Assembly: GCA_023259035.1 (NCBI GenBank)
Contig: JAHFRA010000013.1
Coordinates: 1-64,000, forward strand
Length of the DNA: 64,000 nucleotides
Direction: 5' to 3'
Source of the DNA: Gallionella sp.
Lineage (GTDB): Bacteria; Pseudomonadota; Gammaproteobacteria; Burkholderiales; Gallionellaceae
The notes beneath the pieces were generated by a model, which did no database searches, was not told the origin of the DNA, and saw only the letters and a list, made by a program, of their open reading frames with translations. Positions 1-64,000 of the stretch are shown one piece after another (the stretch's first letter is position 1; every line of letters starts with the position of its first letter). A program made the translations under genes and the position numbers.

Positions 1-124
1 TGGGAGAGTTCTCACTAAGTCTGTCCGTTACGCGGCAGATGCTTGTCGATGCCCCTCCACCCCGGCTCTTCTTTGACATAAAAAAGAACCGTAAACACCA
101 TACAAGCTTGTCGAAGGGTGGTGT

Positions 125-149
125 GGTTCGACATGCTCACCACGAACGG
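125..149. repeat. Dispersed short repeat, copy 1
   Basis: This is a variant of the widespread 'CCTTCGACAAGCTCAGGACGAACGG'-type dispersed repeat. A second, inverted piece (105-115) pairs with 127-137 at 10 of 11 positions, so the site can form a hairpin. Related copies lie inside purL (2543-2566) and uvrD (about 49980-50007). I recognise it by sequence similarity only; the mechanism of spread is unknown to me. Confidence 0.6.
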
Positions 150-192
150 CTTACCATTCATTGGCAGGCTCAATAAAGACAGATACTCGGCC

Positions 193-1065
193 ATGCAACT
201 TGCCCACATCACCACACGCCCACCCCATTTGCTGCAAGCGCTCAACGCGCTGGCGCAACGCGCGGATCATCGGGAGGCGGCGCAGATCCTTATCCATGAG
301 CTAAGCGGTATCACCGTGCTCGTCGCCAAGAGATTCACCAATGACCGGACGGCGGACGGCCTGCTCGACGCGTTTCACCTGACGCTGGGATGTATCTCGC
401 TGGGTATCAGCCAGGCGAACGTTCCCGAAGACGGCGATGCGCAGTTGTCCTTCCTGCTGCACCACGGTGCGGAATATGTGTTCCAGATGGGGTTTCGGTC
501 TATCAAGAAATTATCCGGCCTGCCCTATACGGCATACGTTTCGGATTTCGATAACGATCCGTTCATACAGCAGCGCGATATCAAGATGCTGTTCGCGGAA
601 ATCTGCCGCGCCGATCCCAATTCGCCATGGACAGGTGATGACATCTATAAAAGGGAGTTGCTGGATCGCCAGGCCAACCAGAGAATCGTTGCGTGCGCGA
701 AATGGCTGCGCAAAAATAATTTTGCAGGCCCGGTCAAAGACCCTGATATGGATGCCCATGCGGTGATCGCTATTGCGGTTATTTTCGCGATTGCCGGTGA
801 CGGCCCCGTCGTCGCGCGGGCCGGGCAAAGAGATATCGAAACCCTGATTCAGGGTGTGCGGAAAATATCGCCGGATATCGATGCCGGCTGGAACGCATTG
901 CTAAAAAAAGTCCCGCCCGAATATCACCCCATCCTGCGCGAATGCATGGACGAATACCGGAACACCATCGTCAAAAAAATTCAGTCGAAAACCGCAATCA
1001 AGGCCGTCGTCACCGAGTTGCAGAATTCGTATGCCGGCAGCGAGCTGGAGGTCGGCTATGACTGA
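193..1065 (+). CDS. Hypothetical protein, 290 aa
   Basis: I do not recognise this protein. It is mostly soluble and rich in Ala, Asp and Ile, with one hydrophobic stretch near residues 195-212 (AVIAIAVIFAIAG) that could be a buried helix. It has no signal peptide and no catalytic motif I can name. The frame is open from position 118, but that upstream part lies in a dispersed repeat, so I prefer the ATG at 193 (MQLAHITTRP). The Shine-Dalgarno match there is weak. The next gene converges on it from the other strand. Coding is supported by an 870-base open frame with normal composition. The function is unknown. Confidence 0.7.
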   Translation: MQLAHITTRPPHLLQALNALAQRADHREAAQILIHELSGITVLVAKRFTNDRTADGLLDAFHLTLGCISLGISQANVPEDGDAQLSFLLHHGAEYVFQMGFRSIKKLSGLPYTAYVSDFDNDPFIQQRDIKMLFAEICRADPNSPWTGDDIYKRELLDRQANQRIVACAKWLRKNNFAGPVKDPDMDAHAVIAIAVIFAIAGDGPVVARAGQRDIETLIQGVRKISPDIDAGWNALLKKVPPEYHPILRECMDEYRNTIVKKIQSKTAIKAVVTELQNSYAGSELEVGYD

Positions 1066-1096
1066 TTTACCGCTTGACGCACAATAGCAACGGCGA

Positions 1097-1155
1097 CAGG
1101 CCGGTGATGCCTTGCGGTGGGCTCGTTAAGGTTGAGCGGACAGATTTCGGTTGAC
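1097..1155 (-). pseudogene. Duplicated fragment of the purL 3' region
   Basis: This stretch resembles positions 1907-1966, inside the glutaminase part of purL. The first 21 bases are identical, then scattered matches continue for about 40 more bases (for example TTGAGCGGA and TTTCGGT). It lies downstream of the histidine phosphatase gene that follows purL, so a short piece of purL appears to have been copied about 800 bp away and then decayed. It is too short to encode anything. No other gene is visible between 1066 and 1204. Confidence 0.6.
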
Positions 1156-1204
1156 TTGCCGCTTTCCTGAGCACCGGCATCTTTGTGATGGACTCCAACA
1201 GCAG

Positions 1205-1744
1205 TCAAACCGCCGGCCATTCCAATTCCACCCATGTGCAGTTGGCGATGCTGCCGCGCGCGACTTGTTCGGGATCCTCCGCAGTCAATGCCTGTGCTGC
1301 AAGTATTGGGTTCTCGTGAGAAGCGGCCAACACGGTTCCATCCGGGTGGCGCGCGGCGATTTCGTCCATGAAGCTGCGCAACCGTTCCATTTGCTCCAGA
1401 AACGACTCCCCATGTTCCGGCTTGATGCGCAATGGGTCGGGATACACCAGATCATGAAACACTTTTACCGGCAGCCCATCCATTCCAGTTTGGCGTTCGT
1501 TGATGCGCGCATCGATACCCAGCGGGCAGATGTGGTGGCGCAGCAGGATTTTTGCGGTTTGTTGGGCGCGCGGAAATTCGGAAGCATAGGCGTGGGTAAA
1601 ACGTACCGCGCGCAATTTGTCTGACGCGGCTTCGGCCTGCGCCCTGCCCCGTTCCGTCAGGTTTACGGGCCGGACCGGATCATCGTTGATGTAGTGGGCG
1701 ACATTCGCTTCGCTCTCGCCGTGGCGGATCAGAAGTATCTTCAT
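1205..1744 (-). CDS. Histidine phosphatase family protein
   Basis: A 179-residue protein of the histidine phosphatase (phosphoglycerate-mutase-like) superfamily. The N-terminus MKILLIRHGESEAN holds the catalytic RHGE motif, whose His becomes phosphorylated. An Arg-containing segment (SEFPRAQQTAKIL, about residues 55-67) and a late His (AASHENPILAAQ, about residues 141-152) complete the usual active site. It begins 15 bases after the purL stop on the same strand and may be cotranscribed with it. The substrate cannot be read from the sequence. Family members include phosphoglycerate mutases, SixA-type and cobalamin-pathway (CobC) phosphatases, and the short length fits a small phosphatase better than a glycolytic mutase. 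Confidence 0.88.
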   Translation of the reverse strand: MKILLIRHGESEANVAHYINDDPVRPVNLTERGRAQAEAASDKLRAVRFTHAYASEFPRAQQTAKILLRHHICPLGIDARINERQTGMDGLPVKVFHDLVYPDPLRIKPEHGESFLEQMERLRSFMDEIAARHPDGTVLAASHENPILAAQALTAEDPEQVARGSIANCTWVELEWPAV

Positions 1745-1759
1745 GCTACGTGCGAAAGA

Positions 1760-2536
1760 TTACCCAACCCACTTCCTTGCATTCTGGAACATCCTCAGCC
1801 ATGCGCCATTTTCCTGCCACTCGCGCGGATACCAGGAGTTCTGCACGGCGCGGAAGATGCGTTCCGGATGTGGCATCATGATGCTGAAGCGACCGTCCGG
1901 CGTGGTCAGGCCGGTGATGCCTTGCGGCGAACCGTTCGGGTTGAGCGGATAGGTTTCGGTGGGCTGTCCGGTGTTGTCCACGTAGCGTAGCGTGACCAGT
2001 TCCCGTGCGGCATTCAGTTCTTTCGCACTGCTAAAATCGGCATAGCCTTCGCCGTGCGACACCACGATCGGCATCCTGCTGCCTGCCATGCCGTTGAAGA
2101 AAATCGACGGCGAGGGCTGCACCTCGACCATCACGAAACGCGCCTCGAATTGTTCGGACTGGTTGCGCGAGAAATGCGCCCAGTGTTCCGCGCCGGGGAT
2201 GATCTCGTGCAGGTTGCTCATCATCTGGCAGCCGTTACACACGCCCAATGCGAACGTATCGTCGCGCTTAAAGAACGCTTCAAATTCATCGCGCGCTCTG
2301 GGGTTGAACAGGATCGATTTCGCCCAACCCTCGCCTGCACCCAACACATCACCGTAAGAGAAGCCGCCGCAAGCTGCCACGCCTTTGAAATCATCCAGTT
2401 TCACGCGTCCGCTGATGATGTCGCTCATATGCACATCCACCGCCGCGAATCCGGCGCGGTCGAATGCTGATGCCATTTCTACCTGGCCGTTTACGCCCTG
2501 CTCGCGCAGGATGGCGATTCTGGGGCGTGTCAGCAC
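1760..2536 (-). CDS. purL: Phosphoribosylformylglycinamidine synthase, C-terminal glutaminase part (split by frameshift)
   Basis: This is the class I glutamine amidotransferase domain of PurL, which supplies ammonia for converting FGAR to FGAM in purine synthesis. Visible features are [14 protein letters not shown] at the start, the nucleophile loop [13 protein letters not shown] with catalytic Cys, and [10 protein letters not shown] with the catalytic His-Glu pair. In betaproteobacteria this domain is the C-terminus of one chain of about 1300 residues. Here it is in the +1 frame relative to the upstream 1044-codon part. The junction lies in an 11-base C tract (coding strand). Removing one C would join the two parts as ...[16 protein letters not shown]..., about 1305 codons. 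Read alone it would start at a GTG near 2536 with no good ribosome site. Confidence 0.85.
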
Positions 2537-2542
2537 CGCCCT

Positions 2543-2578
2543 CCCTTCAACCAGCTCGGGGCGAACAGGGGGGGGGGG
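2543..2578. repeat. Dispersed repeat plus 11-base G/C homopolymer inside purL
   Basis: Positions 2543-2566 are a dispersed-repeat copy, about 21 of 24 bases matching the common form, and translate as VRPELVEG in the restored purL frame. Directly next to it (2568-2578) are 11 consecutive G on the plus strand. The combination sits exactly in the linker between the synthase and glutaminase domains of PurL. The homopolymer is where the frame is lost. Confidence 0.7.
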
Positions 2579-5500
2579 CTTCGTTCGGGTCGTACGTCAA
2601 TTTCACATGCAGGCCGGGGTCGGCGGCATTGAGGATGCAGTCGAATTCCTGTTGTGCGCAGGCCGGATTGTCGCGCAGCTTCTGCATCCGGAAAGTAGTC
2701 TCCGACCAGATACGTTGCAGGTTCACGCCGCTTTCGCTGAACAGTTTTTCGCCGCCGCGCGAAACTTCGATCATGCCGGTCTGATTCAGCGTGGCGATCT
2801 TCTGCACGCTCTTCAACCCGGCATCGCGCGCCAGTTGCAACACATGTTTCAGATCGCGGTTGCGCACCTGCACCACTGCGCCAAGCTCCTCGTTGAACAA
2901 CGCGCGCAACGTGTCGCCGTGCAGCTCGTCAAGTTGGATGTTCAAACCGATGTGCGAGGCAAACGCCATCTCGCACAGCGCTGCAAACGCGCCGCCGTCA
3001 GAACGGTCGTGATAGGCCATCAGCTTGCCTTTGGCATTCAGGTATTGCACCAATTCGAAGAACGACTTGAGCACCTGCGCATCATCCACGTCCGGCGCAA
3101 CATCGCCGACCTGCTTGTATACCTGCGCCAGCGCCGAGCCGCCCATGCGGTTCTTGCCCTGCCCCAGATCGATCAGCAGCAGCGTGGTATCCAGATAGGC
3201 GGAGAGTTGCGGCGTGAGCGTGCCGCGCGCATCCGGGCATGGCGCGAAAGCGGAAACGATCAACGACAAGGGGGCGGTGACAGCCTTGTCCTCATTGCCT
3301 TCTTTCCAGGTGGTCTTCATGCTCATCGAGTCCTTGCCGACCGGGATGCCGATGCCGAGCTGCGGGCACAGCTCCATGCCGACCGCGCGCACCGTGTCGA
3401 ACAGCGCGGCGTCCTCGCCGTGATGCCCGGCTGCCGCCATCCAGTTCGCCGACAGTTTGATGTCGCAGATCTTCTCGATGCGCGCGGCGGCGATGTTGGT
3501 GAGCGCTTCCCCTACCGCCATACGCCCCGAAGCGGGTGCATTGATCAATGCCAGCGGAGTGCGTTCGCCGATGGCGAAGGCCTCGCCGCGATAGGTATTG
3601 AAACCCATCAGCGTGACCGCGACATCCGCCACCGGCACCTGCCACGGGCCGACCATCTGGTCGCGCGCGGTCATGCCGCCCACGGAGCGGTCGCCGATGC
3701 TGATCAGGAAAGTCTTGTTCGCCACCGACGGCAGGCGCAGCACGCGCCCGATTGCATCGCGCAAATCAATCGTGCTGCTGTCGAACGACGACAGGCGCGG
3801 TATTTCGCGCACCGCGTTGCGCGTCATCTTCGGCGGTTTGCCGAGCAGCACCGACAGCGGCATATTTACCGGATCGTTGTCGAATTCGGCGTCATGCACG
3901 GTAATGCAATCGTCGGCGATAGCCGTGCCGACCACCGCGAACGGACAACGCTCACGCTCGCATAGCGCGCGAAATTCTTCCAGCCGCTCCGGCGCAATCG
4001 CCAAGACGTAGCGCTCCTGCGATTCGTTGCACCAGATCTGTTTCGGCGACATGCCGGTCTCGTCCAGCGGTATCTTGCGCAGCTCGAAAAGTGCGCCCTT
4101 GCCGCCGCCGTGCACCAGTTCCGGCAGCGCGTTCGACATGCCGCCCGCGCCGACATCGTGGATCGACAGGATCGGGTTGTTCGCGCCCATCTGCCAGCAG
4201 CGGTCGATCACTTCCTGCGCGCGGCGCTGCATCTCCGGGTTGCCGCGCTGCACCGAATCGAAGTCGAGGTTCTCTGCGTTCGCGCCGGTGTCCATACTCG
4301 ACGCCGCGCCGCCGCCCAAGCCGATCAACATGCCGGGACCGCCGAGATGCACCACCAGCGCGCCGACCGGCAGGTCGTGCTTGTGCGTGTGAATCGCCGC
4401 GATGTTGCCGACGCCGCCCGCCAGCATGATCGGCTTGTGGTAGCCGCGCATCTCGCCGCTGACCTGCTCCTCGAAGGTGCGGAAATAACCCGCCAGATTC
4501 GGGCGGCCAAATTCGTTGTTGAACGCCGCCGCGCCGATCGGGCCGTCCAGCATGATTTGCAGGGAGGTGACGATGCGGGCGGGTTTGCCGTATTCCATTT
4601 CCCAAGGCTGCACAAACCCCGGAATATTCAAATTGGATACCGAAAATCCGGTCAGCCCGGCCTTGGGTTTGGAACCGGTGCCGGTCGCACCTTCGTCGCG
4701 GATCTCGCCGCCGCTGCCGGTCGCGGCACCCGCGAACGGTGCGATGGCGGTAGGGTGGTTGTGCGTCTCGACCTTCATCAGGATGTGGGTCAGCTCTTCG
4801 CCGAACGCATAGCCGCCATCGGCGCGCGGATAAAAGCGCTCGATGCGCGTACCCTCGATCACCGAAGAGTTGTCGGAATAGGCCACCACCGTGCCCTGCG
4901 GGCTGACTTTGTGGGTGTTGCGGATCATGCCGAACAGCGAGATATCCTGCGCCTCGCCGTCGATCACCCAGTCGGCGTTGAAAATCTTGTGGCGGCAGTG
5001 TTCGGAGTTCGCCTGCGCGAACATCATCAGTTCGACGTCGGTCGGGTTGCGCTCCAGCTTGCGGAAGTTCTCGACCAGATAGTCGATTTCGTCCGCCGAC
5101 AGCGCCAGGCCCATGTCACGGTTAGCTTGCTCCAAGGCCTTGCTGCCACCTTTCAGGATGTCCACTGTTTCCAATGGTTGCGGCCTGCCGTGCCGGAATA
5201 TCTTTTCCGCCGCAACAGCGGGATCGGTCAGTACGGTTTCAGTCATGCGGTCATGCAGCAGCAACACCGCTGCCTGCTCGGGCATATTCAATGGTTTGCC
5301 GCTCTTGGCCGAGAGGTAATACACCACGCCGCGTTCGATGCGCCGCACGCTGGACAGTCCGCAATGCTGCGCGATATCGGTGGCCTTGGTGGACCACGGC
5401 GAGATCGTGCCGAGGCGCGGCACCACCAGCAGGCGCTGGTATCGGGCTGCATCGGCAGGCTCGCCCGCCGCCCTGCCCTGCCCCAGCACCTTGTCCAGCC

Positions 5501-5681
5501 CCAACACTTTATCCAACAGGTTGGCTTGCGCCTTGCTCAGCGCCTTATCCTTGAGCGCGCTGAAATACCAGTGGCGCGTATCCGCAAGAGTGACGCCGGG
5601 GGCGGCTTCGCTCAGCGCGGCGCGCAGTTTTTCCAGACGAAAGGCAGATAAGGCGGCGGTGCCGACAGAGACTTGAAACAT
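2547..5681 (-). CDS. purL: Phosphoribosylformylglycinamidine synthase, N-terminal and synthase part (split by frameshift)
   Basis: This 1044-codon reading frame carries the N-terminal PurS-like region, the linker and the two tandem AIRS-type halves of large-form PurL (FGAM synthase, fourth step of purine synthesis, ATP-dependent). Family signatures include [44 protein letters not shown] and the second-half [15 protein letters not shown]. The start MFQVSVGT fits the family. The frame ends after ...[15 protein letters not shown] at the poly-C tract, just before the glutaminase domain (1760-2536). Either the assembly has one extra C, or the tract slips during transcription or translation, or the gene is damaged. 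PurL is normally needed in an autotroph, so an error or slippage is more plausible than loss. Confidence 0.92.
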
Positions 5682-5749
5682 GGCGCAGACCGTGAAATTA
5701 AACTCAGGCCGGGATTATACTATGTACCCCACACAGCGCTTAACCGGAA

Positions 5750-6739
5750 ATGAGCAAACTCATCCCCTCCCCCACGCCCAAACTCATTGCCCGAAACCGG
5801 GTCATGGCAAACTTTCCGAGACGCCCGCGCGACAGCCACAAGGGTATGTTTGGCACTGTCGCGATAATAGTAGGCGGCGCATCCGGCATGGTCGGCGCGC
5901 CGCTGCTGGCGGCGCGCGCCGCGCTCAAACTGGGCGCGGGCTGTGTGCATGTTGGCATGTTGGCGGAGAACGCGCCGACTGTCGACCTGCTGCAACCTGA
6001 ACTGATGCTGCATCGCGCACATGACGTATTTTCCTCCACACCGTTCACCCTGAGCCTGATGGAACCACTAGCCATTCGACTAAGCCCGCAAGCGGGCAAG
6101 TCGCTGGTTATGTCGAAGGGCAATTTCGTTGTCGCCATCGGCTGCGGCATGGGCACCTCAAAAGCCGCCTACAAGCTGCTTTATGAAGCGCTGAAAGTCA
6201 AAACACCCATCGTGCTGGATGCCGATGCACTGAACCTGCTCGCCAGCCATGCCGATTTGCAGGACGACCTGCGCGCGCGCAATCACCCGTCCGTGCTCAC
6301 GCCCCACCCCGGCGAAGCCGCGCGCCTGCTGACTTGCGGGATTGGAGAGATACAGGCAGACCGCAGCGCAGCAGTGCAACAACTGGCGCAGAAATTCGCT
6401 TGCAGCGTGGTGCTGAAAGGCGCAGACAGCCTGTGCGCCACGCGCGACGGCAGGCTGTTCGTCAACCGGACCGGCAACCCCGGCATGAGCGCGGCGGGCA
6501 TGGGCGACGTGCTGACCGGCATGATCGCCGCGTTCATCGCACAGGGAATGTCGGTGGACGATGCGCTGCTGCTGGCGGTTCACCTGCACGGCGCGGCAGG
6601 CGACGCGCTGGCCGCGCAGCACGCTACCATTGGCATGAGCGCGACCGAAGTCACCGAGTGGGCGCGCTGGCTGCTGAATCAATGGATGCAACCTCGTAGC
6701 CCGCATGAAGCGCAGCGCAATGCGGGGGAAAACCGATAA
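5750..6739 (+). CDS. nnrD: ADP-dependent (S)-NAD(P)H-hydrate dehydratase
   Basis: This protein repairs hydrated NADH/NADPH (NAD(P)HX) in the cytoplasm. It is the stand-alone YjeF C-terminal (CARKD) type without the epimerase domain. Recognisable parts are the ribokinase-like core SHKGMFGTVAIIVGGASGM (about residues 33-51), LDADALNLLA (about 157-166), LTPHPGEAARLL (about 185-196), VVLKGADSLCA (about 219-229) and the GMSAAGMGDVLTGMIAAF anion hole and catalytic Asp (about 244-261). It is divergent from purL with only about 70 bases between them. The last 16 residues (QPRSPHEAQRNAGENR) are encoded by a REP element that begins at 6692, so the native C-terminus has been replaced or extended. Confidence 0.92.
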   Translation: MSKLIPSPTPKLIARNRVMANFPRRPRDSHKGMFGTVAIIVGGASGMVGAPLLAARAALKLGAGCVHVGMLAENAPTVDLLQPELMLHRAHDVFSSTPFTLSLMEPLAIRLSPQAGKSLVMSKGNFVVAIGCGMGTSKAAYKLLYEALKVKTPIVLDADALNLLASHADLQDDLRARNHPSVLTPHPGEAARLLTCGIGEIQADRSAAVQQLAQKFACSVVLKGADSLCATRDGRLFVNRTGNPGMSAAGMGDVLTGMIAAFIAQGMSVDDALLLAVHLHGAAGDALAAQHATIGMSATEVTEWARWLLNQWMQPRSPHEAQRNAGENR

Positions 6740-6784
6740 CCGCCGCATTGCTTCCCGGATTTCACTTCGTTTCATCCGGGCTAC
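6692..6784. repeat. REP pair (BIME-like) upstream of the RAYT gene
   Basis: Two inversely oriented REP units. The first reads GTAGCCCGCATGAAGCG with a closing ATGCGGG stem. The second, on the minus strand, reads GTAGCCCGGATGAAACG with a closing ATCCGGG. Both have the GTAG head typical of REP sequences acted on by Y1 transposases. The first unit overlaps the 3' end of nnrD. The pair ends 28 bases before the transposase gene. Confidence 0.85.
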
Positions 6785-6812
6785 ATATTTAAACTGATGG
6801 AAGCAAGCCGCG

Positions 6813-7355
6813 GTGCATTTCCGCCGTAACCAACTGCCCGGTGGAACATGTTTCTTTACCGTAACGCTGGCCGACCGGCAATCTCGCGCACTTACTGAAA
6901 ACATCGAGCCTCTGCGTGCGGCGTTCCAACACGTGATGACCAAGCATCCTTTTGAAATCGTGGCAATGGTGGTATTACCGGAACACCTGCACACCATCTG
7001 GACACTGCCTCCCGACGATGCCGATTATGCCGGGCGCTGGCGCGCAATCAAGTCAGGATTTACCCGCGACCTGATCCACACTGGAGTAAACCTGACGCGC
7101 AACGCCAAAGGCGAATACAACCTGTGGCAACGGCGATTTTGGGAGCATACCTTGCGCGACGATAACGATCTGGCCCGGCATGTGGATTACATTCACTACA
7201 ACCCGGTCAAGCACGGCCTCGCGTCGCGCGTATCTGCATGGCCGCATTCATCGTTTCATCGTTACGTGCGCAAAGGCATGTTGCCCGAAGACTGGGTGGG
7301 AGAAATGAGCGAGGCCGTAAATGAAAAATACGGCGAACCGGAACCCTCCAAATAA
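6813..7355 (+). CDS. REP-associated tyrosine transposase (RAYT)
   Basis: A 180-residue Y1-type HUH single-strand DNA transposase, related to IS200/IS605 TnpA but associated with REP sequences. The HUH metal-binding motif is in VVLPEHLHTIWTLP (about residues 52-65, H-L-H). The catalytic Tyr is in HVDYIHYNPVKHGL (about residues 125-138). The C-terminal region SAWPHSSFHRYV is typical of RAYTs. I use the GTG at 6813; the upstream ATG at 6797 is out of frame. It lies precisely between two GTAG-headed REP pairs (6692-6784 and 7363-7493), the usual arrangement for a RAYT and its substrates. It is probably domesticated, since RAYTs usually occur as single copies and move REPs rather than themselves. 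Confidence 0.92.
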   Translation: MHFRRNQLPGGTCFFTVTLADRQSRALTENIEPLRAAFQHVMTKHPFEIVAMVVLPEHLHTIWTLPPDDADYAGRWRAIKSGFTRDLIHTGVNLTRNAKGEYNLWQRRFWEHTLRDDNDLARHVDYIHYNPVKHGLASRVSAWPHSSFHRYVRKGMLPEDWVGEMSEAVNEKYGEPEPSK

Positions 7356-7362
7356 CCATAAA

Positions 7363-7493
7363 CCTCGTAGCCCGCATGAAGCGCAGCGCAATGCGGAAAA
7401 GAAGCTGATGGCCACCACATTGCGTCCCGCTACTTGCTAAGCGGGCCACTTGCTCCAATCCCCCCGGATTCCGCTGCGCTTCATTCGGGCTAC
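7363..7493. repeat. REP pair downstream of the RAYT gene
   Basis: The left unit starts with the same CCTCGTAGCCCGCATGAAG as the upstream pair. The right unit, on the minus strand, reads GTAGCCCGAATGAAGCGCAG. A spacer with GCGGG-type stems lies between. The GTAG of the right unit supplies the TAG stop codon of the gene at 7490-7891. Confidence 0.85.
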
Positions 7494-7891
7494 GTCAACT
7501 TCGTTTCATATGGTGTTACTTGCTTCGGAAGTTTTTTAGTTATTGACCGTCCACCAAAATAATACCCTGTAACACTTCCGATCAATGTAGCTGCGAACGC
7601 TAACACTTCATGAAAGTTTTCCTTTTCAGCCAAATAGCAAACCAAGAGCAAGGCAATGCTAACGATGCCCCACGCAAGTGCCGGTGTAATTCGATTGCGT
7701 ATTTGTATTGTTTGAGGCTCTGCCACACCAAAACCTTTGCAAACGCTGCAAACAAGTCCTTCTGATGCACCACTCTTTATTTGCGCTTTCTTAACACATA
7801 AAGCACAGCTTCGATGCTCCTCACCGTTACGGCATGTGCCAGATGCTTGACAATGTGCACATGGAACATAGCCACATATTTCTTCTTGCAC
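7490..7891 (-). CDS. Zinc-finger membrane protein of unknown function
   Basis: A 133-residue protein. The N-terminal half has repeated Cys pairs (CAHCQASGTC, CALCVKKA, CSVCKGFG), resembling a DnaJ-like or rubredoxin-type zinc-binding module. The second half has two membrane segments (about residues 72-87 and 95-113) and a short basic tail. The last codons (KLT-stop) run into the REP at 7363-7493, so the present C-terminus is fixed by that repeat. It is one of three minus-strand genes in a REP-bounded islet. The function is unknown; tethering of a small metal-binding domain to the inner membrane is an inference. Confidence 0.65.
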   Translation of the reverse strand: MQEEICGYVPCAHCQASGTCRNGEEHRSCALCVKKAQIKSGASEGLVCSVCKGFGVAEPQTIQIRNRITPALAWGIVSIALLLVCYLAEKENFHEVLAFAATLIGSVTGYYFGGRSITKKLPKQVTPYETKLT

Positions 7892-7930
7892 GAAAACCCT
7901 CCGACTGATTAAAACCTACCTGCTCACAAG

Positions 7931-7956
7931 GGCGGATTGGCAAAACGCAATCCGCC
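7931..7956. repeat. Palindromic repeat, second family
   Basis: Perfect 9-base arms GGCGGATTG and CAATCCGCC around an 8-base loop, in the 131-base gap between two small minus-strand genes. The head and stem differ from the GTAG-type REPs, so I treat it as a different palindrome family. It could also act as a transcription barrier. Confidence 0.55.
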
Positions 7957-8022
7957 GAATGGGTTTCACCATACGGCGCAATGACCGTTGGTTATTTCGA
8001 TCGCAGGCTACAGGGTCACTAT

Positions 8023-8430
8023 CTAAAATCTACCACGCCAACCCTTTTCGCTTTTTTCAAAGACCACTCTCGCTGATATCGTATCCGATGTTCCTGATGC
8101 TATAGATTTGTTAAATAGTCTTTGATTGCATAAACCGGTCATCATGTCAGCTAAAGATTTTAGATCATTAGCTTTTGGCACGCAGTTAATACCTTTCGGG
8201 AATTTCCTGGTTACCTCAACCTCCATCTCATAGACCTTAACCCCCATCATCTCCATTTCTTTACCATCTGTTTTTTTGACGTTCTCGACAACCAAATCCC
8301 CCGAGTCGATATACTGTTTGTAGGCTCGAAACACAACTTCTTTGGCATCTGACTCCGAAGGGTTCGAGCTGAAACAGCCAGCCAAGCCGACGCTTATAGC
8401 GACCATCAATACCGCAGCAGGCAACTTCAT
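8023..8430 (-). CDS. Putative lipoprotein
   Basis: A 135-residue protein with a clear lipoprotein signal: MKLPAAVLMVAISVGLAGC, where the lipobox LAGC puts the lipidated Cys at residue 19. After it come FSSNPSESD and a small mixed alpha/beta domain with Val/Glu-rich strands (VYEMEVEVTRKF). The mature form begins Cys-Phe-Ser, which does not suggest inner-membrane retention (no Asp at +2), so the outer membrane is more likely. I recognise no family with certainty. It lies in the small REP-bounded islet, transcribed with its neighbours on the minus strand. Confidence 0.75.
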   Translation of the reverse strand: MKLPAAVLMVAISVGLAGCFSSNPSESDAKEVVFRAYKQYIDSGDLVVENVKKTDGKEMEMMGVKVYEMEVEVTRKFPKGINCVPKANDLKSLADMMTGLCNQRLFNKSIASGTSDTISARVVFEKSEKGWRGRF

Positions 8431-8485
8431 GTTTTCTCCCTCAGTTAAAATTGTGATGTCAATATCTGCAAGATACGCGCGTTAT

Positions 8486-8917
8486 TTACGCTTGGTGGTA
8501 AATACCACCGCACTTGTGGCAAACCCATGATTCACTCCAGAGCTGGTAAAGCTTCGGCCACTCTTTCGAGTTGAATTGAAATCTGGAATGAAGGGCATAC
8601 CCACTGCTCCCAACGACGGCCAGCCACGTTATGATTGCACCAACCCCACTCACAAGAGCACCCATACTGAAGAACCCCAAGACAAGACCAATAGCAGGCC
8701 ACTTGTAGGATTTTATTGCTGGCGGCGAGCAAGCAGCAGCCAAGACTGATTGCGACTGACCAGATGTTGTCGTGACACCGCCACCAAAGCCGATTCTGCC
8801 GCCACTACCGATGCCAACTCCCGCCGAGTTACTGGTCGTGGAAATATTCTGTGTCCCGCTGTGAAATGCTACTTCCAGACGCTGTGTATTTTCAGATTCG
8901 CATTTTGGACATTTCAT
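8486..8917 (-). CDS. Zinc-ribbon membrane protein of unknown function
   Basis: A 143-residue protein that opens with MKCPKCESENTQRLEV and closes with WVCHKCGGIYHQA, giving two CxxC knuckles that could form one zinc ribbon. Between them are a Gly/Ser-rich stretch (about residues 30-50) and two hydrophobic segments (about residues 76-107, PAIGLVLGFFSMGALVSGVG and following) typical of a membrane hairpin. It is the first of three minus-strand genes in the islet and shares the 'zinc knuckle plus two membrane segments' layout with the gene at 7490. The function is not known. Confidence 0.72.
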   Translation of the reverse strand: MKCPKCESENTQRLEVAFHSGTQNISTTSNSAGVGIGSGGRIGFGGGVTTTSGQSQSVLAAACSPPAIKSYKWPAIGLVLGFFSMGALVSGVGAIITWLAVVGSSGYALHSRFQFNSKEWPKLYQLWSESWVCHKCGGIYHQA

Positions 8918-9051
8918 GTTGCTATAACCCCCTGACGTAAGTTAATCGGCATGATGCACGCCCCCTGTGAACGCAATCGCATTCTGCCCAATATATTGTG
9001 AAGACGCAAACATAACTTCGCCGTACCTTGCCCCGCAAACGGGGAGAGGCA

Positions 9052-9297
9052 GTGGAACCAGAAGTTGCGTTTGGAATAGTGCTACGAGAATTGCGCAAGC
9101 GATGTGAGCTTTCGCAGGAAGCACTCGCGCATGAATCCGGCTTGGAGCGCAACTACATTTCCCTGCTGGAGCTTGGCCGCAACAGCGCGAGCATCAAAAC
9201 CCTCTTCAAGCTGACACCGGTTCTAGGCGTGTCGGTTTCGGAATTTATGAAGCAAGTAGAAATCATTCTGACCAGCGCCAAAAAATCCGCGCGCTGA
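9052..9297 (+). CDS. XRE-family helix-turn-helix regulator
   Basis: A small DNA-binding protein (about 81 residues from the GTG at 9052, 89 from an upstream TTG at 9028). The HTH_3 domain is plain: VLRELRKRCELSQEALAHES is helix 1-2 and GLERNYISLLELGRN the recognition helix. I prefer 9052 because GGGGAGAGG lies just upstream. It is divergent from the zinc-ribbon gene at 8486-8917 and could regulate that small operon. The stop is followed immediately by a decayed REP pair. Solitary XRE proteins of this kind are common in genomic islets. Confidence 0.85.
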   Translation: MEPEVAFGIVLRELRKRCELSQEALAHESGLERNYISLLELGRNSASIKTLFKLTPVLGVSVSEFMKQVEIILTSAKKSAR

Positions 9298-9299
9298 AA

Positions 9300-9359
9300 C
9301 CTCGTAGCGGGGTGTCAACTCAAATCATCCCGGATTCCGCTGCACTTCATCCGGGCTAC
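9300..9359. repeat. Decayed REP pair
   Basis: It starts CCTCGTAG like the other two pairs, but the left stem is degraded. The right unit, on the minus strand (GTAGCCCGGATGAAGTGCAG), is intact. It shares the extra 3' sequence ACGTCAACTT with the pair at 7363-7493. Together they bound the islet at 7490-9297. Confidence 0.75.
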
Positions 9360-9461
9360 GTCAACTTTGCTCCATGTGAGTTGCTGGTTGTTTGCTTTCA
9401 ATTTAGTCGGCATAAGTTAGAATCGGCCGCCTTAACTAGGACTCAACCAACGCCCCTTAAA

Positions 9462-10208
9462 ATGACCACACCCATCGACATCCGCGAAGAAGCTGGAGTT
9501 CGCACGCTGCACTTCGGTTCCGAATGGATTCAGGGCGCGATGCGCATCGCGCGGCCATGGAACCTGGAGCTGGAATACACCCGCGAGATGATGGCGGCGC
9601 TGCTGTTGTGCGACACCCCGCGAAGGGTGCTGCTGATCGGCCTCGGCGCAGCTTCGCTGACCAAGTTTCTGTACCGCCACTATCCGCTCGCGCATCTCAC
9701 CGTGGTGGAGATCGAGCCTGCCGTGGTCGCCGCAGCACGGCAATTCTTCAAGCTGCCGGAAGACCCGAAGCGCCTGCATCTGGCGATCGGTGACGGCGCG
9801 GAATATGTGCTGAACAGCAGCAAGAAGTTCGATCTGATTCTGGTAGATGGCTTCGATGAAAAGGCGCGCGCAGGAGCGCTGGAAACGCTGCCGTTTTATC
9901 AGGCATGCCGCTCGCGCCTGAGCAATAGCGGGATCATGGCGGGGAACCTGCTGACGCGCAGCCGCAGCTTCAAGAGGACTTCCGCCCACATCGTGGAAGC
10001 GTTCGAGAATCGCGCGCTGCTCTTCCCTTCATGCGAAAGCGGCAATGCCATCGCCCTCGCGGCGGCTGGCAATCCAATTGAATTATCTTTCGACGACCTG
10101 AAGGAAATCGCACTGGCATTGAAGGAGCAAACCGGATTGAACTTGTTGCCGACGCTGACGCGACTCGCGCAAGCCCAAACCTGCCTGAATGACCGGCTGG
10201 TTTTGTAG
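9462..10208 (+). CDS. Spermidine-synthase-like methyltransferase-fold protein
   Basis: A 248-residue Rossmann-fold protein of the spermidine synthase / class I SAM-methyltransferase group. The nucleotide-binding loop is RRVLLIGLGAASLTKFL (about residues 53-69), followed by the acidic strand end VVEIEPAVV (about 80-88), IGDGAEYV (about 106-113) and DLILVDGF (about 122-129), all where polyamine synthases have them. The frame is open further upstream but runs through the REP element, so the ATG at 9462 (MTTPIDIREE) is the better start. It is shorter than classical SpeE, and polyamine substrate residues cannot be assigned with confidence. Many such proteins are annotated 'spermidine synthase' without proof. 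Confidence 0.82.
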   Translation: MTTPIDIREEAGVRTLHFGSEWIQGAMRIARPWNLELEYTREMMAALLLCDTPRRVLLIGLGAASLTKFLYRHYPLAHLTVVEIEPAVVAAARQFFKLPEDPKRLHLAIGDGAEYVLNSSKKFDLILVDGFDEKARAGALETLPFYQACRSRLSNSGIMAGNLLTRSRSFKRTSAHIVEAFENRALLFPSCESGNAIALAAAGNPIELSFDDLKEIALALKEQTGLNLLPTLTRLAQAQTCLNDRLVL

Positions 10209-10227
10209 ACAAACATCACGATCGGAT

Positions 10228-10335
10228 TTTGCTTTGCGATGCGTTTCCTTGGCCAGCAATAATGCGCGCGCCGTGTGGGCGCTGCTGACCAAAGAGAGCA
10301 AGTTTCAATTGGATTACGCTGCGGTACAATCCACC
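10228..10335 (+). pseudogene. Remnant of an IS110-family transposase (C-terminal end)
   Basis: One frame reads VSLASNNARAVWALLTKESK. This closely resembles the conserved C-terminal end of IS110/IS1111 transposases (pattern 'ALANKxARxxWALLT'). Nothing of the DEDD catalytic part is present upstream, where the polyamine-synthase-like gene ends at 10208. The piece is therefore a scar of an insertion sequence. The rest of the 10209-10485 gap holds no gene that I can support. Confidence 0.55.
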
Positions 10336-10485
10336 GCAATCAAAGTCCGAATATACGGCTGCAATCTTCACCTGTTTTCTGTTCGAAGCCGAGTGAAAGC
10401 TATTGCGGTTCCGGGGGTATTCATATAAGACAAAGTGGTGTTATTCGTTTACTGTTGCGAATGTTGCCTTCAATTATGTAAAACA

Positions 10486-12453
10486 ATGGAAAGCTCACTC
10501 TCACTGGTTCTTATCCTGCTTGCTACCGCCGTCATGGTGGTGGTGCTGTGCCGTATTCTGCAATTGCCGGCGATGCTGGGCTATCTCTCCGTCGGTATCT
10601 TGATTGGCCCGCATGCGTTGGCGTGGATTCCGAACATAGTGGGAACACAGCATCTTGCCGAATTCGGCGTGGTGTTCCTGATGTTCAGCATCGGTCTGGA
10701 ATTCAGCCTGCCGCGCCTGATGGCAATGAAACGCACCGTGTTCGGCTTGGGTGGCGCGCAGGTGGCAGTGACCATACTGCTGGTCATGATGATCGCTGCA
10801 TTGTTCGGGTTGGACTGGAGAGCCGGATTGGCTTTGGGCGGCGTGTTGGCAATGTCTTCCACCGCGATTGTCAGCAAGATGCTGGTCGAGCGAGCCGAGT
10901 TGAACCTCCCTTACGGCCAGCAGATGATGGGCGTGCTGCTGTTCCAGGATCTCGCGGTCGTTCCGCTGCTGATCATCATCCCCGCGCTGGCATCGAACCC
11001 CGCCGACCTTTCCGCGACGCTGGCTTACGCGACACTCAAGGCAATAGCCGTGTTGCTGGTATTGCTGGTATTCGGGCAGCACGTCATGCGACCATGGTTT
11101 CACGTCGTGGCGCGGCAAAAATCATCGGAATTGTTTATGCTCAACGTGCTGCTCATCACGCTGGGGCTGGCTTATTTCACCGAGCTTGCCGGCTTGTCGC
11201 TGGCATTGGGCGCATTTGTGGCGGGCATGTTGATTTCCGAAACCGAATACCGCTATCAGGTGGATGAAGACATCAAGCCGTTCCGCGATGTGTTGCTCGG
11301 CCTGTTCTTCGTCACCATCGGCATGAAACTTGACCTGGGCGGTGTGGCGGGAGATTTCGGCTGGATAGTGCTAGCCTTGGCCGGGTTGATCCTGTTCAAG
11401 GCATTGGTTGTGGCGCTATTGGCGCGCGCCTTTGAAGGCGACTGGGGGGTGGCATTGCGCAGCGCGATCGGCTTGGCGCAGGCCGGTGAATTCGGCTTTG
11501 TGTTGCTGACGCTGGCGGACGGGGTACACCTGCTCAATGGCGAAGCCATGCAAATTACCTTGGCGGCAATGCTGCTTTCCATGCTGGCCGCACCCTTTTT
11601 GATACAGTATGGAGAAGCCATTGCGCGGCGCTTCTCCGCTGCCGAATGGACCAATCGCGCCATGCAGATGCACCAGATCGCCGTTCAGAGTATGGGCAGC
11701 AACAGCCATATCATCATCTGCGGATATGGACGCAGCGGTAGCACGCTGGCCCGCTTTTTGGAAAAAGAAAACCTCAGCTTCATTGCGCTGGATCTTGATT
11801 CGAGGCGGGTGCGCGAGGCTCTGGCGGCGAAGAAACGCGTAGTGTACGGCGACGCCGCCAAGCGCGAAGTGCTGATGGCCGCCGGGCTGATGCGCGCCAA
11901 GTCACTGGTGGTCAGCTACAAAGACAAGCATTCCGCGCTGGCGATCCTGCGCCACGTCAAGGAGTTGCGCCCGGATTTGCCGGTGGTGGTGCGCACCAAC
12001 GACGACACACACGTGGAAGCCTTGAAGGAAGCTGGTGCGGCGGAAGTGGTTGCCGAAGTGCTGGAAGGCAGCGTGATGCTCGCCTCGCAGGTGCTGCTGC
12101 TGTCCGGTGTGCCGCTCAACAAGGTCATTCGCCGCATCCAGGAAAATCGCGCGCGCCGTTATGCGGTGTTTAGCGGCTACTTTCGCACTGCCAGCGACGC
12201 CGGCGAAGCAACCGATCGTTTGCAATCGCGCTTTCTGAGCGTATTCCTCAAGGATGATTCGACAGCAGTGGGTAAAAGGCTGCGCGAAATCGGGCTGGCC
12301 GCATTGAATGTCGAAGTGAATGCGCTGCGCCGCCGTGGTGTGCGCGGCGCGCAACCGAGCGAAGAAATGCTGTTGCAAGCCGGCGATGTGCTGGTGTTGC
12401 TCGGGTTGCCGGAAGCATTGCAGCAAGCCGAGGCGAAGCTACACAAGGGGTAA
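10486..12453 (+). CDS. Kef-type monovalent cation:proton antiporter with TrkA domains
   Basis: A CPA2-family inner-membrane antiporter of about 655 residues. The first about 390 residues hold some 12 membrane helices with family signatures such as GYLSVGILIGPHAL, LMFSIGLEFSLPRL and LALGGVLAMSSTAIVSKML. A cytoplasmic RCK/TrkA-N domain follows (HIIICGYGRSGSTLARFL with the GxGxxG NAD-binding loop, about residue 410) and then a TrkA-C domain (about 570-650). Such KefB/KefC-like proteins exchange K+ (or Na+) for H+ under nucleotide or glutathione control. The frame is open further upstream, but the ATG at 10486 (MESSLSLVLI) begins directly at the first membrane helix. A terminator follows the stop. 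Confidence 0.92.
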   Translation: MESSLSLVLILLATAVMVVVLCRILQLPAMLGYLSVGILIGPHALAWIPNIVGTQHLAEFGVVFLMFSIGLEFSLPRLMAMKRTVFGLGGAQVAVTILLVMMIAALFGLDWRAGLALGGVLAMSSTAIVSKMLVERAELNLPYGQQMMGVLLFQDLAVVPLLIIIPALASNPADLSATLAYATLKAIAVLLVLLVFGQHVMRPWFHVVARQKSSELFMLNVLLITLGLAYFTELAGLSLALGAFVAGMLISETEYRYQVDEDIKPFRDVLLGLFFVTIGMKLDLGGVAGDFGWIVLALAGLILFKALVVALLARAFEGDWGVALRSAIGLAQAGEFGFVLLTLADGVHLLNGEAMQITLAAMLLSMLAAPFLIQYGEAIARRFSAAEWTNRAMQMHQIAVQSMGSNSHIIICGYGRSGSTLARFLEKENLSFIALDLDSRRVREALAAKKRVVYGDAAKREVLMAAGLMRAKSLVVSYKDKHSALAILRHVKELRPDLPVVVRTNDDTHVEALKEAGAAEVVAEVLEGSVMLASQVLLLSGVPLNKVIRRIQENRARRYAVFSGYFRTASDAGEATDRLQSRFLSVFLKDDSTAVGKRLREIGLAALNVEVNALRRRGVRGAQPSEEMLLQAGDVLVLLGLPEALQQAEAKLHKG

Positions 12454-12458
12454 TGAAA

Positions 12459-12478
12459 AAGCCCGCCGAAGCGGGCTT
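12459..12478. terminator. Bidirectional intrinsic terminator
   Basis: An AAGCCCGC / GCGGGCTT stem of 8 bp with a 4-base loop, six bases after the antiporter stop, with GGTTTTG on one side and TTTTTC (minus strand) on the other. It lies between the convergent antiporter (plus) and pilin (minus) genes and can serve both. Confidence 0.85.
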
Positions 12479-12502
12479 GGTTTTGTGTGCGCTGTAACCG
12501 TG

Positions 12503-13147
12503 TTAGAAGCCCATGCAAACGAGGTAGGTGGTGTCATCAACGATTGCTGTTGTTGCCACAGACGTGCCGCCACTAGCTGTACCCTGCGCGGTTACCTGCA
12601 GCGAACCGGTAGCAGTGTTGCCGTCGTCAAGTGTGACATCCAGTTGCTTTGCGAATTTTCCTGCAATGCTATCGGAGCAAACCACATACGAACCCCTCAG
12701 GCCTGGGGCAGGCAATGTAATCGGGGAGTCAGCGGCGCTGGAATTGGTTACCCCGATTTTCCCACCCACTGCATTCGAGGGTATGTAGTCTGCGGCAGCG
12801 GTGTCTGTGGGTCCCGGCGCCAAGTTTGCTAATCGGACGTGTTGCCAGAAGTTGAAAGTTTCTCCGGAAGTAGCTTTCCATGTGCCATTGATGAGACCAC
12901 TGTTATCGCCATTAGTGGTGGCACCTACATGGCTGACTGCTCCAGCGTCATCCCCCGGCAACGCCTTGAACTTATCCTGATAGCCGTAGATGTACACCGG
13001 GATATTCTTGAAGTCACTTGCGAGATTCTTGACCTTCGCGCTATTGATGAGTTCCTGGCCCTTCAGAACGCCGCCGAGCAGCAGGCCGATAATCACCAGT
13101 ACGATGGCGATTTCGATTAAGGTAAAGCCGGATTGAGTGCGTTTCAT
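12503..13147 (-). CDS. Type IV pilin-like protein (prepilin-type N-terminal methylation domain)
   Basis: A 214-residue class III-leader pilin or pseudopilin. MKRTQSGFTLIEIAIVLVII carries the prepilin peptidase site (cleavage after Gly7, methylated Phe at +1, Glu at +5), followed by the hydrophobic assembly helix. The globular part is Gly/Thr/Ala-rich, with two Cys near the C-terminus (YVVCSDS and LVCMGF) that could form the D-region disulphide of major pilins. The start is the ATG at 13147, preceded by GGAGGG; the frame extends further upstream but that part lacks a leader. A good sigma-54 promoter lies about 50 bases upstream. It may be a major pilin or a minor or adhesion pilin. Confidence 0.9.
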   Translation of the reverse strand: MKRTQSGFTLIEIAIVLVIIGLLLGGVLKGQELINSAKVKNLASDFKNIPVYIYGYQDKFKALPGDDAGAVSHVGATTNGDNSGLINGTWKATSGETFNFWQHVRLANLAPGPTDTAAADYIPSNAVGGKIGVTNSSAADSPITLPAPGLRGSYVVCSDSIAGKFAKQLDVTLDDGNTATGSLQVTAQGTASGGTSVATTAIVDDTTYLVCMGF

Positions 13148-13194
13148 TGTGATACCCTCCTGAAAATTATTCCGAATGCTACGCAAGCTATTAA

Positions 13195-13210
13195 AGCAAT
13201 TGTCGTGCCA
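13195..13210 (-). promoter_or_regulatory. Sigma-54 (RpoN) -24/-12 promoter of the pilin gene
   Basis: The minus strand reads TGGCAC, five bases, TTGCT, a full match to the RpoN consensus TGGCAC-N5-TTGCW. It sits 48-63 bases upstream of the pilin ATG with a strong ribosome site between. RpoN/PilR control of pilin genes is established in other Proteobacteria. Confidence 0.85.
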
Positions 13211-13396
13211 ATGCTGCCAAGCGCGGCTTAAAAAACAACCGTTATGCCGGGCTGTATCAGACATCCATCCCTTTGTTTATAGGGCTTCCGGCATGATGGC
13301 GACCAAACATACGGGTGGCGGATTTTCAAGGGTGGCGGCGCGGTTGCGCGCAACTTCAGGGTAGGTTTGACAAGATGCTGACGGGACAATGACGAG

Positions 13397-15079
13397 ATGC
13401 TGACACTGGACATGGGAAACCGCCAGCGTGCCGGACGCTGGCTATTGATAGTGATGCTGAGCTTGCTGCACGCCGCGCTGCTGATCGACATGCGCAGCAT
13501 GTGGGTTTATCCGCTGTTGCTTGCGCACCTCGGCGTGTTCTTGCTTTGGCAACCGTTATGGCGGGGTGAAAGCGAAGTGGGGCGCGGCCCGCTGGTGATC
13601 ATCATGCTGTCGTCCGCGACGGCGATGTTCTGGCTGAACTGGTGGGTCATCGCCTTTTGGTTAACCGGGTTATTCGGTCTGGTCGGTGCGCGCGCGTTCG
13701 CATTCCGCACTCGTTGGGCGCGTCTGCTTAACCTTGTCGTCATCGTTTATCTGCTCGCGGTGTTGCTGCTCTGGATAGTGCCGCATCTGTTCGATGTCCA
13801 ACCCACCATTGATGCCGGACAGGCGCTGATGCGCTATGTCTTGCCAATGTTGTTGCTGCTGATATTGGCGATGCCAGGACACAACGAGGCTGTCGAAGGC
13901 GCTCAGACCATTGACTTTATTTATGCTCTGATGTTGTTCATGCTGCTGACTCTGGTGGTACTCGGCAGCCTTGCCTTTATGACTTTGGCGCGGTTGGATT
14001 ATCTCGGAGCCATGATGCGCACCCTGTTTCTGATCGGACTGGTGTTAATCATATTCGGTGGCCTATGGAATCCGCGCTTCGGCTTCAACGGCCTGCAAGT
14101 GTTGTTTTCGCGCTACCTGCTGAATGTCGGCACCCCATTTGAAAGCTGGCTGACCCAATTGGCCGATACTGCCCAGCGTGAGCCGGATGCGGCCAGCTAT
14201 TTAGCCCACACCACTGCACTACTTGGCAGTTTGCCCTGGCTATCAGGTCTTTCCTGGCAATCTTCCACGGAGGCCGGGCAACTTGGCCGATACAGCGAAC
14301 ATGAGGTGCTTGTGCAGGAGAACGAGTTGCGCCTGACGCTGTATGCCAAACAAGAACTCAGCCCTGCCGTGCGGCTGCATATTCATCTGCTCGCGCAATT
14401 GATCGGCTATTTCTATCAGGCCAAGCAGCGCGAGCAAACCTTGCGCGACATTACCCGCATGCAAGCCGTGTATGAAACCGGATCACGGCTGACTCATGAC
14501 CTGAAGAATATGCTGCAATCGTTGCTTTCGCTTACTACGCTCGCGCAAAGCCACGAACAACGGGTTCAACAACTGCTGCAACAACAACTTCCGATCCTTA
14601 GCCAGCGCATCGAGCTGATCCTGAATAAACTCCAACAACCGCAGGTGGAAAGCGAAGCTGCGTTATTGTCTTTGCGTGTGTGGTGGAATGCGTTGCAGCT
14701 GCGCAACCAGCATCATGAAATCAACTGGCACGCGCCGGACATGCATGCTCTTGGCGCGCTGGACAAGGAAATTCCCGGTGCCATGTTTGACTGCGTGGCG
14801 GATAATTTGATCGACAACATCCTGAGAAAACGCCAAACACAGCCTGGCATCAGCCTTTCCGTTGAACTGAGCATCGAGCCGTTGCGCCTTATCATCTGCG
14901 ATAGCGGCAGCCTCATACCGAAAAACGTCGCCGCGAACCTGCTGCACAGGATTATCGTTTCTGAAAATGGCTTGGGGATAGGGTTGTATCAATCCGCGCG
15001 CTGGGCGGAGCAGCTGGGTTACCACCTGACATTGAGCAACAACCGGCAGGGCAAGGTATGTTTCGAGTTGCGCAAGTGA
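13397..15079 (+). CDS. Membrane-bound sensor histidine kinase (orphan)
   Basis: A 560-residue protein. The N-terminal about 240 residues hold seven or eight predicted membrane helices, with no recognisable periplasmic sensor. A GAF-like or linker region follows, then the dimerisation helix RLTHDLKNMLQSLLSL (about residues 364-379, His acceptor in HDLKN). The ATP-binding domain has VADNLIDNILRKRQ (N box), IICDSGSLI (G1) and SENGLGIGLYQSARWAEQLG (G2). The HDLKN form of the H box recalls PrsK-type kinases. No response regulator gene is adjacent. It is divergent from the sigma-54 pilin gene across about 250 bases, which makes a role in pilin control possible but unproven. Confidence 0.85.
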   Translation: MLTLDMGNRQRAGRWLLIVMLSLLHAALLIDMRSMWVYPLLLAHLGVFLLWQPLWRGESEVGRGPLVIIMLSSATAMFWLNWWVIAFWLTGLFGLVGARAFAFRTRWARLLNLVVIVYLLAVLLLWIVPHLFDVQPTIDAGQALMRYVLPMLLLLILAMPGHNEAVEGAQTIDFIYALMLFMLLTLVVLGSLAFMTLARLDYLGAMMRTLFLIGLVLIIFGGLWNPRFGFNGLQVLFSRYLLNVGTPFESWLTQLADTAQREPDAASYLAHTTALLGSLPWLSGLSWQSSTEAGQLGRYSEHEVLVQENELRLTLYAKQELSPAVRLHIHLLAQLIGYFYQAKQREQTLRDITRMQAVYETGSRLTHDLKNMLQSLLSLTTLAQSHEQRVQQLLQQQLPILSQRIELILNKLQQPQVESEAALLSLRVWWNALQLRNQHHEINWHAPDMHALGALDKEIPGAMFDCVADNLIDNILRKRQTQPGISLSVELSIEPLRLIICDSGSLIPKNVAANLLHRIIVSENGLGIGLYQSARWAEQLGYHLTLSNNRQGKVCFELRK

Positions 15080-15216
15080 TGCCGACGGGGTGTCTGTTGA
15101 GAGCCGCATAAATGAACCCGTGTATATTGCTCCCCGATATTTCACCATTGATTGGGAAATGGAAAAATCCGACGCGGATGAGCCGCGCGATGCAAAAGAT
15201 TCTGAAAGGTTAGGCA

Positions 15217-16035
15217 ATGCTGGAAATGTTTTCTACCTCCCAGTTCTGGGTGGATGTATTCAAGATCATCGTGATCGATCTGCTGTTGAGTGGCGACAAC
15301 GCGGTGGTGATCGCGCTGGCGTGCCGCAACCTGCCGCCGGAACAGCGCAAAAAAGGCATTCTGTTTGGCGTGGGGGGCGCGATAGGCTTGCGCGTTGCGC
15401 TGACCTTCTTTGCGGTTAATCTGCTTGCGCTGCCCTATCTCAAGCTGGTCGGCGCGTTGTTGTTGTTGTGGATCGGCGTCAAGCTGATTTTGCCCGAAGA
15501 GGCGCATAGCTCGGACAACATCAAGGCCGATACGCGGTTGTTCGGGGCAATTAAAACCATCATCGTCGCCGACTTCGTGATGAGCCTGGATAACGTGCTG
15601 GGCGTGGCGGCTGCGGCCAAGGGCAACGTGTCGTTGCTGGTGTTCGGGCTGTTGATCAGCATCCCGCTGATTGCCTGGAGCAGCCAACTGGTGCTGAAGC
15701 TGATTGACCGTTTCCCGCTCATTATTTACGCGGGCGGCGCGCTGCTCGGTTATGTAGCGGGCGAAATGCTGGTCAGCGAGGCATTCCCTCCGACTGGGTT
15801 CAGGGCAGGATTTGCATCTCTGGCCGGAGCAAGCCACTATTTGCACTGGCTGATACCGGTATTTTGCGCCGTGCTGGTGCTGGTAACCGGCAGATGGCTG
15901 GCGATGCGCAAAGCAGTTTCTGTGGCAGCGGTTGATCTGGTGGACGAGAGTGTTTTGGCAGTGATGGGCGGCAAGCCGCCCAACTCGCACAAGCTGCCCG
16001 CTACACCAGACAACAAATCATTAAGGGGAAAATGA
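15217..16035 (+). CDS. TerC/YjbE-family integral membrane protein
   Basis: A 272-residue inner-membrane protein of the TerC superfamily, linked in other bacteria to Mn2+ export or metal and tellurite resistance. It has about seven membrane helices and two family motifs with membrane-embedded acids: IIVIDLLLSGDNAVVIALA (about residues 18-36) and IIVADFVMSLDNVLGVAA (about 113-130). The ribosome site GAAAGGTTAGGCA precedes the ATG. Its stop overlaps the next gene's start (ATGA at 16032-16035), so it is translationally coupled to a universal stress protein. I looked for a Mn2+-sensing yybP-ykoY riboswitch in the 137-base leader and do not see one. Confidence 0.88.
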   Translation: MLEMFSTSQFWVDVFKIIVIDLLLSGDNAVVIALACRNLPPEQRKKGILFGVGGAIGLRVALTFFAVNLLALPYLKLVGALLLLWIGVKLILPEEAHSSDNIKADTRLFGAIKTIIVADFVMSLDNVLGVAAAAKGNVSLLVFGLLISIPLIAWSSQLVLKLIDRFPLIIYAGGALLGYVAGEMLVSEAFPPTGFRAGFASLAGASHYLHWLIPVFCAVLVLVTGRWLAMRKAVSVAAVDLVDESVLAVMGGKPPNSHKLPATPDNKSLRGK

Positions 16036-16460
16036 TGAAGATACTGATTCCGGTAGATGGTTCTGCCAACGCACAGCGTGCAGTTGACCATGTGATCAAA
16101 AATATTGCCGCGTTGAAGGATGCGCCGCAATTGCTGCTGTTGAACGTGCAGTGGAATGTGGCGACCGGCAACGTCAAGCTGTTCATCAACCAGCAGACCA
16201 TCAACGATTATTATCGCGAGCAAGGCTTTGCGGCCCTGCAATCGGCGCGTGCCGCCCTTGATGCCGCAGCATTGCCCTACCAATACCACATCAGCATTGG
16301 TACGCCGGCGGAAGCGATTGTGCAATATGCCAATGAGCAAGGCGTGGACCAGATTGTGATGGGCCGGCAGGGCCAAGGCGGCTTGCAGGCATTGTTGCTG
16401 GGATCGGTGGTGAACAAGGTACTGCACTTGGCAGGCTGCCCGGTATTGCTGATCAAATAA
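16032..16460 (+). CDS. Universal stress protein (UspA family)
   Basis: A 142-residue single-domain Usp. MMKILIPVDGSANAQRAVDH is the typical N-terminal strand and phosphate-contact region. The C-terminal ATP-binding signature is IVMGRQGQGGLQALLLGSVV (about residues 109-128, pattern G-2x-G-9x-GS). This motif predicts the ATP-binding UspFG-like subclass. Its start overlaps the terC stop by four bases. It is a cytoplasmic stress protein; the specific role cannot be told from sequence. The 141-base gap to the kinase gene at 16602 contains no further gene. Confidence 0.9.
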   Translation: MMKILIPVDGSANAQRAVDHVIKNIAALKDAPQLLLLNVQWNVATGNVKLFINQQTINDYYREQGFAALQSARAALDAAALPYQYHISIGTPAEAIVQYANEQGVDQIVMGRQGQGGLQALLLGSVVNKVLHLAGCPVLLIK

Positions 16461-16601
16461 AGGAAGCCTCTAACAGGCCCCCCTAAAACTATCCATTTCC
16501 TTAAATCCGCTATAAAATCAAAAGCGTTGTGGTGCGTTATTGAGAAATACCTTAACATTCGCGATAGCAACCTGCTTGGCGATAGGTATCAAGGAGTGGC
16601 A

Positions 16602-19223
16602 ATGAACAAGTGGTCGTTCTGGAAAAATGACTGGTTCGTCGGTTTGCTGGTCGCATTGGTGTTTATGTTTGGTGCGAACAGCGACCTGATGCAGAGTCTT
16701 GAGCGCAAGGCTTATGATCTGGGAATGCTGGCCTCGTCGCGCACGCCGAGCGACAGGATTGCAGTGATCGCGATTGACGAGCAGAGCATCGCCAATCTGG
16801 GGCGCTGGCCGTGGCCGCGCGCGATCCACGCCAAGATGGTGGATATTCTGACGGCGGGACATGTCAAGGTGATCGGCCATACCGCCTTTTTCTTCGAGCC
16901 GCAGGTCGATGCGGGCCTGGTGTACATTCACAAAATTGCCGGGTTGCTCGGCAAGGCTTCCCTGCTGGAGGGTGGCGGGTCTGGAAATACCAGCCCGGAA
17001 AACATGGCTGGCATGGTGGTTCCGGCTAGCGCGGTGAGTCCGGAAAGCATGGTTATTCCTGCCAACCCGGCAGAACCGCCCCAGCTTGATGCGCTGCTGC
17101 TGGAGGCGGAAAAGAATCTCGATAACGACAAGAAGCTCAGCGAAAGTATGGCCAAGGCCAACGATGTGTTGCTGGCGATGTTCTTCGAGTTGGGCGAGCC
17201 GCAAGGCAAACCGGACAAGCCTTTGCCGGACTACGTGCTGCGCAATAATCTCACCAACGTGAAAGACGCCAGCGGCACCGGTGTGCTGCCGCTGCCTTCG
17301 CGGGGTGTCCTGTCGCCGATTCCGGCATTGGGCAGCAGAGCGCTGTCCATCGGGCACCTGAACAGCTCCCCCGATGTCGACGGCGCGGTGCGCACCGAGC
17401 CTCTGGTGGTGGGCTACTACAACCAATATTATCCGTCGCTGTCATTGCTGCTGGCAGCCAGGAGCCTCAATCTCGAGCCCAAGGATATACACGTCAATCT
17501 GGGCGAAGGCGTACAGTTGGGCAACCAGAAAATTACTACCGACCAGGCCGTGCAGATGCACACCTATTTTTACAGGGATAGCGATGGGCGGCCCGCCTTC
17601 CCGGTGGATTCTTTCTACGATGTGTTTTCCGGCAAAATCCCGGCGGAAAAATATCGCGACAAAATTGTGCTGATCGGTGCATCGGCTGCCGGTGTGGGTA
17701 CTCTGCAGGTGACACCGATATCGCCTCGCATGGCTCCCGCAGTGATCCTCGCGCATTCGGTCTCCAGCATCCTCAAGGGGGACTATTTCATTGCACCGGG
17801 CTGGGGCACGATGGCGCAAATAGGCGTGTTCCTGCTGGTCGCGCTGTACCTGACCCTGCTGCTGCCGCGCCTGAGTGCGGCGGTTGGCGCGTTGGTTACC
17901 GGTGCGCTGTTCGTGGCTTTGCTATTAACGCATTTTGTGCTGATGACAACGCAAGCGTTGTGGTTGCAGTTGATGCTGCCGGCTGCGTTGTTGTTAGCGG
18001 GACATTTGTTGCTGACTACCAAACGTTTTCTGATAACCGAGAAGGGCAAACAAAAATCCGATGCCGAATCTGCAGAAAGCAATCGTATGCTGGGACTGGC
18101 CTTCCAGGGGCAGGGGCAGCTGGACATCGCATTTGACAAGTTCCGCAAAGTACCGATGGACAACAGCCTGATGGAGGTGATGTATAACCTTGGGCTGGAT
18201 TTTGAGCGCAAGCGCCAGTTCAACAAGGCCGAGTCGGTATTCAAATACATGGCGGAGTACAACGCCAAATTCCGCGATCTGGAACAACGTCTGAGCCAGG
18301 CGAGAGAAATGTCCGAAACCGTCATTCTGGGTGGTGGCGGAGGTAGTGGGCGCACCAACAGCACCATGATGTTGAACAAGGCCGGCATGTCCAAGCCGAT
18401 GCTTGGACGTTACGAAATAGAGAGGGAGCTCGGCAAGGGTGCGATGGGTGTGGTCTATCTCGGCAAAGACCCGAAAATCGGTCGCGTGGTGGCGATCAAA
18501 ACCATGGCGCTGGCGCAGGAGTTCGAGGCCGACGAGCTGCAGGATGTGAAAGATCGATTCTTCCGCGAGGCTGAAACCGCCGGCCGTTTGAATCATCCCA
18601 ATATTGTGACCATGTACGATGCGGGCGAAGAGCATGACCTGGCCTATATTGCGATGGAATTCCTCAAGGGCAAGGACCTGGTTCCTTACACCAAGCCGGA
18701 CAATTTGCTGCCTCTGCCCAAGGTGATGAGCCTCATTGCACGCGTGGCCGACGCGCTGGATTACGCGCATAAGCAGAACGTGGTACATCGCGACATCAAG
18801 CCGGCCAACATCATGTACGACCCTGAAGCGGATACGCCCAAAGTAACCGATTTCGGCATTGCGCGCATTACCGACTCGAGTAAAACAAAAACCGGCATGG
18901 TATTGGGTACGCCGTCGTACATGTCGCCGGAACAACTGGCTGGCAAGAAAATCCAGGGCAGTTCGGACCTCTTTTCACTGGGTGTAAGCTTGTACCAACT
19001 GGCTTGTGGTAAGCTCCCGTTCGAAGGGGACTCGATGGCGCAATTGATGTACCGGATTGCCAATGAACCGCATACCGATATTCTGAGCATCCGTGCGGAT
19101 TTGCCGCCGTGTTTGGCGGCGATCATTAACAAGTCGCTGGCCAAGCAGATCGAGGATCGTTATGCCAATGGTGCCGAGATGGCAGACGCATTGCGGCAGT
19201 GTGCCGCCAGCCTACAGGGGTAG
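16602..19223 (+). CDS. CHASE2-domain serine/threonine protein kinase
   Basis: An 873-residue transmembrane Hanks-type kinase. One N-terminal membrane segment (about residues 10-27) is followed by an extracytoplasmic CHASE2 sensor (about 30-395; DRIAVIAIDEQSIANLGRWP and DKIVLIGASAAGVGT are typical). Three closely spaced membrane helices (about 403-475) and a TPR-like stretch (about 490-570) come next. The kinase domain (about 600-870) is complete: glycine loop GKGAMGVVYLG, Lys in VAIKTM, catalytic loop HRDIKPANIMYD (about 729), DFGIAR (about 750) and YMSPEQ. The ATG at 16602 has AAGGAG upstream. It opens a run of eight signalling genes, and the phosphatase gene starts four bases after its stop. 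Confidence 0.95.
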   Translation: MNKWSFWKNDWFVGLLVALVFMFGANSDLMQSLERKAYDLGMLASSRTPSDRIAVIAIDEQSIANLGRWPWPRAIHAKMVDILTAGHVKVIGHTAFFFEPQVDAGLVYIHKIAGLLGKASLLEGGGSGNTSPENMAGMVVPASAVSPESMVIPANPAEPPQLDALLLEAEKNLDNDKKLSESMAKANDVLLAMFFELGEPQGKPDKPLPDYVLRNNLTNVKDASGTGVLPLPSRGVLSPIPALGSRALSIGHLNSSPDVDGAVRTEPLVVGYYNQYYPSLSLLLAARSLNLEPKDIHVNLGEGVQLGNQKITTDQAVQMHTYFYRDSDGRPAFPVDSFYDVFSGKIPAEKYRDKIVLIGASAAGVGTLQVTPISPRMAPAVILAHSVSSILKGDYFIAPGWGTMAQIGVFLLVALYLTLLLPRLSAAVGALVTGALFVALLLTHFVLMTTQALWLQLMLPAALLLAGHLLLTTKRFLITEKGKQKSDAESAESNRMLGLAFQGQGQLDIAFDKFRKVPMDNSLMEVMYNLGLDFERKRQFNKAESVFKYMAEYNAKFRDLEQRLSQAREMSETVILGGGGGSGRTNSTMMLNKAGMSKPMLGRYEIERELGKGAMGVVYLGKDPKIGRVVAIKTMALAQEFEADELQDVKDRFFREAETAGRLNHPNIVTMYDAGEEHDLAYIAMEFLKGKDLVPYTKPDNLLPLPKVMSLIARVADALDYAHKQNVVHRDIKPANIMYDPEADTPKVTDFGIARITDSSKTKTGMVLGTPSYMSPEQLAGKKIQGSSDLFSLGVSLYQLACGKLPFEGDSMAQLMYRIANEPHTDILSIRADLPPCLAAIINKSLAKQIEDRYANGAEMADALRQCAASLQG

Positions 19224-19226
19224 ACT

Positions 19227-20054
19227 ATGAAAATAGAAGAAGCGCTTGAGATAGTCAGTCAAACCAATCCGGGCATGGTGCGCTCGCATAACGAAGACAG
19301 TGTGGCGCAAGAACCAGCCTGTGGCTTGGTGGTGCTGGCAGACGGAATGGGCGGCTATAATGCGGGAGAGGTGGCGAGCGGTATCGCCGTTTCGGTGGTC
19401 GCAACGGAAGTCTGCCAAATCTTGCGGGATGCGAGTCCGACGGACAGAGACGAGAACTCCGGAGAAGAATTGGCTATCGTGTTATTGCGCGACAATATTC
19501 AGAAAGCAAACGCCTCGATTTTCCAAGCTTCGCAGAGTCAGCCGCAATATGCGGGGATGGGCACAACCATCGTTTCCGGATTATTTTATGACAACCGGGT
19601 GGCTGTCGGACACGTCGGCGACTCGCGCATGTACCGGTTGCGTGGCGAGACGCTGGAGACGGTCACCCGCGACCATTCGCTGCTGCAGGAGCAGATTGAT
19701 TGCGGAATGATCAGCGTTGCGGATGCGCGAATGTCCAAAAACAAAAATCTGGTGACACGTGCGGTGGGGATTGACGCCGAAGTAGCGCCGGAAATCCATG
19801 TGCATGACGTGTTGGTCGGGGATGTTTACCTGCTCTGCTCGGACGGCCTGAACGACATGGTAGAGGATGAGGATATTCAGTCCACACTGTATGCAATGCG
19901 GGGCAACTTGCCGCTTGCAGCAGAACAGTTGATACAGATGGCGAACGACAATGGCGGTCGCGACAACGTTTCGGTGATACTGGTAAAAGTGAACAGTGAA
20001 TTTGCCGCGCCGCAGGGCTGGCTGGCAAAACTGATCAATTGGTTTAAGAAATAA
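19227..20054 (+). CDS. PP2C-family protein serine/threonine phosphatase (Stp/PrpC type)
   Basis: A 275-residue cytoplasmic PPM phosphatase, the probable eraser for the adjacent kinase. Metal-ligand motifs are intact: VRSHNEDSV (about residues 15-23), LVVLADGMGGYNAGEVAS (about 34-51), VGHVGDSRMYRLRG (about 127-140), LLCSDGLNDMVEDEDI (about 201-216) and NDNGGRDNVSVILV (about 237-250). It lies 3 bases after the kinase stop, so the two form a classic kinase/phosphatase pair. A lone PP2C without extra regulatory domains suggests it acts on the kinase itself or on the FHA protein next to it. Confidence 0.95.
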   Translation: MKIEEALEIVSQTNPGMVRSHNEDSVAQEPACGLVVLADGMGGYNAGEVASGIAVSVVATEVCQILRDASPTDRDENSGEELAIVLLRDNIQKANASIFQASQSQPQYAGMGTTIVSGLFYDNRVAVGHVGDSRMYRLRGETLETVTRDHSLLQEQIDCGMISVADARMSKNKNLVTRAVGIDAEVAPEIHVHDVLVGDVYLLCSDGLNDMVEDEDIQSTLYAMRGNLPLAAEQLIQMANDNGGRDNVSVILVKVNSEFAAPQGWLAKLINWFKK

Positions 20055-20092
20055 TTGGCTCAAAAAATTTAGTTTGGGGAAGGGTCACGACT

Positions 20093-20875
20093 ATGGCTGC
20101 AAAATTGATACTCAGCATGGATGGGGAAGTAATCAGGGAATACCCCCTTAACAAAGAGCGCATAACCATCGGGCGCAAGGCGCACAACGATATCGCTATC
20201 GACAATCTGGCAGTGAGCGGTGAGCATGCTGCGATCGTCACCATTCTGCACGATTCTTTCCTCGAGGATTTGGATAGCACCAACGGGTTGGAAGTGAACG
20301 GCACCCCGACCAAAAAGCATTTTTTACAAAACAATGACGTGATTGAAATCGGCAAATACAAGCTGAAATATATCAATGACCAAGTCAGCCAGGCAAGCTC
20401 GGCCGATTTTGAAAAAACCATGGTGTTGCGTGCGCCGGTCAAACAGGCGGCCCCAAGTGCGGGAAAGCCCGCGGAGACTTCCAGCTTCATGACAACGCAA
20501 GTTAACCAGAGCGCCAAGCTGGCCGAAGAATCAGTGGAGAAAACCGGCAAGTTTGGCGCGCATCAGCCGCCATCACCGCCGCCGGTTAACCAGCCTGCGG
20601 CGCCCGCAGCACAAGCAGCTGCGGTGCAGATATTGACTGGCCCCAATGCAGGTAAGGAGCTGGAGTTGGTTAAAAATCTCACTACGCTGGGTAAGCCAGG
20701 CCTGCAGGTGGCTGTTCTGACCCGTCGCCCACATGGCTTCTTCATCACACACGTGGAGGGTGCGAACCGTCCAATGGTGAATGGCATGTCATTGGGCGAC
20801 CAGCCGCATCAATTGAATGACCACGATGTGATTGACTTGGCCGGTGTAAAGATGGAGTTTTACTTCAAGGGGTAA
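20093..20875 (+). CDS. Protein with two FHA domains
   Basis: A 260-residue protein. FHA-1 (about residues 5-88) is complete, with GRKAHNDIAIDNLAVSGEHA and LDSTNGLEVNG carrying the Arg, Ser-x-x-His and Asn residues that bind phosphothreonine. A flexible Ala/Pro/Gln-rich linker (about 100-175; SPPPVNQPAAPAAQAA) leads to a second FHA-like fold (about 176-260). FHA-2 lacks the Ser/His pair and keeps only the late Asn (PMVNGMSLGD), so it is probably not a phosphothreonine binder. It follows the kinase and phosphatase and is the likely phospho-reader of the module. Linker Thr residues (FEKTMVL, SSFMTTQVNQ) could be kinase targets. Confidence 0.92.
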   Translation: MAAKLILSMDGEVIREYPLNKERITIGRKAHNDIAIDNLAVSGEHAAIVTILHDSFLEDLDSTNGLEVNGTPTKKHFLQNNDVIEIGKYKLKYINDQVSQASSADFEKTMVLRAPVKQAAPSAGKPAETSSFMTTQVNQSAKLAEESVEKTGKFGAHQPPSPPPVNQPAAPAAQAAAVQILTGPNAGKELELVKNLTTLGKPGLQVAVLTRRPHGFFITHVEGANRPMVNGMSLGDQPHQLNDHDVIDLAGVKMEFYFKG

Positions 20876-21084
20876 CAGAAGGCAAAAACAGCAGTGGCAA
20901 TCCCCGTGGCTGCCTTAAATCGAGGAGCGAAGATATTGAGGTCTAAGATGCGCGGACTGAGGATAACTCACCTCCCCCTCCCTTGTATCAATTCCATGAC
21001 CGGATTGTCGGGTAGTGAATTGTCTGTTTTCGCCATATCCCTTGTCGGCCCTTCTGCTTTCTGTTCCTTGACAGGATCTGCGAC

Positions 21085-23310
21085 GTGAAAAAGAACGCCC
21101 TTCTGATCGGGCTCGGGCTGCTGGTAGTCTTTATCTTTGTTGGCAACGCAGCCCATATTTATCAGCTGCCTTTTGTTGATAAGTTATCCGCTATTTTATA
21201 CGACTACCGTTTGCAGCTGACCATGCCGCGCACGATGGACAGTCGCATCGTCATTCTCGATATAGATGAAAAAAGCCTCAAAGAAGAAGGTCGCTGGCCA
21301 TGGGGCCGGGATCGCCTTGGCTTGTTGATGGACAAGCTTTTTGACAAATATGGTGTCGCGGTAGTTGGCTTCGACGTGGTATTTGCCGAGAAAGACGAGA
21401 GTTCCGGGCTTAAGGTGTTGCAGAGAATCGGACAAAATCAACTCAAGGGGGATGCGCAGTTTCAAGCGACGCTGGCGCAGATTCAGCCGCAGCTTGAGTA
21501 CGACAACCTGTTTGCCGGCAAAATCAAGAACCGCAATGTGGTGCTAGGGTATTACCTGACCAACCAGGGCGATGCCAATGCATCAGGAGCAATGCCTGAA
21601 CCAGTCTTTCCGGCGGGCACGTTCAATGGGCGGACGATCAGATTTACGAGTTGGAACGGCTATGGGGCAAACCTTCCTGAATTGCAAAAGGCGGCGGCAA
21701 GTGCCGGACACTTCAACCCGATGGTGGATGCCGATGGCGTGCTGCGACGCGTGCCGATGCTGGTTGAGTATAACGGCGCATATTACGAATCCCTATCACT
21801 CGCGATAGTGCGAACATTGTTCGGTCAACCCAAGTTGCTGCCGGGTTTTGCCGAAGGGAGCAAGGCCAGCGGCTACGCTGTCCTGGAGTGGTTGGAGCTG
21901 GACACAGCCGGTGGCAATCTAAAAATTCCGGTGGATGCGGAGGTGGCTACCTTTGTGCCGTACCGCGGCAAACAAGGGAGCTTTCACTATATTTCGGTTG
22001 CGGATGTTCTCCATGACCGTGTCGAGCTCGCGCAGCTCAGGGATAAAATTGTGCTGGTGGGCACTACGGCTCCGGGGCTGTTGGATTTGCGTTCCACACC
22101 GGTAGGCGAAGCTTATCCGGGGGTTGAAGCTCACGCCAACATGATCGCCGGCATTCTTGATCAGAATCTGAAAGAGCGACCAGCTTACATGGTTGGAGCT
22201 GAGGTGCTTTGGCTGTTGTTGATCGGCACCGCACTAAGCTTTCTGTTGCCGCAGTTTACTCCGCTCAAGGCGACGCTGGCCTCGGCATTCGTGTTTGCTA
22301 TCACACAAGGACTGAGCCTGGTTATTTGGCATTATGGAAATTTGCTGGTGCCGGTGGCGAACAGCATGGTGATGATTGCTTTATTGTTTGCGCAGGACAT
22401 GTCTTACGGTTACTTTGTCGAATCGCGCACCAAGCGTCAAATCACCGGACTGTTCGGTCAATACGTGCCGAGCGAGTTGGTTGAGGAAATGGCGAAGCAC
22501 CCGGAAAGCGTATCCATGGAAGGCGAGAGCCGCGAAATGACCATCCTGTTCTCGGATGTGCGCAGTTTCACCACCATCTCCGAGGGGCTGGACGCCAAGG
22601 AGCTGACGCTGCTGATGAATGAATTTTTGACGCCGCTGTCGCGCATCGTTTACAAACACCGCGGCACCATCGACAAATACATGGGCGACTGCATCATGGC
22701 GTTCTGGGGCGCCCCCCTGCCGGATCAGGCACATGCGCGCAACGCCATAATCGCCGGGCTTGAGATGCTGGCGACTTTAAAAACCTTGCAGCCGCACTTC
22801 AAGGAACGCGGCTGGCCGGAGATACATATCGGCGTGGGCATCAATACCGGGCGTGTCAATGTTGGCAACATGGGTTCGGAGGTGCGCGTCGCTTACACGG
22901 TGATGGGCGATGATGTAAACTTGGCATCGCGCTTGGAAGGCATTACCAAGCAATACGGGGTAAGCATCGTGGTCGGCGAGAACACCAAAAATGCCGTGCC
23001 GGATCTTGTTTACCGCGAACTCGACCAAGTGCGGGTAAAAGGCAAAGACAAGCCCGTGGCGATTTACGAACCGATTGGCTTGCCCAGTGAAGTGGGCAAG
23101 GCGCTACAGGATGAAATCAAGTTATTCCACGAGTTTCGCCGCCTGTATCTCAGGCAGGATTGGGATCAGGCCGAGTTGCAACTGATGAATTTGCAACGTA
23201 TGTCACCGGATACGCCGTTGTATGGTATTTATGCCGAGCGCGTCGCGTACTTCCGCAAATACCCGCCAACTGCAGATTGGGATGGCGTGTTTGTGTTCCA
23301 AACCAAATAG
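21085..23310 (+). CDS. CHASE2-domain adenylate cyclase (class III)
   Basis: A 741-residue transmembrane cyclase starting at GTG (VKKNALLIG). It has an N-terminal membrane helix, a periplasmic CHASE2 domain (about residues 30-360; DSRIVILDIDEKSLKEEGRW), three membrane helices (about 372-440) and a cytoplasmic class III catalytic domain (about 480-660). Metal-binding Asp residues are in ILFSDVRSFTT (about 488) and IDKYMGDCIMAFWGAP. The Lys in DKYMGD, the Asp in VMGDDVN and the Asn/Arg of NLASRLE fit ATP rather than GTP as substrate. It shares the CHASE2 sensor type with the kinase at 16602, so both may sense the same signal. About 210 bases separate it from the FHA gene; no gene is visible there. 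Confidence 0.94.
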   Translation: MKKNALLIGLGLLVVFIFVGNAAHIYQLPFVDKLSAILYDYRLQLTMPRTMDSRIVILDIDEKSLKEEGRWPWGRDRLGLLMDKLFDKYGVAVVGFDVVFAEKDESSGLKVLQRIGQNQLKGDAQFQATLAQIQPQLEYDNLFAGKIKNRNVVLGYYLTNQGDANASGAMPEPVFPAGTFNGRTIRFTSWNGYGANLPELQKAAASAGHFNPMVDADGVLRRVPMLVEYNGAYYESLSLAIVRTLFGQPKLLPGFAEGSKASGYAVLEWLELDTAGGNLKIPVDAEVATFVPYRGKQGSFHYISVADVLHDRVELAQLRDKIVLVGTTAPGLLDLRSTPVGEAYPGVEAHANMIAGILDQNLKERPAYMVGAEVLWLLLIGTALSFLLPQFTPLKATLASAFVFAITQGLSLVIWHYGNLLVPVANSMVMIALLFAQDMSYGYFVESRTKRQITGLFGQYVPSELVEEMAKHPESVSMEGESREMTILFSDVRSFTTISEGLDAKELTLLMNEFLTPLSRIVYKHRGTIDKYMGDCIMAFWGAPLPDQAHARNAIIAGLEMLATLKTLQPHFKERGWPEIHIGVGINTGRVNVGNMGSEVRVAYTVMGDDVNLASRLEGITKQYGVSIVVGENTKNAVPDLVYRELDQVRVKGKDKPVAIYEPIGLPSEVGKALQDEIKLFHEFRRLYLRQDWDQAELQLMNLQRMSPDTPLYGIYAERVAYFRKYPPTADWDGVFVFQTK

Positions 23311-23341
23311 CCCGCACTAAACTTGAGGTTGACAAGATAAT

Positions 23342-24106
23342 ATGAAGCTCCGAGTTTTGGGATGCAGTGGTGGAATCGGTGGTAATCTGCACACCACCTC
23401 ATTCCTGCTCGACCACGATGTGTTGATTGATGCCGGAACCGGGGTATCAGAGCTCAGCCTGACCGAACTCACCATGATTGATCATGTTTTTGTTACACAC
23501 TCCCATCTTGATCATATCGCCTGCATTCCACTTATGGTGGACAGCGTCGGGTTCATGCGTGATTGCCCACTGACCGTATATGCAATCGATGGGACATTGG
23601 ACATTCTTAAACAACATGTTTTTAATTGGAAAGTCTGGCCGGATTTCAGCGTGCTTCCCGACGCACAACAGCCGATCATGAACTACCAAGCTATCAAGTT
23701 GGGCGAAGCAGTGGTGCTGAACGGGCGCAAAATTACTGCGCTGCCAGCCAACCATACGGTACCCGCAGTTGGTTATCATTTGGATAGCGGTCAGGCAAGC
23801 CTGGTATTCAGCGGCGATACTTTTACCAATGACCGGCTATGGGAGGTGGTGAACGAGATTAAGAATTTGCGTTATCTGATTATTGAAACCGCGTTTTCAA
23901 ACGGCGAGAGCGACTTGGCCGTGCGTTCCAAACATTTGTGTCCGAGCTTGCTGGTTGAAGAGTTGGCCAAGTTAAAACGCGAAGCCGAAGTATTCATCAC
24001 TCATTTAAAACCGGGTGAGGTAGAACTGACCATGCAGCAGATTGAAAGCAGCGTCAGTGGTCGGAGTCCCAAAATGCTGCTGAACAACCAAGAGTTCGAG
24101 TTTTAG
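23342..24106 (+). CDS. Metallo-beta-lactamase-fold 3',5'-cyclic-nucleotide phosphodiesterase
   Basis: A 254-residue MBL-fold protein of the class II cyclic-nucleotide phosphodiesterase type. The zinc motif is VFVTHSHLDHIACIPL (about residues 49-64). Further ligands fit ALPANHTVPAVGYHL (about 137-151), LVFSGDTFTND (about 155-165) and VFITHLKPGEVEL (about 218-230). The N-terminus KLRVLGCSGGIGGNLHTTSF matches this family rather than hydrolases of the glyoxalase or RNase Z branches. It sits directly after the adenylate cyclase and before a cyclic-nucleotide-binding protein, strongly suggesting that it degrades cAMP. Confidence 0.88.
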   Translation: MKLRVLGCSGGIGGNLHTTSFLLDHDVLIDAGTGVSELSLTELTMIDHVFVTHSHLDHIACIPLMVDSVGFMRDCPLTVYAIDGTLDILKQHVFNWKVWPDFSVLPDAQQPIMNYQAIKLGEAVVLNGRKITALPANHTVPAVGYHLDSGQASLVFSGDTFTNDRLWEVVNEIKNLRYLIIETAFSNGESDLAVRSKHLCPSLLVEELAKLKREAEVFITHLKPGEVELTMQQIESSVSGRSPKMLLNNQEFEF

Positions 24107-24115
24107 GAGCTGTTG

Positions 24116-25210
24116 ATGAGCTATGCGCTCGACATTAAAGTTTTGGCTGGACTGGAACCGATTTCCTCGTTTGGTCCGGCGCGACTACGCGAGCTGCTCG
24201 ACTATTGCCATATCGAAACCATCCACAAGGGAGGCGACCCGTTCAAGGTGCACGGGCTTCAGGGGCAGTCGGTTTATCTGGTCGATGGCGAATTGGAGCT
24301 GACTTATCAAGACGGCAACAAAGTGGTGGTAAGCGCACGGTCCGAGTGGGCAAAACACCCATTGGGCAAGCGCCAACCGTACATTGTTTCCGCAACCGCA
24401 TTGCGCGAAAGCCAATTATTGCGTGTTGATGATGATCTGCTGGACCGGATCGTGACATACGATCAATTTTCCCAGCAGAACCTGGCTGGAGCCCCCCAAG
24501 CCGCAAATCAAACAAAGGATCAAACCGATGCTTCGGCCAGCGTCAAGCGCCTGATGAGCTCACACATGTTCAGCGCAGACAATCTCAAGAGCGGGCCGCT
24601 GGCACACTTGCCGATGGCGAATATCAGCGCATTATTGCAGCGCATCGAAGCGATTGCCGTGTGGGCAGGCGATGTCATCATTCGCGAGGGTGACGAGGGA
24701 GATTATTACTATCTGATTGATAGTGGCCGCGCTCAAGTGACGCGCCGCGTCGGCGGTGTCGACATGCCGCTTGCCGAATTAAAGGCGGGAGATGTATTTG
24801 GCGAGGAAGCCCTTCTCTCCGGAGCCAGGCGCAACGCGACTGTCGCGATGAAGTCCAATGGGTTATTGTTGCGCCTGGGGCGACAAGATTTTCTGGCGCT
24901 ATTGCAAGAACCGTTGCTGCACAAATTAAATTATGAACAAGCCAAGCAGGCCGTGGAACAGGGTGCGATCTGGCTGGATGTGCGGCATCCGCCGGAGTAT
25001 CGTTACGACAAGCTGCGCGGCGCGATAAATGTTCCATTGAACGACATTCGCAATGCAATTGGTGTATTGGAGCGCAACAAAAAATACATTGCCTACTGCC
25101 AAAGCGGGAAACGTAGCGCGGCGGCGGCGTTCATTTTGGCGCAGGCCGGATATGACGTTCAGGTTCTGGAAGGTGGGTTATGGTCGGTGCCGAGATCGGT
25201 ACAGCAATAG
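24116..25210 (+). CDS. Cyclic-nucleotide-binding domains fused to a rhodanese domain
   Basis: A 364-residue cytoplasmic protein with three parts. Residues about 10-120 form a degenerate CNB-like barrel. Residues about 160-265 form a good CNB domain with GDEGDYYYLIDSGRAQV and the phosphate-binding cassette GDVFGEEALLSGARRNATVA, including the Glu and Arg that hold cAMP. Residues about 270-362 are a rhodanese domain with AIWLDVRHPPEYRY and the active loop YCQSGKRSAA, whose Cys is present. The start is the ATG at 24116, with GGAG seven bases upstream. It has no helix-turn-helix, so it is a cAMP-responsive effector or adaptor rather than a Crp-type regulator. The role of the sulphurtransferase-like domain is unknown. 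Confidence 0.92.
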   Translation: MSYALDIKVLAGLEPISSFGPARLRELLDYCHIETIHKGGDPFKVHGLQGQSVYLVDGELELTYQDGNKVVVSARSEWAKHPLGKRQPYIVSATALRESQLLRVDDDLLDRIVTYDQFSQQNLAGAPQAANQTKDQTDASASVKRLMSSHMFSADNLKSGPLAHLPMANISALLQRIEAIAVWAGDVIIREGDEGDYYYLIDSGRAQVTRRVGGVDMPLAELKAGDVFGEEALLSGARRNATVAMKSNGLLLRLGRQDFLALLQEPLLHKLNYEQAKQAVEQGAIWLDVRHPPEYRYDKLRGAINVPLNDIRNAIGVLERNKKYIAYCQSGKRSAAAAFILAQAGYDVQVLEGGLWSVPRSVQQ

Positions 25211-25234
25211 CTTGAAAAAGGTAAGGGAGTAGTA

Positions 25235-27643
25235 ATGAGTACAGTCATGGCGGCTAATGCCGCAACCGGTAGCGTTGGTGAGAGCAGCCTCAGCCTCAAG
25301 CTTGATTTCACCAAAAATCTCAACCACGTTACCAACAAGATACACGCCACCAGCAACATCGATGAAATCATGCTGGATGTCAGCAAGGACATCTGTTCGT
25401 TGTTCAATGCCGACAGGCTGACCATTTACGTAATGGGTGAGGATAATGCCTCGCTTGTTTCCAAGGTAAAAACCGGACTCAATTCTTTCAAAGACCTCAA
25501 GTTGCCCATCGCCGAGCAAAGTGTTGCCGGTTACGCGGCGATGCACAAAAAGTTGCTCAACATCAAAGATGTCTACGACGAGAAGGAGTTGGCAGGCTAC
25601 AGCGCACATTTGCGTTTTTTACAAGAAGTGGACAAACGTACCGGCTACCGTACCAAGCAAATGCTGGTCGCGCCGATTCTGGATGCCACGAGTAGCGATT
25701 TGATTGGTGTCATCCAGGTCATCAACAACAGGGCGGGTGCCCCCTTTGCGACAATGGTCGAGGAGGGCGTACAGGAGCTGGCGCAGACCATGGCGGTGGC
25801 ATTGCGCCAGCGCCAGCAAAGCAGCGCAGTCAAAACCAAATACGACTATCTGGTTGCCGATGCCGTGCTGTCCGCCGCCGAATTTGAATTGGCAACCCGC
25901 ACAGCAAGGCGTAAAGGAGTAGATATTGAAGAGGTGCTGATCGGCGAATTTCAAGTCAGCGTCGCAGCGTTGGGCAAGGCGTTGTCCAGCTTCTTCGGGG
26001 TCCCCTACGAACCGTACAAGGCTGACCGTATCAAACCGGCTGACCTGCTAAAAAACTTGAAGCGCGAGTACGTTGAAAGCAGTCACTGGATTCCGATTGA
26101 GGAGACCCAGGAGGGTTTGATGATTCTGACCACGGATCCCGAAAGAATACAAGCCTCGCGGGTAGTCAATAACATTTTCCCCAAAAACCGGCTGGTCTAC
26201 AAAGTGTGCTCGCAACGCGAGTTCAAGCAAACTCTGGATTTGTTCTATAGCGGGGGGGCTTCTTCTGATTCAACAGGCAGCTTTGCTGCGGATGAATCGT
26301 CGATGGACGATCTGCTGACCTCCCTGGGTGGCGAAGATGAGGAAACTGGAGCTGTTAGCCAGGAGGACGTTAGTGCCGCAGCCGATAACGAGCTGGTCAA
26401 GCTGGTCAACAAAGTCATCGTGGATGCCTACCGGATGGGCGCATCGGATATTCATATCGAACCGGGGCCGGGCAAGGCCAAGACACAGATTCGCGTGCGC
26501 AAGGACGGCTCGCTGCTGAACTACATCGAAGTGCCGTCCACCTACCGCAATGCGTTGGTTACGCGCCTCAAGATCATGTGCGATCTGGATATTTCCGAGA
26601 AGCGCAAGCCGCAGGACGGCAAGATTAAATTCAAGAAGTATGGCCCGCTGGATATTGAGCTGCGCGTTGCGACTATCCCGTCACAGGGCGGCGTCGAAGA
26701 TGTGGTAATGCGTATTCTCGCTTCCGGCGAACCGTTGCCGCTGGAGAAAATGGGGTTCTCGGCACGCAACAACGAGCTGATCAAGGAAACGGTCAGCAAG
26801 CCATATGGACTGTTTTTCGTATGCGGCCCGACCGGTTCCGGTAAAACGACCACGCTGCACTCCATCCTGAAGTACATCAACAAGCCGGATACCAAGATAT
26901 GGACGGCGGAAGACCCGGTAGAAATTACCCAGAAGGGCTTGCGCCAGGTGCAGATCAACAAGAAGGCCGGGCTGGATTTTGCCACCATCATGCGCGCCTT
27001 CCTGCGCGCCGACCCGGACGTGATCATGGTCGGCGAAATGCGCGACAAGGAAACCGTGTCCATCGGCATCGAAGCCTCGCTGACCGGCCACCTGGTGTTT
27101 GCCACCCTGCATACCAACAGCGCGCCGGAATCCATCAACCGTTTGCTGGACATGGGCATGGATCCGTTCAATTTTGCCGACGCGCTGCTGGGCATCCTCG
27201 CGCAACGTTTGGGCAAGCGCCTGTGCGGCGACTGCAAGAAGCCGCATATCGCGACTGCCGATGAAATAAAATCGATGCTCGCCGAGTACAGCGCCGAATT
27301 GCTCAATACTGCCGCCTGGAAGAAAGATCAAATTGCCGAGACCAAGAAGCTGTATGCCGAATGGGTCAAGCTATTTGCCGATGACAAGGGGCAATTTACG
27401 CTGTATTCGCCGGTGGGCTGTGAAAAGTGTTCCAGTACCGGTTATCGTGGGCGTGTGGGTTTGCACGAACTTTTAATTGGCTCCGATGCGGTCAAAAAAG
27501 CTATTCAGGAGCATGCGCGTGTTGCTGAATTATTAGCTATCTGCCTCGAAGACGGCATGCATACCCTGAAACAGGACGGGATGGAGAAAGTGTTGCAGGG
27601 GGTTACCGATATGCATCAAATACGCGCGGTTTGTATCAAGTAG
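25235..27643 (+). CDS. GAF-domain GspE/PilB-type secretion ATPase
   Basis: An 802-residue cytoplasmic motor ATPase of the type II secretion / type IV pilus assembly family with an unusual N-terminal GAF domain (about residues 25-190). An MshEN/T2SSE_N-like domain follows (about 200-330), then an acidic linker and the ATPase core (about 385-800). Core motifs are VCGPTGSGKTTTLHS (Walker A, about 530), the Asp box IWTAEDPVEI, FLRADPDVIMVGEMRD (Walker B) and the His box GHLVFATLHTN. A tetra-Cys zinc motif is present (CGDCKKPH and CEKCSSTGYRG). MshEN domains bind c-di-GMP in other proteins. No pilC or pilin gene is adjacent, so this is an orphan motor at the end of a signalling operon. Confidence 0.93.
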   Translation: MSTVMAANAATGSVGESSLSLKLDFTKNLNHVTNKIHATSNIDEIMLDVSKDICSLFNADRLTIYVMGEDNASLVSKVKTGLNSFKDLKLPIAEQSVAGYAAMHKKLLNIKDVYDEKELAGYSAHLRFLQEVDKRTGYRTKQMLVAPILDATSSDLIGVIQVINNRAGAPFATMVEEGVQELAQTMAVALRQRQQSSAVKTKYDYLVADAVLSAAEFELATRTARRKGVDIEEVLIGEFQVSVAALGKALSSFFGVPYEPYKADRIKPADLLKNLKREYVESSHWIPIEETQEGLMILTTDPERIQASRVVNNIFPKNRLVYKVCSQREFKQTLDLFYSGGASSDSTGSFAADESSMDDLLTSLGGEDEETGAVSQEDVSAAADNELVKLVNKVIVDAYRMGASDIHIEPGPGKAKTQIRVRKDGSLLNYIEVPSTYRNALVTRLKIMCDLDISEKRKPQDGKIKFKKYGPLDIELRVATIPSQGGVEDVVMRILASGEPLPLEKMGFSARNNELIKETVSKPYGLFFVCGPTGSGKTTTLHSILKYINKPDTKIWTAEDPVEITQKGLRQVQINKKAGLDFATIMRAFLRADPDVIMVGEMRDKETVSIGIEASLTGHLVFATLHTNSAPESINRLLDMGMDPFNFADALLGILAQRLGKRLCGDCKKPHIATADEIKSMLAEYSAELLNTAAWKKDQIAETKKLYAEWVKLFADDKGQFTLYSPVGCEKCSSTGYRGRVGLHELLIGSDAVKKAIQEHARVAELLAICLEDGMHTLKQDGMEKVLQGVTDMHQIRAVCIK

Positions 27644-27712
27644 GGGTAACAATTCATGAATTGCCCCCTACATTTTGGCCCACCATTTTCCGACACTTGC
27701 AGCGTGTGATTT

Positions 27713-29332
27713 ATGACTTCTACAGATAACCTTCTGCATCGTCTCAAAGAACTTAATGAGATCGGCATCGCGCTGTCGCAGCAGCGCGACATCAACAGCC
27801 TGCTGGAAACGATTCTGGAAGCGGCCAAGCGCATTACCAATGCCGATGCCGGCACGCTTTATCTGCACGAACCGGAACAACGGGTACTGCGCTTTGAGAT
27901 CATGCGCACCGATTCACTGAATATCGCGATGGGCGGAACCAGCGGGGTGCCAATCACTTTTTATCCGATACACCTTTACGATGAGGCGGGTGAGCCCATT
28001 CACGCGATGGTGGTGAGCCACTCGGCTCTCAGCGGCGAAACCGTGAATATCCCTGATGCCTATATCGCAGAAGGCTACGATTTTTCCGGAACTAAAAAAT
28101 TTGATGCCAAGACCGGCTACCGTTCACAGTCCTTTCTCGCGGTTCCGATGCGTGACCATGAGGATGAATTGATCGGCGTGCTGCAATTGATCAACGCGCA
28201 GGATCGGGAGAGCGGCACGATTGTGCCGTTTTCAGAGGACGATCAGCACTTGCTGGAGTCGCTTGCTTCGCAGGCTGCCATCGCACTCACTAACCGGCGG
28301 TTAATCAGGCAACTGGAAGATCTGTTCGAGTCGTTTATCAGTCTTATTAACACCGCAATCGACGACAAATCACCCTATACCGGCGGTCATTGTGAACGTG
28401 TTCCGGTGCTGACCATGATGTTGGCCGAAGCGGTTTGCCGCGCCCATCCCGATTCCCCATTGCAGGGGTTTAGGATGACCGCCAGGGAAAAGTATGAGCT
28501 CAAGATCGCGGCGCTGCTGCACGATTGCGGCAAAGTCACCACCCCGGTGCATGTGGTGGACAAATCCACCAAATTACAGACCCTGTTTGACCGCATTCAT
28601 CTGGTGGATACACGCTTCGAGGTGCTCAAGCGCGATGCCGAGATTGCATTGTTGCGTGCGATAGCAGTAGAGGGTGTGGGGTCGGTAGCCCAGGTGCGCA
28701 GCGATTTCGATGCGCGCATCCGGCAATTGGACGACGACCGCAAGTTTTTGCGCCATTGCAACATTGGCGGCGAAGCCATGTCGGAGGAATCGCAGCAGCG
28801 CGTGCGCCAAATTGCTGCCTACCAATGGCGCGACACTGAAGGTAATTTGAATAATTTCTTGAGCGCCAATGAAATCGAGAATCTCACCATACGTGCCGGT
28901 ACATTGACGGCGGATGAGCGCCAGATTATCAACCACCACATTGATGTCACCATCAAAATGCTGGAATCGCTGCCTTGGCCGAGACATCTCAAGAACGTGC
29001 CGGAATATGCCGGAGGCCATCACGAGCGCATGGACGGCAAGGGCTATCCGAAAGGTTTGACACGCGAGCAAATGTCGGTGCAGGCGCGCATGATGGGCAT
29101 TGCCGATATCTTTGAGGCGCTCACCGCCAAGGACAGGCCATACAAAGTAGGCAAAACACTCACCGAGTCGCTCACCATTCTTGGCAAATTCAAGCTGGGC
29201 GGACATATCGACCCGGATCTGTTCGACATCTTCATTCGCGAAAAAGTCTACCTCGATTACGCCAGGCAATTTCTCGCGCCCGAGCAAATAGACGATGTGG
29301 ACTTGAGCAAGATTCCGGGTGTGAATATATAG
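27713..29332 (+). CDS. GAF-domain HD-GYP phosphodiesterase
   Basis: A 539-residue cytoplasmic protein. A GAF domain (about residues 20-195) is followed by an HD-GYP-type domain (about 205-510). The HD pair is in AALLHDCGKVTTPVHV (about 263-278) and the signature GGHHERMDGKGYPKGL (about 431-446) is complete, so c-di-GMP hydrolysis is plausible. An insert of about 100 residues (FEVLKRDAEIALL and on) separates the two, which is longer than in most HD-GYP proteins. It is the last gene of the signalling run, about 70 bases after the GspE-type ATPase. The GAF domain resembles the one in that ATPase, suggesting a shared ligand. Confidence 0.92.
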   Translation: MTSTDNLLHRLKELNEIGIALSQQRDINSLLETILEAAKRITNADAGTLYLHEPEQRVLRFEIMRTDSLNIAMGGTSGVPITFYPIHLYDEAGEPIHAMVVSHSALSGETVNIPDAYIAEGYDFSGTKKFDAKTGYRSQSFLAVPMRDHEDELIGVLQLINAQDRESGTIVPFSEDDQHLLESLASQAAIALTNRRLIRQLEDLFESFISLINTAIDDKSPYTGGHCERVPVLTMMLAEAVCRAHPDSPLQGFRMTAREKYELKIAALLHDCGKVTTPVHVVDKSTKLQTLFDRIHLVDTRFEVLKRDAEIALLRAIAVEGVGSVAQVRSDFDARIRQLDDDRKFLRHCNIGGEAMSEESQQRVRQIAAYQWRDTEGNLNNFLSANEIENLTIRAGTLTADERQIINHHIDVTIKMLESLPWPRHLKNVPEYAGGHHERMDGKGYPKGLTREQMSVQARMMGIADIFEALTAKDRPYKVGKTLTESLTILGKFKLGGHIDPDLFDIFIREKVYLDYARQFLAPEQIDDVDLSKIPGVNI

Positions 29333-29360
29333 GACGCGCCCATAGCGCAATTCTTTAACT

Positions 29361-30233
29361 TTAAAGGGGAACGTTCAACCAATAGTCCAATGCTATCCCC
29401 GCAAACACCGCTGCACCGAACCAGTTGTTGTGCAGGAATGCCTTGAAGCATGCTTCGCGCTGGCGACCCTTGATGAGGGTGTAGTGATACAGCGCGATAC
29501 CCGCCGCCATCAGCAATCCCGAGTTATATACCCAACCTAGTCCTGCCATCTGCCCCGCAGCCGCCAGCAGTATCAGCGTAATGGCATAGCAGCCCATCAC
29601 CGCCGCCACGTCGTGTTTGCCAAAAAATAACGCCGAAGAATGGATGCCGAGGTGGATGTCATCGTTCCGATCCACCATCGCATATTCGGTATCATAGGCA
29701 ATCGCCCAGAACACGTTGGCGAGCAGCAGTATCCACACCACTGGCGGCATGTTGCCTGTCTGCGCGGCAAAAGCCATCGGGATGCCGAAGCCAAAGGCGA
29801 TGCCGAGATAGGCTTGCGGAATGGCGAAGAAGCGCTTGGTGAACGGGTAACTGGCGGCCAGAGAAATAGCGGGGATTGACAGTAGCAAAGTGAGTGCGTT
29901 CAGCGGCAGGATCAGCAGGAAGGCGGCAAAGGCCAGCGCCGCCGCCAGCCACAGCGCCTCCGCTTCGCTTACCTTGCCGCTGGTGAGCGGACGATCCCGG
30001 GTGCGCTTCACATGCTTGTCGAAATCACGGTCGGCATAGTCGTTGATGACGCAACCCGCCGAGCGCATCAGCAGCGTGCCCAGCGTGAAGATGGCGACGA
30101 TGCGCCATGCCGGATGGCCGCTCCCTGCGATCCACACGCCCCACAGCGTCGGCCACAGCAGCAGCAGGATGCCGATGGGACGGTGCAGCCGCATCAAGCG
30201 GGCATAAAGCGCAAGGCGTTCGGCGAGTCGCAT
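29361..30233 (-). CDS. ubiA: 4-hydroxybenzoate polyprenyltransferase
   Basis: A 290-residue inner-membrane prenyltransferase that attaches the isoprenoid chain to 4-hydroxybenzoate in ubiquinone synthesis. The aspartate-rich signature [20 protein letters not shown] (about residues 66-85) and the second motif [16 protein letters not shown] (about 185-200) are intact, with about eight membrane helices. The frame is open far upstream through ubiC, but the real start is the ATG at 30233 ([10 protein letters not shown]), two bases after the ubiC stop. It forms a ubiC-ubiA operon with recG upstream. It converges on the HD-GYP gene with 28 bases between. Confidence 0.95.
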
Positions 30234-30235
30234 TT

Positions 30236-30775
30236 TCACAGCCTCAGAATCTCCGGCAGAAACACCTCCGTCACCAGCAGCGGTGCGCCGTGCAGGATAA
30301 ACAGCGAGCGGCGCGCCCATAGCCTGTCCGGCGGATCGCTCAACACGGCAGCAGCACGCTGATACAGCGGGTGTGCGCCGCACAATGCTTTGTAGTGCAG
30401 CGGCTTGCGCTCTACCAGTGGATGCGCGAACAGCAGCGCGCCAAGCGGTCTGTTGCCCAAGTTGCGCACGGCAGACCATGCACCGCGCAAATGCCGGTGG
30501 GCACACGCGCTGTGCGCGAACACCACGGGCAGATCGTTGGCATACAGGAACACTTCGCGCGCGTAGGCGAGATGTTGCGGTGCGACACCCAGCAGCGCCG
30601 ATTCATCCAGCGCGATGCGCGCCAGGCCGCTGCACATGCCGCGCACCGCGAAGCGGGTGCAGCGTTGCTGGATGCGTTGCGTCAGCGAGCCACGGTCGCG
30701 CAACCATGGCGCAAGATTCGCTTCGCAGCCCCAAGCCGCCCCATGCCAGAAATTATCAGACGTGCAGATAGTCAT
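30236..30775 (-). CDS. ubiC: Chorismate--pyruvate lyase
   Basis: A 179-residue cytoplasmic enzyme that makes 4-hydroxybenzoate from chorismate, the substrate of the adjacent UbiA. Family features are the N-terminal [16 protein letters not shown] and the substrate-binding Arg/Glu residues around [17 protein letters not shown] and [20 protein letters not shown]. The C-terminal segment is [20 protein letters not shown]. The start is the ATG at 30775 ([12 protein letters not shown]), which overlaps the recG 3' end by 20 bases. The longer open frame upstream belongs to recG in another phase. Confidence 0.92.
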
Positions 30776-32843
30776 GTTTGTTCGCCATCCAGCGCTGCAA
30801 ATGCGCCCGCGCCGCATCGGGAAAATCGCGCAGCAATTCGTCGGCGGCTTGCCGCGCATGATTCAATAAATCCTCATCTGCGCTGATGTCGGCGAAACGC
30901 AGCATCGCTACGCCGCTCTGCCGCGCGCCGAGCAGTTCGCCCGGGCCGCGCAATTGTAAATCCTGTTGTGCAATAACAAAGCCATCGCCGTTCTCGAAAA
31001 TGATTTTCAGCCGCGCGCGCGCCAGATCGGAAAGCGGCGGCTGGTAGAGCAGCACGCACAAACTTTCTGCCGCACCGCGACCGACCCGCCCGCGCAACTG
31101 GTGCAGTTGCGCCAGCCCCATGCGCTCGGCGTGGTCGATCACCATCAGGCTGGCGTTCGGCACGTCCACGCCGACTTCGATGACCGTGGTGGCGACCAGC
31201 AGCTGCAGCTCGCCCGCCTTGAACGCCGCCATCACGCGCGTCTTCTCGGTATTGTCCAGCCTGCCGTGCACCAGGCCTACGCTGAGTCCGGGAAAAGCGG
31301 CGCGCAATATTTCATGTGTCTCGATCGCGGTCTGCAACTGCAAGGTTTCGGATTCGTCGATCAGCGGGCATACCCAATACGCCTGCTGCCCTTCCATGCA
31401 GGCGGCGCGCACCCGCTCGAACACCTCGTCGCGCCGGGCGTCGCTGACCAGCTTGGTGACTACTGGTGCGCGCCCGGGCGGCAATTCGTCGATCACTGAC
31501 ACATCAAGATCGGCGTAGTAACTCATTGCCAAGGTTCTTGGAATGGGTGTTGCGCTCATCATCAGCTGGTGGGGTTCTGTACCTTTGTTGCGCAACGCAA
31601 GGCGCTGCTGCACGCCGAACTTATGCTGCTCGTCCACAATCGCCAAGCCGAGCCGGTGAAAACTGATCTGTTCCTGAAACAGCGCGTGCGTGCCGATGGC
31701 GAGCAGCGTTTCGCCGGAAGCGATGCGTTCGGCGGCGAGTTGCTTAGCCTTTTTCTTCAGGCTGCCGGACAGCCATACCGGCGTGATGCCGAGCGGCATG
31801 AGCCAATCGCGCAGCTTGAGGTAATGCTGCTCGGCGAGGATTTCAGTGGGCGACAGCAGCGCGACCTGACAGTCATTCTCGATGGCTTGCAATGCCGCGA
31901 GTGCGGCAACGACAGTCTTGCCGCTGCCGACATCGCCGAGCAACAAGCGCTGCATCGGGTGCGGCTGCGTGAGGTCGCGGCTGATTTCAGCGTACACTTT
32001 TTGTTGCGCATTGGTCAACGCAAACGGCAAATTCTCAATCAGGCGTGCGGTAAACCGCCGGTGCGGCACAAGAATTGGCGCGATGCGTTTGCCGCGTTCG
32101 CGATGATGCACACGCATCGACAGTTGCTGCGCCAGCAATTCGTCAAACTTGATGCGTTGCCAGGCGGCGTGGCTATGCTGCTCCAGACTGTTTGCCGAAA
32201 TATCCGGCGTGGGGTTGTGCAGCAATTGAATGCTGTCGGCAAAAGCCATCAAGCCAAGGCGTTGCAGCAAAATCTCCGGCAAGGTGTCGGCTAATGGCAG
32301 TGTTTCCAGCGCGTTGGCGATCAATTTGCGCAACACGGTTTGCGACAGTCCCGCCGTGGTCGGATAAACCGGCGTGAGGCTTTGTTGCAGCGGCGTGCCA
32401 TCCTCAACCGCGCGGCACTTCGGATGTACCATCTCCAGCCCGTAATAGCCCATGCGTACCTCGCCGACGGCGCGTATCTGATTTCCCTCTGCAAGCTGTT
32501 TCTGCTGGCTGGGATAGAAGTTCAGGAAACGCAAATACAACTCGCCGCTGTTGTCCTGCAAGCGGCAAACCAGCGTGCGGCGCGGACGGAAAGCTATTTC
32601 GTTGTGGGTGACGGTTCCCTGCACCTGGACGGTCTGCCCCGGTTGCACCGTAGCGATAGGCGCAAGATGCGTTTCGTCCTCATAGCGCAACGGCAGATGC
32701 AACAGCAGATCGGCGCGATGGAGAATGCCGAGCTTGGCGAGTTTGGCCAACGTTGCCGGAGATATTTTTTGGGGTGTGCTCAATTCAATACGGCTGAATA
32801 GGGTTTGTTGGGTTGTTGTGTGAAATGCCCTCGTTGGTGGCAA
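30756..32843 (-). CDS. recG: ATP-dependent DNA helicase RecG
   Basis: A 695-residue replication-fork-reversal helicase of normal length. An OB-fold wedge domain (about residues 60-160; VQPGQTVQVQGTVTHNE) precedes the helicase core: LLGDVGSGKTVVAALAAL (Walker A, about 290-307), LAIVDEQHKFGVQQR (DExQ box), LMMSATPIPRTLAMSYY (motif III) and HQLRGRVGRGAAES (motif VI). It is divergent from gmk across about 175 bases and overlaps ubiC at its 3' end, the order recG-ubiC-ubiA. Confidence 0.96.
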   Translation of the reverse strand: MPPTRAFHTTTQQTLFSRIELSTPQKISPATLAKLAKLGILHRADLLLHLPLRYEDETHLAPIATVQPGQTVQVQGTVTHNEIAFRPRRTLVCRLQDNSGELYLRFLNFYPSQQKQLAEGNQIRAVGEVRMGYYGLEMVHPKCRAVEDGTPLQQSLTPVYPTTAGLSQTVLRKLIANALETLPLADTLPEILLQRLGLMAFADSIQLLHNPTPDISANSLEQHSHAAWQRIKFDELLAQQLSMRVHHRERGKRIAPILVPHRRFTARLIENLPFALTNAQQKVYAEISRDLTQPHPMQRLLLGDVGSGKTVVAALAALQAIENDCQVALLSPTEILAEQHYLKLRDWLMPLGITPVWLSGSLKKKAKQLAAERIASGETLLAIGTHALFQEQISFHRLGLAIVDEQHKFGVQQRLALRNKGTEPHQLMMSATPIPRTLAMSYYADLDVSVIDELPPGRAPVVTKLVSDARRDEVFERVRAACMEGQQAYWVCPLIDESETLQLQTAIETHEILRAAFPGLSVGLVHGRLDNTEKTRVMAAFKAGELQLLVATTVIEVGVDVPNASLMVIDHAERMGLAQLHQLRGRVGRGAAESLCVLLYQPPLSDLARARLKIIFENGDGFVIAQQDLQLRGPGELLGARQSGVAMLRFADISADEDLLNHARQAADELLRDFPDAARAHLQRWMANKHDYLHV

Positions 32844-33018
32844 GAACGGGAAGTTATGCTACTGGTTTGGTATAAAGTTAAAATTATGGCGCAAAATTGG
32901 TACACTCTGAAAACCTGTATATCAAGGCGTGTCCCAAACCCAAAGACACATTGCAGAATAAGATAACAACTCATTGAGTTTTGAGGCTAATATGGATTCA
33001 TATTCATTGGAGTAGATC

Positions 33019-33636
33019 ATGTCCGGAAGTTTATTCATCGTCAGCGCTCCATCCGGTGCAGGCAAAACCAGTCTGGTACATGCTCTGCTCAATATCAATC
33101 CGCAAATTGATTTGTCGGTTTCCTATACCACGCGTAACCCGCGTCCCGGAGAGCAGGACGGCAAGGATTATCATTTCGTCAGTCGCGATACTTTCCTCGC
33201 TATGGCGAAACGCGGCGATTTTCTGGAAAGTGCGGAAGTATACGGCAATCTTTACGGCACGTCGCAAGCATGGGTCAGCCAGGAAACTGCCAAGGATCGC
33301 GACATCCTTCTGGAGATCGACTGGCAAGGCGCGGCACAAGTTCGTCGACTATTTGCGGGGTGCATCAGTATTTTTATACTGCCGCCTTCCATGGATACGC
33401 TGGAACAACGCTTGAGGGGACGCGGCAAGGATAATGACGAGGTGATTGCCAAGCGCACGGCAGCGGCACGCGAGGATGTCACCCATGTTGCCGAGTTCGA
33501 TTATGTTATCATCAACGATAACCTGAATGAGGCATTGCGCGAACTTAATGCCGTAGTGCTTTCCGCCAGGTTGCGCTGTGCGAAGCAATTGACTCGCCAT
33601 CAGTTATTAATCAACCAATTACAGAACCCGGAGTAG
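33019..33636 (+). CDS. gmk: Guanylate kinase
   Basis: A 205-residue enzyme phosphorylating GMP to GDP. The P-loop is SAPSGAGKTSLVHALL (about residues 8-23), the GMP-binding region is SYTTRNPRPGEQDGKDYHFV (about 36-55), and LLEIDWQGAAQVRR and RLRGRGKDNDEVIAKR complete the lid and core. It is the first gene of the gmk-rpoZ-spoT operon; rpoZ starts three bases after its stop. Linking guanylate supply with ppGpp metabolism in one transcript is common in Proteobacteria. Confidence 0.97.
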   Translation: MSGSLFIVSAPSGAGKTSLVHALLNINPQIDLSVSYTTRNPRPGEQDGKDYHFVSRDTFLAMAKRGDFLESAEVYGNLYGTSQAWVSQETAKDRDILLEIDWQGAAQVRRLFAGCISIFILPPSMDTLEQRLRGRGKDNDEVIAKRTAAAREDVTHVAEFDYVIINDNLNEALRELNAVVLSARLRCAKQLTRHQLLINQLQNPE

Positions 33637-33639
33637 ATC

Positions 33640-33846
33640 ATGGCACGTATTACAGTCGAAGAATGTCTTTTGCAAATTCCGAACCGTTTTGAGCTCACAC
33701 TGGTCGCCGCCTATCGCGCACGCCAGTTGTCTAATGGAGCGAACCATCTGGTAGAAAACAGCAATGACAAGCCTACTGTTGTCGCGCTACGCGAGATCAG
33801 CGAAGGCAAGGTGGGCAAGGAAATACTTAATCGCGGCCAAGCGTAA
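33640..33846 (+). CDS. rpoZ: DNA-directed RNA polymerase omega subunit
   Basis: A 68-residue subunit that helps assemble RNA polymerase and forms part of a ppGpp site. [20 protein letters not shown] and [14 protein letters not shown] (about residues 27-40) are the conserved core. The C-terminal tail [12 protein letters not shown] is short, as is usual in this class. It sits between gmk and spoT, close to both. Confidence 0.97.
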
Positions 33847-33877
33847 TTCAGCCCCGGCACAACCGACGTGATTTTAA

Positions 33878-35992
33878 ATGGCCGACGCAGATTTACTTGT
33901 CGAGGAGGTCTCGGCTTATCTTAAACCGCAGGACGTCGAACACGTCCGTGAAGCGATTGAATTCAGCCGTGCCGCACATCAAGGCCAGATGCGCCAGTCC
34001 GGCGATCCGTATGTCACCCACCCGATTGCCGTAGCACGAATTCTCATCAACCTGCATCTCGATGTGCAAGCGATCGTCGCTGCACTGCTGCATGATGTGG
34101 TGGAAGACACCGACACCACATCCGAGCAAGTTGCCGAAAAATTTGGCAAGCCGGTTGCGGAATTAGTGGATGGCTTAAGCAAGCTGGACAGGTTTCAGTT
34201 TGAAACCCACGAAGACGCACAAGCAGAAAATTTCCGCAAAATGCTGCTGGCGATGACCCGCGATGTGCGTGTCATTCTTATCAAGCTGGCAGATCGCCTG
34301 CACAATATGCGCACACTGGAAGCCATGGCGCTCGATAAGTGTAAACGTATCGCCCGCGAGACCATGGAAATCTACGCGCCGATTGCCAACCGTCTCGGCT
34401 TGAATGACATCTACCGCGAGTTGCAGGATTTAAGCTTCAAGCACCTTTATCCGATTCGCTATGCGGTTTTGTCCAAGGCACTCAAAGTTGCGCGTGGCAA
34501 TCGCCGCGAAGTAATCAGCAAGATTCTCGATGCGATACGGCAACGGCTTGCCGATCAACATATTCAAGCAGATGTTACCGGTCGCGAAAAAAATATTTAC
34601 AGTATTTATAAAAAAATGCGGAGCAAATCGCTGGCTTTTTCCGAGGTGCTGGACATTTATGGTTTTCGTGTTCTAGTGAACGATTTTGCATCCTGTTATG
34701 TAGCGATGGGTGTGTTGCACAGCCTGTACAAGCCGATTCCAGGAAAATTCAAGGATTACATCGCCATCCCCAAGGTAAATGGATATCAATCGCTGCACAC
34801 CACGTTGTTCGGGCCTTTTGACACGCCCATTGAAGTCCAGATTCGCACCCATGAGATGCACAAGATCGCAGCTGCCGGTGTGGCCTCGCACTGGCTGTAC
34901 AAAAGCGGCCACCTTTTGATTAACGACCTGCACGAGAAAACCCACCAATGGTTGCAGGAGCTGTTGGAAAGCTTGAGTCAGAGCAGTGATTCTTCTGAAT
35001 TTCTGGAACACCTCAAGGTGGATCTATTCCCTGATGAAGTGTACGTATTCACGCCCAAGGGCAAGATACTTTCATTGCCGCGCGGTGCAACAGCGGTGGA
35101 TTTTGCTTATAGCGTGCATACCGACATCGGCAATCGCTGTATTGCCGTCAAGGTGAATCATGAGTTGGTGCCGTTGCGCACCGAGCTTAGAAACGGTGAT
35201 CGAGTCGAGGTTATTACCGCGCCAAATGCCAAACCAAATCCATCCTGGTTAGGATATGTCACTACCAGCAAGGCGCGCAGCCATATACGTCACTTCCTCA
35301 AGACCATGCAATCCGGCGAATCTGCATTGTTCGGCGAACGCCTGCTCAACCAGGCACTGCACTCGCTGGGAATCAAGCCGCAGGACATGGACGAGGCACA
35401 TTGGAACAGGTTGCTAAAAGATACTGGTATAAAAACGCGCCAGGAAATGCTCGCTGATATTGGTTTAGGTCGCCGCCTTAACATGGTAGTGGCGCGGCAA
35501 TTGGCGCGTGTCGGCGATGCAGTACCCGGAGAAGCGGCGGCCAACGCTGTCATCACCATACAGGGTACGGAAGGCATGGCCGTAGAATTTGCCAAGTGTT
35601 GCCACCCGATTTCGGGCGATCCGATTGTCGGTGTAATAAAGAGCGGGCATGGCTTGGTGGTGCATACTCATGATTGTCCGACCCTGCGAAAAGGGCGCAG
35701 TAGTGGCGAACAATGGCTGGATGTAGTGTGGGACAAGAACATCAATCGCAACTTCGATGTCAATATCAAACTGGTAGTCGCCAACCAGCGCGGTGTGTTG
35801 GCAAAAGTTGCCGCCGCGATTGCCGGAGCAGAATCCAATATCGAAAATGTCAAATTTGCCAATGAGGGTGAATATACCGCGCTGTATTTTACGTTGGAAG
35901 TAAGCAACCGTCTGCACCTTGCCAAAGTGATACGCAGTCTGCGCAAGATACCGGAAGTAGTGCGGATCGTCCGGGCGTGGACTCAAGAATAA
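33878..35992 (+). CDS. spoT: Bifunctional (p)ppGpp synthetase/hydrolase
   Basis: A 704-residue Rel/SpoT protein with all domains. The HD hydrolase is intact (HPIAVARILINL, AALLHDVVEDTDTT, KLADRLHNMRTL), so it should degrade ppGpp. The synthetase has the DIYGFRVLV strand, KDYIAIPKVNGYQSLHTTLF and EVQIRTHEMHKIAAAG (about residues 230-350). TGS (about 380-440), helical and zinc-finger (CCHPISGD) domains precede the ACT domain (about 625-700). It is the third gene of gmk-rpoZ-spoT. Whether synthesis activity is strong cannot be read directly. A perfect 9-bp inverted repeat (36002-36010 with 36030-36038) follows the stop. Confidence 0.95.
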   Translation: MADADLLVEEVSAYLKPQDVEHVREAIEFSRAAHQGQMRQSGDPYVTHPIAVARILINLHLDVQAIVAALLHDVVEDTDTTSEQVAEKFGKPVAELVDGLSKLDRFQFETHEDAQAENFRKMLLAMTRDVRVILIKLADRLHNMRTLEAMALDKCKRIARETMEIYAPIANRLGLNDIYRELQDLSFKHLYPIRYAVLSKALKVARGNRREVISKILDAIRQRLADQHIQADVTGREKNIYSIYKKMRSKSLAFSEVLDIYGFRVLVNDFASCYVAMGVLHSLYKPIPGKFKDYIAIPKVNGYQSLHTTLFGPFDTPIEVQIRTHEMHKIAAAGVASHWLYKSGHLLINDLHEKTHQWLQELLESLSQSSDSSEFLEHLKVDLFPDEVYVFTPKGKILSLPRGATAVDFAYSVHTDIGNRCIAVKVNHELVPLRTELRNGDRVEVITAPNAKPNPSWLGYVTTSKARSHIRHFLKTMQSGESALFGERLLNQALHSLGIKPQDMDEAHWNRLLKDTGIKTRQEMLADIGLGRRLNMVVARQLARVGDAVPGEAAANAVITIQGTEGMAVEFAKCCHPISGDPIVGVIKSGHGLVVHTHDCPTLRKGRSSGEQWLDVVWDKNINRNFDVNIKLVVANQRGVLAKVAAAIAGAESNIENVKFANEGEYTALYFTLEVSNRLHLAKVIRSLRKIPEVVRIVRAWTQE

Positions 35993-36001
35993 GCTCCCGA
36001 G

Positions 36002-36038
36002 GTAACCCCGATTCAATTGCTGGACGGCGCGGGGTTAC
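36002..36038. terminator. Hairpin after spoT, possible terminator
   Basis: GTAACCCCG and CGGGGTTAC form a perfect 9-bp stem with a 19-base loop, ten bases after the spoT stop. There is no T run after it, so it may be a weak or factor-dependent terminator or an mRNA 3'-end stabiliser. Confidence 0.5.
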
Positions 36039-36046
36039 GCCCGCTC

Positions 36047-36195
36047 TAACAGGCTGCCGAAAACGTTATGAGCGGAGCGGAGCCGAGACGAGAAAATAAG
36101 GGGCGAAAAAGCGGAGTTACATGCGGTAAATGAGCATTTTGATCCGCTTATTGACGCAGTATCGGCAAGCGCAATAGTCTTTCAGCAGCCTGTTA
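36047..36195. mobile_element. MITE-like element with 16-base terminal inverted repeats
   Basis: TAACAGGCTGCCGAAA (36047-36062) and TTTCAGCAGCCTGTTA (36180-36195) are inverted copies matching at 15 of 16 bases and enclose a 149-base element with no open reading frame. Such ends resemble those of IS-derived miniature elements. The right end supplies the TAA stop codon of the following minus-strand gene (36193-37128). Confidence 0.7.
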
Positions 36196-37128
36196 ACCGA
36201 GCAGGTTAGCCAGCGTCAGCAGTAACAACAAAATCAGCCAGAATACCACCGAACGCCACACCAGCCCGATGGTGCTTTGCATGAAATCGGCATCGGCCTC
36301 GTCACCGATACCCAGCTCCGGCCTATCCAGCAGCTGGCCGTTCTGTGATGTCGGCAGGCCGAGGCGTACACCTAGCGCCCCCGCGCCGCTAGCTAACAGT
36401 ATCCCCACTTCGCTGTCTGCCCAACTGGACGCCTGAGTGCGCCAGCAATAAACCGTATCCTCGAAATTACCAACGATAGCGAAGGTTACAGCAGTCAAAC
36501 GAATCGGCAACCATTCCAACAGGTAAAACGCTTGTTGTGCGAAGCCGCCGAATTCTCCCAATTCGGATTCGTTCTCGCCCCAGTGAGCTCGTAAAAACTG
36601 TCCGAGGCGATACAGCAACGCGCCAGCCGCGCCGCCCAAGCCGACTGCGCTGAATAACACGAACCACACGACCACGCCGAACACGTTGCGATGCGAAGCA
36701 ATCAGCGCCTCTTCGATGGTAATGCGCGCCACTTCTTCGGCATTCAGTTCTTGCGAAGGGATGCCGCGCCATTTAGCCAGTAGCACGTGTGCTTCGTCCA
36801 GTTTGCCGTCGCGCAACGCATGATGAATGCCGGTGAAGTAGTGACTGAACTGGCGAAAGCCCATGGTGAGATACAGTATCAGTACGTTGAAGGCCCAGGC
36901 AAGAATCGGATGTGCGCAATATAGCAGCCAGTACAGTACCAACACGCTGACGAACAGCGGCAGCACTGCCAATAGCCAGGCAACTTTGCCATGCTTATGC
37001 TGGCCGGTATTGAAGTGTTGCTGAAAAAAATTGACGTAGCCGGACAGCCATCTGTACAGGTATTTACGCGAGGAGAGTGGTTGGAGCTGCTCCAGCAACA
37101 GTGCGGCGATCAAAGCAAACAGACTCAT
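36193..37128 (-). CDS. CobD/CbiB-family membrane protein
   Basis: A 311-residue integral membrane protein related to CobD/CbiB (adenosylcobinamide-phosphate synthase) and AmpE. It has four or five membrane helices (about residues 48-72, 75-95, 150-180 and 285-310). The conserved-type regions are LRDGKLDEAHVLLAKWRG and EVARITIEEALIASHRNVFG (about 105-155), the latter matching the catalytic-face motif of CbiB. No other cobalamin gene is nearby. Many betaproteobacteria carry this stand-alone paralogue annotated only as 'CobD/CbiB family', so a role in B12 synthesis is not assured. Its stop codon lies inside a MITE-like element. Confidence 0.82.
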   Translation of the reverse strand: MSLFALIAALLLEQLQPLSSRKYLYRWLSGYVNFFQQHFNTGQHKHGKVAWLLAVLPLFVSVLVLYWLLYCAHPILAWAFNVLILYLTMGFRQFSHYFTGIHHALRDGKLDEAHVLLAKWRGIPSQELNAEEVARITIEEALIASHRNVFGVVVWFVLFSAVGLGGAAGALLYRLGQFLRAHWGENESELGEFGGFAQQAFYLLEWLPIRLTAVTFAIVGNFEDTVYCWRTQASSWADSEVGILLASGAGALGVRLGLPTSQNGQLLDRPELGIGDEADADFMQSTIGLVWRSVVFWLILLLLLTLANLLG

Positions 37129-37437
37129 GGCATCGGGAAAGCATCAATAATCAAGTGATATGAAAGATAGCATACAACCTTGCGGCTTGCGCAGGACGGG
37201 ATTCCTAACCAATGATTCTATTTTTTATCGCTTTACAGTTCACTTCTGTAACTTGTTAAGCCGCATAACTTTTTTCGTTGACTGATGATTGCTTTCAGGT
37301 CGTTCAATATAGTATCCCGCCACCGTCTGCTCCATTGCCTAAAACAATTCGCTCGCCAAGGGCATACGCTGCTGCTCGATACTGCCGCGGTACGCGAAAT
37401 TGAGTTCGACTTGGGCAAGGTGACTTACATGCCAGCT
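37129..37437. other. 309-base stretch without a supported gene
   Basis: Short frames exist on both strands (for example about 61 codons on the minus strand at 37233-37418), but none has a recognisable domain or a good ribosome site. I see no strong terminator, promoter or repeat. In related genomes this neighbourhood often carries fis, but I do not find its conserved C-terminal helix-turn-helix here. Confidence 0.5.
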
Positions 37438-38343
37438 CTATTGCTGGGGATAAAACAGTGCCAGGCGATATCCGGCCGGCTTGAGGTCGGTGGTGTTGAG
37501 GTGCAGCTTGATACCAACTTCTTGATTGGGCTGCAGGCCGACTTTTTCATTTTCGGCTAAGGGCAAATAGTCTATCGGTCTGAATATGTGACGTGCCAGC
37601 GGCTTGTCTTGAATGTCGTTGAGGGTGAGCTCCAGATTAGGGAAAGCCTGCGCGTAAGAGGCGCGATTGCGTAGCAGGGCGTTCAGAGTGATCTGGTTTT
37701 CATGTTCCGGATCGGCTTCGAGATCAGAGGACTCGATATCTATCAGATCAGTTTTTTGCGGCAGTGGCACACTGCATTTGAGTATCTGACAATAACTGAT
37801 GAGCGAGGGCTTCAAACTTGGTAGGCGTGCGGCGATATCCACTCTGAAGAAGAAGGCGGCTTGTGCGAGCAGCACAGCCAGCAACAAAAAAACGGCAATC
37901 GTCCAAGGCCAAGCATGTTGTTTGACCGGTGCTTCGCTGTTGTTCTCATCCCGCACGAAGGCTGCTTGCTTGGCTAGCGCCATGGGTTGCAGGACAGGCA
38001 CCTTGGAAGGGTGCGGTGCGGCAGGTTGCGCATCGTCCCTTGGCCCAACGAGAGCAGGGGTGAGTTGACTGAAGTTGGGAGTTTCATCGCGCGGAGCCCA
38101 CTTATGATCAGTTGAACGTTGTTTGGCTGATAAGGTCGGTTCGTTCGGTATCGGCAGTTCAAGTTGCGGGTTGGGTTGATCCGAAACAAAGTTGGGGCGC
38201 GCATCGAAGGCTTGCAGGCAATGTCCGCAACGCACCATGCCATGATGCGCTTCCAGTTGCGCTTCGGCGATTTTGAAGCGCGTGTCGCAGTGCGGGCAAA
38301 GGGTCGTTCCGGTGCCGGGATAAAAGTTTTTCATACCGCTCAT
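37438..38343 (-). CDS. Zinc-ribbon DUF3426 membrane protein
   Basis: A 301-residue protein with an N-terminal MJ0042-type zinc ribbon (TLCPHCDTRFKIAEAQ and GMVRCGHCLQAFDARPNF, about residues 14-50). A variable Pro-rich region follows, then one membrane helix (about 145-168; WTIAVFLLLAVLLAQAAFFF), and a periplasmic DUF3426 domain (about 175-301). It is a typical small gene next to prmA in betaproteobacteria, one base after the prmA stop. Its function is unknown; the topology puts the zinc ribbon in the cytoplasm and DUF3426 outside. A second in-frame ATG at 38334 could also be the start. Confidence 0.88.
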   Translation of the reverse strand: MSGMKNFYPGTGTTLCPHCDTRFKIAEAQLEAHHGMVRCGHCLQAFDARPNFVSDQPNPQLELPIPNEPTLSAKQRSTDHKWAPRDETPNFSQLTPALVGPRDDAQPAAPHPSKVPVLQPMALAKQAAFVRDENNSEAPVKQHAWPWTIAVFLLLAVLLAQAAFFFRVDIAARLPSLKPSLISYCQILKCSVPLPQKTDLIDIESSDLEADPEHENQITLNALLRNRASYAQAFPNLELTLNDIQDKPLARHIFRPIDYLPLAENEKVGLQPNQEVGIKLHLNTTDLKPAGYRLALFYPQQ

Positions 38344-38344
38344 C

Positions 38345-39238
38345 TTAACGCTTCCGTCCCGACAGGCATGTCCATCCCTCCTCGAAAAACGGGGTGTTCA
38401 GGTCGAACCACTGTTGATAGATATCCATCACGTCTTGCGCCTGTTCCTCAAGGATGCCGGACAACACGATTTGCCCGCCTTGCCGTGTCGCATTCGCCAG
38501 CAACGGGGCGAGCATGCGCAACGGGTTGGTCAGGATATTCGCCACCACCAGATCGTAACTGACTTGCGGTGCATTGTCGGGTTGGTAGAAGCGCACGTTT
38601 CCGACCCGGTTCGCGGCTGCGTTGTCGCGGCTGGAGGTCACAGCTTGCGAGTCTACATCAACACCGACGGCGCGTGCAGCCCCCAACTTGAGCGCGGCAA
38701 TGGCGAGGATGCCGGAACCACAACCGTAATCCAACACACTTTCTCCGCCTTGCAGGTTGTTGTCCAGCCAGCGCAGGCACAGCCGCGTGGTGGGGTGGCT
38801 GCCGGTGCCGAACGCCAGGCCGGGATCGAGCACGATGTTGACGGCATCCGGGTCGCTGGGAGTGTGCCAGGTCGGCACGATCCATAGCCGGGGTGAAATT
38901 TGGATCGGTTCAAACTGGGATTGGGTGAGGCGCACCCAATCGTTGTCGGCCAAGGTTTCGATGCGGTGTTCGGGAAGTTGTTTGAGGCCGATGCTATTGG
39001 CGGCTTTACGCAAGATTGCTGATACATCTTGGTCGTCGTCGAATAATGCGCTGACACGGCTGTGTTGCCACATGCCGGGCGGCGGCTCGCCGGGTTCGCC
39101 GAAAATGGCTTGCTCGTCTGGCGTGTCGGCATCGGCATCCAGCAAATCTACCGACAGCGCGCCAAACTCCAGCAATGCTTCGCTTAAAGTTTCTGCGTAC
39201 TCGGCATTGGCGTCAACGACAAGAGTTAGCCAAGTCAT
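38345..39238 (-). CDS. prmA: Ribosomal protein L11 methyltransferase
   Basis: A 297-residue SAM-dependent enzyme that trimethylates ribosomal protein L11. The small N-terminal L11-binding domain (about residues 1-90) precedes the methyltransferase core: DPGLAFGTGSHPTTRLCLRW (about 138-157), SVLDYGCGSGILAIAALKLG (about 166-185, motif I), GVDVDSQAV (motif II) and VVANILTNPL, which matches the N-P/N-I catalytic strand. I take the ATG at 39238 (MTWLTLVVDA), the usual PrmA N-terminus, rather than one five codons upstream. It follows accC with about 40 bases between. Confidence 0.95.
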   Translation of the reverse strand: MTWLTLVVDANAEYAETLSEALLEFGALSVDLLDADADTPDEQAIFGEPGEPPPGMWQHSRVSALFDDDQDVSAILRKAANSIGLKQLPEHRIETLADNDWVRLTQSQFEPIQISPRLWIVPTWHTPSDPDAVNIVLDPGLAFGTGSHPTTRLCLRWLDNNLQGGESVLDYGCGSGILAIAALKLGAARAVGVDVDSQAVTSSRDNAAANRVGNVRFYQPDNAPQVSYDLVVANILTNPLRMLAPLLANATRQGGQIVLSGILEEQAQDVMDIYQQWFDLNTPFFEEGWTCLSGRKR

Positions 39239-39277
39239 TTTATAATCCGGCACAATATCGCGAGCACAGCAGTTGTG

Positions 39278-40633
39278 CTATTTGACTTTGGTGCGTTCGG
39301 CGAGACGTTCTTCCAAGTAATGAATGCTTGTGCCACCGCGCATAAAAGCCGCATCCTGCAACAGTTCGCGGTGCAAAGCGATATTGGTGTCAATGCCCTC
39401 CACCGACATTTCGGACAGCGCAATGCGCATTCGCGCCATAGCCTGATCGCGCGTATCGCCATAGGCAATGACCTTGCCGATCATTGAATCGTAATGTGGT
39501 GGTACGAAGTAGTTGTTATACACGTGCGAATCAACGCGGATGCCGGGACCTCCCGGAGCATGCCAGGAAGTGATGCGCCCTGGCGATGGGGTAAACTTGT
39601 AGGGATGCTCGGCGTTGATGCGGCATTCGATGGCATGCCCCCTGAATTGAATGTCGCGCTGTTTGAATGGTAGCTTTTCCCCTGCGGCGACATGAATCTG
39701 CTGCTGAACGATGTCAATGCCGGTAATCATCTCGGTGACGGGGTGTTCGACTTGCACACGGGTATTCATTTCAATAAAGAAGAATTCGCCGTCCTCATAT
39801 AAAAACTCAAATGTACCAGCGCCGCGATAACCGATTTTTCGGCAGGCTTCGGCACAGCGTTCGCCAATCTTGTTACGCAGGCGCGAATTGAGCGACGGGG
39901 CGGGTGCCTCCTCAATGATTTTTTGATGGCGGCGCTGCATTGAACAATCACGCTCGCCCAGATAAACCGCATTGCCATGTTGGTCGGACAGCACCTGAAA
40001 TTCGATATGGCGCGGATTTTCCAGGAATTTTTCCATGTACACCATGGGGTTATTGAAAGCAGCCTGCGCTTCGGTTTTCGTCATCGTGACCGCATTCAGC
40101 AAAGCAGCTTCGGTATGCACCACGCGCATTCCACGACCACCGCCGCCACCGGACGCCTTGATAATGACCGGGTAGCCGATGCTGCGCCCAATCTTGATGA
40201 TCTCGGCGGGGTTATCCGGCAACGCGCCTTCCGCACCGGGTACACAGGGTACGCCAGCTTTTTTCATAGCGGCTTTGGCACTGACCTTGTCACCCATCAG
40301 ACGGATAGTTTCGGCGCGCGGGCCAATGAACACAAAACCGCATTTTTCGACGCGCTCGGAAAAGTCAGCATTTTCGGAAAGGAATCCATAGCCGGGGTGA
40401 ATCGCCTGGGCATCGGTGACTTCCGCTGCGCTGATGATGGCGGGGATGTTCAGGTAACTTTGCGAAGAAGGTGCGGGACCGATACAGACTGATTCGTCCG
40501 CCAGCTTCACGTATTTGGCATCGGCATCCGCCTCGGAGTGCACAACGACGGTTTTAATGCCCATCTCACGGCAAGCGCGCTGAATACGCAAGGCGATTTC
40601 ACCGCGGTTCGCAATTAATATTTTCTCAAACAT
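39278..40633 (-). CDS. accC: Biotin carboxylase subunit of acetyl-CoA carboxylase
   Basis: A 451-residue ATP-grasp enzyme that carboxylates biotin on AccB in the first step of fatty-acid synthesis. [20 protein letters not shown] is the standard N-terminus. The glycine-rich ATP lid is [14 protein letters not shown] (about residues 159-172), and the catalytic regions [20 protein letters not shown] and [15 protein letters not shown] are intact. The length is normal. The start at 40633 has GGAG seven bases upstream. Upstream, two extra copies of the first 11 codons lie at 40754 and 40875 in a 121-bp tandem repeat, each opening a 42-codon frame whose TGA overlaps the next ATG. accC expression may therefore involve reinitiation. 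Confidence 0.96.
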
Positions 40634-40877
40634 GTGCTGTCTCCGCGGTGAAACCGCCTTCGCGGCTTTCAGCCGCTACGCAATTTGGCTGCGCCGCTGC
40701 GCCACCTGCCGGCGGCTGGTCACCGCGGTTCGCAATTAATATTTTCTCAAACATGTGCTGTCTCCGCGGTGAAACCGCCTTCGCGGCTTTCAGCCGCTAC
40801 GCAATTTGGCTGCGCCGCTGCGCCACCTGCCGGTGGCTGGTCACCGCGATTCGCGATCAGGATTTTTTCAAACATGT
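40599..40877. repeat. 121-bp tandem repeat covering the accC start region
   Basis: Units at 40599-40719 and 40720-40840 are nearly identical (a C/T difference in GGYGGCTGG), and a partial third copy runs from 40841 to about 40877. Each contains the reverse complement of the accC start ([11 protein letters not shown]). The third copy, nearest accB, encodes the same 11 residues with six synonymous base changes. The non-accC part contains a GCGGCT-TTC-AGCCGC hairpin. The array fills most of the 294-base accB-accC gap. Confidence 0.85.
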
Positions 40878-40927
40878 AGTGTTGGCTCCGAACTTGGGTG
40901 AGACGTGAGATTCGCGCTATTGCAAGA

Positions 40928-41377
40928 TTAACCGATGACAAATAGCGGTTGTCCAAATTCCACCGGCTGGCCATTTTCTACCAAAATCGCCTTGATAACG
41001 CCACTTTGGTCTGACTCGATTTCGTTCAGCAGCTTCATTGCCTCAATGATGCACAAAGTGTCGCCGCTGTTTATGGATTGACCGACATCCACAAACGCCT
41101 TGGAACCCGGCGAGGCCGAGCGGTAGAACGTGCCGACCATCGGCGATTTCACCACATGGCCTTCCGCTACCGCAGGTTTGGCGGGCTCTGCTACCGGGGC
41201 AGCGGTTGGCGGCGCGGCAGAAATAATGGTTGGTGGCGGGACGGGCGCATAGGCCTGCATTGCGGATGCGGCAGTGCGTGTGATGCGAACGCGTTCTTCG
41301 CCCTCGCTGATTTCCAGTTCGGCAATACCGGAACTTTCTACCAACTCAATAAGTGTCTTGAGTTTACGTAAATCCAT
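40928..41377 (-). CDS. accB: Biotin carboxyl carrier protein of acetyl-CoA carboxylase
   Basis: A 149-residue carrier. The N-terminal helical region [20 protein letters not shown] is followed by an Ala/Pro-rich hinge (about residues 35-70). The biotinyl domain (about 72-149) has [20 protein letters not shown] and the biotinylation site [14 protein letters not shown], with the Lys in AMKL. Genes run accB then accC as in most Proteobacteria, but here the gap is widened to 294 bases by tandem repeats. aroQ lies 18 bases upstream on the same strand. Confidence 0.97.
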
Positions 41378-41395
41378 GATGCCCCCCTTTTAAGC

Positions 41396-41833
41396 TTAGT
41401 TTTTATAATTTAGTGCGAATTGCACGGCGAATTCGTAACCCGCCGCACCCAGACCGCTGATTACGCCAATGGCGATATCGGAAAAGAAAGACTCCTTGCG
41501 GAACGCTTCACGCGCAAACACGTTAGAGATATGTACTTCAATGAATGGGGTACCAACCGCCGCCAGCGCATCGCGAATGGCCACACTGGTATGGGTGAAC
41601 GCTGCAGGATTGATGACGATAAATTGCGTGCCATCTGCGCCAGCTTGCTGAATGCGTTCCACCAACGCGGCCTCAGCATTGCTCTGAAAGCAAGATAAGC
41701 TCGCACCAGCCGCTCGGGCTAATGTCGTTAAACGAGCGTTAATTTCATCTAACGTGACACGTCCGTATGTGTCCGGCTCACGGCTTCCGAGCAGGTTCAG
41801 GTTGGGTCCATGCAACACAAGGATGTTTTTCAT
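41396..41833 (-). CDS. aroQ: 3-dehydroquinate dehydratase, type II
   Basis: A 145-residue shikimate-pathway enzyme. [20 protein letters not shown] (N-terminal substrate loop), [32 protein letters not shown] and VEVHISN-type [16 protein letters not shown] carry the catalytic Tyr, Arg, His and Asn positions of the dodecameric type II enzyme. It precedes accB-accC, the common betaproteobacterial order aroQ-accB-accC-prmA. Confidence 0.96.
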
Positions 41834-41895
41834 GTGCGCAGTTTGCCGTAAATTGGGGCAAGTTGTCTAGTATTTTGACGAAGATAGGAAAAGCA

Positions 41896-43740
41896 TTAGA
41901 TTCCAGCAGCTTTCAGTGATTTCAGGAATTGCGTGGCGTCTTGATAGCCAGTCACGCGAAAATCCTCCGATTCTTTACCTTGTGCGTCAAAGAATAAGAT
42001 GGCGGGCGGACCGAACAGCCCGTAGCGTTTGAGCAGCGCTTTGTCGGCTTCGCTGTTTGCTGTCAGATCGGCTTGTAGCAATACCACCGATTTGAGTTTT
42101 GCTTGAACGGCGGCATCGGTAAAGGTGAAGCGCTCCATTTCCTTGCAGGAGACGCACCAGTCGGCGTAATAATCCAGCATTATGGGTTTCCCTCTCGCCT
42201 GTGTTAATTGCTGTTCCAGTTCGGCGACATCTTTGATGCGGATAAATTGCAGGGCGGCTGAAGCCTGTGTTTCGACCTTGCCGGCAGTGCCTAAAGGACG
42301 CAGGATGTCGCGCGCGCCGGACAGCGCGCCGATCAAATAAGCCACTCCCAGCAGCAGGGTGAGCAAACCGATACCCTTAAGCAGCTTGTGCCAGCCGTTG
42401 GCGTTGTGCGGCAAGGCATCCAGCGCACGCAGGTAAATTCCCGAGAAGACCAGCAGCGCCGCCCATAGCAGCATTTGCACGCCGATCGGCAGCAGCGCTT
42501 GAACGATCCAGATCGCCAGTGCCAGCAGCAACACGCCGAAAAAGTTTTTTACCGATTCCATCCACGCGCCGGCCTTGGGCAACAATACGCCTGCCGAAGT
42601 GCCGATCAGCAGCAGCGGCGCGCCCATGCCGAGTGCCAGCACAAACAGTGCGACACCGCCCAGCACGGCATCGTGCGTCTTTCCGATGTAGAGCAGCGCG
42701 CCAGCCAGCGGTGCGGCGACGCACGGGCCCACGATGATGGCGGACAATGCGCCCATCATGAACACTCCGCCCAGATGTCCGCCGTGCAGGTGGTTGCTGG
42801 TGTCAGACAGCTTGCTCTGCCAAGAGCTGGGCAGTTGCAATTCATAAAAGCCGAACATCGACAGCGACAGCAGCACGAAGATACCGGCGAAGCTGCCCAG
42901 CACCCAAGGAGTTTGCAGAGCATTGGAAAGCATGTCTCCGGAAAGCCCCGCTGCCACGCCGGCTGCGGCATAGGTGATCGCCATACCCAGCACATACGCC
43001 AGCGACAGGATAAAGGCGTGCATTCTGGTAATTTTGTGACCTCGACCGACGATGATGCCGGACAAAATCGGAATCATCGGGAACACGCAGGGAGTCAAGG
43101 CGAGCAGCAGTCCTGCGCCGAAGAAAAAAGAAACAATCAGCCAGAAGCTGCCGCCCTTGAAAAGTTGCGCGATCTGGGCGTTTTCAGTGGCAGGTGCGGT
43201 TGTAGGAGGCGTGATAGCCGAAGAAGGCGGTGCTTCGGCTGTCGCCGGGGTTGGTAGCGTGCGCAAGTCGGCTTTGGCATCCGGCAGGACAAGCTGGATC
43301 GCCTTTTTGATAGGCGGATAGCATAAGCCCTCCTCGCTGCAGCCCATATAGGTAGCGTTTAATGTAATGCCAGTGGCAGTATCAAGCGACCGATCCAGGG
43401 TGATCTCGGCCTGGATCGAGCGATGAAAAACTTCGGTGCTGCCGAAAGAGGGGTCTTGTTTCATTTCGCCTCTTGGCAAATTCACCGCCAGGATTTTGGC
43501 CGTGCCATCCTTGATCTCAAACTTGATTTTGTCGCGATATAAATAGTAGCCCGGCGTCACGTTGATGCTGGCTTGCAGGGTATGTGCATCGAGCACCATG
43601 ATTTGCAGATCGAAAGCCTGATCCGGCGGAAGAAACTTGGGCTGCTTGGTTCCGTTCAGCGAGGGAAGTCGATCCAGCAATCCACCCGCGTTGGATGCGG
43701 GAGCCATAAAACATAACAGCAGCAATAGTACGAAACGCAT
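41896..43740 (-). CDS. dsbD: Thiol:disulfide interchange protein DsbD
   Basis: A 614-residue inner-membrane protein that carries reducing power from cytoplasmic thioredoxin to periplasmic proteins. A signal peptide (MRFVLLLLLCFMAPASNAGG) precedes the periplasmic alpha domain with its Cys pair (YMGCSEEGLCYPP, about residues 130-142). Eight membrane helices carry the redox Cys residues (LLALTPCVFPMIPIL and IVGPCVAAPLAG). The C-terminal thioredoxin-like gamma domain has YADWCVSCKEMERF (about 526-539). All six essential Cys are present. cutA lies three bases upstream. Confidence 0.95.
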   Translation of the reverse strand: MRFVLLLLLCFMAPASNAGGLLDRLPSLNGTKQPKFLPPDQAFDLQIMVLDAHTLQASINVTPGYYLYRDKIKFEIKDGTAKILAVNLPRGEMKQDPSFGSTEVFHRSIQAEITLDRSLDTATGITLNATYMGCSEEGLCYPPIKKAIQLVLPDAKADLRTLPTPATAEAPPSSAITPPTTAPATENAQIAQLFKGGSFWLIVSFFFGAGLLLALTPCVFPMIPILSGIIVGRGHKITRMHAFILSLAYVLGMAITYAAAGVAAGLSGDMLSNALQTPWVLGSFAGIFVLLSLSMFGFYELQLPSSWQSKLSDTSNHLHGGHLGGVFMMGALSAIIVGPCVAAPLAGALLYIGKTHDAVLGGVALFVLALGMGAPLLLIGTSAGVLLPKAGAWMESVKNFFGVLLLALAIWIVQALLPIGVQMLLWAALLVFSGIYLRALDALPHNANGWHKLLKGIGLLTLLLGVAYLIGALSGARDILRPLGTAGKVETQASAALQFIRIKDVAELEQQLTQARGKPIMLDYYADWCVSCKEMERFTFTDAAVQAKLKSVVLLQADLTANSEADKALLKRYGLFGPPAILFFDAQGKESEDFRVTGYQDATQFLKSLKAAGI

Positions 43741-43743
43741 AGG

Positions 43744-44073
43744 TTATTCCTTGAGGGCGTTGGTTTCCTGGCTTACCCAGTCCAGATAAGCGGGCAAGCC
43801 AGTTGTTACAGGGACAGCGATGATTTCGGGAAGTTCGTAAGGATGCGCCGCGTGGATCAGTTGCTCAAGGCGCGGGTAGGCAGCTTTTGTGGTCTTGATC
43901 AGCAGCGGCACTTCGGTAGCGGTTTCGATTTTACCTTGCCAGCGATAAGTCGAGGTGCAGGGAGCAAGCTGGTTCACGCAAGCCGCAACCCGTTCCCCGA
44001 TAAGCCGCTGCGCCAGTTGCCCAGCGGCCTGCACATCCGGCAGATTGGTAATGACTAATAAGATGTCGCTCAT
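43744..44073 (-). CDS. cutA: Divalent-cation tolerance protein CutA
   Basis: A 109-residue trimeric CutA1 protein. LLVITNLPDVQAAGQLAQRL, VAACVNQLAPCTSTYRWQGK and TEVPLLIKTTKAAYPRLEQL are the conserved blocks, with the C-terminal HPYELPEIIAVPVTTGLPAY. Its exact cellular role is unsettled; copper sensitivity gave the name. It is directly upstream of dsbD, a frequent pairing. Its start codon lies three bases from a MITE-like inverted repeat. Confidence 0.94.
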   Translation of the reverse strand: MSDILLVITNLPDVQAAGQLAQRLIGERVAACVNQLAPCTSTYRWQGKIETATEVPLLIKTTKAAYPRLEQLIHAAHPYELPEIIAVPVTTGLPAYLDWVSQETNALKE

Positions 44074-44076
44074 GAC

Positions 44077-44263
44077 ATGAACACTTCTAGAAATTCAGAA
44101 TTTCGGGATACGGCACAAGGCGCACGGAGCGCAACGACCGACGGCATATCATTGGATAAACGAGGGAGTGAGCGCCGCGCAACGCAGCGATGTGCCCGAA
44201 ATGGGGTAAGCAGGCAATCCGCGCAGCGGATGCTCGCAAAAATGGATTTATAGAGGTGTTCAT
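44077..44263. mobile_element. MITE-like element with 18-base terminal inverted repeats
   Basis: ATGAACACTTCTAGAAAT (44077-44094) and ATTTATAGAGGTGTTCAT (44246-44263) are inverted copies matching at 16 of 18 bases, bounding a 187-base non-coding element that fills the holA-cutA gap exactly. The right end contains the TGA stop of holA (44260-44262). A related half-site (TTTATAGAGG) occurs near 49710. Confidence 0.65.
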
Positions 44264-45261
44264 TTGGCGAAGCGCAATCCCAGTTGTAACAATTCATCCC
44301 ACACGTCGCCCTGGCGCAAGCCCTTGATGGTCTTGTCCAGCCGTGCGGCCTGCTGCATGGCGCGTTCGATGTGCGGAAATTTCAGGCGGCGCGCGGCATT
44401 CTCCACCAGGCCCACGCTGGCGCCCCAAATGCGCGCATCGCGGACGGCGGTATTCAGGTTGCTGCCGCGCTGCATGGCTTGCAACACCTTGCCCAGCTTG
44501 CGTATCTCTTCGCTGATGGCCCACAGCACCAGCACAGTAGCGGTTCCCTCGGCACGCAGGCCGTCGAGGATGCGCGCGAAACGCGTCGCATTACCGTTCA
44601 GCATCGCTTCGGTAAGTTTGTAAATATCGTAGCGCGCCACGTCCATCACCGCGTCCTTGACCTGCTCGAAAGACACCTGCCCGGCCGGGAACAGCAGCGC
44701 AAGCTTCTGGATTTCCTGAAACGCCGCAAGCAGATTGCCCTCGCAGCGGTCGGCAAGAAATTCCAGCGTGGCCTCGTCGGCGCTCTGTTCCTGCCGCTTC
44801 ATGCGCCCCGCAATCCAGCGCGGCAGCGCATTGCGCGGAACATCGTCGGCAGAAACCATCACGCCGTGCCGCTCCAACGCGCCAAACCACTGGCTTTTCT
44901 GCGCGGTCTTGTCGAGTTTGGGCAAGGAAATCAGCGTGAGTATATCGCCGCTCAAATTGGCGACGTAATCCTGCAATGCCTGCCCGCCTTCCGTGCCGGG
45001 CTTGCCGGACGGGATGCGCAGGTCGATGACCTTGCGCTCGGCAAACAGCGAAAGGCTTTGCGCGCTGTTGCGCAATTCGCTCCATTTGAAATGCTGTTCG
45101 GCAACAAAGGTTTCCCGTTCGGAATACCCGGCGGCGCGTGCCGCCGCGCGGATGCTGTCCGCCGCCTCGACCGCCAGCAGCAGCGCATCGCCATACACCA
45201 CATACAGCGGTTTAAGGCCGGAAGCAAGGTGGCGCGGCAGCTCTTCACTGGTTATTTGCAT
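44260..45261 (-). CDS. holA: DNA polymerase III subunit delta
   Basis: A 333-residue clamp-loader subunit that opens the beta clamp. MQITSEELPRHLASGLKPLY and VVYGDALLLAVEAADSIRAA form the AAA+-like N-terminal region. LFAERKVIDLRIPSGKPGTE (about residues 73-92) is the conserved beta-interaction area, and the C-terminal collar domain includes LKFPHIERAMQQAARLDKTI. It has no P-loop, as expected for delta. It is between lptE and a MITE-like element that provides its stop codon, in the order leuS-lptE-holA. Confidence 0.94.
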   Translation of the reverse strand: MQITSEELPRHLASGLKPLYVVYGDALLLAVEAADSIRAAARAAGYSERETFVAEQHFKWSELRNSAQSLSLFAERKVIDLRIPSGKPGTEGGQALQDYVANLSGDILTLISLPKLDKTAQKSQWFGALERHGVMVSADDVPRNALPRWIAGRMKRQEQSADEATLEFLADRCEGNLLAAFQEIQKLALLFPAGQVSFEQVKDAVMDVARYDIYKLTEAMLNGNATRFARILDGLRAEGTATVLVLWAISEEIRKLGKVLQAMQRGSNLNTAVRDARIWGASVGLVENAARRLKFPHIERAMQQAARLDKTIKGLRQGDVWDELLQLGLRFAK

Positions 45262-45275
45262 TGGAACTCCGTAGT

Positions 45276-45776
45276 CTATTGAGGCTGCGGTTTTGCATGG
45301 CTTAAACGACGCACGATTTGCTGCACCATGTCTGAACGCATGCTTTGGTAGAGCAGAGTCTCTTCGGCTTCCTTGGCGAGAATTTTGGTATCGTCATAAG
45401 AATAATCACGGCGTAGCACAATTTCCTCGGCGGGGATCCAGTCCTGCTGCTTGAGATCATAAGCGCGCAATGAAACGCGGTAGTGCAGTTGAAACTCGCT
45501 CACACGCCCGCTGCCGCCCAGCGTGAGAATTTGCTTTTCGGGAATTTCGCTGGCGATGTTAAGCACCACATCGGCCTGTTCGGCAGCGTTTACCAGTTTC
45601 ACCTTGTTGGCTTCCAAGTTGCGGCGCAGGTCGGCGATAAAGAGCGAGCCGGGATTGGCCGCGTCCAGATACAGCGCATTAAACGGCATCCCCGCCTGCC
45701 CGCGTAAATGGAAGCCGCAGGCGGTCAGCAACAGCGTGGTCAGCAACAGGGCGATCATCTGCAACACTGTGCGCAT
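45276..45776 (-). CDS. lptE: LPS-assembly lipoprotein LptE
   Basis: A 166-residue outer-membrane lipoprotein that plugs the LptD barrel for lipopolysaccharide export. The signal MRTVLQMIALLLTTLLLTAC has a lipobox LTAC (Cys20), followed by GFHLRGQAGMPFNALYLDA, the standard LptE mature start. The rest is the two-layer domain with VSEFQLHYRVSLRAYD. It lies between leuS (9 bases upstream) and holA, the conserved leuS-lptE-holA order. Confidence 0.94.
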   Translation of the reverse strand: MRTVLQMIALLLTTLLLTACGFHLRGQAGMPFNALYLDAANPGSLFIADLRRNLEANKVKLVNAAEQADVVLNIASEIPEKQILTLGGSGRVSEFQLHYRVSLRAYDLKQQDWIPAEEIVLRRDYSYDDTKILAKEAEETLLYQSMRSDMVQQIVRRLSHAKPQPQ

Positions 45777-45785
45777 CTTGTTCTC

Positions 45786-48515
<2,730 letters not shown>

Positions 48516-48670
48516 TCATCTGTATCCCGGATCGTCCATTGGCAAATAAATGCGAACGAAATCGCCGGGAAATTCATCAATGCTGCTCGGCAGGTGCAAT
48601 GGCCGTGAGTGGGTCTTTGTTATAGAATCGCGTATCAAATAATTTTCCATACTGTTCAGGAGATATCATC

Positions 48671-49585
48671 ATGTCGTGCAAGCACCCCGTTATTGCTGTC
48701 ACTGGTTCTTCAGGTGCGGGAACCACCACGGTCAAACTGGCCTTTGAAAACATCTTCCGCCGCGAAGAAATAAAAGCTGCGGTCGTCGAAGGCGACAGTC
48801 TGCACAGCCTGGATCGCATGGCATTCCGTGCTGCTGCTGCTGAAGCAGCGAAAGCCGGCAACAATTCTTTCAGCCACTTTGGCCCGGAAGCCAACCACTT
48901 TGACAAGATCGAGGCAACATTCAAACAATACGGCGAAACCGGCATGTGCAAGCGCCGCTATTACGTGCATAGCGAAGACGAAGCCGCGCAGCACAACCAG
49001 CATTTCAACCTGACTGACCTGAAGCCGGGGGTATTCACGCCGTGGGAAGACATCGAGGCTAATACTGATCTGTTGTTCTACGAGGGGCTGCACGGCCTGG
49101 CGACTGACGGCGATATTGATGCCGGCAAATATGTGGACTTGGGCATCGGTGTAGTACCGGTGGTCAACCTGGAGTGGATCCAGAAGATACATCGCGACAA
49201 GGCTGAACGCGGCTATTCTGCGGAAGCGACGGTGGATACCATCATGCGCCGCATGCCCGACTACATCAAATATGTCACTCCGCAATTCTCGCGCACCCAT
49301 ATCAACTTCCAGCGCGTAGCCACGGTGGACACCTCCAACCCGTTCATCGCGCGCGACATCCCGACACTGGATGAAAGCTTTGTCGTGATTCGCTTCCGCA
49401 ATCCAAAAGGCGTGGACTTCCCGTACATGTTGACCATGATTCCCGAATCTTTCATGTCCCGCGCCAATACGCTGGTCGTGCCCGGCGGAAAGATGAGCTA
49501 TGCGATGGAAATCATCCTCTCGCCAATCCTGCACGACATGATTGAGGGGGCGGGTTCAAATCAGAAGTGCAACTTTTGCAAGTGA
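48671..49585 (+). CDS. prk: Phosphoribulokinase
   Basis: A 304-residue enzyme that makes ribulose-1,5-bisphosphate, the RuBisCO substrate, so the organism likely fixes CO2 by the Calvin cycle. The P-loop region is IAVTGSSGAGTTTVKLAFEN (about residues 8-27), with the catalytic Asp and Arg area VVEGDSLHSLDRMAFR (about 39-54). HFGPEANHFDKIE and FYEGLHGLATDGDIDAGKYV (Walker B) follow. It is the octameric proteobacterial class I form by length. The gene stands alone between divergent leuS and uvrD, with no RuBisCO gene nearby. A strong terminator follows. Confidence 0.96.
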   Translation: MSCKHPVIAVTGSSGAGTTTVKLAFENIFRREEIKAAVVEGDSLHSLDRMAFRAAAAEAAKAGNNSFSHFGPEANHFDKIEATFKQYGETGMCKRRYYVHSEDEAAQHNQHFNLTDLKPGVFTPWEDIEANTDLLFYEGLHGLATDGDIDAGKYVDLGIGVVPVVNLEWIQKIHRDKAERGYSAEATVDTIMRRMPDYIKYVTPQFSRTHINFQRVATVDTSNPFIARDIPTLDESFVVIRFRNPKGVDFPYMLTMIPESFMSRANTLVVPGGKMSYAMEIILSPILHDMIEGAGSNQKCNFCK

Positions 49586-49617
49586 ACAGAATAATTAGAT
49601 TATTGCATTTACCATAG

Positions 49618-49652
49618 CGGGGAATCGGGCAAACCGGTTCCCCGTTTTCTTT
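49618..49652 (+). terminator. Intrinsic terminator after prk
   Basis: CGGGGAATC / GGTTCCCCG stem (one mismatch or bulge, about 9-base loop) followed by TTTTCTTTT, 33 bases after the prk stop. Confidence 0.85.
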
Positions 49653-49748
49653 TGCTGGCGCGCCGATGCGTGAATTAATAGCATTCGCAGGATCGCGACG
49701 GGGTTTGGGTTTATAGAGGCACCCTCTGTCCTGTGGGATAATCGCGCA

Positions 49749-52004
<2,256 letters not shown>

Positions 52005-52040
52005 GAGAAAATCGGCATGGCAGAATTGGGTTCCCGGTAG

Positions 52041-52679
52041 ATGGTGTCAATACAGGACAAGATAACTTTTGCCGGGGCTGCGGGCCAGCTTGAGGGCGTT
52101 CTGCACCTTCCCGATGTTGGACATGAGTCGGGCCGAAGTGGCGCGCCGCGATTTATCGCGGTAGTTGCGCATCCGCTGCCCGTCATGGGCGGGACGATGG
52201 ACAACAAGGTCGTCACCACACTGGCCAATGCTTTAGTGGAATCAGGCTGTGCCACGCTGCGCTTTAATTTTCGCGGGGTTGGCGAGAGCGACGGCAACTA
52301 TGACGGGGGCGACGGCGAAATGCTGGATACGATAGCTGCGACCAATTTCATGCGCGCCAAATTCCCCGGCTTGCCGTTGATCGGCGCGGGGTTTTCTTTC
52401 GGCGGCTATGTGCAGGCGCGCGCGGCCAGGGAGCTGCAACCGCACAGGTTGGTGCTCGTCGCGCCTGCCGTGGGGCGATTTGCCATGCCGGAGGTTCCGG
52501 CCAATACCTTGCTGATTCATGGCGACCAGGACGATGTGGTGAGTTTGCACGAGCTGTTGCAATGGGCGAGCCCGCAGCGTTTGCCGATAGTTGTGCTGGC
52601 GGGAGCGGGACATTTTTTTCACGGACGACTGACGCAGCTGAAGCAAATCGTGTTGCAGTACATGGGGACACAAGCATGA
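52041..52679 (+). CDS. Alpha/beta hydrolase (dienelactone-hydrolase-like)
   Basis: A 212-residue cytoplasmic alpha/beta hydrolase. The nucleophile elbow is [15 protein letters not shown] (about residues 115-129; G-F-S-F-G with catalytic Ser). The Asp is likely in [15 protein letters not shown] (about 157-171) and the His in [15 protein letters not shown] (about 184-198). [17 protein letters not shown] near the N-terminus resembles the oxyanion-hole region of this family. Its stop overlaps the next gene start (ATGA at 52676-52679), making it the first gene of a four-gene coupled operon with an ABC transporter. The substrate is unknown. Confidence 0.87.
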
Positions 52680-53590
52680 GTGTTGTGCTGAGCGCGTGTA
52701 ACCTGCGCAAATCCTACGGCGATCAAGTGGTGGTGGATGGGCTGACTGTGTCCATCCAACGCGGGGAATGTTTTGGCCTGTTGGGGCCGAACGGCGCGGG
52801 CAAGACAACGACGCTGCGGTTGATGCTCGGGCTGATCGAGCCGGACGCCGGCGAGTTGAATTTACTGGATCACCCAGTGCCACAACAGGCACGCGCCGCG
52901 CGGTTGCGCGTCGGCGTGGTACCGCAGATGGACAATCTCGATCCGGATTTCACCGTCACGGAAAACCTGCTGGTGTATGGCCGCTACTTTGGCATGAGCG
53001 ATAAGGCAATCGAAGCGCGCTTGCCGGAGCTGCTGGAGTTTGCGAATCTCACCCACAAGCGTGATGCAAAGGTGCCGACTCTGTCCGGCGGCATGAAACG
53101 GCGGCTGACGCTGGCGCGCGCATTGGTGAACGATCCGGAAGTCCTGTTTCTCGATGAGCCGACCACAGGCCTCGACCCGCAGGCACGCCACCTGATCTGG
53201 CAGCGATTGCGCGAGCTGACAGCGCGCGGCAAGACCTTGCTGCTTACCACTCATTTCATGGATGAGGCGGAGCGGCTCTGCCACCGCCTCGCGGTGATGG
53301 ACAACGGGCGCATCATCAGCGAAGGCTCACCGCGCGAACTGATCGAACGCAACATCGAACCGCAAGTGGTCGAAGTGTTTGGCGAGCAAGCGGCAGCATG
53401 GGCGCAAGGCCATGCGACGCGTCATGCGCAACGCTTCGAGGTGAGCGGCGAGACGGTGTTTTGCTACGTGGACGATGCGCAGCCGCTGTTGCGGGAATTG
53501 CAGCAACATCCGCATCTGCGCTACCTGCATCGTCCGGCGAACCTGGAAGATGTGTTCCTCAAACTAACCGGGCGGGAGATGCGCGAATGA
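52676..53590 (+). CDS. ABC transporter ATP-binding protein (NodI-like)
   Basis: A 304-residue ABC-2-type exporter ATPase. Walker A is [20 protein letters not shown] (about residues 35-54), the signature is [18 protein letters not shown] (about 137-154), Walker B is [16 protein letters not shown], and the H-loop is [14 protein letters not shown]. The C-terminal about 80-residue extension ([11 protein letters not shown]...) fits the NodI/DrrA group. The frame is open upstream through the hydrolase gene, but the ATG at 52676 ([15 protein letters not shown]) is the proper start. It is coupled by ATGA overlaps to the genes on both sides. Outside rhizobia such NodIJ-like pairs are not nodulation genes and their cargo is unknown. 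Confidence 0.92.
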
Positions 53591-54054
53591 ATCTGATATT
53601 CCGCCTGATCTACGTGTTCATCCTGTCGCTTTTTCGCGAACGCTTGCACTTAGGAAAAACACAAAGCCGTCTCTCCCTGCGCGTGCTGCCGAATGATCTG
53701 GATATAAATCTCCACATGAACAATGGCCGCTATCTGACCATATGCGATCTCAGCCGGGTAGATTTGTTTATTCGTACCGGTCTGCTGAAAACCATGTTCA
53801 GGCACAAATGGATGCCCATCATTGCCGAACACACCATGAAATACAAAAAACCGCTTGGCCTGTTCGATCGCTTCGATGTATTGCTTGAAGTAACGCACTG
53901 GGACGAAAAGTTTTTTTACATGCAGCATACCTTCCAGAATGACCAGCGTGTAATTGCGGAAGGAACGTCGAAAGGCTGCGTTTATGCGCGAGGCAGCGGC
54001 GTGGTCAAGCCCGATGATGTCATTGCCGCTGTCGAGCAGGACAGGCTGAAATGA
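53587..54054 (+). CDS. Hotdog-fold acyl-CoA thioesterase-like protein
   Basis: A 155-residue protein of the 4HBT/THEM6-like thioesterase group. An N-terminal hydrophobic stretch ([16 protein letters not shown]) could be a membrane anchor. The hotdog signature is [20 protein letters not shown] (about residues 37-56), with the Asp-x-Asn-x-His-Met-Asn-Asn core where the catalytic acid lies. A longer frame runs upstream through the ABC ATPase gene, but the ATG at 53587 overlaps that gene's TGA and is the coherent start. It is inserted between the ATPase and permease genes with ATGA overlaps on both sides, which suggests a working link between an acyl group and the transported substrate. Confidence 0.87.
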
Positions 54055-54836
54055 ACAGGCGACATTTTGCAATTCCGAACATCAGCCTGCGCTTCGTCCC
54101 GATCTGGCGGCGCAACTTCATGGTGTGGAAAAAGATGGCTGGCTCGTCGATCCTCGGCCATCTCGCCGACCCGGTGATCTACATGCTGGGCTTGGGTTAC
54201 GGGCTGGGCGGAATGCTGCCGGAAGTCGGCGGCATGCCCTATATTGCCTTCCTCGCCGCCGGGACGGTGTGCTACAGCACGATGAACAGCGCCAGCTTCG
54301 AGGCATTGTATTCCGGCTTCGCGCGCATGCACGAGCAGCGCACCTGGGAGGCGATCCTCAACACGCCGATCACGCTGGACGATATCGTGTTTTCGGAAAT
54401 CGTCTGGGCGGCAAGCAAAAGCCTGCTGTCCGGTCTGGCGGTGCTGGCGGTCATCTGGCTGCTGGGGCTGTCGCATTCGCCGCTGACGCTGTGGCTAATC
54501 CCGCTTTCATTACTGGTCGGTTTGTGTTTTGCTTCGCTTGGTTTGATCGTGACGGCACTTGCACCCGGATATGATTTTTTCATGTACTACTTCACGCTGG
54601 TGATCACGCCGATGGTGCTGTTGTGCGGCGTGTTTTTTCCGGTCGACCAGTTACCGCCGTTGCTGCAAACTGTCTCGTCCATCCTGCCGCTGACGCACGC
54701 GATCAATCTGGCGCGGCCGCTGTTGAATGACGTGATTCCGGCGCATTTCCTGTGGCATGCCGCCGTGTTGCTGGGTTACGCGCTGCTGGGTTTTTATGTG
54801 TCGCTGGTATTGTTCAGAAAAAGGTTGTCACAGTAA
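54051..54836 (+). CDS. ABC-2-type transporter permease (NodJ-like)
   Basis: A 261-residue inner-membrane permease with six predicted helices, partner of the ATPase at 52676. The family block is GMPYIAFLAAGTVCYSTMNS (about residues 61-80), and the C-terminal region has FSGVFFPVDQLP-like LLCGVFFPVDQLPPLLQTVS (about 189-208), typical of NodJ/ABC-2 exporters. It starts at the ATG at 54051 overlapping the thioesterase stop. It is the last gene of the operon; a long inverted repeat follows (54843-54888). Confidence 0.92.
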   Translation: MNRRHFAIPNISLRFVPIWRRNFMVWKKMAGSSILGHLADPVIYMLGLGYGLGGMLPEVGGMPYIAFLAAGTVCYSTMNSASFEALYSGFARMHEQRTWEAILNTPITLDDIVFSEIVWAASKSLLSGLAVLAVIWLLGLSHSPLTLWLIPLSLLVGLCFASLGLIVTALAPGYDFFMYYFTLVITPMVLLCGVFFPVDQLPPLLQTVSSILPLTHAINLARPLLNDVIPAHFLWHAAVLLGYALLGFYVSLVLFRKRLSQ

Positions 54837-54842
54837 CGAGCC

Positions 54843-54888
54843 GTTATCGAACCTGAAGGTGACATGTGAACCTTCAGGGAGCGATAAC
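54843..54888. repeat. Long imperfect inverted repeat at the left edge of the defence-like island
   Basis: GTTATCG (54843-54849) pairs with CGATAAC (54882-54888), and CCTGAAGGT (54852-54860) pairs with ACCTTCAGG (54870-54878), around a 9-base loop. There is no T run. It may end the ABC transcript or mark an insertion junction. The rest of the gap to 55135 holds no gene I can support. Confidence 0.6.
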
Positions 54889-55135
54889 ACAGCGCGATTT
54901 TCGAAGAGATACAAATTAAGCTCGGCTTCGAATTGCAATGCCGTAAAGCTGCACTTCGTAAACGACGTGTCAGTGCCAGTTGCGGAACCTTAGCTTTGAC
55001 TGTTGATTTATAGATAACGAACATTGAGCAAAAGTTTATTGTGGCAAAATGCTGTATTAGTAACCCTTTGGTTTCGTGGGTGGGAATAAGTTACGGTCAA
55101 CATTGTTGAAAGAACGCGAAAGGTAACGGACGGAA

Positions 55136-56542
55136 ATGGAAAAAATGAACGTCGCGCAATTTGCCACTGAGCTAGGATTATCGATCCAATTATTATTGGA
55201 TCAGTTGAACGCGGCAGGAATATCCAAGCTGGAACCAACCGACTTCATTGCTGAAAAAGACAAGTTGCAATTGTTGATGTATTTGCGCAGTGCGCGCGTA
55301 GAGGATACTAAAGAAAGCATTGAAGAGGTAGGGGAAGATGGCAAGCCAGTCGGAGTTGAAGAGGAAACGATTGCGCTTTCTAATGAGCCGTTCGACCCTG
55401 ACTCCATTTCCATTGAGCCAAAAGTTGTCGCAATGGATCTCTTGCTCCGACGCTTAAGGCAAGGCTCAATAAGATTGGCACCAAACTTTCAGAGAAGATT
55501 CGTCTGGGATGAAGAGCGATGCAGTCAGCTTATTGAATCTCTGATGTTGAGGATTCCACTGCCAATGTTCTACGTTGCCGCCAACGAAGACGGGAGCTGG
55601 GATGTCGTCGATGGTCTTCAGCGGCTTACGACGATTCGTGATTTCTTACTTGGTGGAGAGATAGGCACGAATGGCAAAAAGACTGTTCCGGACGCAACTC
55701 CATTTGCTCTTACGAATCTCGAATTCTGGGGTGCTCGCTTCAATAATAAGACCTTTGCGGCAATAGAAAAAGATCAAGCGCATGCTCGAATTGTGAACAA
55801 CATCATGGAAACTGAGATGCGTTTCACGGTGATTAATCCTGGCACCCCAGAAGAAGTTAAAAGAAATATCTTTAAACGAATAAATACTGGAGGTATGCCA
55901 CTAACGGCCCAAGAAATTCGACATGCACTTTATCAAGGACAGGCATCAGATTTCTTGAAGGAGCTTGCAGTAAACGAGAAATTCTTGGCAGCTACCGACA
56001 ACTCGATTAAAGACAGCCGTATGGCTGCACGGGAACTCGTATTACGTTTCTTGGCTTTTTATATTCATGGTGATAAGCAATATACGGATGACATGGACGT
56101 ATTTCTCAGTAATACCATGAGAGTAATTAACCGTGCTCCACATATTACGGATGAAGTCATGAAGAGCATATTCCGCAATTACTCTACTGTAAAAATTCGC
56201 CCCTTTACCAGAGAAGTCCTAACAAGCAAATTCGAACTTGCCATGGAACGGAGCAAGATGTTTTTCAAACGTTACGCCTTCCGTAAGGCGACTCCAGGAT
56301 ACATGAGGACTCCGATTAACAAAGCATTATTTGAGTCCTGGGCCAACATTTTTGCAGAGATGTCGGCGGAGGATTTTGATGCTCTCTTGGCCAAGCAAGA
56401 CCGTTTCTATTCTGAATACTTGAAACTACTCAGAGACGATGAATTTGATAGGGCCATTAGTCGGGATTCCTCATCGGTTATTAGCTCGCTTAATCGCTAT
56501 AAAAAATTGCGAGAACTAATTAATAACACGTTAATAGGCTGA
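55136..56542 (+). CDS. DUF262 protein with an IF-2-like N-terminal domain
   Basis: A 468-residue protein. The N-terminus (about residues 1-55; MNVAQFATELGLSIQLLLDQ, LNAAGISK, EKDKLQLLMYLRS) closely resembles the N-terminal domain of betaproteobacterial translation factor IF-2. After an acidic linker (about 57-95) comes DUF262 (about 100-330), the ParB/Srx-like nucleotide-hydrolase fold of GmrSD-type systems. It carries NFQRRFVWDEERCSQLIESL (about 118-137) and VVDGLQRLTTIRDFL (about 157-171), where the usual DGQQR is DGLQR. The C-terminal part is helical. It is followed two bases later by an AAA ATPase gene. DUF262 proteins are common in defence loci; the N-terminal fusion is unusual. Confidence 0.88.
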   Translation: MEKMNVAQFATELGLSIQLLLDQLNAAGISKLEPTDFIAEKDKLQLLMYLRSARVEDTKESIEEVGEDGKPVGVEEETIALSNEPFDPDSISIEPKVVAMDLLLRRLRQGSIRLAPNFQRRFVWDEERCSQLIESLMLRIPLPMFYVAANEDGSWDVVDGLQRLTTIRDFLLGGEIGTNGKKTVPDATPFALTNLEFWGARFNNKTFAAIEKDQAHARIVNNIMETEMRFTVINPGTPEEVKRNIFKRINTGGMPLTAQEIRHALYQGQASDFLKELAVNEKFLAATDNSIKDSRMAARELVLRFLAFYIHGDKQYTDDMDVFLSNTMRVINRAPHITDEVMKSIFRNYSTVKIRPFTREVLTSKFELAMERSKMFFKRYAFRKATPGYMRTPINKALFESWANIFAEMSAEDFDALLAKQDRFYSEYLKLLRDDEFDRAISRDSSSVISSLNRYKKLRELINNTLIG

Positions 56543-56544
56543 AT

Positions 56545-57603
56545 ATGCTTACTGAAATCGAAATCAACGGGTTCAAGTCATTCAAGTCCAAACAGATTCC
56601 TCTTCGTCCTCTAACTTTATTGTGTGGTCTAAATAATAGCGGTAAGAGTTCGGTTATCCAAGCTCTCAGAATGTTCTGTAATAGCTATCAAGGTGACTCG
56701 CCCTTGTTAACGGGACATGGCTCAATTGAAGAGATTCGCTCACGTCTCGTCGCGCCGACTGATGCCATATCATTCTCATGCCGGAGTATTGAAAAGAGTG
56801 CGACATTTTCACTAAATGAAAATGTCTCAGTGAGGCCCGATTGGGCACCTTTGAGCTGCTATTTATCGGCTGATAGATGGGGCCCAAAAATATTGCATCC
56901 TCTGGATAGGCATTTAGGAGAACTCCCATCCATCGGGGATCATGGTGAATATGTAATTGGCTTCTTGGACGAGCTTCGATATCTCATCGTGCCAGATCAG
57001 CTTCATCATGAATTGGCTCAAGGTAAAATACTCGCGTATCAACTAGAAGCATGGCTCAACGAAATCGCTCCGGGTATTGATCTGTTCTATGAAACAGATT
57101 CAAAACGAGATTCTACACACATAGAGTTCAATACTTTTCGGCCAACGAATGTCGGTTTTGGCCTTAGCTATTGCCTTCCAATTTTTGCCGCTATTTTAGG
57201 GATGGCTTCAACAAGACCAGCTACCGGCTGGGAGAGTTCATGGGGGCCAAAATGGGAGGCCGAAAAGTCGAATCGGGGCATGCTCGTCATGATCGAGAAT
57301 CCTGAGGCCCACCTTCACCCGAGCGGTCAAACGGCGCTAGGTCGATTGATTGCTCTTGGCGCAAAGTGTGGACTTCAGCTAATCATCGAAACACAAAGTG
57401 ATCATCTTATGGATGGCATAAGACTAGCCGTTAAGAACGATGTTTTGACCCCAGACCAAGTGGCATTTCACTACCTGTCGATGACAAAGGAAGGTGAAAC
57501 AAATATCGAAACTCCAAAGCTTCACGCAAACGGGAAATTGGAATATTGGCCAAAAGGCTTTTTCGATCAGACATTGATTAACCGCACGAATCTGGCTCGT
57601 TAA
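56545..57603 (+). CDS. AAA family ATPase (DUF3696 type)
   Basis: A 352-residue ABC/RecF-like ATPase. MLTEIEINGFKSFKSKQIPL begins the fold and LCGLNNSGKSSVIQAL is Walker A (about residues 27-42). The Walker B and signature region is LVMIENPEAHLHPSGQTALG (about 248-267), followed by LQLIIETQSDHLMDGIRLAV (about 275-294) with the H/D switch. The C-terminal KLHANGKLEYWPKGFFDQ matches the DUF3696 end. It resembles OLD-like and Septu-like defence ATPases but lacks a TOPRIM domain. It lies in the middle of a three-gene unit with DUF262 upstream (2 bases) and a HigB-like protein downstream (8 bases). Confidence 0.88.
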   Translation: MLTEIEINGFKSFKSKQIPLRPLTLLCGLNNSGKSSVIQALRMFCNSYQGDSPLLTGHGSIEEIRSRLVAPTDAISFSCRSIEKSATFSLNENVSVRPDWAPLSCYLSADRWGPKILHPLDRHLGELPSIGDHGEYVIGFLDELRYLIVPDQLHHELAQGKILAYQLEAWLNEIAPGIDLFYETDSKRDSTHIEFNTFRPTNVGFGLSYCLPIFAAILGMASTRPATGWESSWGPKWEAEKSNRGMLVMIENPEAHLHPSGQTALGRLIALGAKCGLQLIIETQSDHLMDGIRLAVKNDVLTPDQVAFHYLSMTKEGETNIETPKLHANGKLEYWPKGFFDQTLINRTNLAR

Positions 57604-57611
57604 GTCATGTA

Positions 57612-58499
57612 ATGGAACACAATTTTGTATTCAATACACTTAGCTTTCCTGCTGCCAGCAAAGAAGAAGCATATAGACTGTTGTTGGATTCTGCAAAGGG
57701 AATGCTTGCAGTTCGCTCTAACAAAGATCGTATTGCGATTTATTCAGATGACCGTGACAACTGCCCAATAGCACCGGATTATTATTATCGCGACTTTATT
57801 TCACAACTTGGAGAGCAGCATGAGGATGATCTTCAACTTTCCCTTATGGAAATTGACGATAAGACGCCAATGCTTGATTGCCTCTCCGATGAGCTCTTTA
57901 ATGAAATAGCTTCATCTACCTTTTATTTCCCCAATGAAGCATATGATGGCTCCGTTGATGTTTTGGCTATGGCTTGGCACCTTGATGCCACTCTACTGAG
58001 TATCGCAACAATAAATAAGTGGCGGGAAAATGAAGTTGAATTTGCGCAATTTAGTGAGGGTCAGCCACCCACTGGACGCTCATATCTTCGCAACATCTCG
58101 TGCGAGGAGCACGGAAATTTTATTAGGCAACAATATCTAGCTGAAGCTGAGACCCCGTTAGAGAAATTGTTCCCAAGGTGTCTATTTAGCCAGGATTTCT
58201 TGGCGTGGGTTCATCAGCTACCCAATGATGTTTTAAAGCGTGTTGTAAATAAAATTACCTTGGCTGATGCAAAGCAATTCCAAGGTGGAGAGCCACTCTT
58301 CAAAACTCTCCATAATGCTGATGGAATCCGTGAAATTCGATTCAGTGCAGTACAGGGCGGCGCAGTTAGGATTTTATTCCGAGTGCTTTTAGGCAATCAG
58401 TCAGCGATCCTTTTCGGATTTATTAAAAAGAGTGATAACGAAGGCTACGATGAGGCCATTGAATCTGCAAAAACCAATTTGAATCGGATACTTCAATAG
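57612..58499 (+). CDS. Protein of unknown function with a HigB/Gp49-like C-terminal domain
   Basis: A 295-residue protein. The first about 195 residues match nothing I know; they are acidic, with no membrane segment. The C-terminal about 95 residues resemble phage Gp49/HigB (RelE-superfamily) toxins: LKRVVNKITLADAKQF, GIREIRFSAVQGGAVRILFR, NQSAILFGFIKKSDN, EAIESAKTNLNRIL. These toxins are ribonucleases acting on translating mRNA. No XRE-type antitoxin gene is adjacent. As the third gene of the DUF262-ATPase unit it may be the effector, restrained by its own N-terminal domain or by the ATPase; that is inference. Base composition is AT-richer than the surroundings. Confidence 0.82.
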   Translation: MEHNFVFNTLSFPAASKEEAYRLLLDSAKGMLAVRSNKDRIAIYSDDRDNCPIAPDYYYRDFISQLGEQHEDDLQLSLMEIDDKTPMLDCLSDELFNEIASSTFYFPNEAYDGSVDVLAMAWHLDATLLSIATINKWRENEVEFAQFSEGQPPTGRSYLRNISCEEHGNFIRQQYLAEAETPLEKLFPRCLFSQDFLAWVHQLPNDVLKRVVNKITLADAKQFQGGEPLFKTLHNADGIREIRFSAVQGGAVRILFRVLLGNQSAILFGFIKKSDNEGYDEAIESAKTNLNRILQ

Positions 58500-58899
58500 C
58501 TTTCTGGATTTCCCTCACTTTCGTAGACACGTTCTGAATGTCTGGTTTCGGCAAAACTGAACTTCTGGAATGTGTCGGGAACTGCCATTCGCCAAGTGCA
58601 GACTCCGGGCAACCTGAATAAAATTCCTGAGTGAAAACTCGGATGATGGCTTTCTTGCTGTAAGTTCAGCGAGTCGAGTAGCCGCAAGGTGCCAAGCGTC
58701 CCTTCGTATTTCCTATTACCGGGAATTCGCAAGCTGTCAGCGCTGTTGCGTAAGCAACAGAGAGCTCTCGAAAACTTGTCTCGCAAACCTCGTTATATCT
58801 TTCTCCTCTTGACGGCATTTCGCCATGAGTGCACCATTTAAAAAGCAATGGGCAAGAAATACTGTTGCAATTCATTAACAACAAAAGGGGATTAAGAAT
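58500..58899. other. 400-base region without a supported gene
   Basis: A small perfect hairpin (CTGTTGC-GTAA-GCAACAG, 58743-58760) is present. A 97-codon minus-strand frame (58493-58786) has unnatural composition and no domain. Composition and odd motifs suggest a non-coding repeat or remnant at the right edge of the island. Nothing else is recognised. Confidence 0.5.
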
Positions 58900-59208
58900 A
58901 TGTTCAACAAGCTTCTATTATCAATGGCGATGATCGCGTCAATGTCTTTATTTCCGCAAGTATCATTTGCAGAGAATGCAAATTTTGGCGGCAAATCGGA
59001 ATCGCTAAGCCCGGAGGACAAGTTTGCCGAGGTGAAGCAGAAAGCTGAGGCTGGCAGTTCAAAAGATCAATTAAGTCTCGGCCGGATGTATCACAATGGT
59101 GTCGGTGTAGCCAAGGATGACGCAAAGGCGGCGGAGTGGTGGAAAAAAGCGGCTGCGCAGGGTAATGAAATCGCGCAGGAGGCTCTCAAAGGCCTTAATG
59201 CAAAATAA
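58900..59208 (+). CDS. Small secreted Sel1-repeat protein
   Basis: A 102-residue protein. The signal peptide MFNKLLLSMAMIASMSLFPQ VSFA ends at Ala-Glu (cleavage about residue 24). One and a half Sel1-like (TPR-type) repeats follow: EAGSSKDQLSLGRMYHNGVG and VAKDDAKAAEWWKKAAAQGN (about residues 53-93). It is periplasmic. It is shorter than typical Sel1 proteins and may act as a small adaptor. AAAAGGGGATTAAGAAT supplies the ribosome site. A terminator follows the gene. Confidence 0.88.
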   Translation: MFNKLLLSMAMIASMSLFPQVSFAENANFGGKSESLSPEDKFAEVKQKAEAGSSKDQLSLGRMYHNGVGVAKDDAKAAEWWKKAAAQGNEIAQEALKGLNAK

Positions 59209-59242
59209 ACATTCAGTTCCAGGGAAACGCTGACAAGTAGTT

Positions 59243-59285
59243 AAATGACGGCTCCGCGGCAAGCTGCGGGGCCGTCATTTTCTCT
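59243..59285 (+). terminator. Terminator after the Sel1-repeat gene
   Basis: AATGACGGCTCCGC and GCGGGGCCGTCATT form a long stem (one mismatch) around GGCAAGCT, followed by TTCTC. It is 35 bases past the stop. Confidence 0.75.
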
Positions 59286-59451
59286 GTACGATTTAAACTC
59301 CAAGCGTGAAACTATATCGGTGTTGCAGCTTTACTACCGTTGAATTTCAACTTTTCTGTTGACGGCTTGCGCAGTAAGTCACCTTCCCTGATGCGCGAGC
59401 GTGGCGCTACCCGTATAATTCGGCCATTGTAAATTCAAGTGGCTGCCGATC

Positions 59452-59862
59452 ATGCTATGGGTTAAGGCGTTTCACATTATTTTCGTCGTGAGCTGGTTCG
59501 CCGGGTTGTTCTATCTGCCACGCATTTTCGTCAACCACGCGATGGCGACCGAGCCTGCCGAGATCGCGCGGCTGAAGCTGATGGAGGGCAAGCTGTACCG
59601 CTTTGTCACGCCGATCGGTGTGCTGGCGATCATCTTCGGTTTCTGGCTGTGGTTCGGCTATGGCTTCTCCGGCGGCTGGCTGCACGCCAAGACCGCGCTG
59701 GTGATGCTGCTGGCGGGTTATCACCTGTACTGCGGTCATCTGGTGAAGCTGTTCGCGCAAGACCGCAACACGCGCAGCCATGTCTGGTTCCGTTTCTTCA
59801 ATGAGGTGCCGGTGCTGGTGCTCATTGCAGTGGTCATCCTCGTCGTCGTTAAGCCTTTCTGA
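59452..59862 (+). CDS. hemJ: Protoporphyrinogen IX oxidase HemJ-like (CopD family) membrane protein
   Basis: A 136-residue four-helix membrane protein. MLWVKAFHIIFVVSWFAGLF carries the conserved His of HemJ, and KLYRFVTPIGVLAIIFGFWL and WLHAKTALVMLLAGYHLYCG (second His) match the family. HemJ oxidises protoporphyrinogen IX in haem synthesis in bacteria lacking HemG/HemY. The alternative label 'CopD family' reflects the same fold. The next gene starts four bases after its stop. Confidence 0.88.
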   Translation: MLWVKAFHIIFVVSWFAGLFYLPRIFVNHAMATEPAEIARLKLMEGKLYRFVTPIGVLAIIFGFWLWFGYGFSGGWLHAKTALVMLLAGYHLYCGHLVKLFAQDRNTRSHVWFRFFNEVPVLVLIAVVILVVVKPF

Positions 59863-59865
59863 TTC

Positions 59866-61005
59866 ATGCCGGATTTTTTCGCTCCCTGCCCGCGCGGCCT
59901 TGAAGCCGTCTTGTGCGGCGATCTTGAAACACTCGGCGCACAGAACGTGCGCGGCACCGAAGGCGGCGTGCATTTCTCCGGCGACTGGCCGCTGTGCTAT
60001 CGCGCCAACCTGGAGAGCCGCATCGCCAGCCGCATTTTGTGGCGTGTCGCGGAAACGCAATACCGCAACGAACAGGATATTTACAAGGCAGTGTTCGACC
60101 TGCAATGGCAACGCTGGTTCGACGTGACCAACACGATCCGCGTGAACACTACGGCGATACGCTGTCCGCTGAAGAGCCTGGAGTTCATCACGCTGCTGGT
60201 CAAGGACGCCGTCTGCGACCGCTTCCGCGCGCACTGCAACGAGCGGCCCAGCGTGGACACGCTGCAACCGGACATTCGCATCCATGTGTTCATCGAGGAC
60301 AGCAAGCTGATGCTGTATCTGGATACCTCCGGCGACGCGTTGTTCAAGCGCGGCGTGCGCCAGCACACCAACATCGCGCCGATCCGGGAAAATCTGGCGG
60401 CGGGCATTTTGCGTCTGGCGAAATGGCAGCCCGGCACGCCGCTGCTCGACCCGATGTGCGGCAGCGGCACGTTCCTGATCGAGGCGGCGCAGATGTCTCT
60501 GAATATCCAGCCCGGCATCGCGCGCGGCTTCGCCTTCGAGAAGCTGAAAAATTTCGATGCCGCAACATGGAATGAAATGCGCGAACAGGCAATTGCCGCG
60601 CAACTGCCGGCCAGGCCGCTGGAAATTCACGGCAGCGATCTGTACGGCGATGCGTTGAAGGCTGTATGGCGCAATCTGGAGGAAGCGGGATTATCGGAAT
60701 GCGTGCAGCTCAAGCAGGCCAATATCTTGGAAATATCGGCCCCGGCGGAACACGGTGTGCTGGTGGCGAACCTGCCCTACGGCGAGCGCATGGGCGAACT
60801 GGACGAACTTGCGGAGCTATACCCGAAACTGGGCGATGCGCTGAAGAAGAAATTCGGCGGCTGGACGGCTTACCTTTTTACCGCCGACAAGGCCATTCTG
60901 AAGCTGATGCGCCTGTCGCCATCCAAACGCACCCCATTGTTCAATGGCGCGATCGAATGCCGCTTGCTGGAATATAGAATCGTGGCGGGCAGCAACCGCA
61001 AATAA
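59866..61005 (+). CDS. rlmL: 23S rRNA (guanine-N2) methyltransferase, RlmL-type (THUMP domain)
   Basis: A 379-residue protein with a THUMP RNA-binding domain (about residues 1-160; FAPCPRGLEAVLCGDLETLG) and an N6/N2-MTase domain (about 165-375). The SAM motif region is LLDPMCGSGTFLIEAAQMSL (about 193-212) and the catalytic NLPYGERM is at about 303-310. This matches the N-terminal half of E. coli RlmKL (RlmL, m2G2445 of 23S rRNA); the C-terminal RlmK half is absent, as in many bacteria. It directly follows hemJ. A single-domain homologue may be annotated YpsC/TrmN-like, so the exact target is inferred. Confidence 0.9.
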   Translation: MPDFFAPCPRGLEAVLCGDLETLGAQNVRGTEGGVHFSGDWPLCYRANLESRIASRILWRVAETQYRNEQDIYKAVFDLQWQRWFDVTNTIRVNTTAIRCPLKSLEFITLLVKDAVCDRFRAHCNERPSVDTLQPDIRIHVFIEDSKLMLYLDTSGDALFKRGVRQHTNIAPIRENLAAGILRLAKWQPGTPLLDPMCGSGTFLIEAAQMSLNIQPGIARGFAFEKLKNFDAATWNEMREQAIAAQLPARPLEIHGSDLYGDALKAVWRNLEEAGLSECVQLKQANILEISAPAEHGVLVANLPYGERMGELDELAELYPKLGDALKKKFGGWTAYLFTADKAILKLMRLSPSKRTPLFNGAIECRLLEYRIVAGSNRK

Positions 61006-61084
61006 TCCGGCAGAACAGAAAATCCCGCGCGATGGCATCAAAAGGGTTCGGTTTATTTTTTATCTGCCAGGCAAACAATTTGAA

Positions 61085-61160
61085 CCAACCACCTTTTACG
61101 ATTGCGGAGCTGTCACATGGCACAATGGGGCCAACCTCATTCCCGAAAGCATTTACGAAA
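61085..61160 (+). pseudogene. Remnant of a DUF2442-type gene
   Basis: One frame reads FYDCGAVTWHNGANLIPESIYE-like sequence (FYDCGAVTWHNGAN, then LIPESIYE). This matches the C-terminal 'W-PNGAD-x-P-x-x-LYE' block of DUF2442 proteins. The upstream half of the domain and a start codon are missing. It is therefore a gene fragment in the 315-base gap between rlmL and the MipA gene. Confidence 0.5.
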
Positions 61161-61320
61161 AATTCGTTGCGGCGGAGTGGGATGTATTTTGGATTGAAGC
61201 ATGGAACTTAATTCGAATCTGATTACTGCATCCTTGTTTGACGTGCCGGCTTGCTGGTGGAGGCCAAGGCGGTATGCTGGAAAAGGGCAAGATGCTGCTG
61301 CGGGGTTATTGGGTATTCAG

Positions 61321-62154
61321 ATGGGTTTCTTTAAAAGTATTTTTATCACCGCAGCGGCGAACATACTCATAGCATCTTCAGCAATCGCGGCGCAGGTTCC
61401 CCTGTGGGAGATCGGGGCTGGCGCCGCTTATATTGATTTTCCCCATTATCGCGGTTCAAATGAACGGCGAACCTATGTACTGCCGATACCTTATGTGATT
61501 TATCGCGGCGACCTTTTGAAGGTTGATCGCCAGCGGGTTCGTGGCATGCTTTTTCACACTGAAACGACAGAGTTGGATGTGAGTGTTAATGGCTCTGTGC
61601 CCGTCAGAAATAACGTGGCGCGGCAAGGCATGCCTAACCTTGATCCCACGTTTGAAATCGGACCAGCGTTAAATATATCGCTATACAAATCGGAATCAAA
61701 TCAGGCTCAAATGGAGTTGCGTTTGCCTCTGCGTTCGGTGATTGCCACTGATTTCTCCTACTTGCGCGATATCGGCTTAATGTTTCAGCCGCGATTGAAT
61801 CTCGACGTAAAGAATGTATTCGACCAAACCGGATGGAGTTTGGGGGTGGGCGCAAGCCCGATCTTTACCGACAGGCGATATAACCAGTATTTTTATGGTG
61901 TTGATTCCAACTATACCCGTCCGGATCGCCCTGTTTACACTGCCAGCGGCGGCTACGCAGGCAGCCAGTTGGTCGCTACGCTGACCAAGCGTTTTCCTGG
62001 CTACTGGGCAAGCGGATTTGTGAAATGGGACATGCTCAAGGGGGCGGCCTTTGAGGGAAGTCCGCTGGTGAAAAACAAAAAAACCGCCACCTTCGGTTTG
62101 GCTGTTTCCTGGGTCTTTGCAGAATCTTCGATTAGCGTGGAAGAGGATAACTAA
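61321..62154 (+). CDS. MipA/OmpV-family outer-membrane protein
   Basis: A 277-residue outer-membrane barrel protein. The signal peptide starts MGFFKSIFITAAANILIASS and is cleaved after AIAA (about residue 23). The mature start VPLWEIGAGAAYIDFPHYRG followed by RRTYVLPIPYVIYRGDLLKV is the classic MipA/OmpV pattern. Many alternating hydrophobic strands follow, including a C-terminal VSWVFAES. The open frame extends to 61201, but the added 40 residues lack a signal, so I use the ATG at 61321. MipA has been tied to murein synthesis scaffolding; others in the family are simple porin-like proteins. No regulated partner is adjacent. Confidence 0.88.
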   Translation: MGFFKSIFITAAANILIASSAIAAQVPLWEIGAGAAYIDFPHYRGSNERRTYVLPIPYVIYRGDLLKVDRQRVRGMLFHTETTELDVSVNGSVPVRNNVARQGMPNLDPTFEIGPALNISLYKSESNQAQMELRLPLRSVIATDFSYLRDIGLMFQPRLNLDVKNVFDQTGWSLGVGASPIFTDRRYNQYFYGVDSNYTRPDRPVYTASGGYAGSQLVATLTKRFPGYWASGFVKWDMLKGAAFEGSPLVKNKKTATFGLAVSWVFAESSISVEEDN

Positions 62155-62362
62155 AGTCGTCCCTCGCATGAACATAATTGGGCCTGGTCATGGTTAACGC
62201 AGTTGTGCATAAAGGATAGAAAATTCAACTGCACAACACCCAATAGCCATCACCGCCGCATCTCGACCAATGCCAGCTTTGGCGTCGAATCATCCGGGAT
62301 GATTGTCAAATGGTGCAGCCCGTTTGGCCGCAGGCTCGATCATTGATACTCATCATTTGATG

Positions 62363-62387
62363 GGCCGGAATTGGCATTCCAATGCCG
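62363..62387. terminator. Near-palindrome downstream of pilU
   Basis: CCGGAATTGGCATTCCAATG and CCGG form an imperfect self-complementary structure directly after the pilU stop. There is no clear T run. The remaining part of the 62155-62389 gap holds no gene I can support. Confidence 0.35.
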
Positions 62388-62389
62388 GA

Positions 62390-63526
62390 TCAGGTCATCT
62401 TCAGATGTTCCGTTCCGCTCATTACATCGCGATCCATGGAGCTCTTGCTTTGCAGCTTGATGCGCAGGCGCAGGTCATTCACCGAGTCGGCATTCTTCAG
62501 TGCGTCTTCATAAGAAATCGCACCGGACTCGAACAGATTGAACAGCGCACCGTCAAAAGTCTCCATGCCCAGTTCGCGCGACTTGGACATTACTTCCTTG
62601 ATGGCATTCACCTCGCCCTTGAAGATCATGTCGGCGATCAATGGGGAGTTGAGCATGATTTCAATCGCGGCGGCGCGCCCGACCCCATCTCTTTTTGGAA
62701 TCAGGCGCTGCGAAATGAGCGCCTTGATGTTCAGCGACAGGTCCATCAGCAGTTGCTCGCGGCGTTCTTCCGGGAAAAAGTTGATGATGCGATCCAGAGC
62801 CTGGTTGGCGCTGTTGGCGTGCAGCGTGGCCATGCACAAGTGACCGGTCTCGGCGAAGGCCACGGCATATTCCATGGTTTCGCGGTCGCGAATTTCGCCG
62901 ATCAGGATCACATCGGGCGCTTGGCGCAAGGTGTTTTTCAGCGCGTTGTGCCAGTTCTCGGTATCCACGCCGACCTCGCGATGGGTGATGATGCAGTTGA
63001 TGTGCTCGTGCACGTACTCCACCGGATCTTCGATCGTGATGATGTGCCCGTAGCTATTTTTGTTGCGATGGCCGAGCATCGCCGCCAGCGTGGTGGACTT
63101 GCCCGAACCGGTACCGCCGACCAGAATCACCAGGCCGCGCTTGGTCATCACGATGTCCTTGAGCACCGGGGGCATACCCATCTGGTCGAGATCGGGGATC
63201 TTGGTGGTGATGGTGCGCAACACCATGCCGACGCGCTGCTGCTGCATGAAAATATTGACGCGAAACCGGCCGATGCCGGGCGGGCTGATCGCGAAGTTGC
63301 ATTCGTGGGTCGCTTCAAATTCGGCGGCCTGGCGGTCGTTCATGATGGCGCGCGCCAGTTCCTGGGTATGCACCGGGGTCAGCGCCTGGGGGGATACCGG
63401 CGTCATTTTCCCATCCACCTTGAACGCCGGTGGAAAGCCGGACGTGACAAACAGGTCGGAAGCCTTTTTGCTGAGCATGCCGCGCAGCAGGTTATGTATC
63501 AGCTCGGTGGCCTGGTCTCTTTCCAT
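62390..63526 (-). CDS. pilU: Type IV pilus retraction ATPase PilU
   Basis: A 378-residue hexameric motor ATPase that helps PilT depolymerise type IV pili. Motifs are VILVGGTGSGKSTTLAAMLG (Walker A, about residues 133-152), HIITIEDPVEYVHEHINCII (Asp box), APDVILIGEIRDRETM (Walker B) and GHLCMATLHANSANQALDRI (His box). The ~20-residue C-terminal extension and MERDQATELIHNLLRGMLSK start separate PilU from PilT. It lies about 95 bases downstream of pilT, the usual pilT-pilU order. The retraction pair could serve the pilin at 12.5 kb and be controlled by the cAMP/c-di-GMP genes at 16.6-29.3 kb, but that link is inference. Confidence 0.95.
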   Translation of the reverse strand: MERDQATELIHNLLRGMLSKKASDLFVTSGFPPAFKVDGKMTPVSPQALTPVHTQELARAIMNDRQAAEFEATHECNFAISPPGIGRFRVNIFMQQQRVGMVLRTITTKIPDLDQMGMPPVLKDIVMTKRGLVILVGGTGSGKSTTLAAMLGHRNKNSYGHIITIEDPVEYVHEHINCIITHREVGVDTENWHNALKNTLRQAPDVILIGEIRDRETMEYAVAFAETGHLCMATLHANSANQALDRIINFFPEERREQLLMDLSLNIKALISQRLIPKRDGVGRAAAIEIMLNSPLIADMIFKGEVNAIKEVMSKSRELGMETFDGALFNLFESGAISYEDALKNADSVNDLRLRIKLQSKSSMDRDVMSGTEHLKMT

Positions 63527-63620
63527 GATAAAAAACTCCTTTATTATTAGAAGACAGAGATTTTGTTGCCGCTATGCGACAACCCATCTGTCCTCTGTAT
63601 TCTGTCCTCTGTCATCTGAA

Positions 63621-64000
63621 TTAACCTGGGAACATATCCTTGTTCATCGCCTTGCTGCGCGCTTCCGCCGGAGTGATTTTATTTTCTTTGACAAGAATTG
63701 AAAGGCATTGGTCCAGCGTCTGCATCCCGAGGCCCTGCCCGGTCTGGATCGCGGAATACATTTGCGGCACTTTGGCTTCGCGGATCAGGTTGCGGATCGC
63801 CGGGGTGCAAACCATGATTTCATGCGCGGCTACCCGGCCTGTTCCGTCCTTGGTCTTGAGCAGCGCCTGCGAAATTACCGCACGCAGCGATTCGGACAGC
63901 ATCGCGCGCACCATTTCCTTTTCGTCGGCGGGGAACACGTCGATGATACGGTCGATGGTTTTGGCCGCCGAGCTGGTGTGCAGCGTGCCGAATACCAGAT
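63621..64000 (-). CDS. pilT: Type IV pilus twitching motility ATPase PilT (3' part only)
   Basis: The C-terminal about 126 codons of PilT; the rest lies past the end of the window. LVFGTLHTSSAAKTIDRIID (His box region), FPADEKEMVRAMLSESLRAV and the conserved retraction motif AIRNLIREAKVPQMYSAIQT (with AIRNLIRE) identify it. It ends TPAEARSKAMNKDMFPG, characteristic of PilT. It is upstream of pilU on the same strand. Confidence 0.95.
   Translation of the reverse strand, partial: LVFGTLHTSSAAKTIDRIIDVFPADEKEMVRAMLSESLRAVISQALLKTKDGTGRVAAHEIMVCTPAIRNLIREAKVPQMYSAIQTGQGLGMQTLDQCLSILVKENKITPAEARSKAMNKDMFPG

Follow-up and report, generated by a model that had tools for sequence, protein, structure and literature searches.

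Here, we found that a three-gene operon of Gallionella sp. is almost certainly, from the matches of its products, a member of the Menshen (NsnABC) family, an already described anti-phage system, and that its first protein begins with a short piece of translation initiation factor IF-2 closely resembling that of its own host. Judged by sequence, the trio is of the Gp49 subtype of Menshen, the rarer one, with a resident IF-2 N-terminal domain on NsnA. The Menshen system is reportedly that of Millman et al. 2022. The operon lies in a stretch of 64,000 nucleotides that was analysed as a whole, called the window below (Table 1).

Table 1. Features of the nsnABC locus and their positions in the window
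Feature	Position	Strand	Description	Basis
nsnA	55136..56542	+	468 aa, DUF262/GmrSD_N protein	ORF list, Pfam, PADLOC
IF-2 N-terminal module on NsnA	55136..55306	+	residues 1-57	IF-2 HMM, IF-2 tree, model
nsnB	56545..57603	+	352 aa, DUF3696/AAA_15 ABC-type ATPase	PADLOC, alignment
nsnC	57612..58499	+	295 aa, Gp49/HigB/RelE-like C-terminal domain (~residues 185-295)	PADLOC, Pfam, fold search
AT-rich 4.6-kb insertion	54837..59451		holds nsnABC	GC profile, flanking-gene comparison
Small Sel1-like ORF	58900-59208		inside insertion	named by eye

Identity and setting of the operon

All three products match the corresponding PADLOC models, namely NsnA (PDLC03877, E 1.1e-126, residues 59-466), NsnB (PDLC03878, 3.1e-93), whose gene lies directly downstream of nsnA, and NsnC (PDLC03894, 1.3e-91, residues 1-294). 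The sequence-only reading had proposed an undescribed defence system made of a DUF262 protein, a DUF3696 ATPase and a HigB/Gp49-like protein. Its composition (Pfam 6e-28, 7e-12 and 1.2e-10, respectively), its defence assignment, the logic of the trio and the HigB/RelE-like C-terminus are all borne out. The word 'undescribed' has to be given up: PADLOC names every part, and the trio is also in print as ptuXYZ, which the relevant section of Gerdes 2025 (PMC11980606) describes as a DUF262 protein, a PtuA-like ATPase and a third protein whose C-terminus is BECR/RelE-like. Evidently ptuXYZ is Menshen under a second name; the main text of that article nowhere uses the name Menshen. The candidate 'new' system is thus settled as Menshen, with ptuXYZ indicated as its second name. 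Among the other searches, NCBIfam gave no match to the trio at its cut-offs, the best PHROGs matches of all three proteins were of 'unknown function', PDB sequence searches returned nothing useful, and the P0003 search in phages and viral contigs led nowhere.

The genes are open, on the same strand and as tightly spaced as had been claimed, with gaps of 2 nt (nsnA-nsnB) and 8 nt (nsnB-nsnC) in the ORF coordinates. They are also AT-richer than their surroundings: in 500-nt windows, the trio has a GC content of 41-48%, against 50-63% at 49.5 to 54.75 kb and 48-62% at 59.25 to 62.25 kb. Genes for an ABC permease and a HemJ-like protein (both named by eye) bound the insertion, and they adjoin each other, as an empty site, in 16 of the 24 same-genus loci examined; nsnABC is an insertion into a variable slot. 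No convincing pair of repeats borders it, an Rfam search gave nothing useful, and between nsnC and position 58900 there is no plus-strand ORF of at least 60 aa, shorter ORFs lying outside the listing.

Do the genes travel together? NsnB follows downstream of NsnA in 83 of 87 NsnA loci, and three of the four exceptions lie at contig ends, in line with the co-occurrence expected of a unit. Counting against this, only 5 of the 20 order-level stretches taken for an NsnA match at E <= 1e-40, a few of these 20 ending early, contain NsnB; other DUF262 genes are hence picked up by the NsnA model as well.

The NsnA core, NsnB and NsnC

NsnA (mean pLDDT of its model 81) contains the motif DGLQR at residues 159-163, and the conserved NsnA motifs are retained in the window copy. 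NsnB matches AAA_15 (2e-22) in addition to DUF3696, its other Pfam matches being ATPase/P-loop families and DUF2813. The alignment shows a kept Walker A (GLNNSGKSS). From residue 282 NsnB reads ETQSDH, with Gln at the switch His position (ETHSDH). Each of the 113 other NsnB ORFs whose motif could be located has His here; 8 ORFs without the motif were left out of the count. By virtue of this substitution, the ATPase may be slow or dead. A decaying, inactive copy would account for a residue seen in no other NsnB scored; we consider such decay highly improbable given the three open frames, the tight spacing and the conserved motifs kept in both NsnA and NsnC.

The C-terminus of NsnC is a Gp49/HigB/RelE-type domain. 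The Gp49 match spans residues 199-290, the predicted topology is b-a-a-b-b-b-b-a, and the 11 best PDB matches of a fold search are chains of RelE/HigB/ParE-type toxin-antitoxin entries, the best being the S. pneumoniae toxin-antitoxin module 6af4, HigB2 5ja8 and RelB-RelE 3bpq. NsnC also has E-x-R, the R of (V)RILF and the K of GFIKK in common with three Gp49 proteins of a single domain. The N-terminal half was modelled at low reliability. Third genes of Menshen-like loci fall into several C-terminal types, of which the Gp49 type forms a cluster of 8 among 111.

This variety of NsnC C-termini would also fit a reversed division of labour, with NsnC as the sensor and the killing done by NsnA, acting as the kind of ParB/Srx-like nuclease that Gerdes suggests PtuX to be. 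The section on PtuX in Gerdes 2025 (PMC11980606) indeed calls it a putative nuclease, and NsnC is the most divergent component relative to the trio of Acinetobacter sp. NEB 394 (25% identity, against 44 and 40% for NsnA and NsnB). We nevertheless judge this assignment unlikely: NsnA has no DUF1524 match in Pfam, in GmrSD-type proteins DUF262 is the NTP-binding part and DUF1524 the nuclease, as stated in a passage of PMC10952713, and the RelE/HigB-type residues are retained in the NsnC C-terminus.

The IF-2 tip of NsnA and its occurrence elsewhere

Residues 1-57 of NsnA share about 60% identity with the IF-2 of the host itself, whose IF-2 gene lies elsewhere, on contig C34. The Pfam IF2_N match of residues 1-50 (4.6e-5) scores 23.5 bits, slightly below the 25.3-bit cut-off, and an HMM built from 28 true IF-2 proteins gives the tip 71 bits (an E of 2e-21 for the ORFs searched). 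In the IF-2 tree the tip nests within the family (97/97) and the genus (87/84) of the host. The tip did not figure in the sequence-only reading. The fusion of IF2_N to NsnA may already be on record in Li et al. 2025, whose subject is the domain polymorphism of Menshen.

The likeness to host infB in the DNA (66.5% over 164 nt) begins 12 nt upstream of the nsnA start codon. It is therefore conceivable, albeit improbable, that the capture served as an expression leader, bringing in the infB ribosome-binding site and first codons for better nsnA translation while the folded tip stays idle. However, residues 1-50 keep their helices in the model (pLDDT 85-92), with residues 55-84 following at low confidence, and the YN00 estimates (dN 0.47, dS 0.88), although from a short stretch for which NG86 yielded no dS, suggest some constraint. 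A second capture, described next, also speaks against a leader, as it is longer and takes in IF2_assoc.

Among about 146 NsnA-like loci, we found the IF-2 tip in only two, the window and a Thiotrichaceae MAG (JALSLM010000109.1, locus L159). A single-sequence search had given 0 matches; the Thiotrichaceae fusion was spotted by eye and then confirmed with Pfam and the IF-2 HMM. Like the window, this locus has the trio, a Gp49-type NsnC and an IF-2 N-terminus on NsnA. It differs in the longer capture of about 100 residues (IF2_N and IF2_assoc), which comes from its own lineage's IF-2, and in its NsnB, which the record shows as two ORFs. Each tip is closest to the IF-2 of its own host. As the NsnA cores and the tips both lie apart in the trees, two independent captures seem the simplest reading. 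The NsnA N-terminus, which bears different extensions in other NsnAs, looks like a swap site. Both tipped NsnAs accompany a Gp49-type NsnC, an association with a chance probability of 0.006 over all typed loci and of 0.21, not significant, within a 19-row subclade.

The same tip occurs on an OLD-type ATPase of Paraburkholderia and on DUF4145/HEPN-type proteins in the window's genus. Several other readings were rejected. The Thiotrichaceae fusion is not a Menshen inserted in infB: integrase-like and TraI-like ORFs (named by eye) lie upstream, and in that genome IF-2 starts behind nusA, where a different contig ends. Short IF-2-like ORFs in G487, G496, G500 and G507 are preceded by a nusA-like ORF and represent infB truncated at a contig end or interrupted by a frame break; plasmid matches in Niveibacterium and Amphritea, after rimP or rimP-nusA, were read as true infB; and the record of Pseudomonas phage Y6 (marked UNVERIFIED) has a complete IF-2 of 840 aa, together with a nusA-like ORF, rather than a fusion. 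Two viral-contig scans and phage records gave nothing useful for IF-2 tips.

Working model and comparison with known systems

We speculate that NsnA, with its DUF262 ParB-like NTP pocket, and the ATPase NsnB would sense infection and then release NsnC, whose RelE-like domain would cut mRNA on the ribosome and stop growth ahead of phage production (abortive infection), while the IF-2 tip, on its flexible linker, would dock the complex at the host ribosome. For this scheme as a whole, we see the arguments as evenly balanced; the order of sensor, switch and abortive effector in the sequence-only reading is likewise plausible. A host-matched ribosome dock is the most likely role of the tip, though only tentatively. 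A model in which the tip simply delivers RelE to the ribosome would have no need of its presence on OLD-type ATPase and HEPN proteins, which counts against it. The Gln of NsnB and the association of tip and Gp49 type, not significant within the subclade, also weigh against the scheme.

As the main alternative, somewhat unlikely in our view, the tip could be an integrated decoy, a bait on NsnA, OLD-type and HEPN proteins whose binding or modification by a phage protein that attacks IF-2 triggers the system. Phage T7 kinase is said to modify translation initiation factors. A bait must match the real target, and thus the closeness of both tips to their own host's IF-2 favours a decoy, as do its presence on unrelated defence-type proteins and an NsnA N-terminus that resembles a swap site with other extensions in other NsnAs. 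Yet docking explains the host matching equally well, no phage factor that targets the N-terminus of IF-2 was found, and a literature search on the T7 kinase gave no relevant entry among those listed. Integrated decoys are known from plant immune receptors, to which a decoy role would be a parallel.

Leaving dock or decoy undivided, we consider it nearly an even call that the resident IF-2 N-terminal domain is a host-matched module repeatedly captured by bacterial immune proteins: twice by NsnA, once by the Paraburkholderia OLD-type ATPase and, within the genus of the window, by DUF4145/HEPN-type proteins. Anti-phage defence would then offer the first known case in which part of a translation initiation factor serves as a guard or targeting module. 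The recurrent fusion gives a concrete lead on the way in which Menshen detects infection or gains access to its target.

How does the locus compare with known systems? Type IV restriction of the GmrSD, BrxU and SspE kind has a DUF1524 HNH nuclease domain, absent in Pfam from all three window proteins. OLD-family nucleases carry TOPRIM after the ATPase, whereas NsnB has none among its Pfam matches; in a passage of the review PMC10952713, the OLD TOPRIM domain is tied to one Menshen component. In HigBA, an antitoxin gene lies next to that of a single-domain toxin; NsnC, by contrast, is in two parts, and no plus-strand ORF of at least 60 aa follows it up to 58900. Of IF-2 itself, NsnA has only the N-terminal match, the GTPase and C-terminal domains being absent. 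Acinetobacter sp. NEB 394 has the trio with a Gp49-type NsnC on its 14.7-kb plasmid pBspH4, adjoining brnT/brnA and without an IF-2 tip. With ptuXYZ, as treated in section 26 of PMC11980606, the window trio shares all three protein types, including the BECR/RelE-like C-terminus (Pfam Gp49, fold search); that section does not mention an IF-2 tip and gives the third protein a PIN-like N-terminus, a part of NsnC in which residues 1-12, 82-96 and 98-179 model at pLDDT < 50. With Menshen, finally, the window trio has in common the three genes, their order and their families, and it stands apart by the IF-2 N-terminal module on NsnA, the Gp49-type C-terminus of NsnC and the Gln at the switch position of NsnB.

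The trio and its setting

The trio is a Menshen operon, i.e. an already known system, reportedly first described by Millman et al. 2022, and as filed it is an ordinary one. Its three same-strand genes are separated by only 2 and 8 nt and are AT-richer than their surroundings, which, together with the Pfam domain content (DUF262, DUF3696 ATPase and a Gp49-like C-terminus), bears out the description given by a sequence-only reading. That reading had put the system forward as a candidate undescribed one, which does not hold: PADLOC recognizes all three proteins as Menshen parts (NsnA, 1.1e-126; NsnB, 3.1e-93; NsnC, 1.3e-91 over residues 1-294), and the same composition is in print as ptuXYZ.

Genes of the trio and their Pfam content
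Gene	Position	Strand	Pfam
nsnA	55136-56542	+	DUF262/GmrSD_N
nsnB	56545-57603	+	AAA_15 + DUF3696
nsnC	57612-58499	+	Gp49, residues 199-290

The ABC permease gene upstream of the trio recurs in 34 further genomes of the same genus. In 16 of the best 24 stretches compared it is followed by a HemJ-like gene (flank names assigned by eye); the two lie 12-193 nt apart in 15 of these and 1,373 nt apart in the other. The corresponding gap in the window spans 4,615 nt and contains the trio, none of whose genes was found in the 24 stretches within the up to 1.5 kb inspected; the remaining eight show no HemJ at the site, three of them because the stretch ends early. No other defence genes were evident beside the trio in the ORF list. 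A 26-nt inverted repeat (85%) links nsnC and the region downstream of it (57972-57997 / 58672-58697), and a strong terminator-like hairpin (59243-59280; 18-nt arms, 2-nt loop) follows a small Sel1-like ORF.

Do these genes travel together elsewhere? A scan of genome contigs with an NsnA alignment confirmed 417 stretches, and we combined the best 80, which span many phyla, with six loci from a viral scan and one Acinetobacter plasmid. Among these 87 loci, an NsnB ORF lies downstream of NsnA in 83 (three of the four misses end at a contig edge) and a third gene is present in 80. An earlier set comprised 39 loci including the window; NsnA and NsnB occur together in 36, 32 of which continue into a third ORF, one being dropped as resembling a transposase fragment. 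In contrast, only 5 of the 20 stretches retrieved at order level for their NsnA matches contained NsnB. Counting the window genome, a cut-off of E <= 1e-40 gives NsnA in 19 of 399 genomes from the order; at 1e-70 it is present in 8 of 369 genomes from the class and in 25 of 398 from the phylum. A complete Menshen trio adjoining brnT/brnA was seen on the 14.7-kb plasmid pBspH4 of Acinetobacter sp. NEB 394 (L153).

The IF-2 tip of NsnA

Sound as its description of the trio was, the sequence-only reading overlooked the N-terminus of NsnA, the first 57 residues of which resemble IF-2. This tip shares about 60% identity with the IF-2 of its host, over a stretch in which 15 same-genus IF-2s average 83% alike. 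Similarity to infB DNA starts 12 nt 5' of the nsnA start codon, and the tip piece has a GC content of 0.44, like the rest of the trio, compared with 0.49 for the host infB piece. Its predicted structure is compact and helical (pLDDT 85-92) and is followed by a low-confidence stretch (residues 55-84), as would be expected of a tethered module.

Using an HMM of 28 true IF-2s, we found the tip in only two NsnAs, those of the window (71.3 bits) and of L159, a Thiotrichaceae MAG (72.8 bits). The remaining 86 of those 87 loci lack it, as do 58 more NsnA-like loci from the earlier sets. About 119 of all scanned loci have NsnB alongside; the sets may share some records, and contig ends cut a few N-termini. 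The L159 capture is longer and extends through IF2_assoc (Pfam 6e-9 and 8e-9). Over 68 residues it is 63% identical to the IF-2 start of its own genome, which lies after nusA at the end of another contig.

Do both tips stem from a single event? The two tipped proteins do not group as sisters in a tree built from 37 NsnA cores, and its well-supported branches force at least two changes against other Gp49-type rows, a count that omits rows in no group, with the node joining the window to its sister group at only 94/77. In a tree of IF-2 tips (33 rows; usable rows from 17 of 18 newly fetched stretches), the window tip is nested within the family (97/97) and genus (87/84) of its host, the L159 tip is paired with the IF-2 of its own host (99/92), and two changes are forced against all other rows. 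The two halves of this tree split at 100/100, single nodes needing care in so short a stretch, and the two tips are 30% identical. Since the tipped cores are not sisters and each tip groups with its own host's IF-2, these data argue for two captures.

In L165 (4458-6137; also L238), NsnA carries a ~180-aa N-terminal domain that by eye is like the N-terminus of a neighbouring gene (L165:8069-9196), which suggests that the N-terminus of NsnA is a swap site. Different extensions are present in the NsnAs of L099 (1338-2627) and of L130 and L131, lengths in this group being about 55-90 aa and about 260-280 aa ahead of the core.

IF-2 tips also occur outside Menshen. On the Paraburkholderia phymatum plasmid pBPHY01 (L243:4001-6085, a record without annotation), a 694-aa protein has IF2_N and IF2_assoc fused to an AAA_15/OLD-type ATPase. 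Inspection of 3 of 11 rows in one list of plasmid matches gave one fusion and two true infB genes; the other plasmid rows (two lists) were classed from their annotation or record size alone. In two same-genus genomes the tip sits on a short separate protein (L138:2977-3756; L137:1860-2549) among neighbours that are housekeeping-like by eye. In L138 it is followed by DUF4145, a HEPN family according to PMC3710099; L137 is seemingly truncated, and Pfam finds only IF-2 parts. Among 200 genomes of the order, only that of the window has more than two IF2_N matches, IF-2 itself giving up to two. Two viral-contig scans yielded no IF-2 tips. Among phage matches, others of which carry an IF-2 annotation, the one record inspected, Pseudomonas phage Y6 (L297, OQ572408.1, UNVERIFIED), was rejected as a fusion: it has a full-length IF-2 after a nusA-like ORF, and this region filed as phage looks like bacterial chromosome.

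The effector domain and the ATPase

When 111 third genes are compared over their C-terminal 115 residues, 87 fall into one large cluster and eight, the window NsnC among them, into a Gp49 cluster, the rest forming small groups. In a ninth Gp49-type locus, L171, the domain lies on a separate ORF; its NsnC is split in the record, possibly by a sequencing error, and the two pieces were kept apart. In L164 (7304-8107) the C-terminus is DUF4160, neither Gp49 nor the main type.

An AlphaFold model of the window NsnC, built on 7 sequences, has a mean pLDDT of 63; only the part beyond about residue 181 can be taken as fairly reliable (block means 70-93). There, the order b-a-a-b-b-b-b-a is close to the RelE topology given by Gerdes in PMC11980606. 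The top 11 PDB fold matches are all RelE/HigB/ParE-type toxin-antitoxin entry chains, two at E < 0.001, four of them bearing only the name 'Toxin-Antitoxin module from Streptococcus pneumoniae'. NsnC shares an E-x-R, a following Arg and a Lys with three single-domain Gp49 proteins from the order; three further rows of that alignment, mis-extracted, were left out. The sequence-only reading had staked itself on a HigB/Gp49-like C-terminus with a RelE/HigB fold, and by topology, fold matches and shared residues it stands.

In the window NsnB, residues 282-287 (57388-57405) read ETQSDH, with Gln where an ABC-type switch carries His. Two sets of other NsnB ORFs supplied 81 and 32 examples of the motif, some records possibly in both, and each of these 113 has His there; 8 motif-less ORFs were left unscored. 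With Gln in place of this His, the window ATPase may be altered. The NsnB of L156 and L159 is split into two ORFs in the records, possibly by sequencing errors; the pieces were kept apart.

Proposed action and known systems

How could an IF-2 tip serve such a system? We infer that NsnA and NsnB would sense infection and that the RelE-type domain of NsnC would halt translation, with the tip bringing the complex to the ribosome, a known partner of IF-2. Alternatively, the tip could be bait for a phage protein that attacks IF-2. Both docking and bait need a host-matched sequence, which fits the host matching in the trees. Cami1 is said to be a precedent for a RelE-like effector docking on the ribosome; its fold match (seen bound to the 70S ribosome) lies far down the NsnC list at E 0.23-0.27 and carries no evidential weight. 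A link between tip and Gp49 type is suggestive when all typed loci are counted (chance 0.006) but no longer so inside a 19-row subclade (0.21), two rows of which lack a known third gene. The literature searched, its coverage excluding the two main Menshen papers, held nothing on IF-2 N-termini in defence, and we regard the tip as a testable lead.

Gerdes (2025, PMC11980606) describes ptuXYZ as DUF262, a PtuA-like ATPase and a third protein whose C-terminus is BECR/RelE-like; the main text does not contain the word Menshen. Since this trio has the same three parts, the names Menshen and ptuXYZ appear to denote one system, of which the IF-2 tip makes the window trio a new variant.
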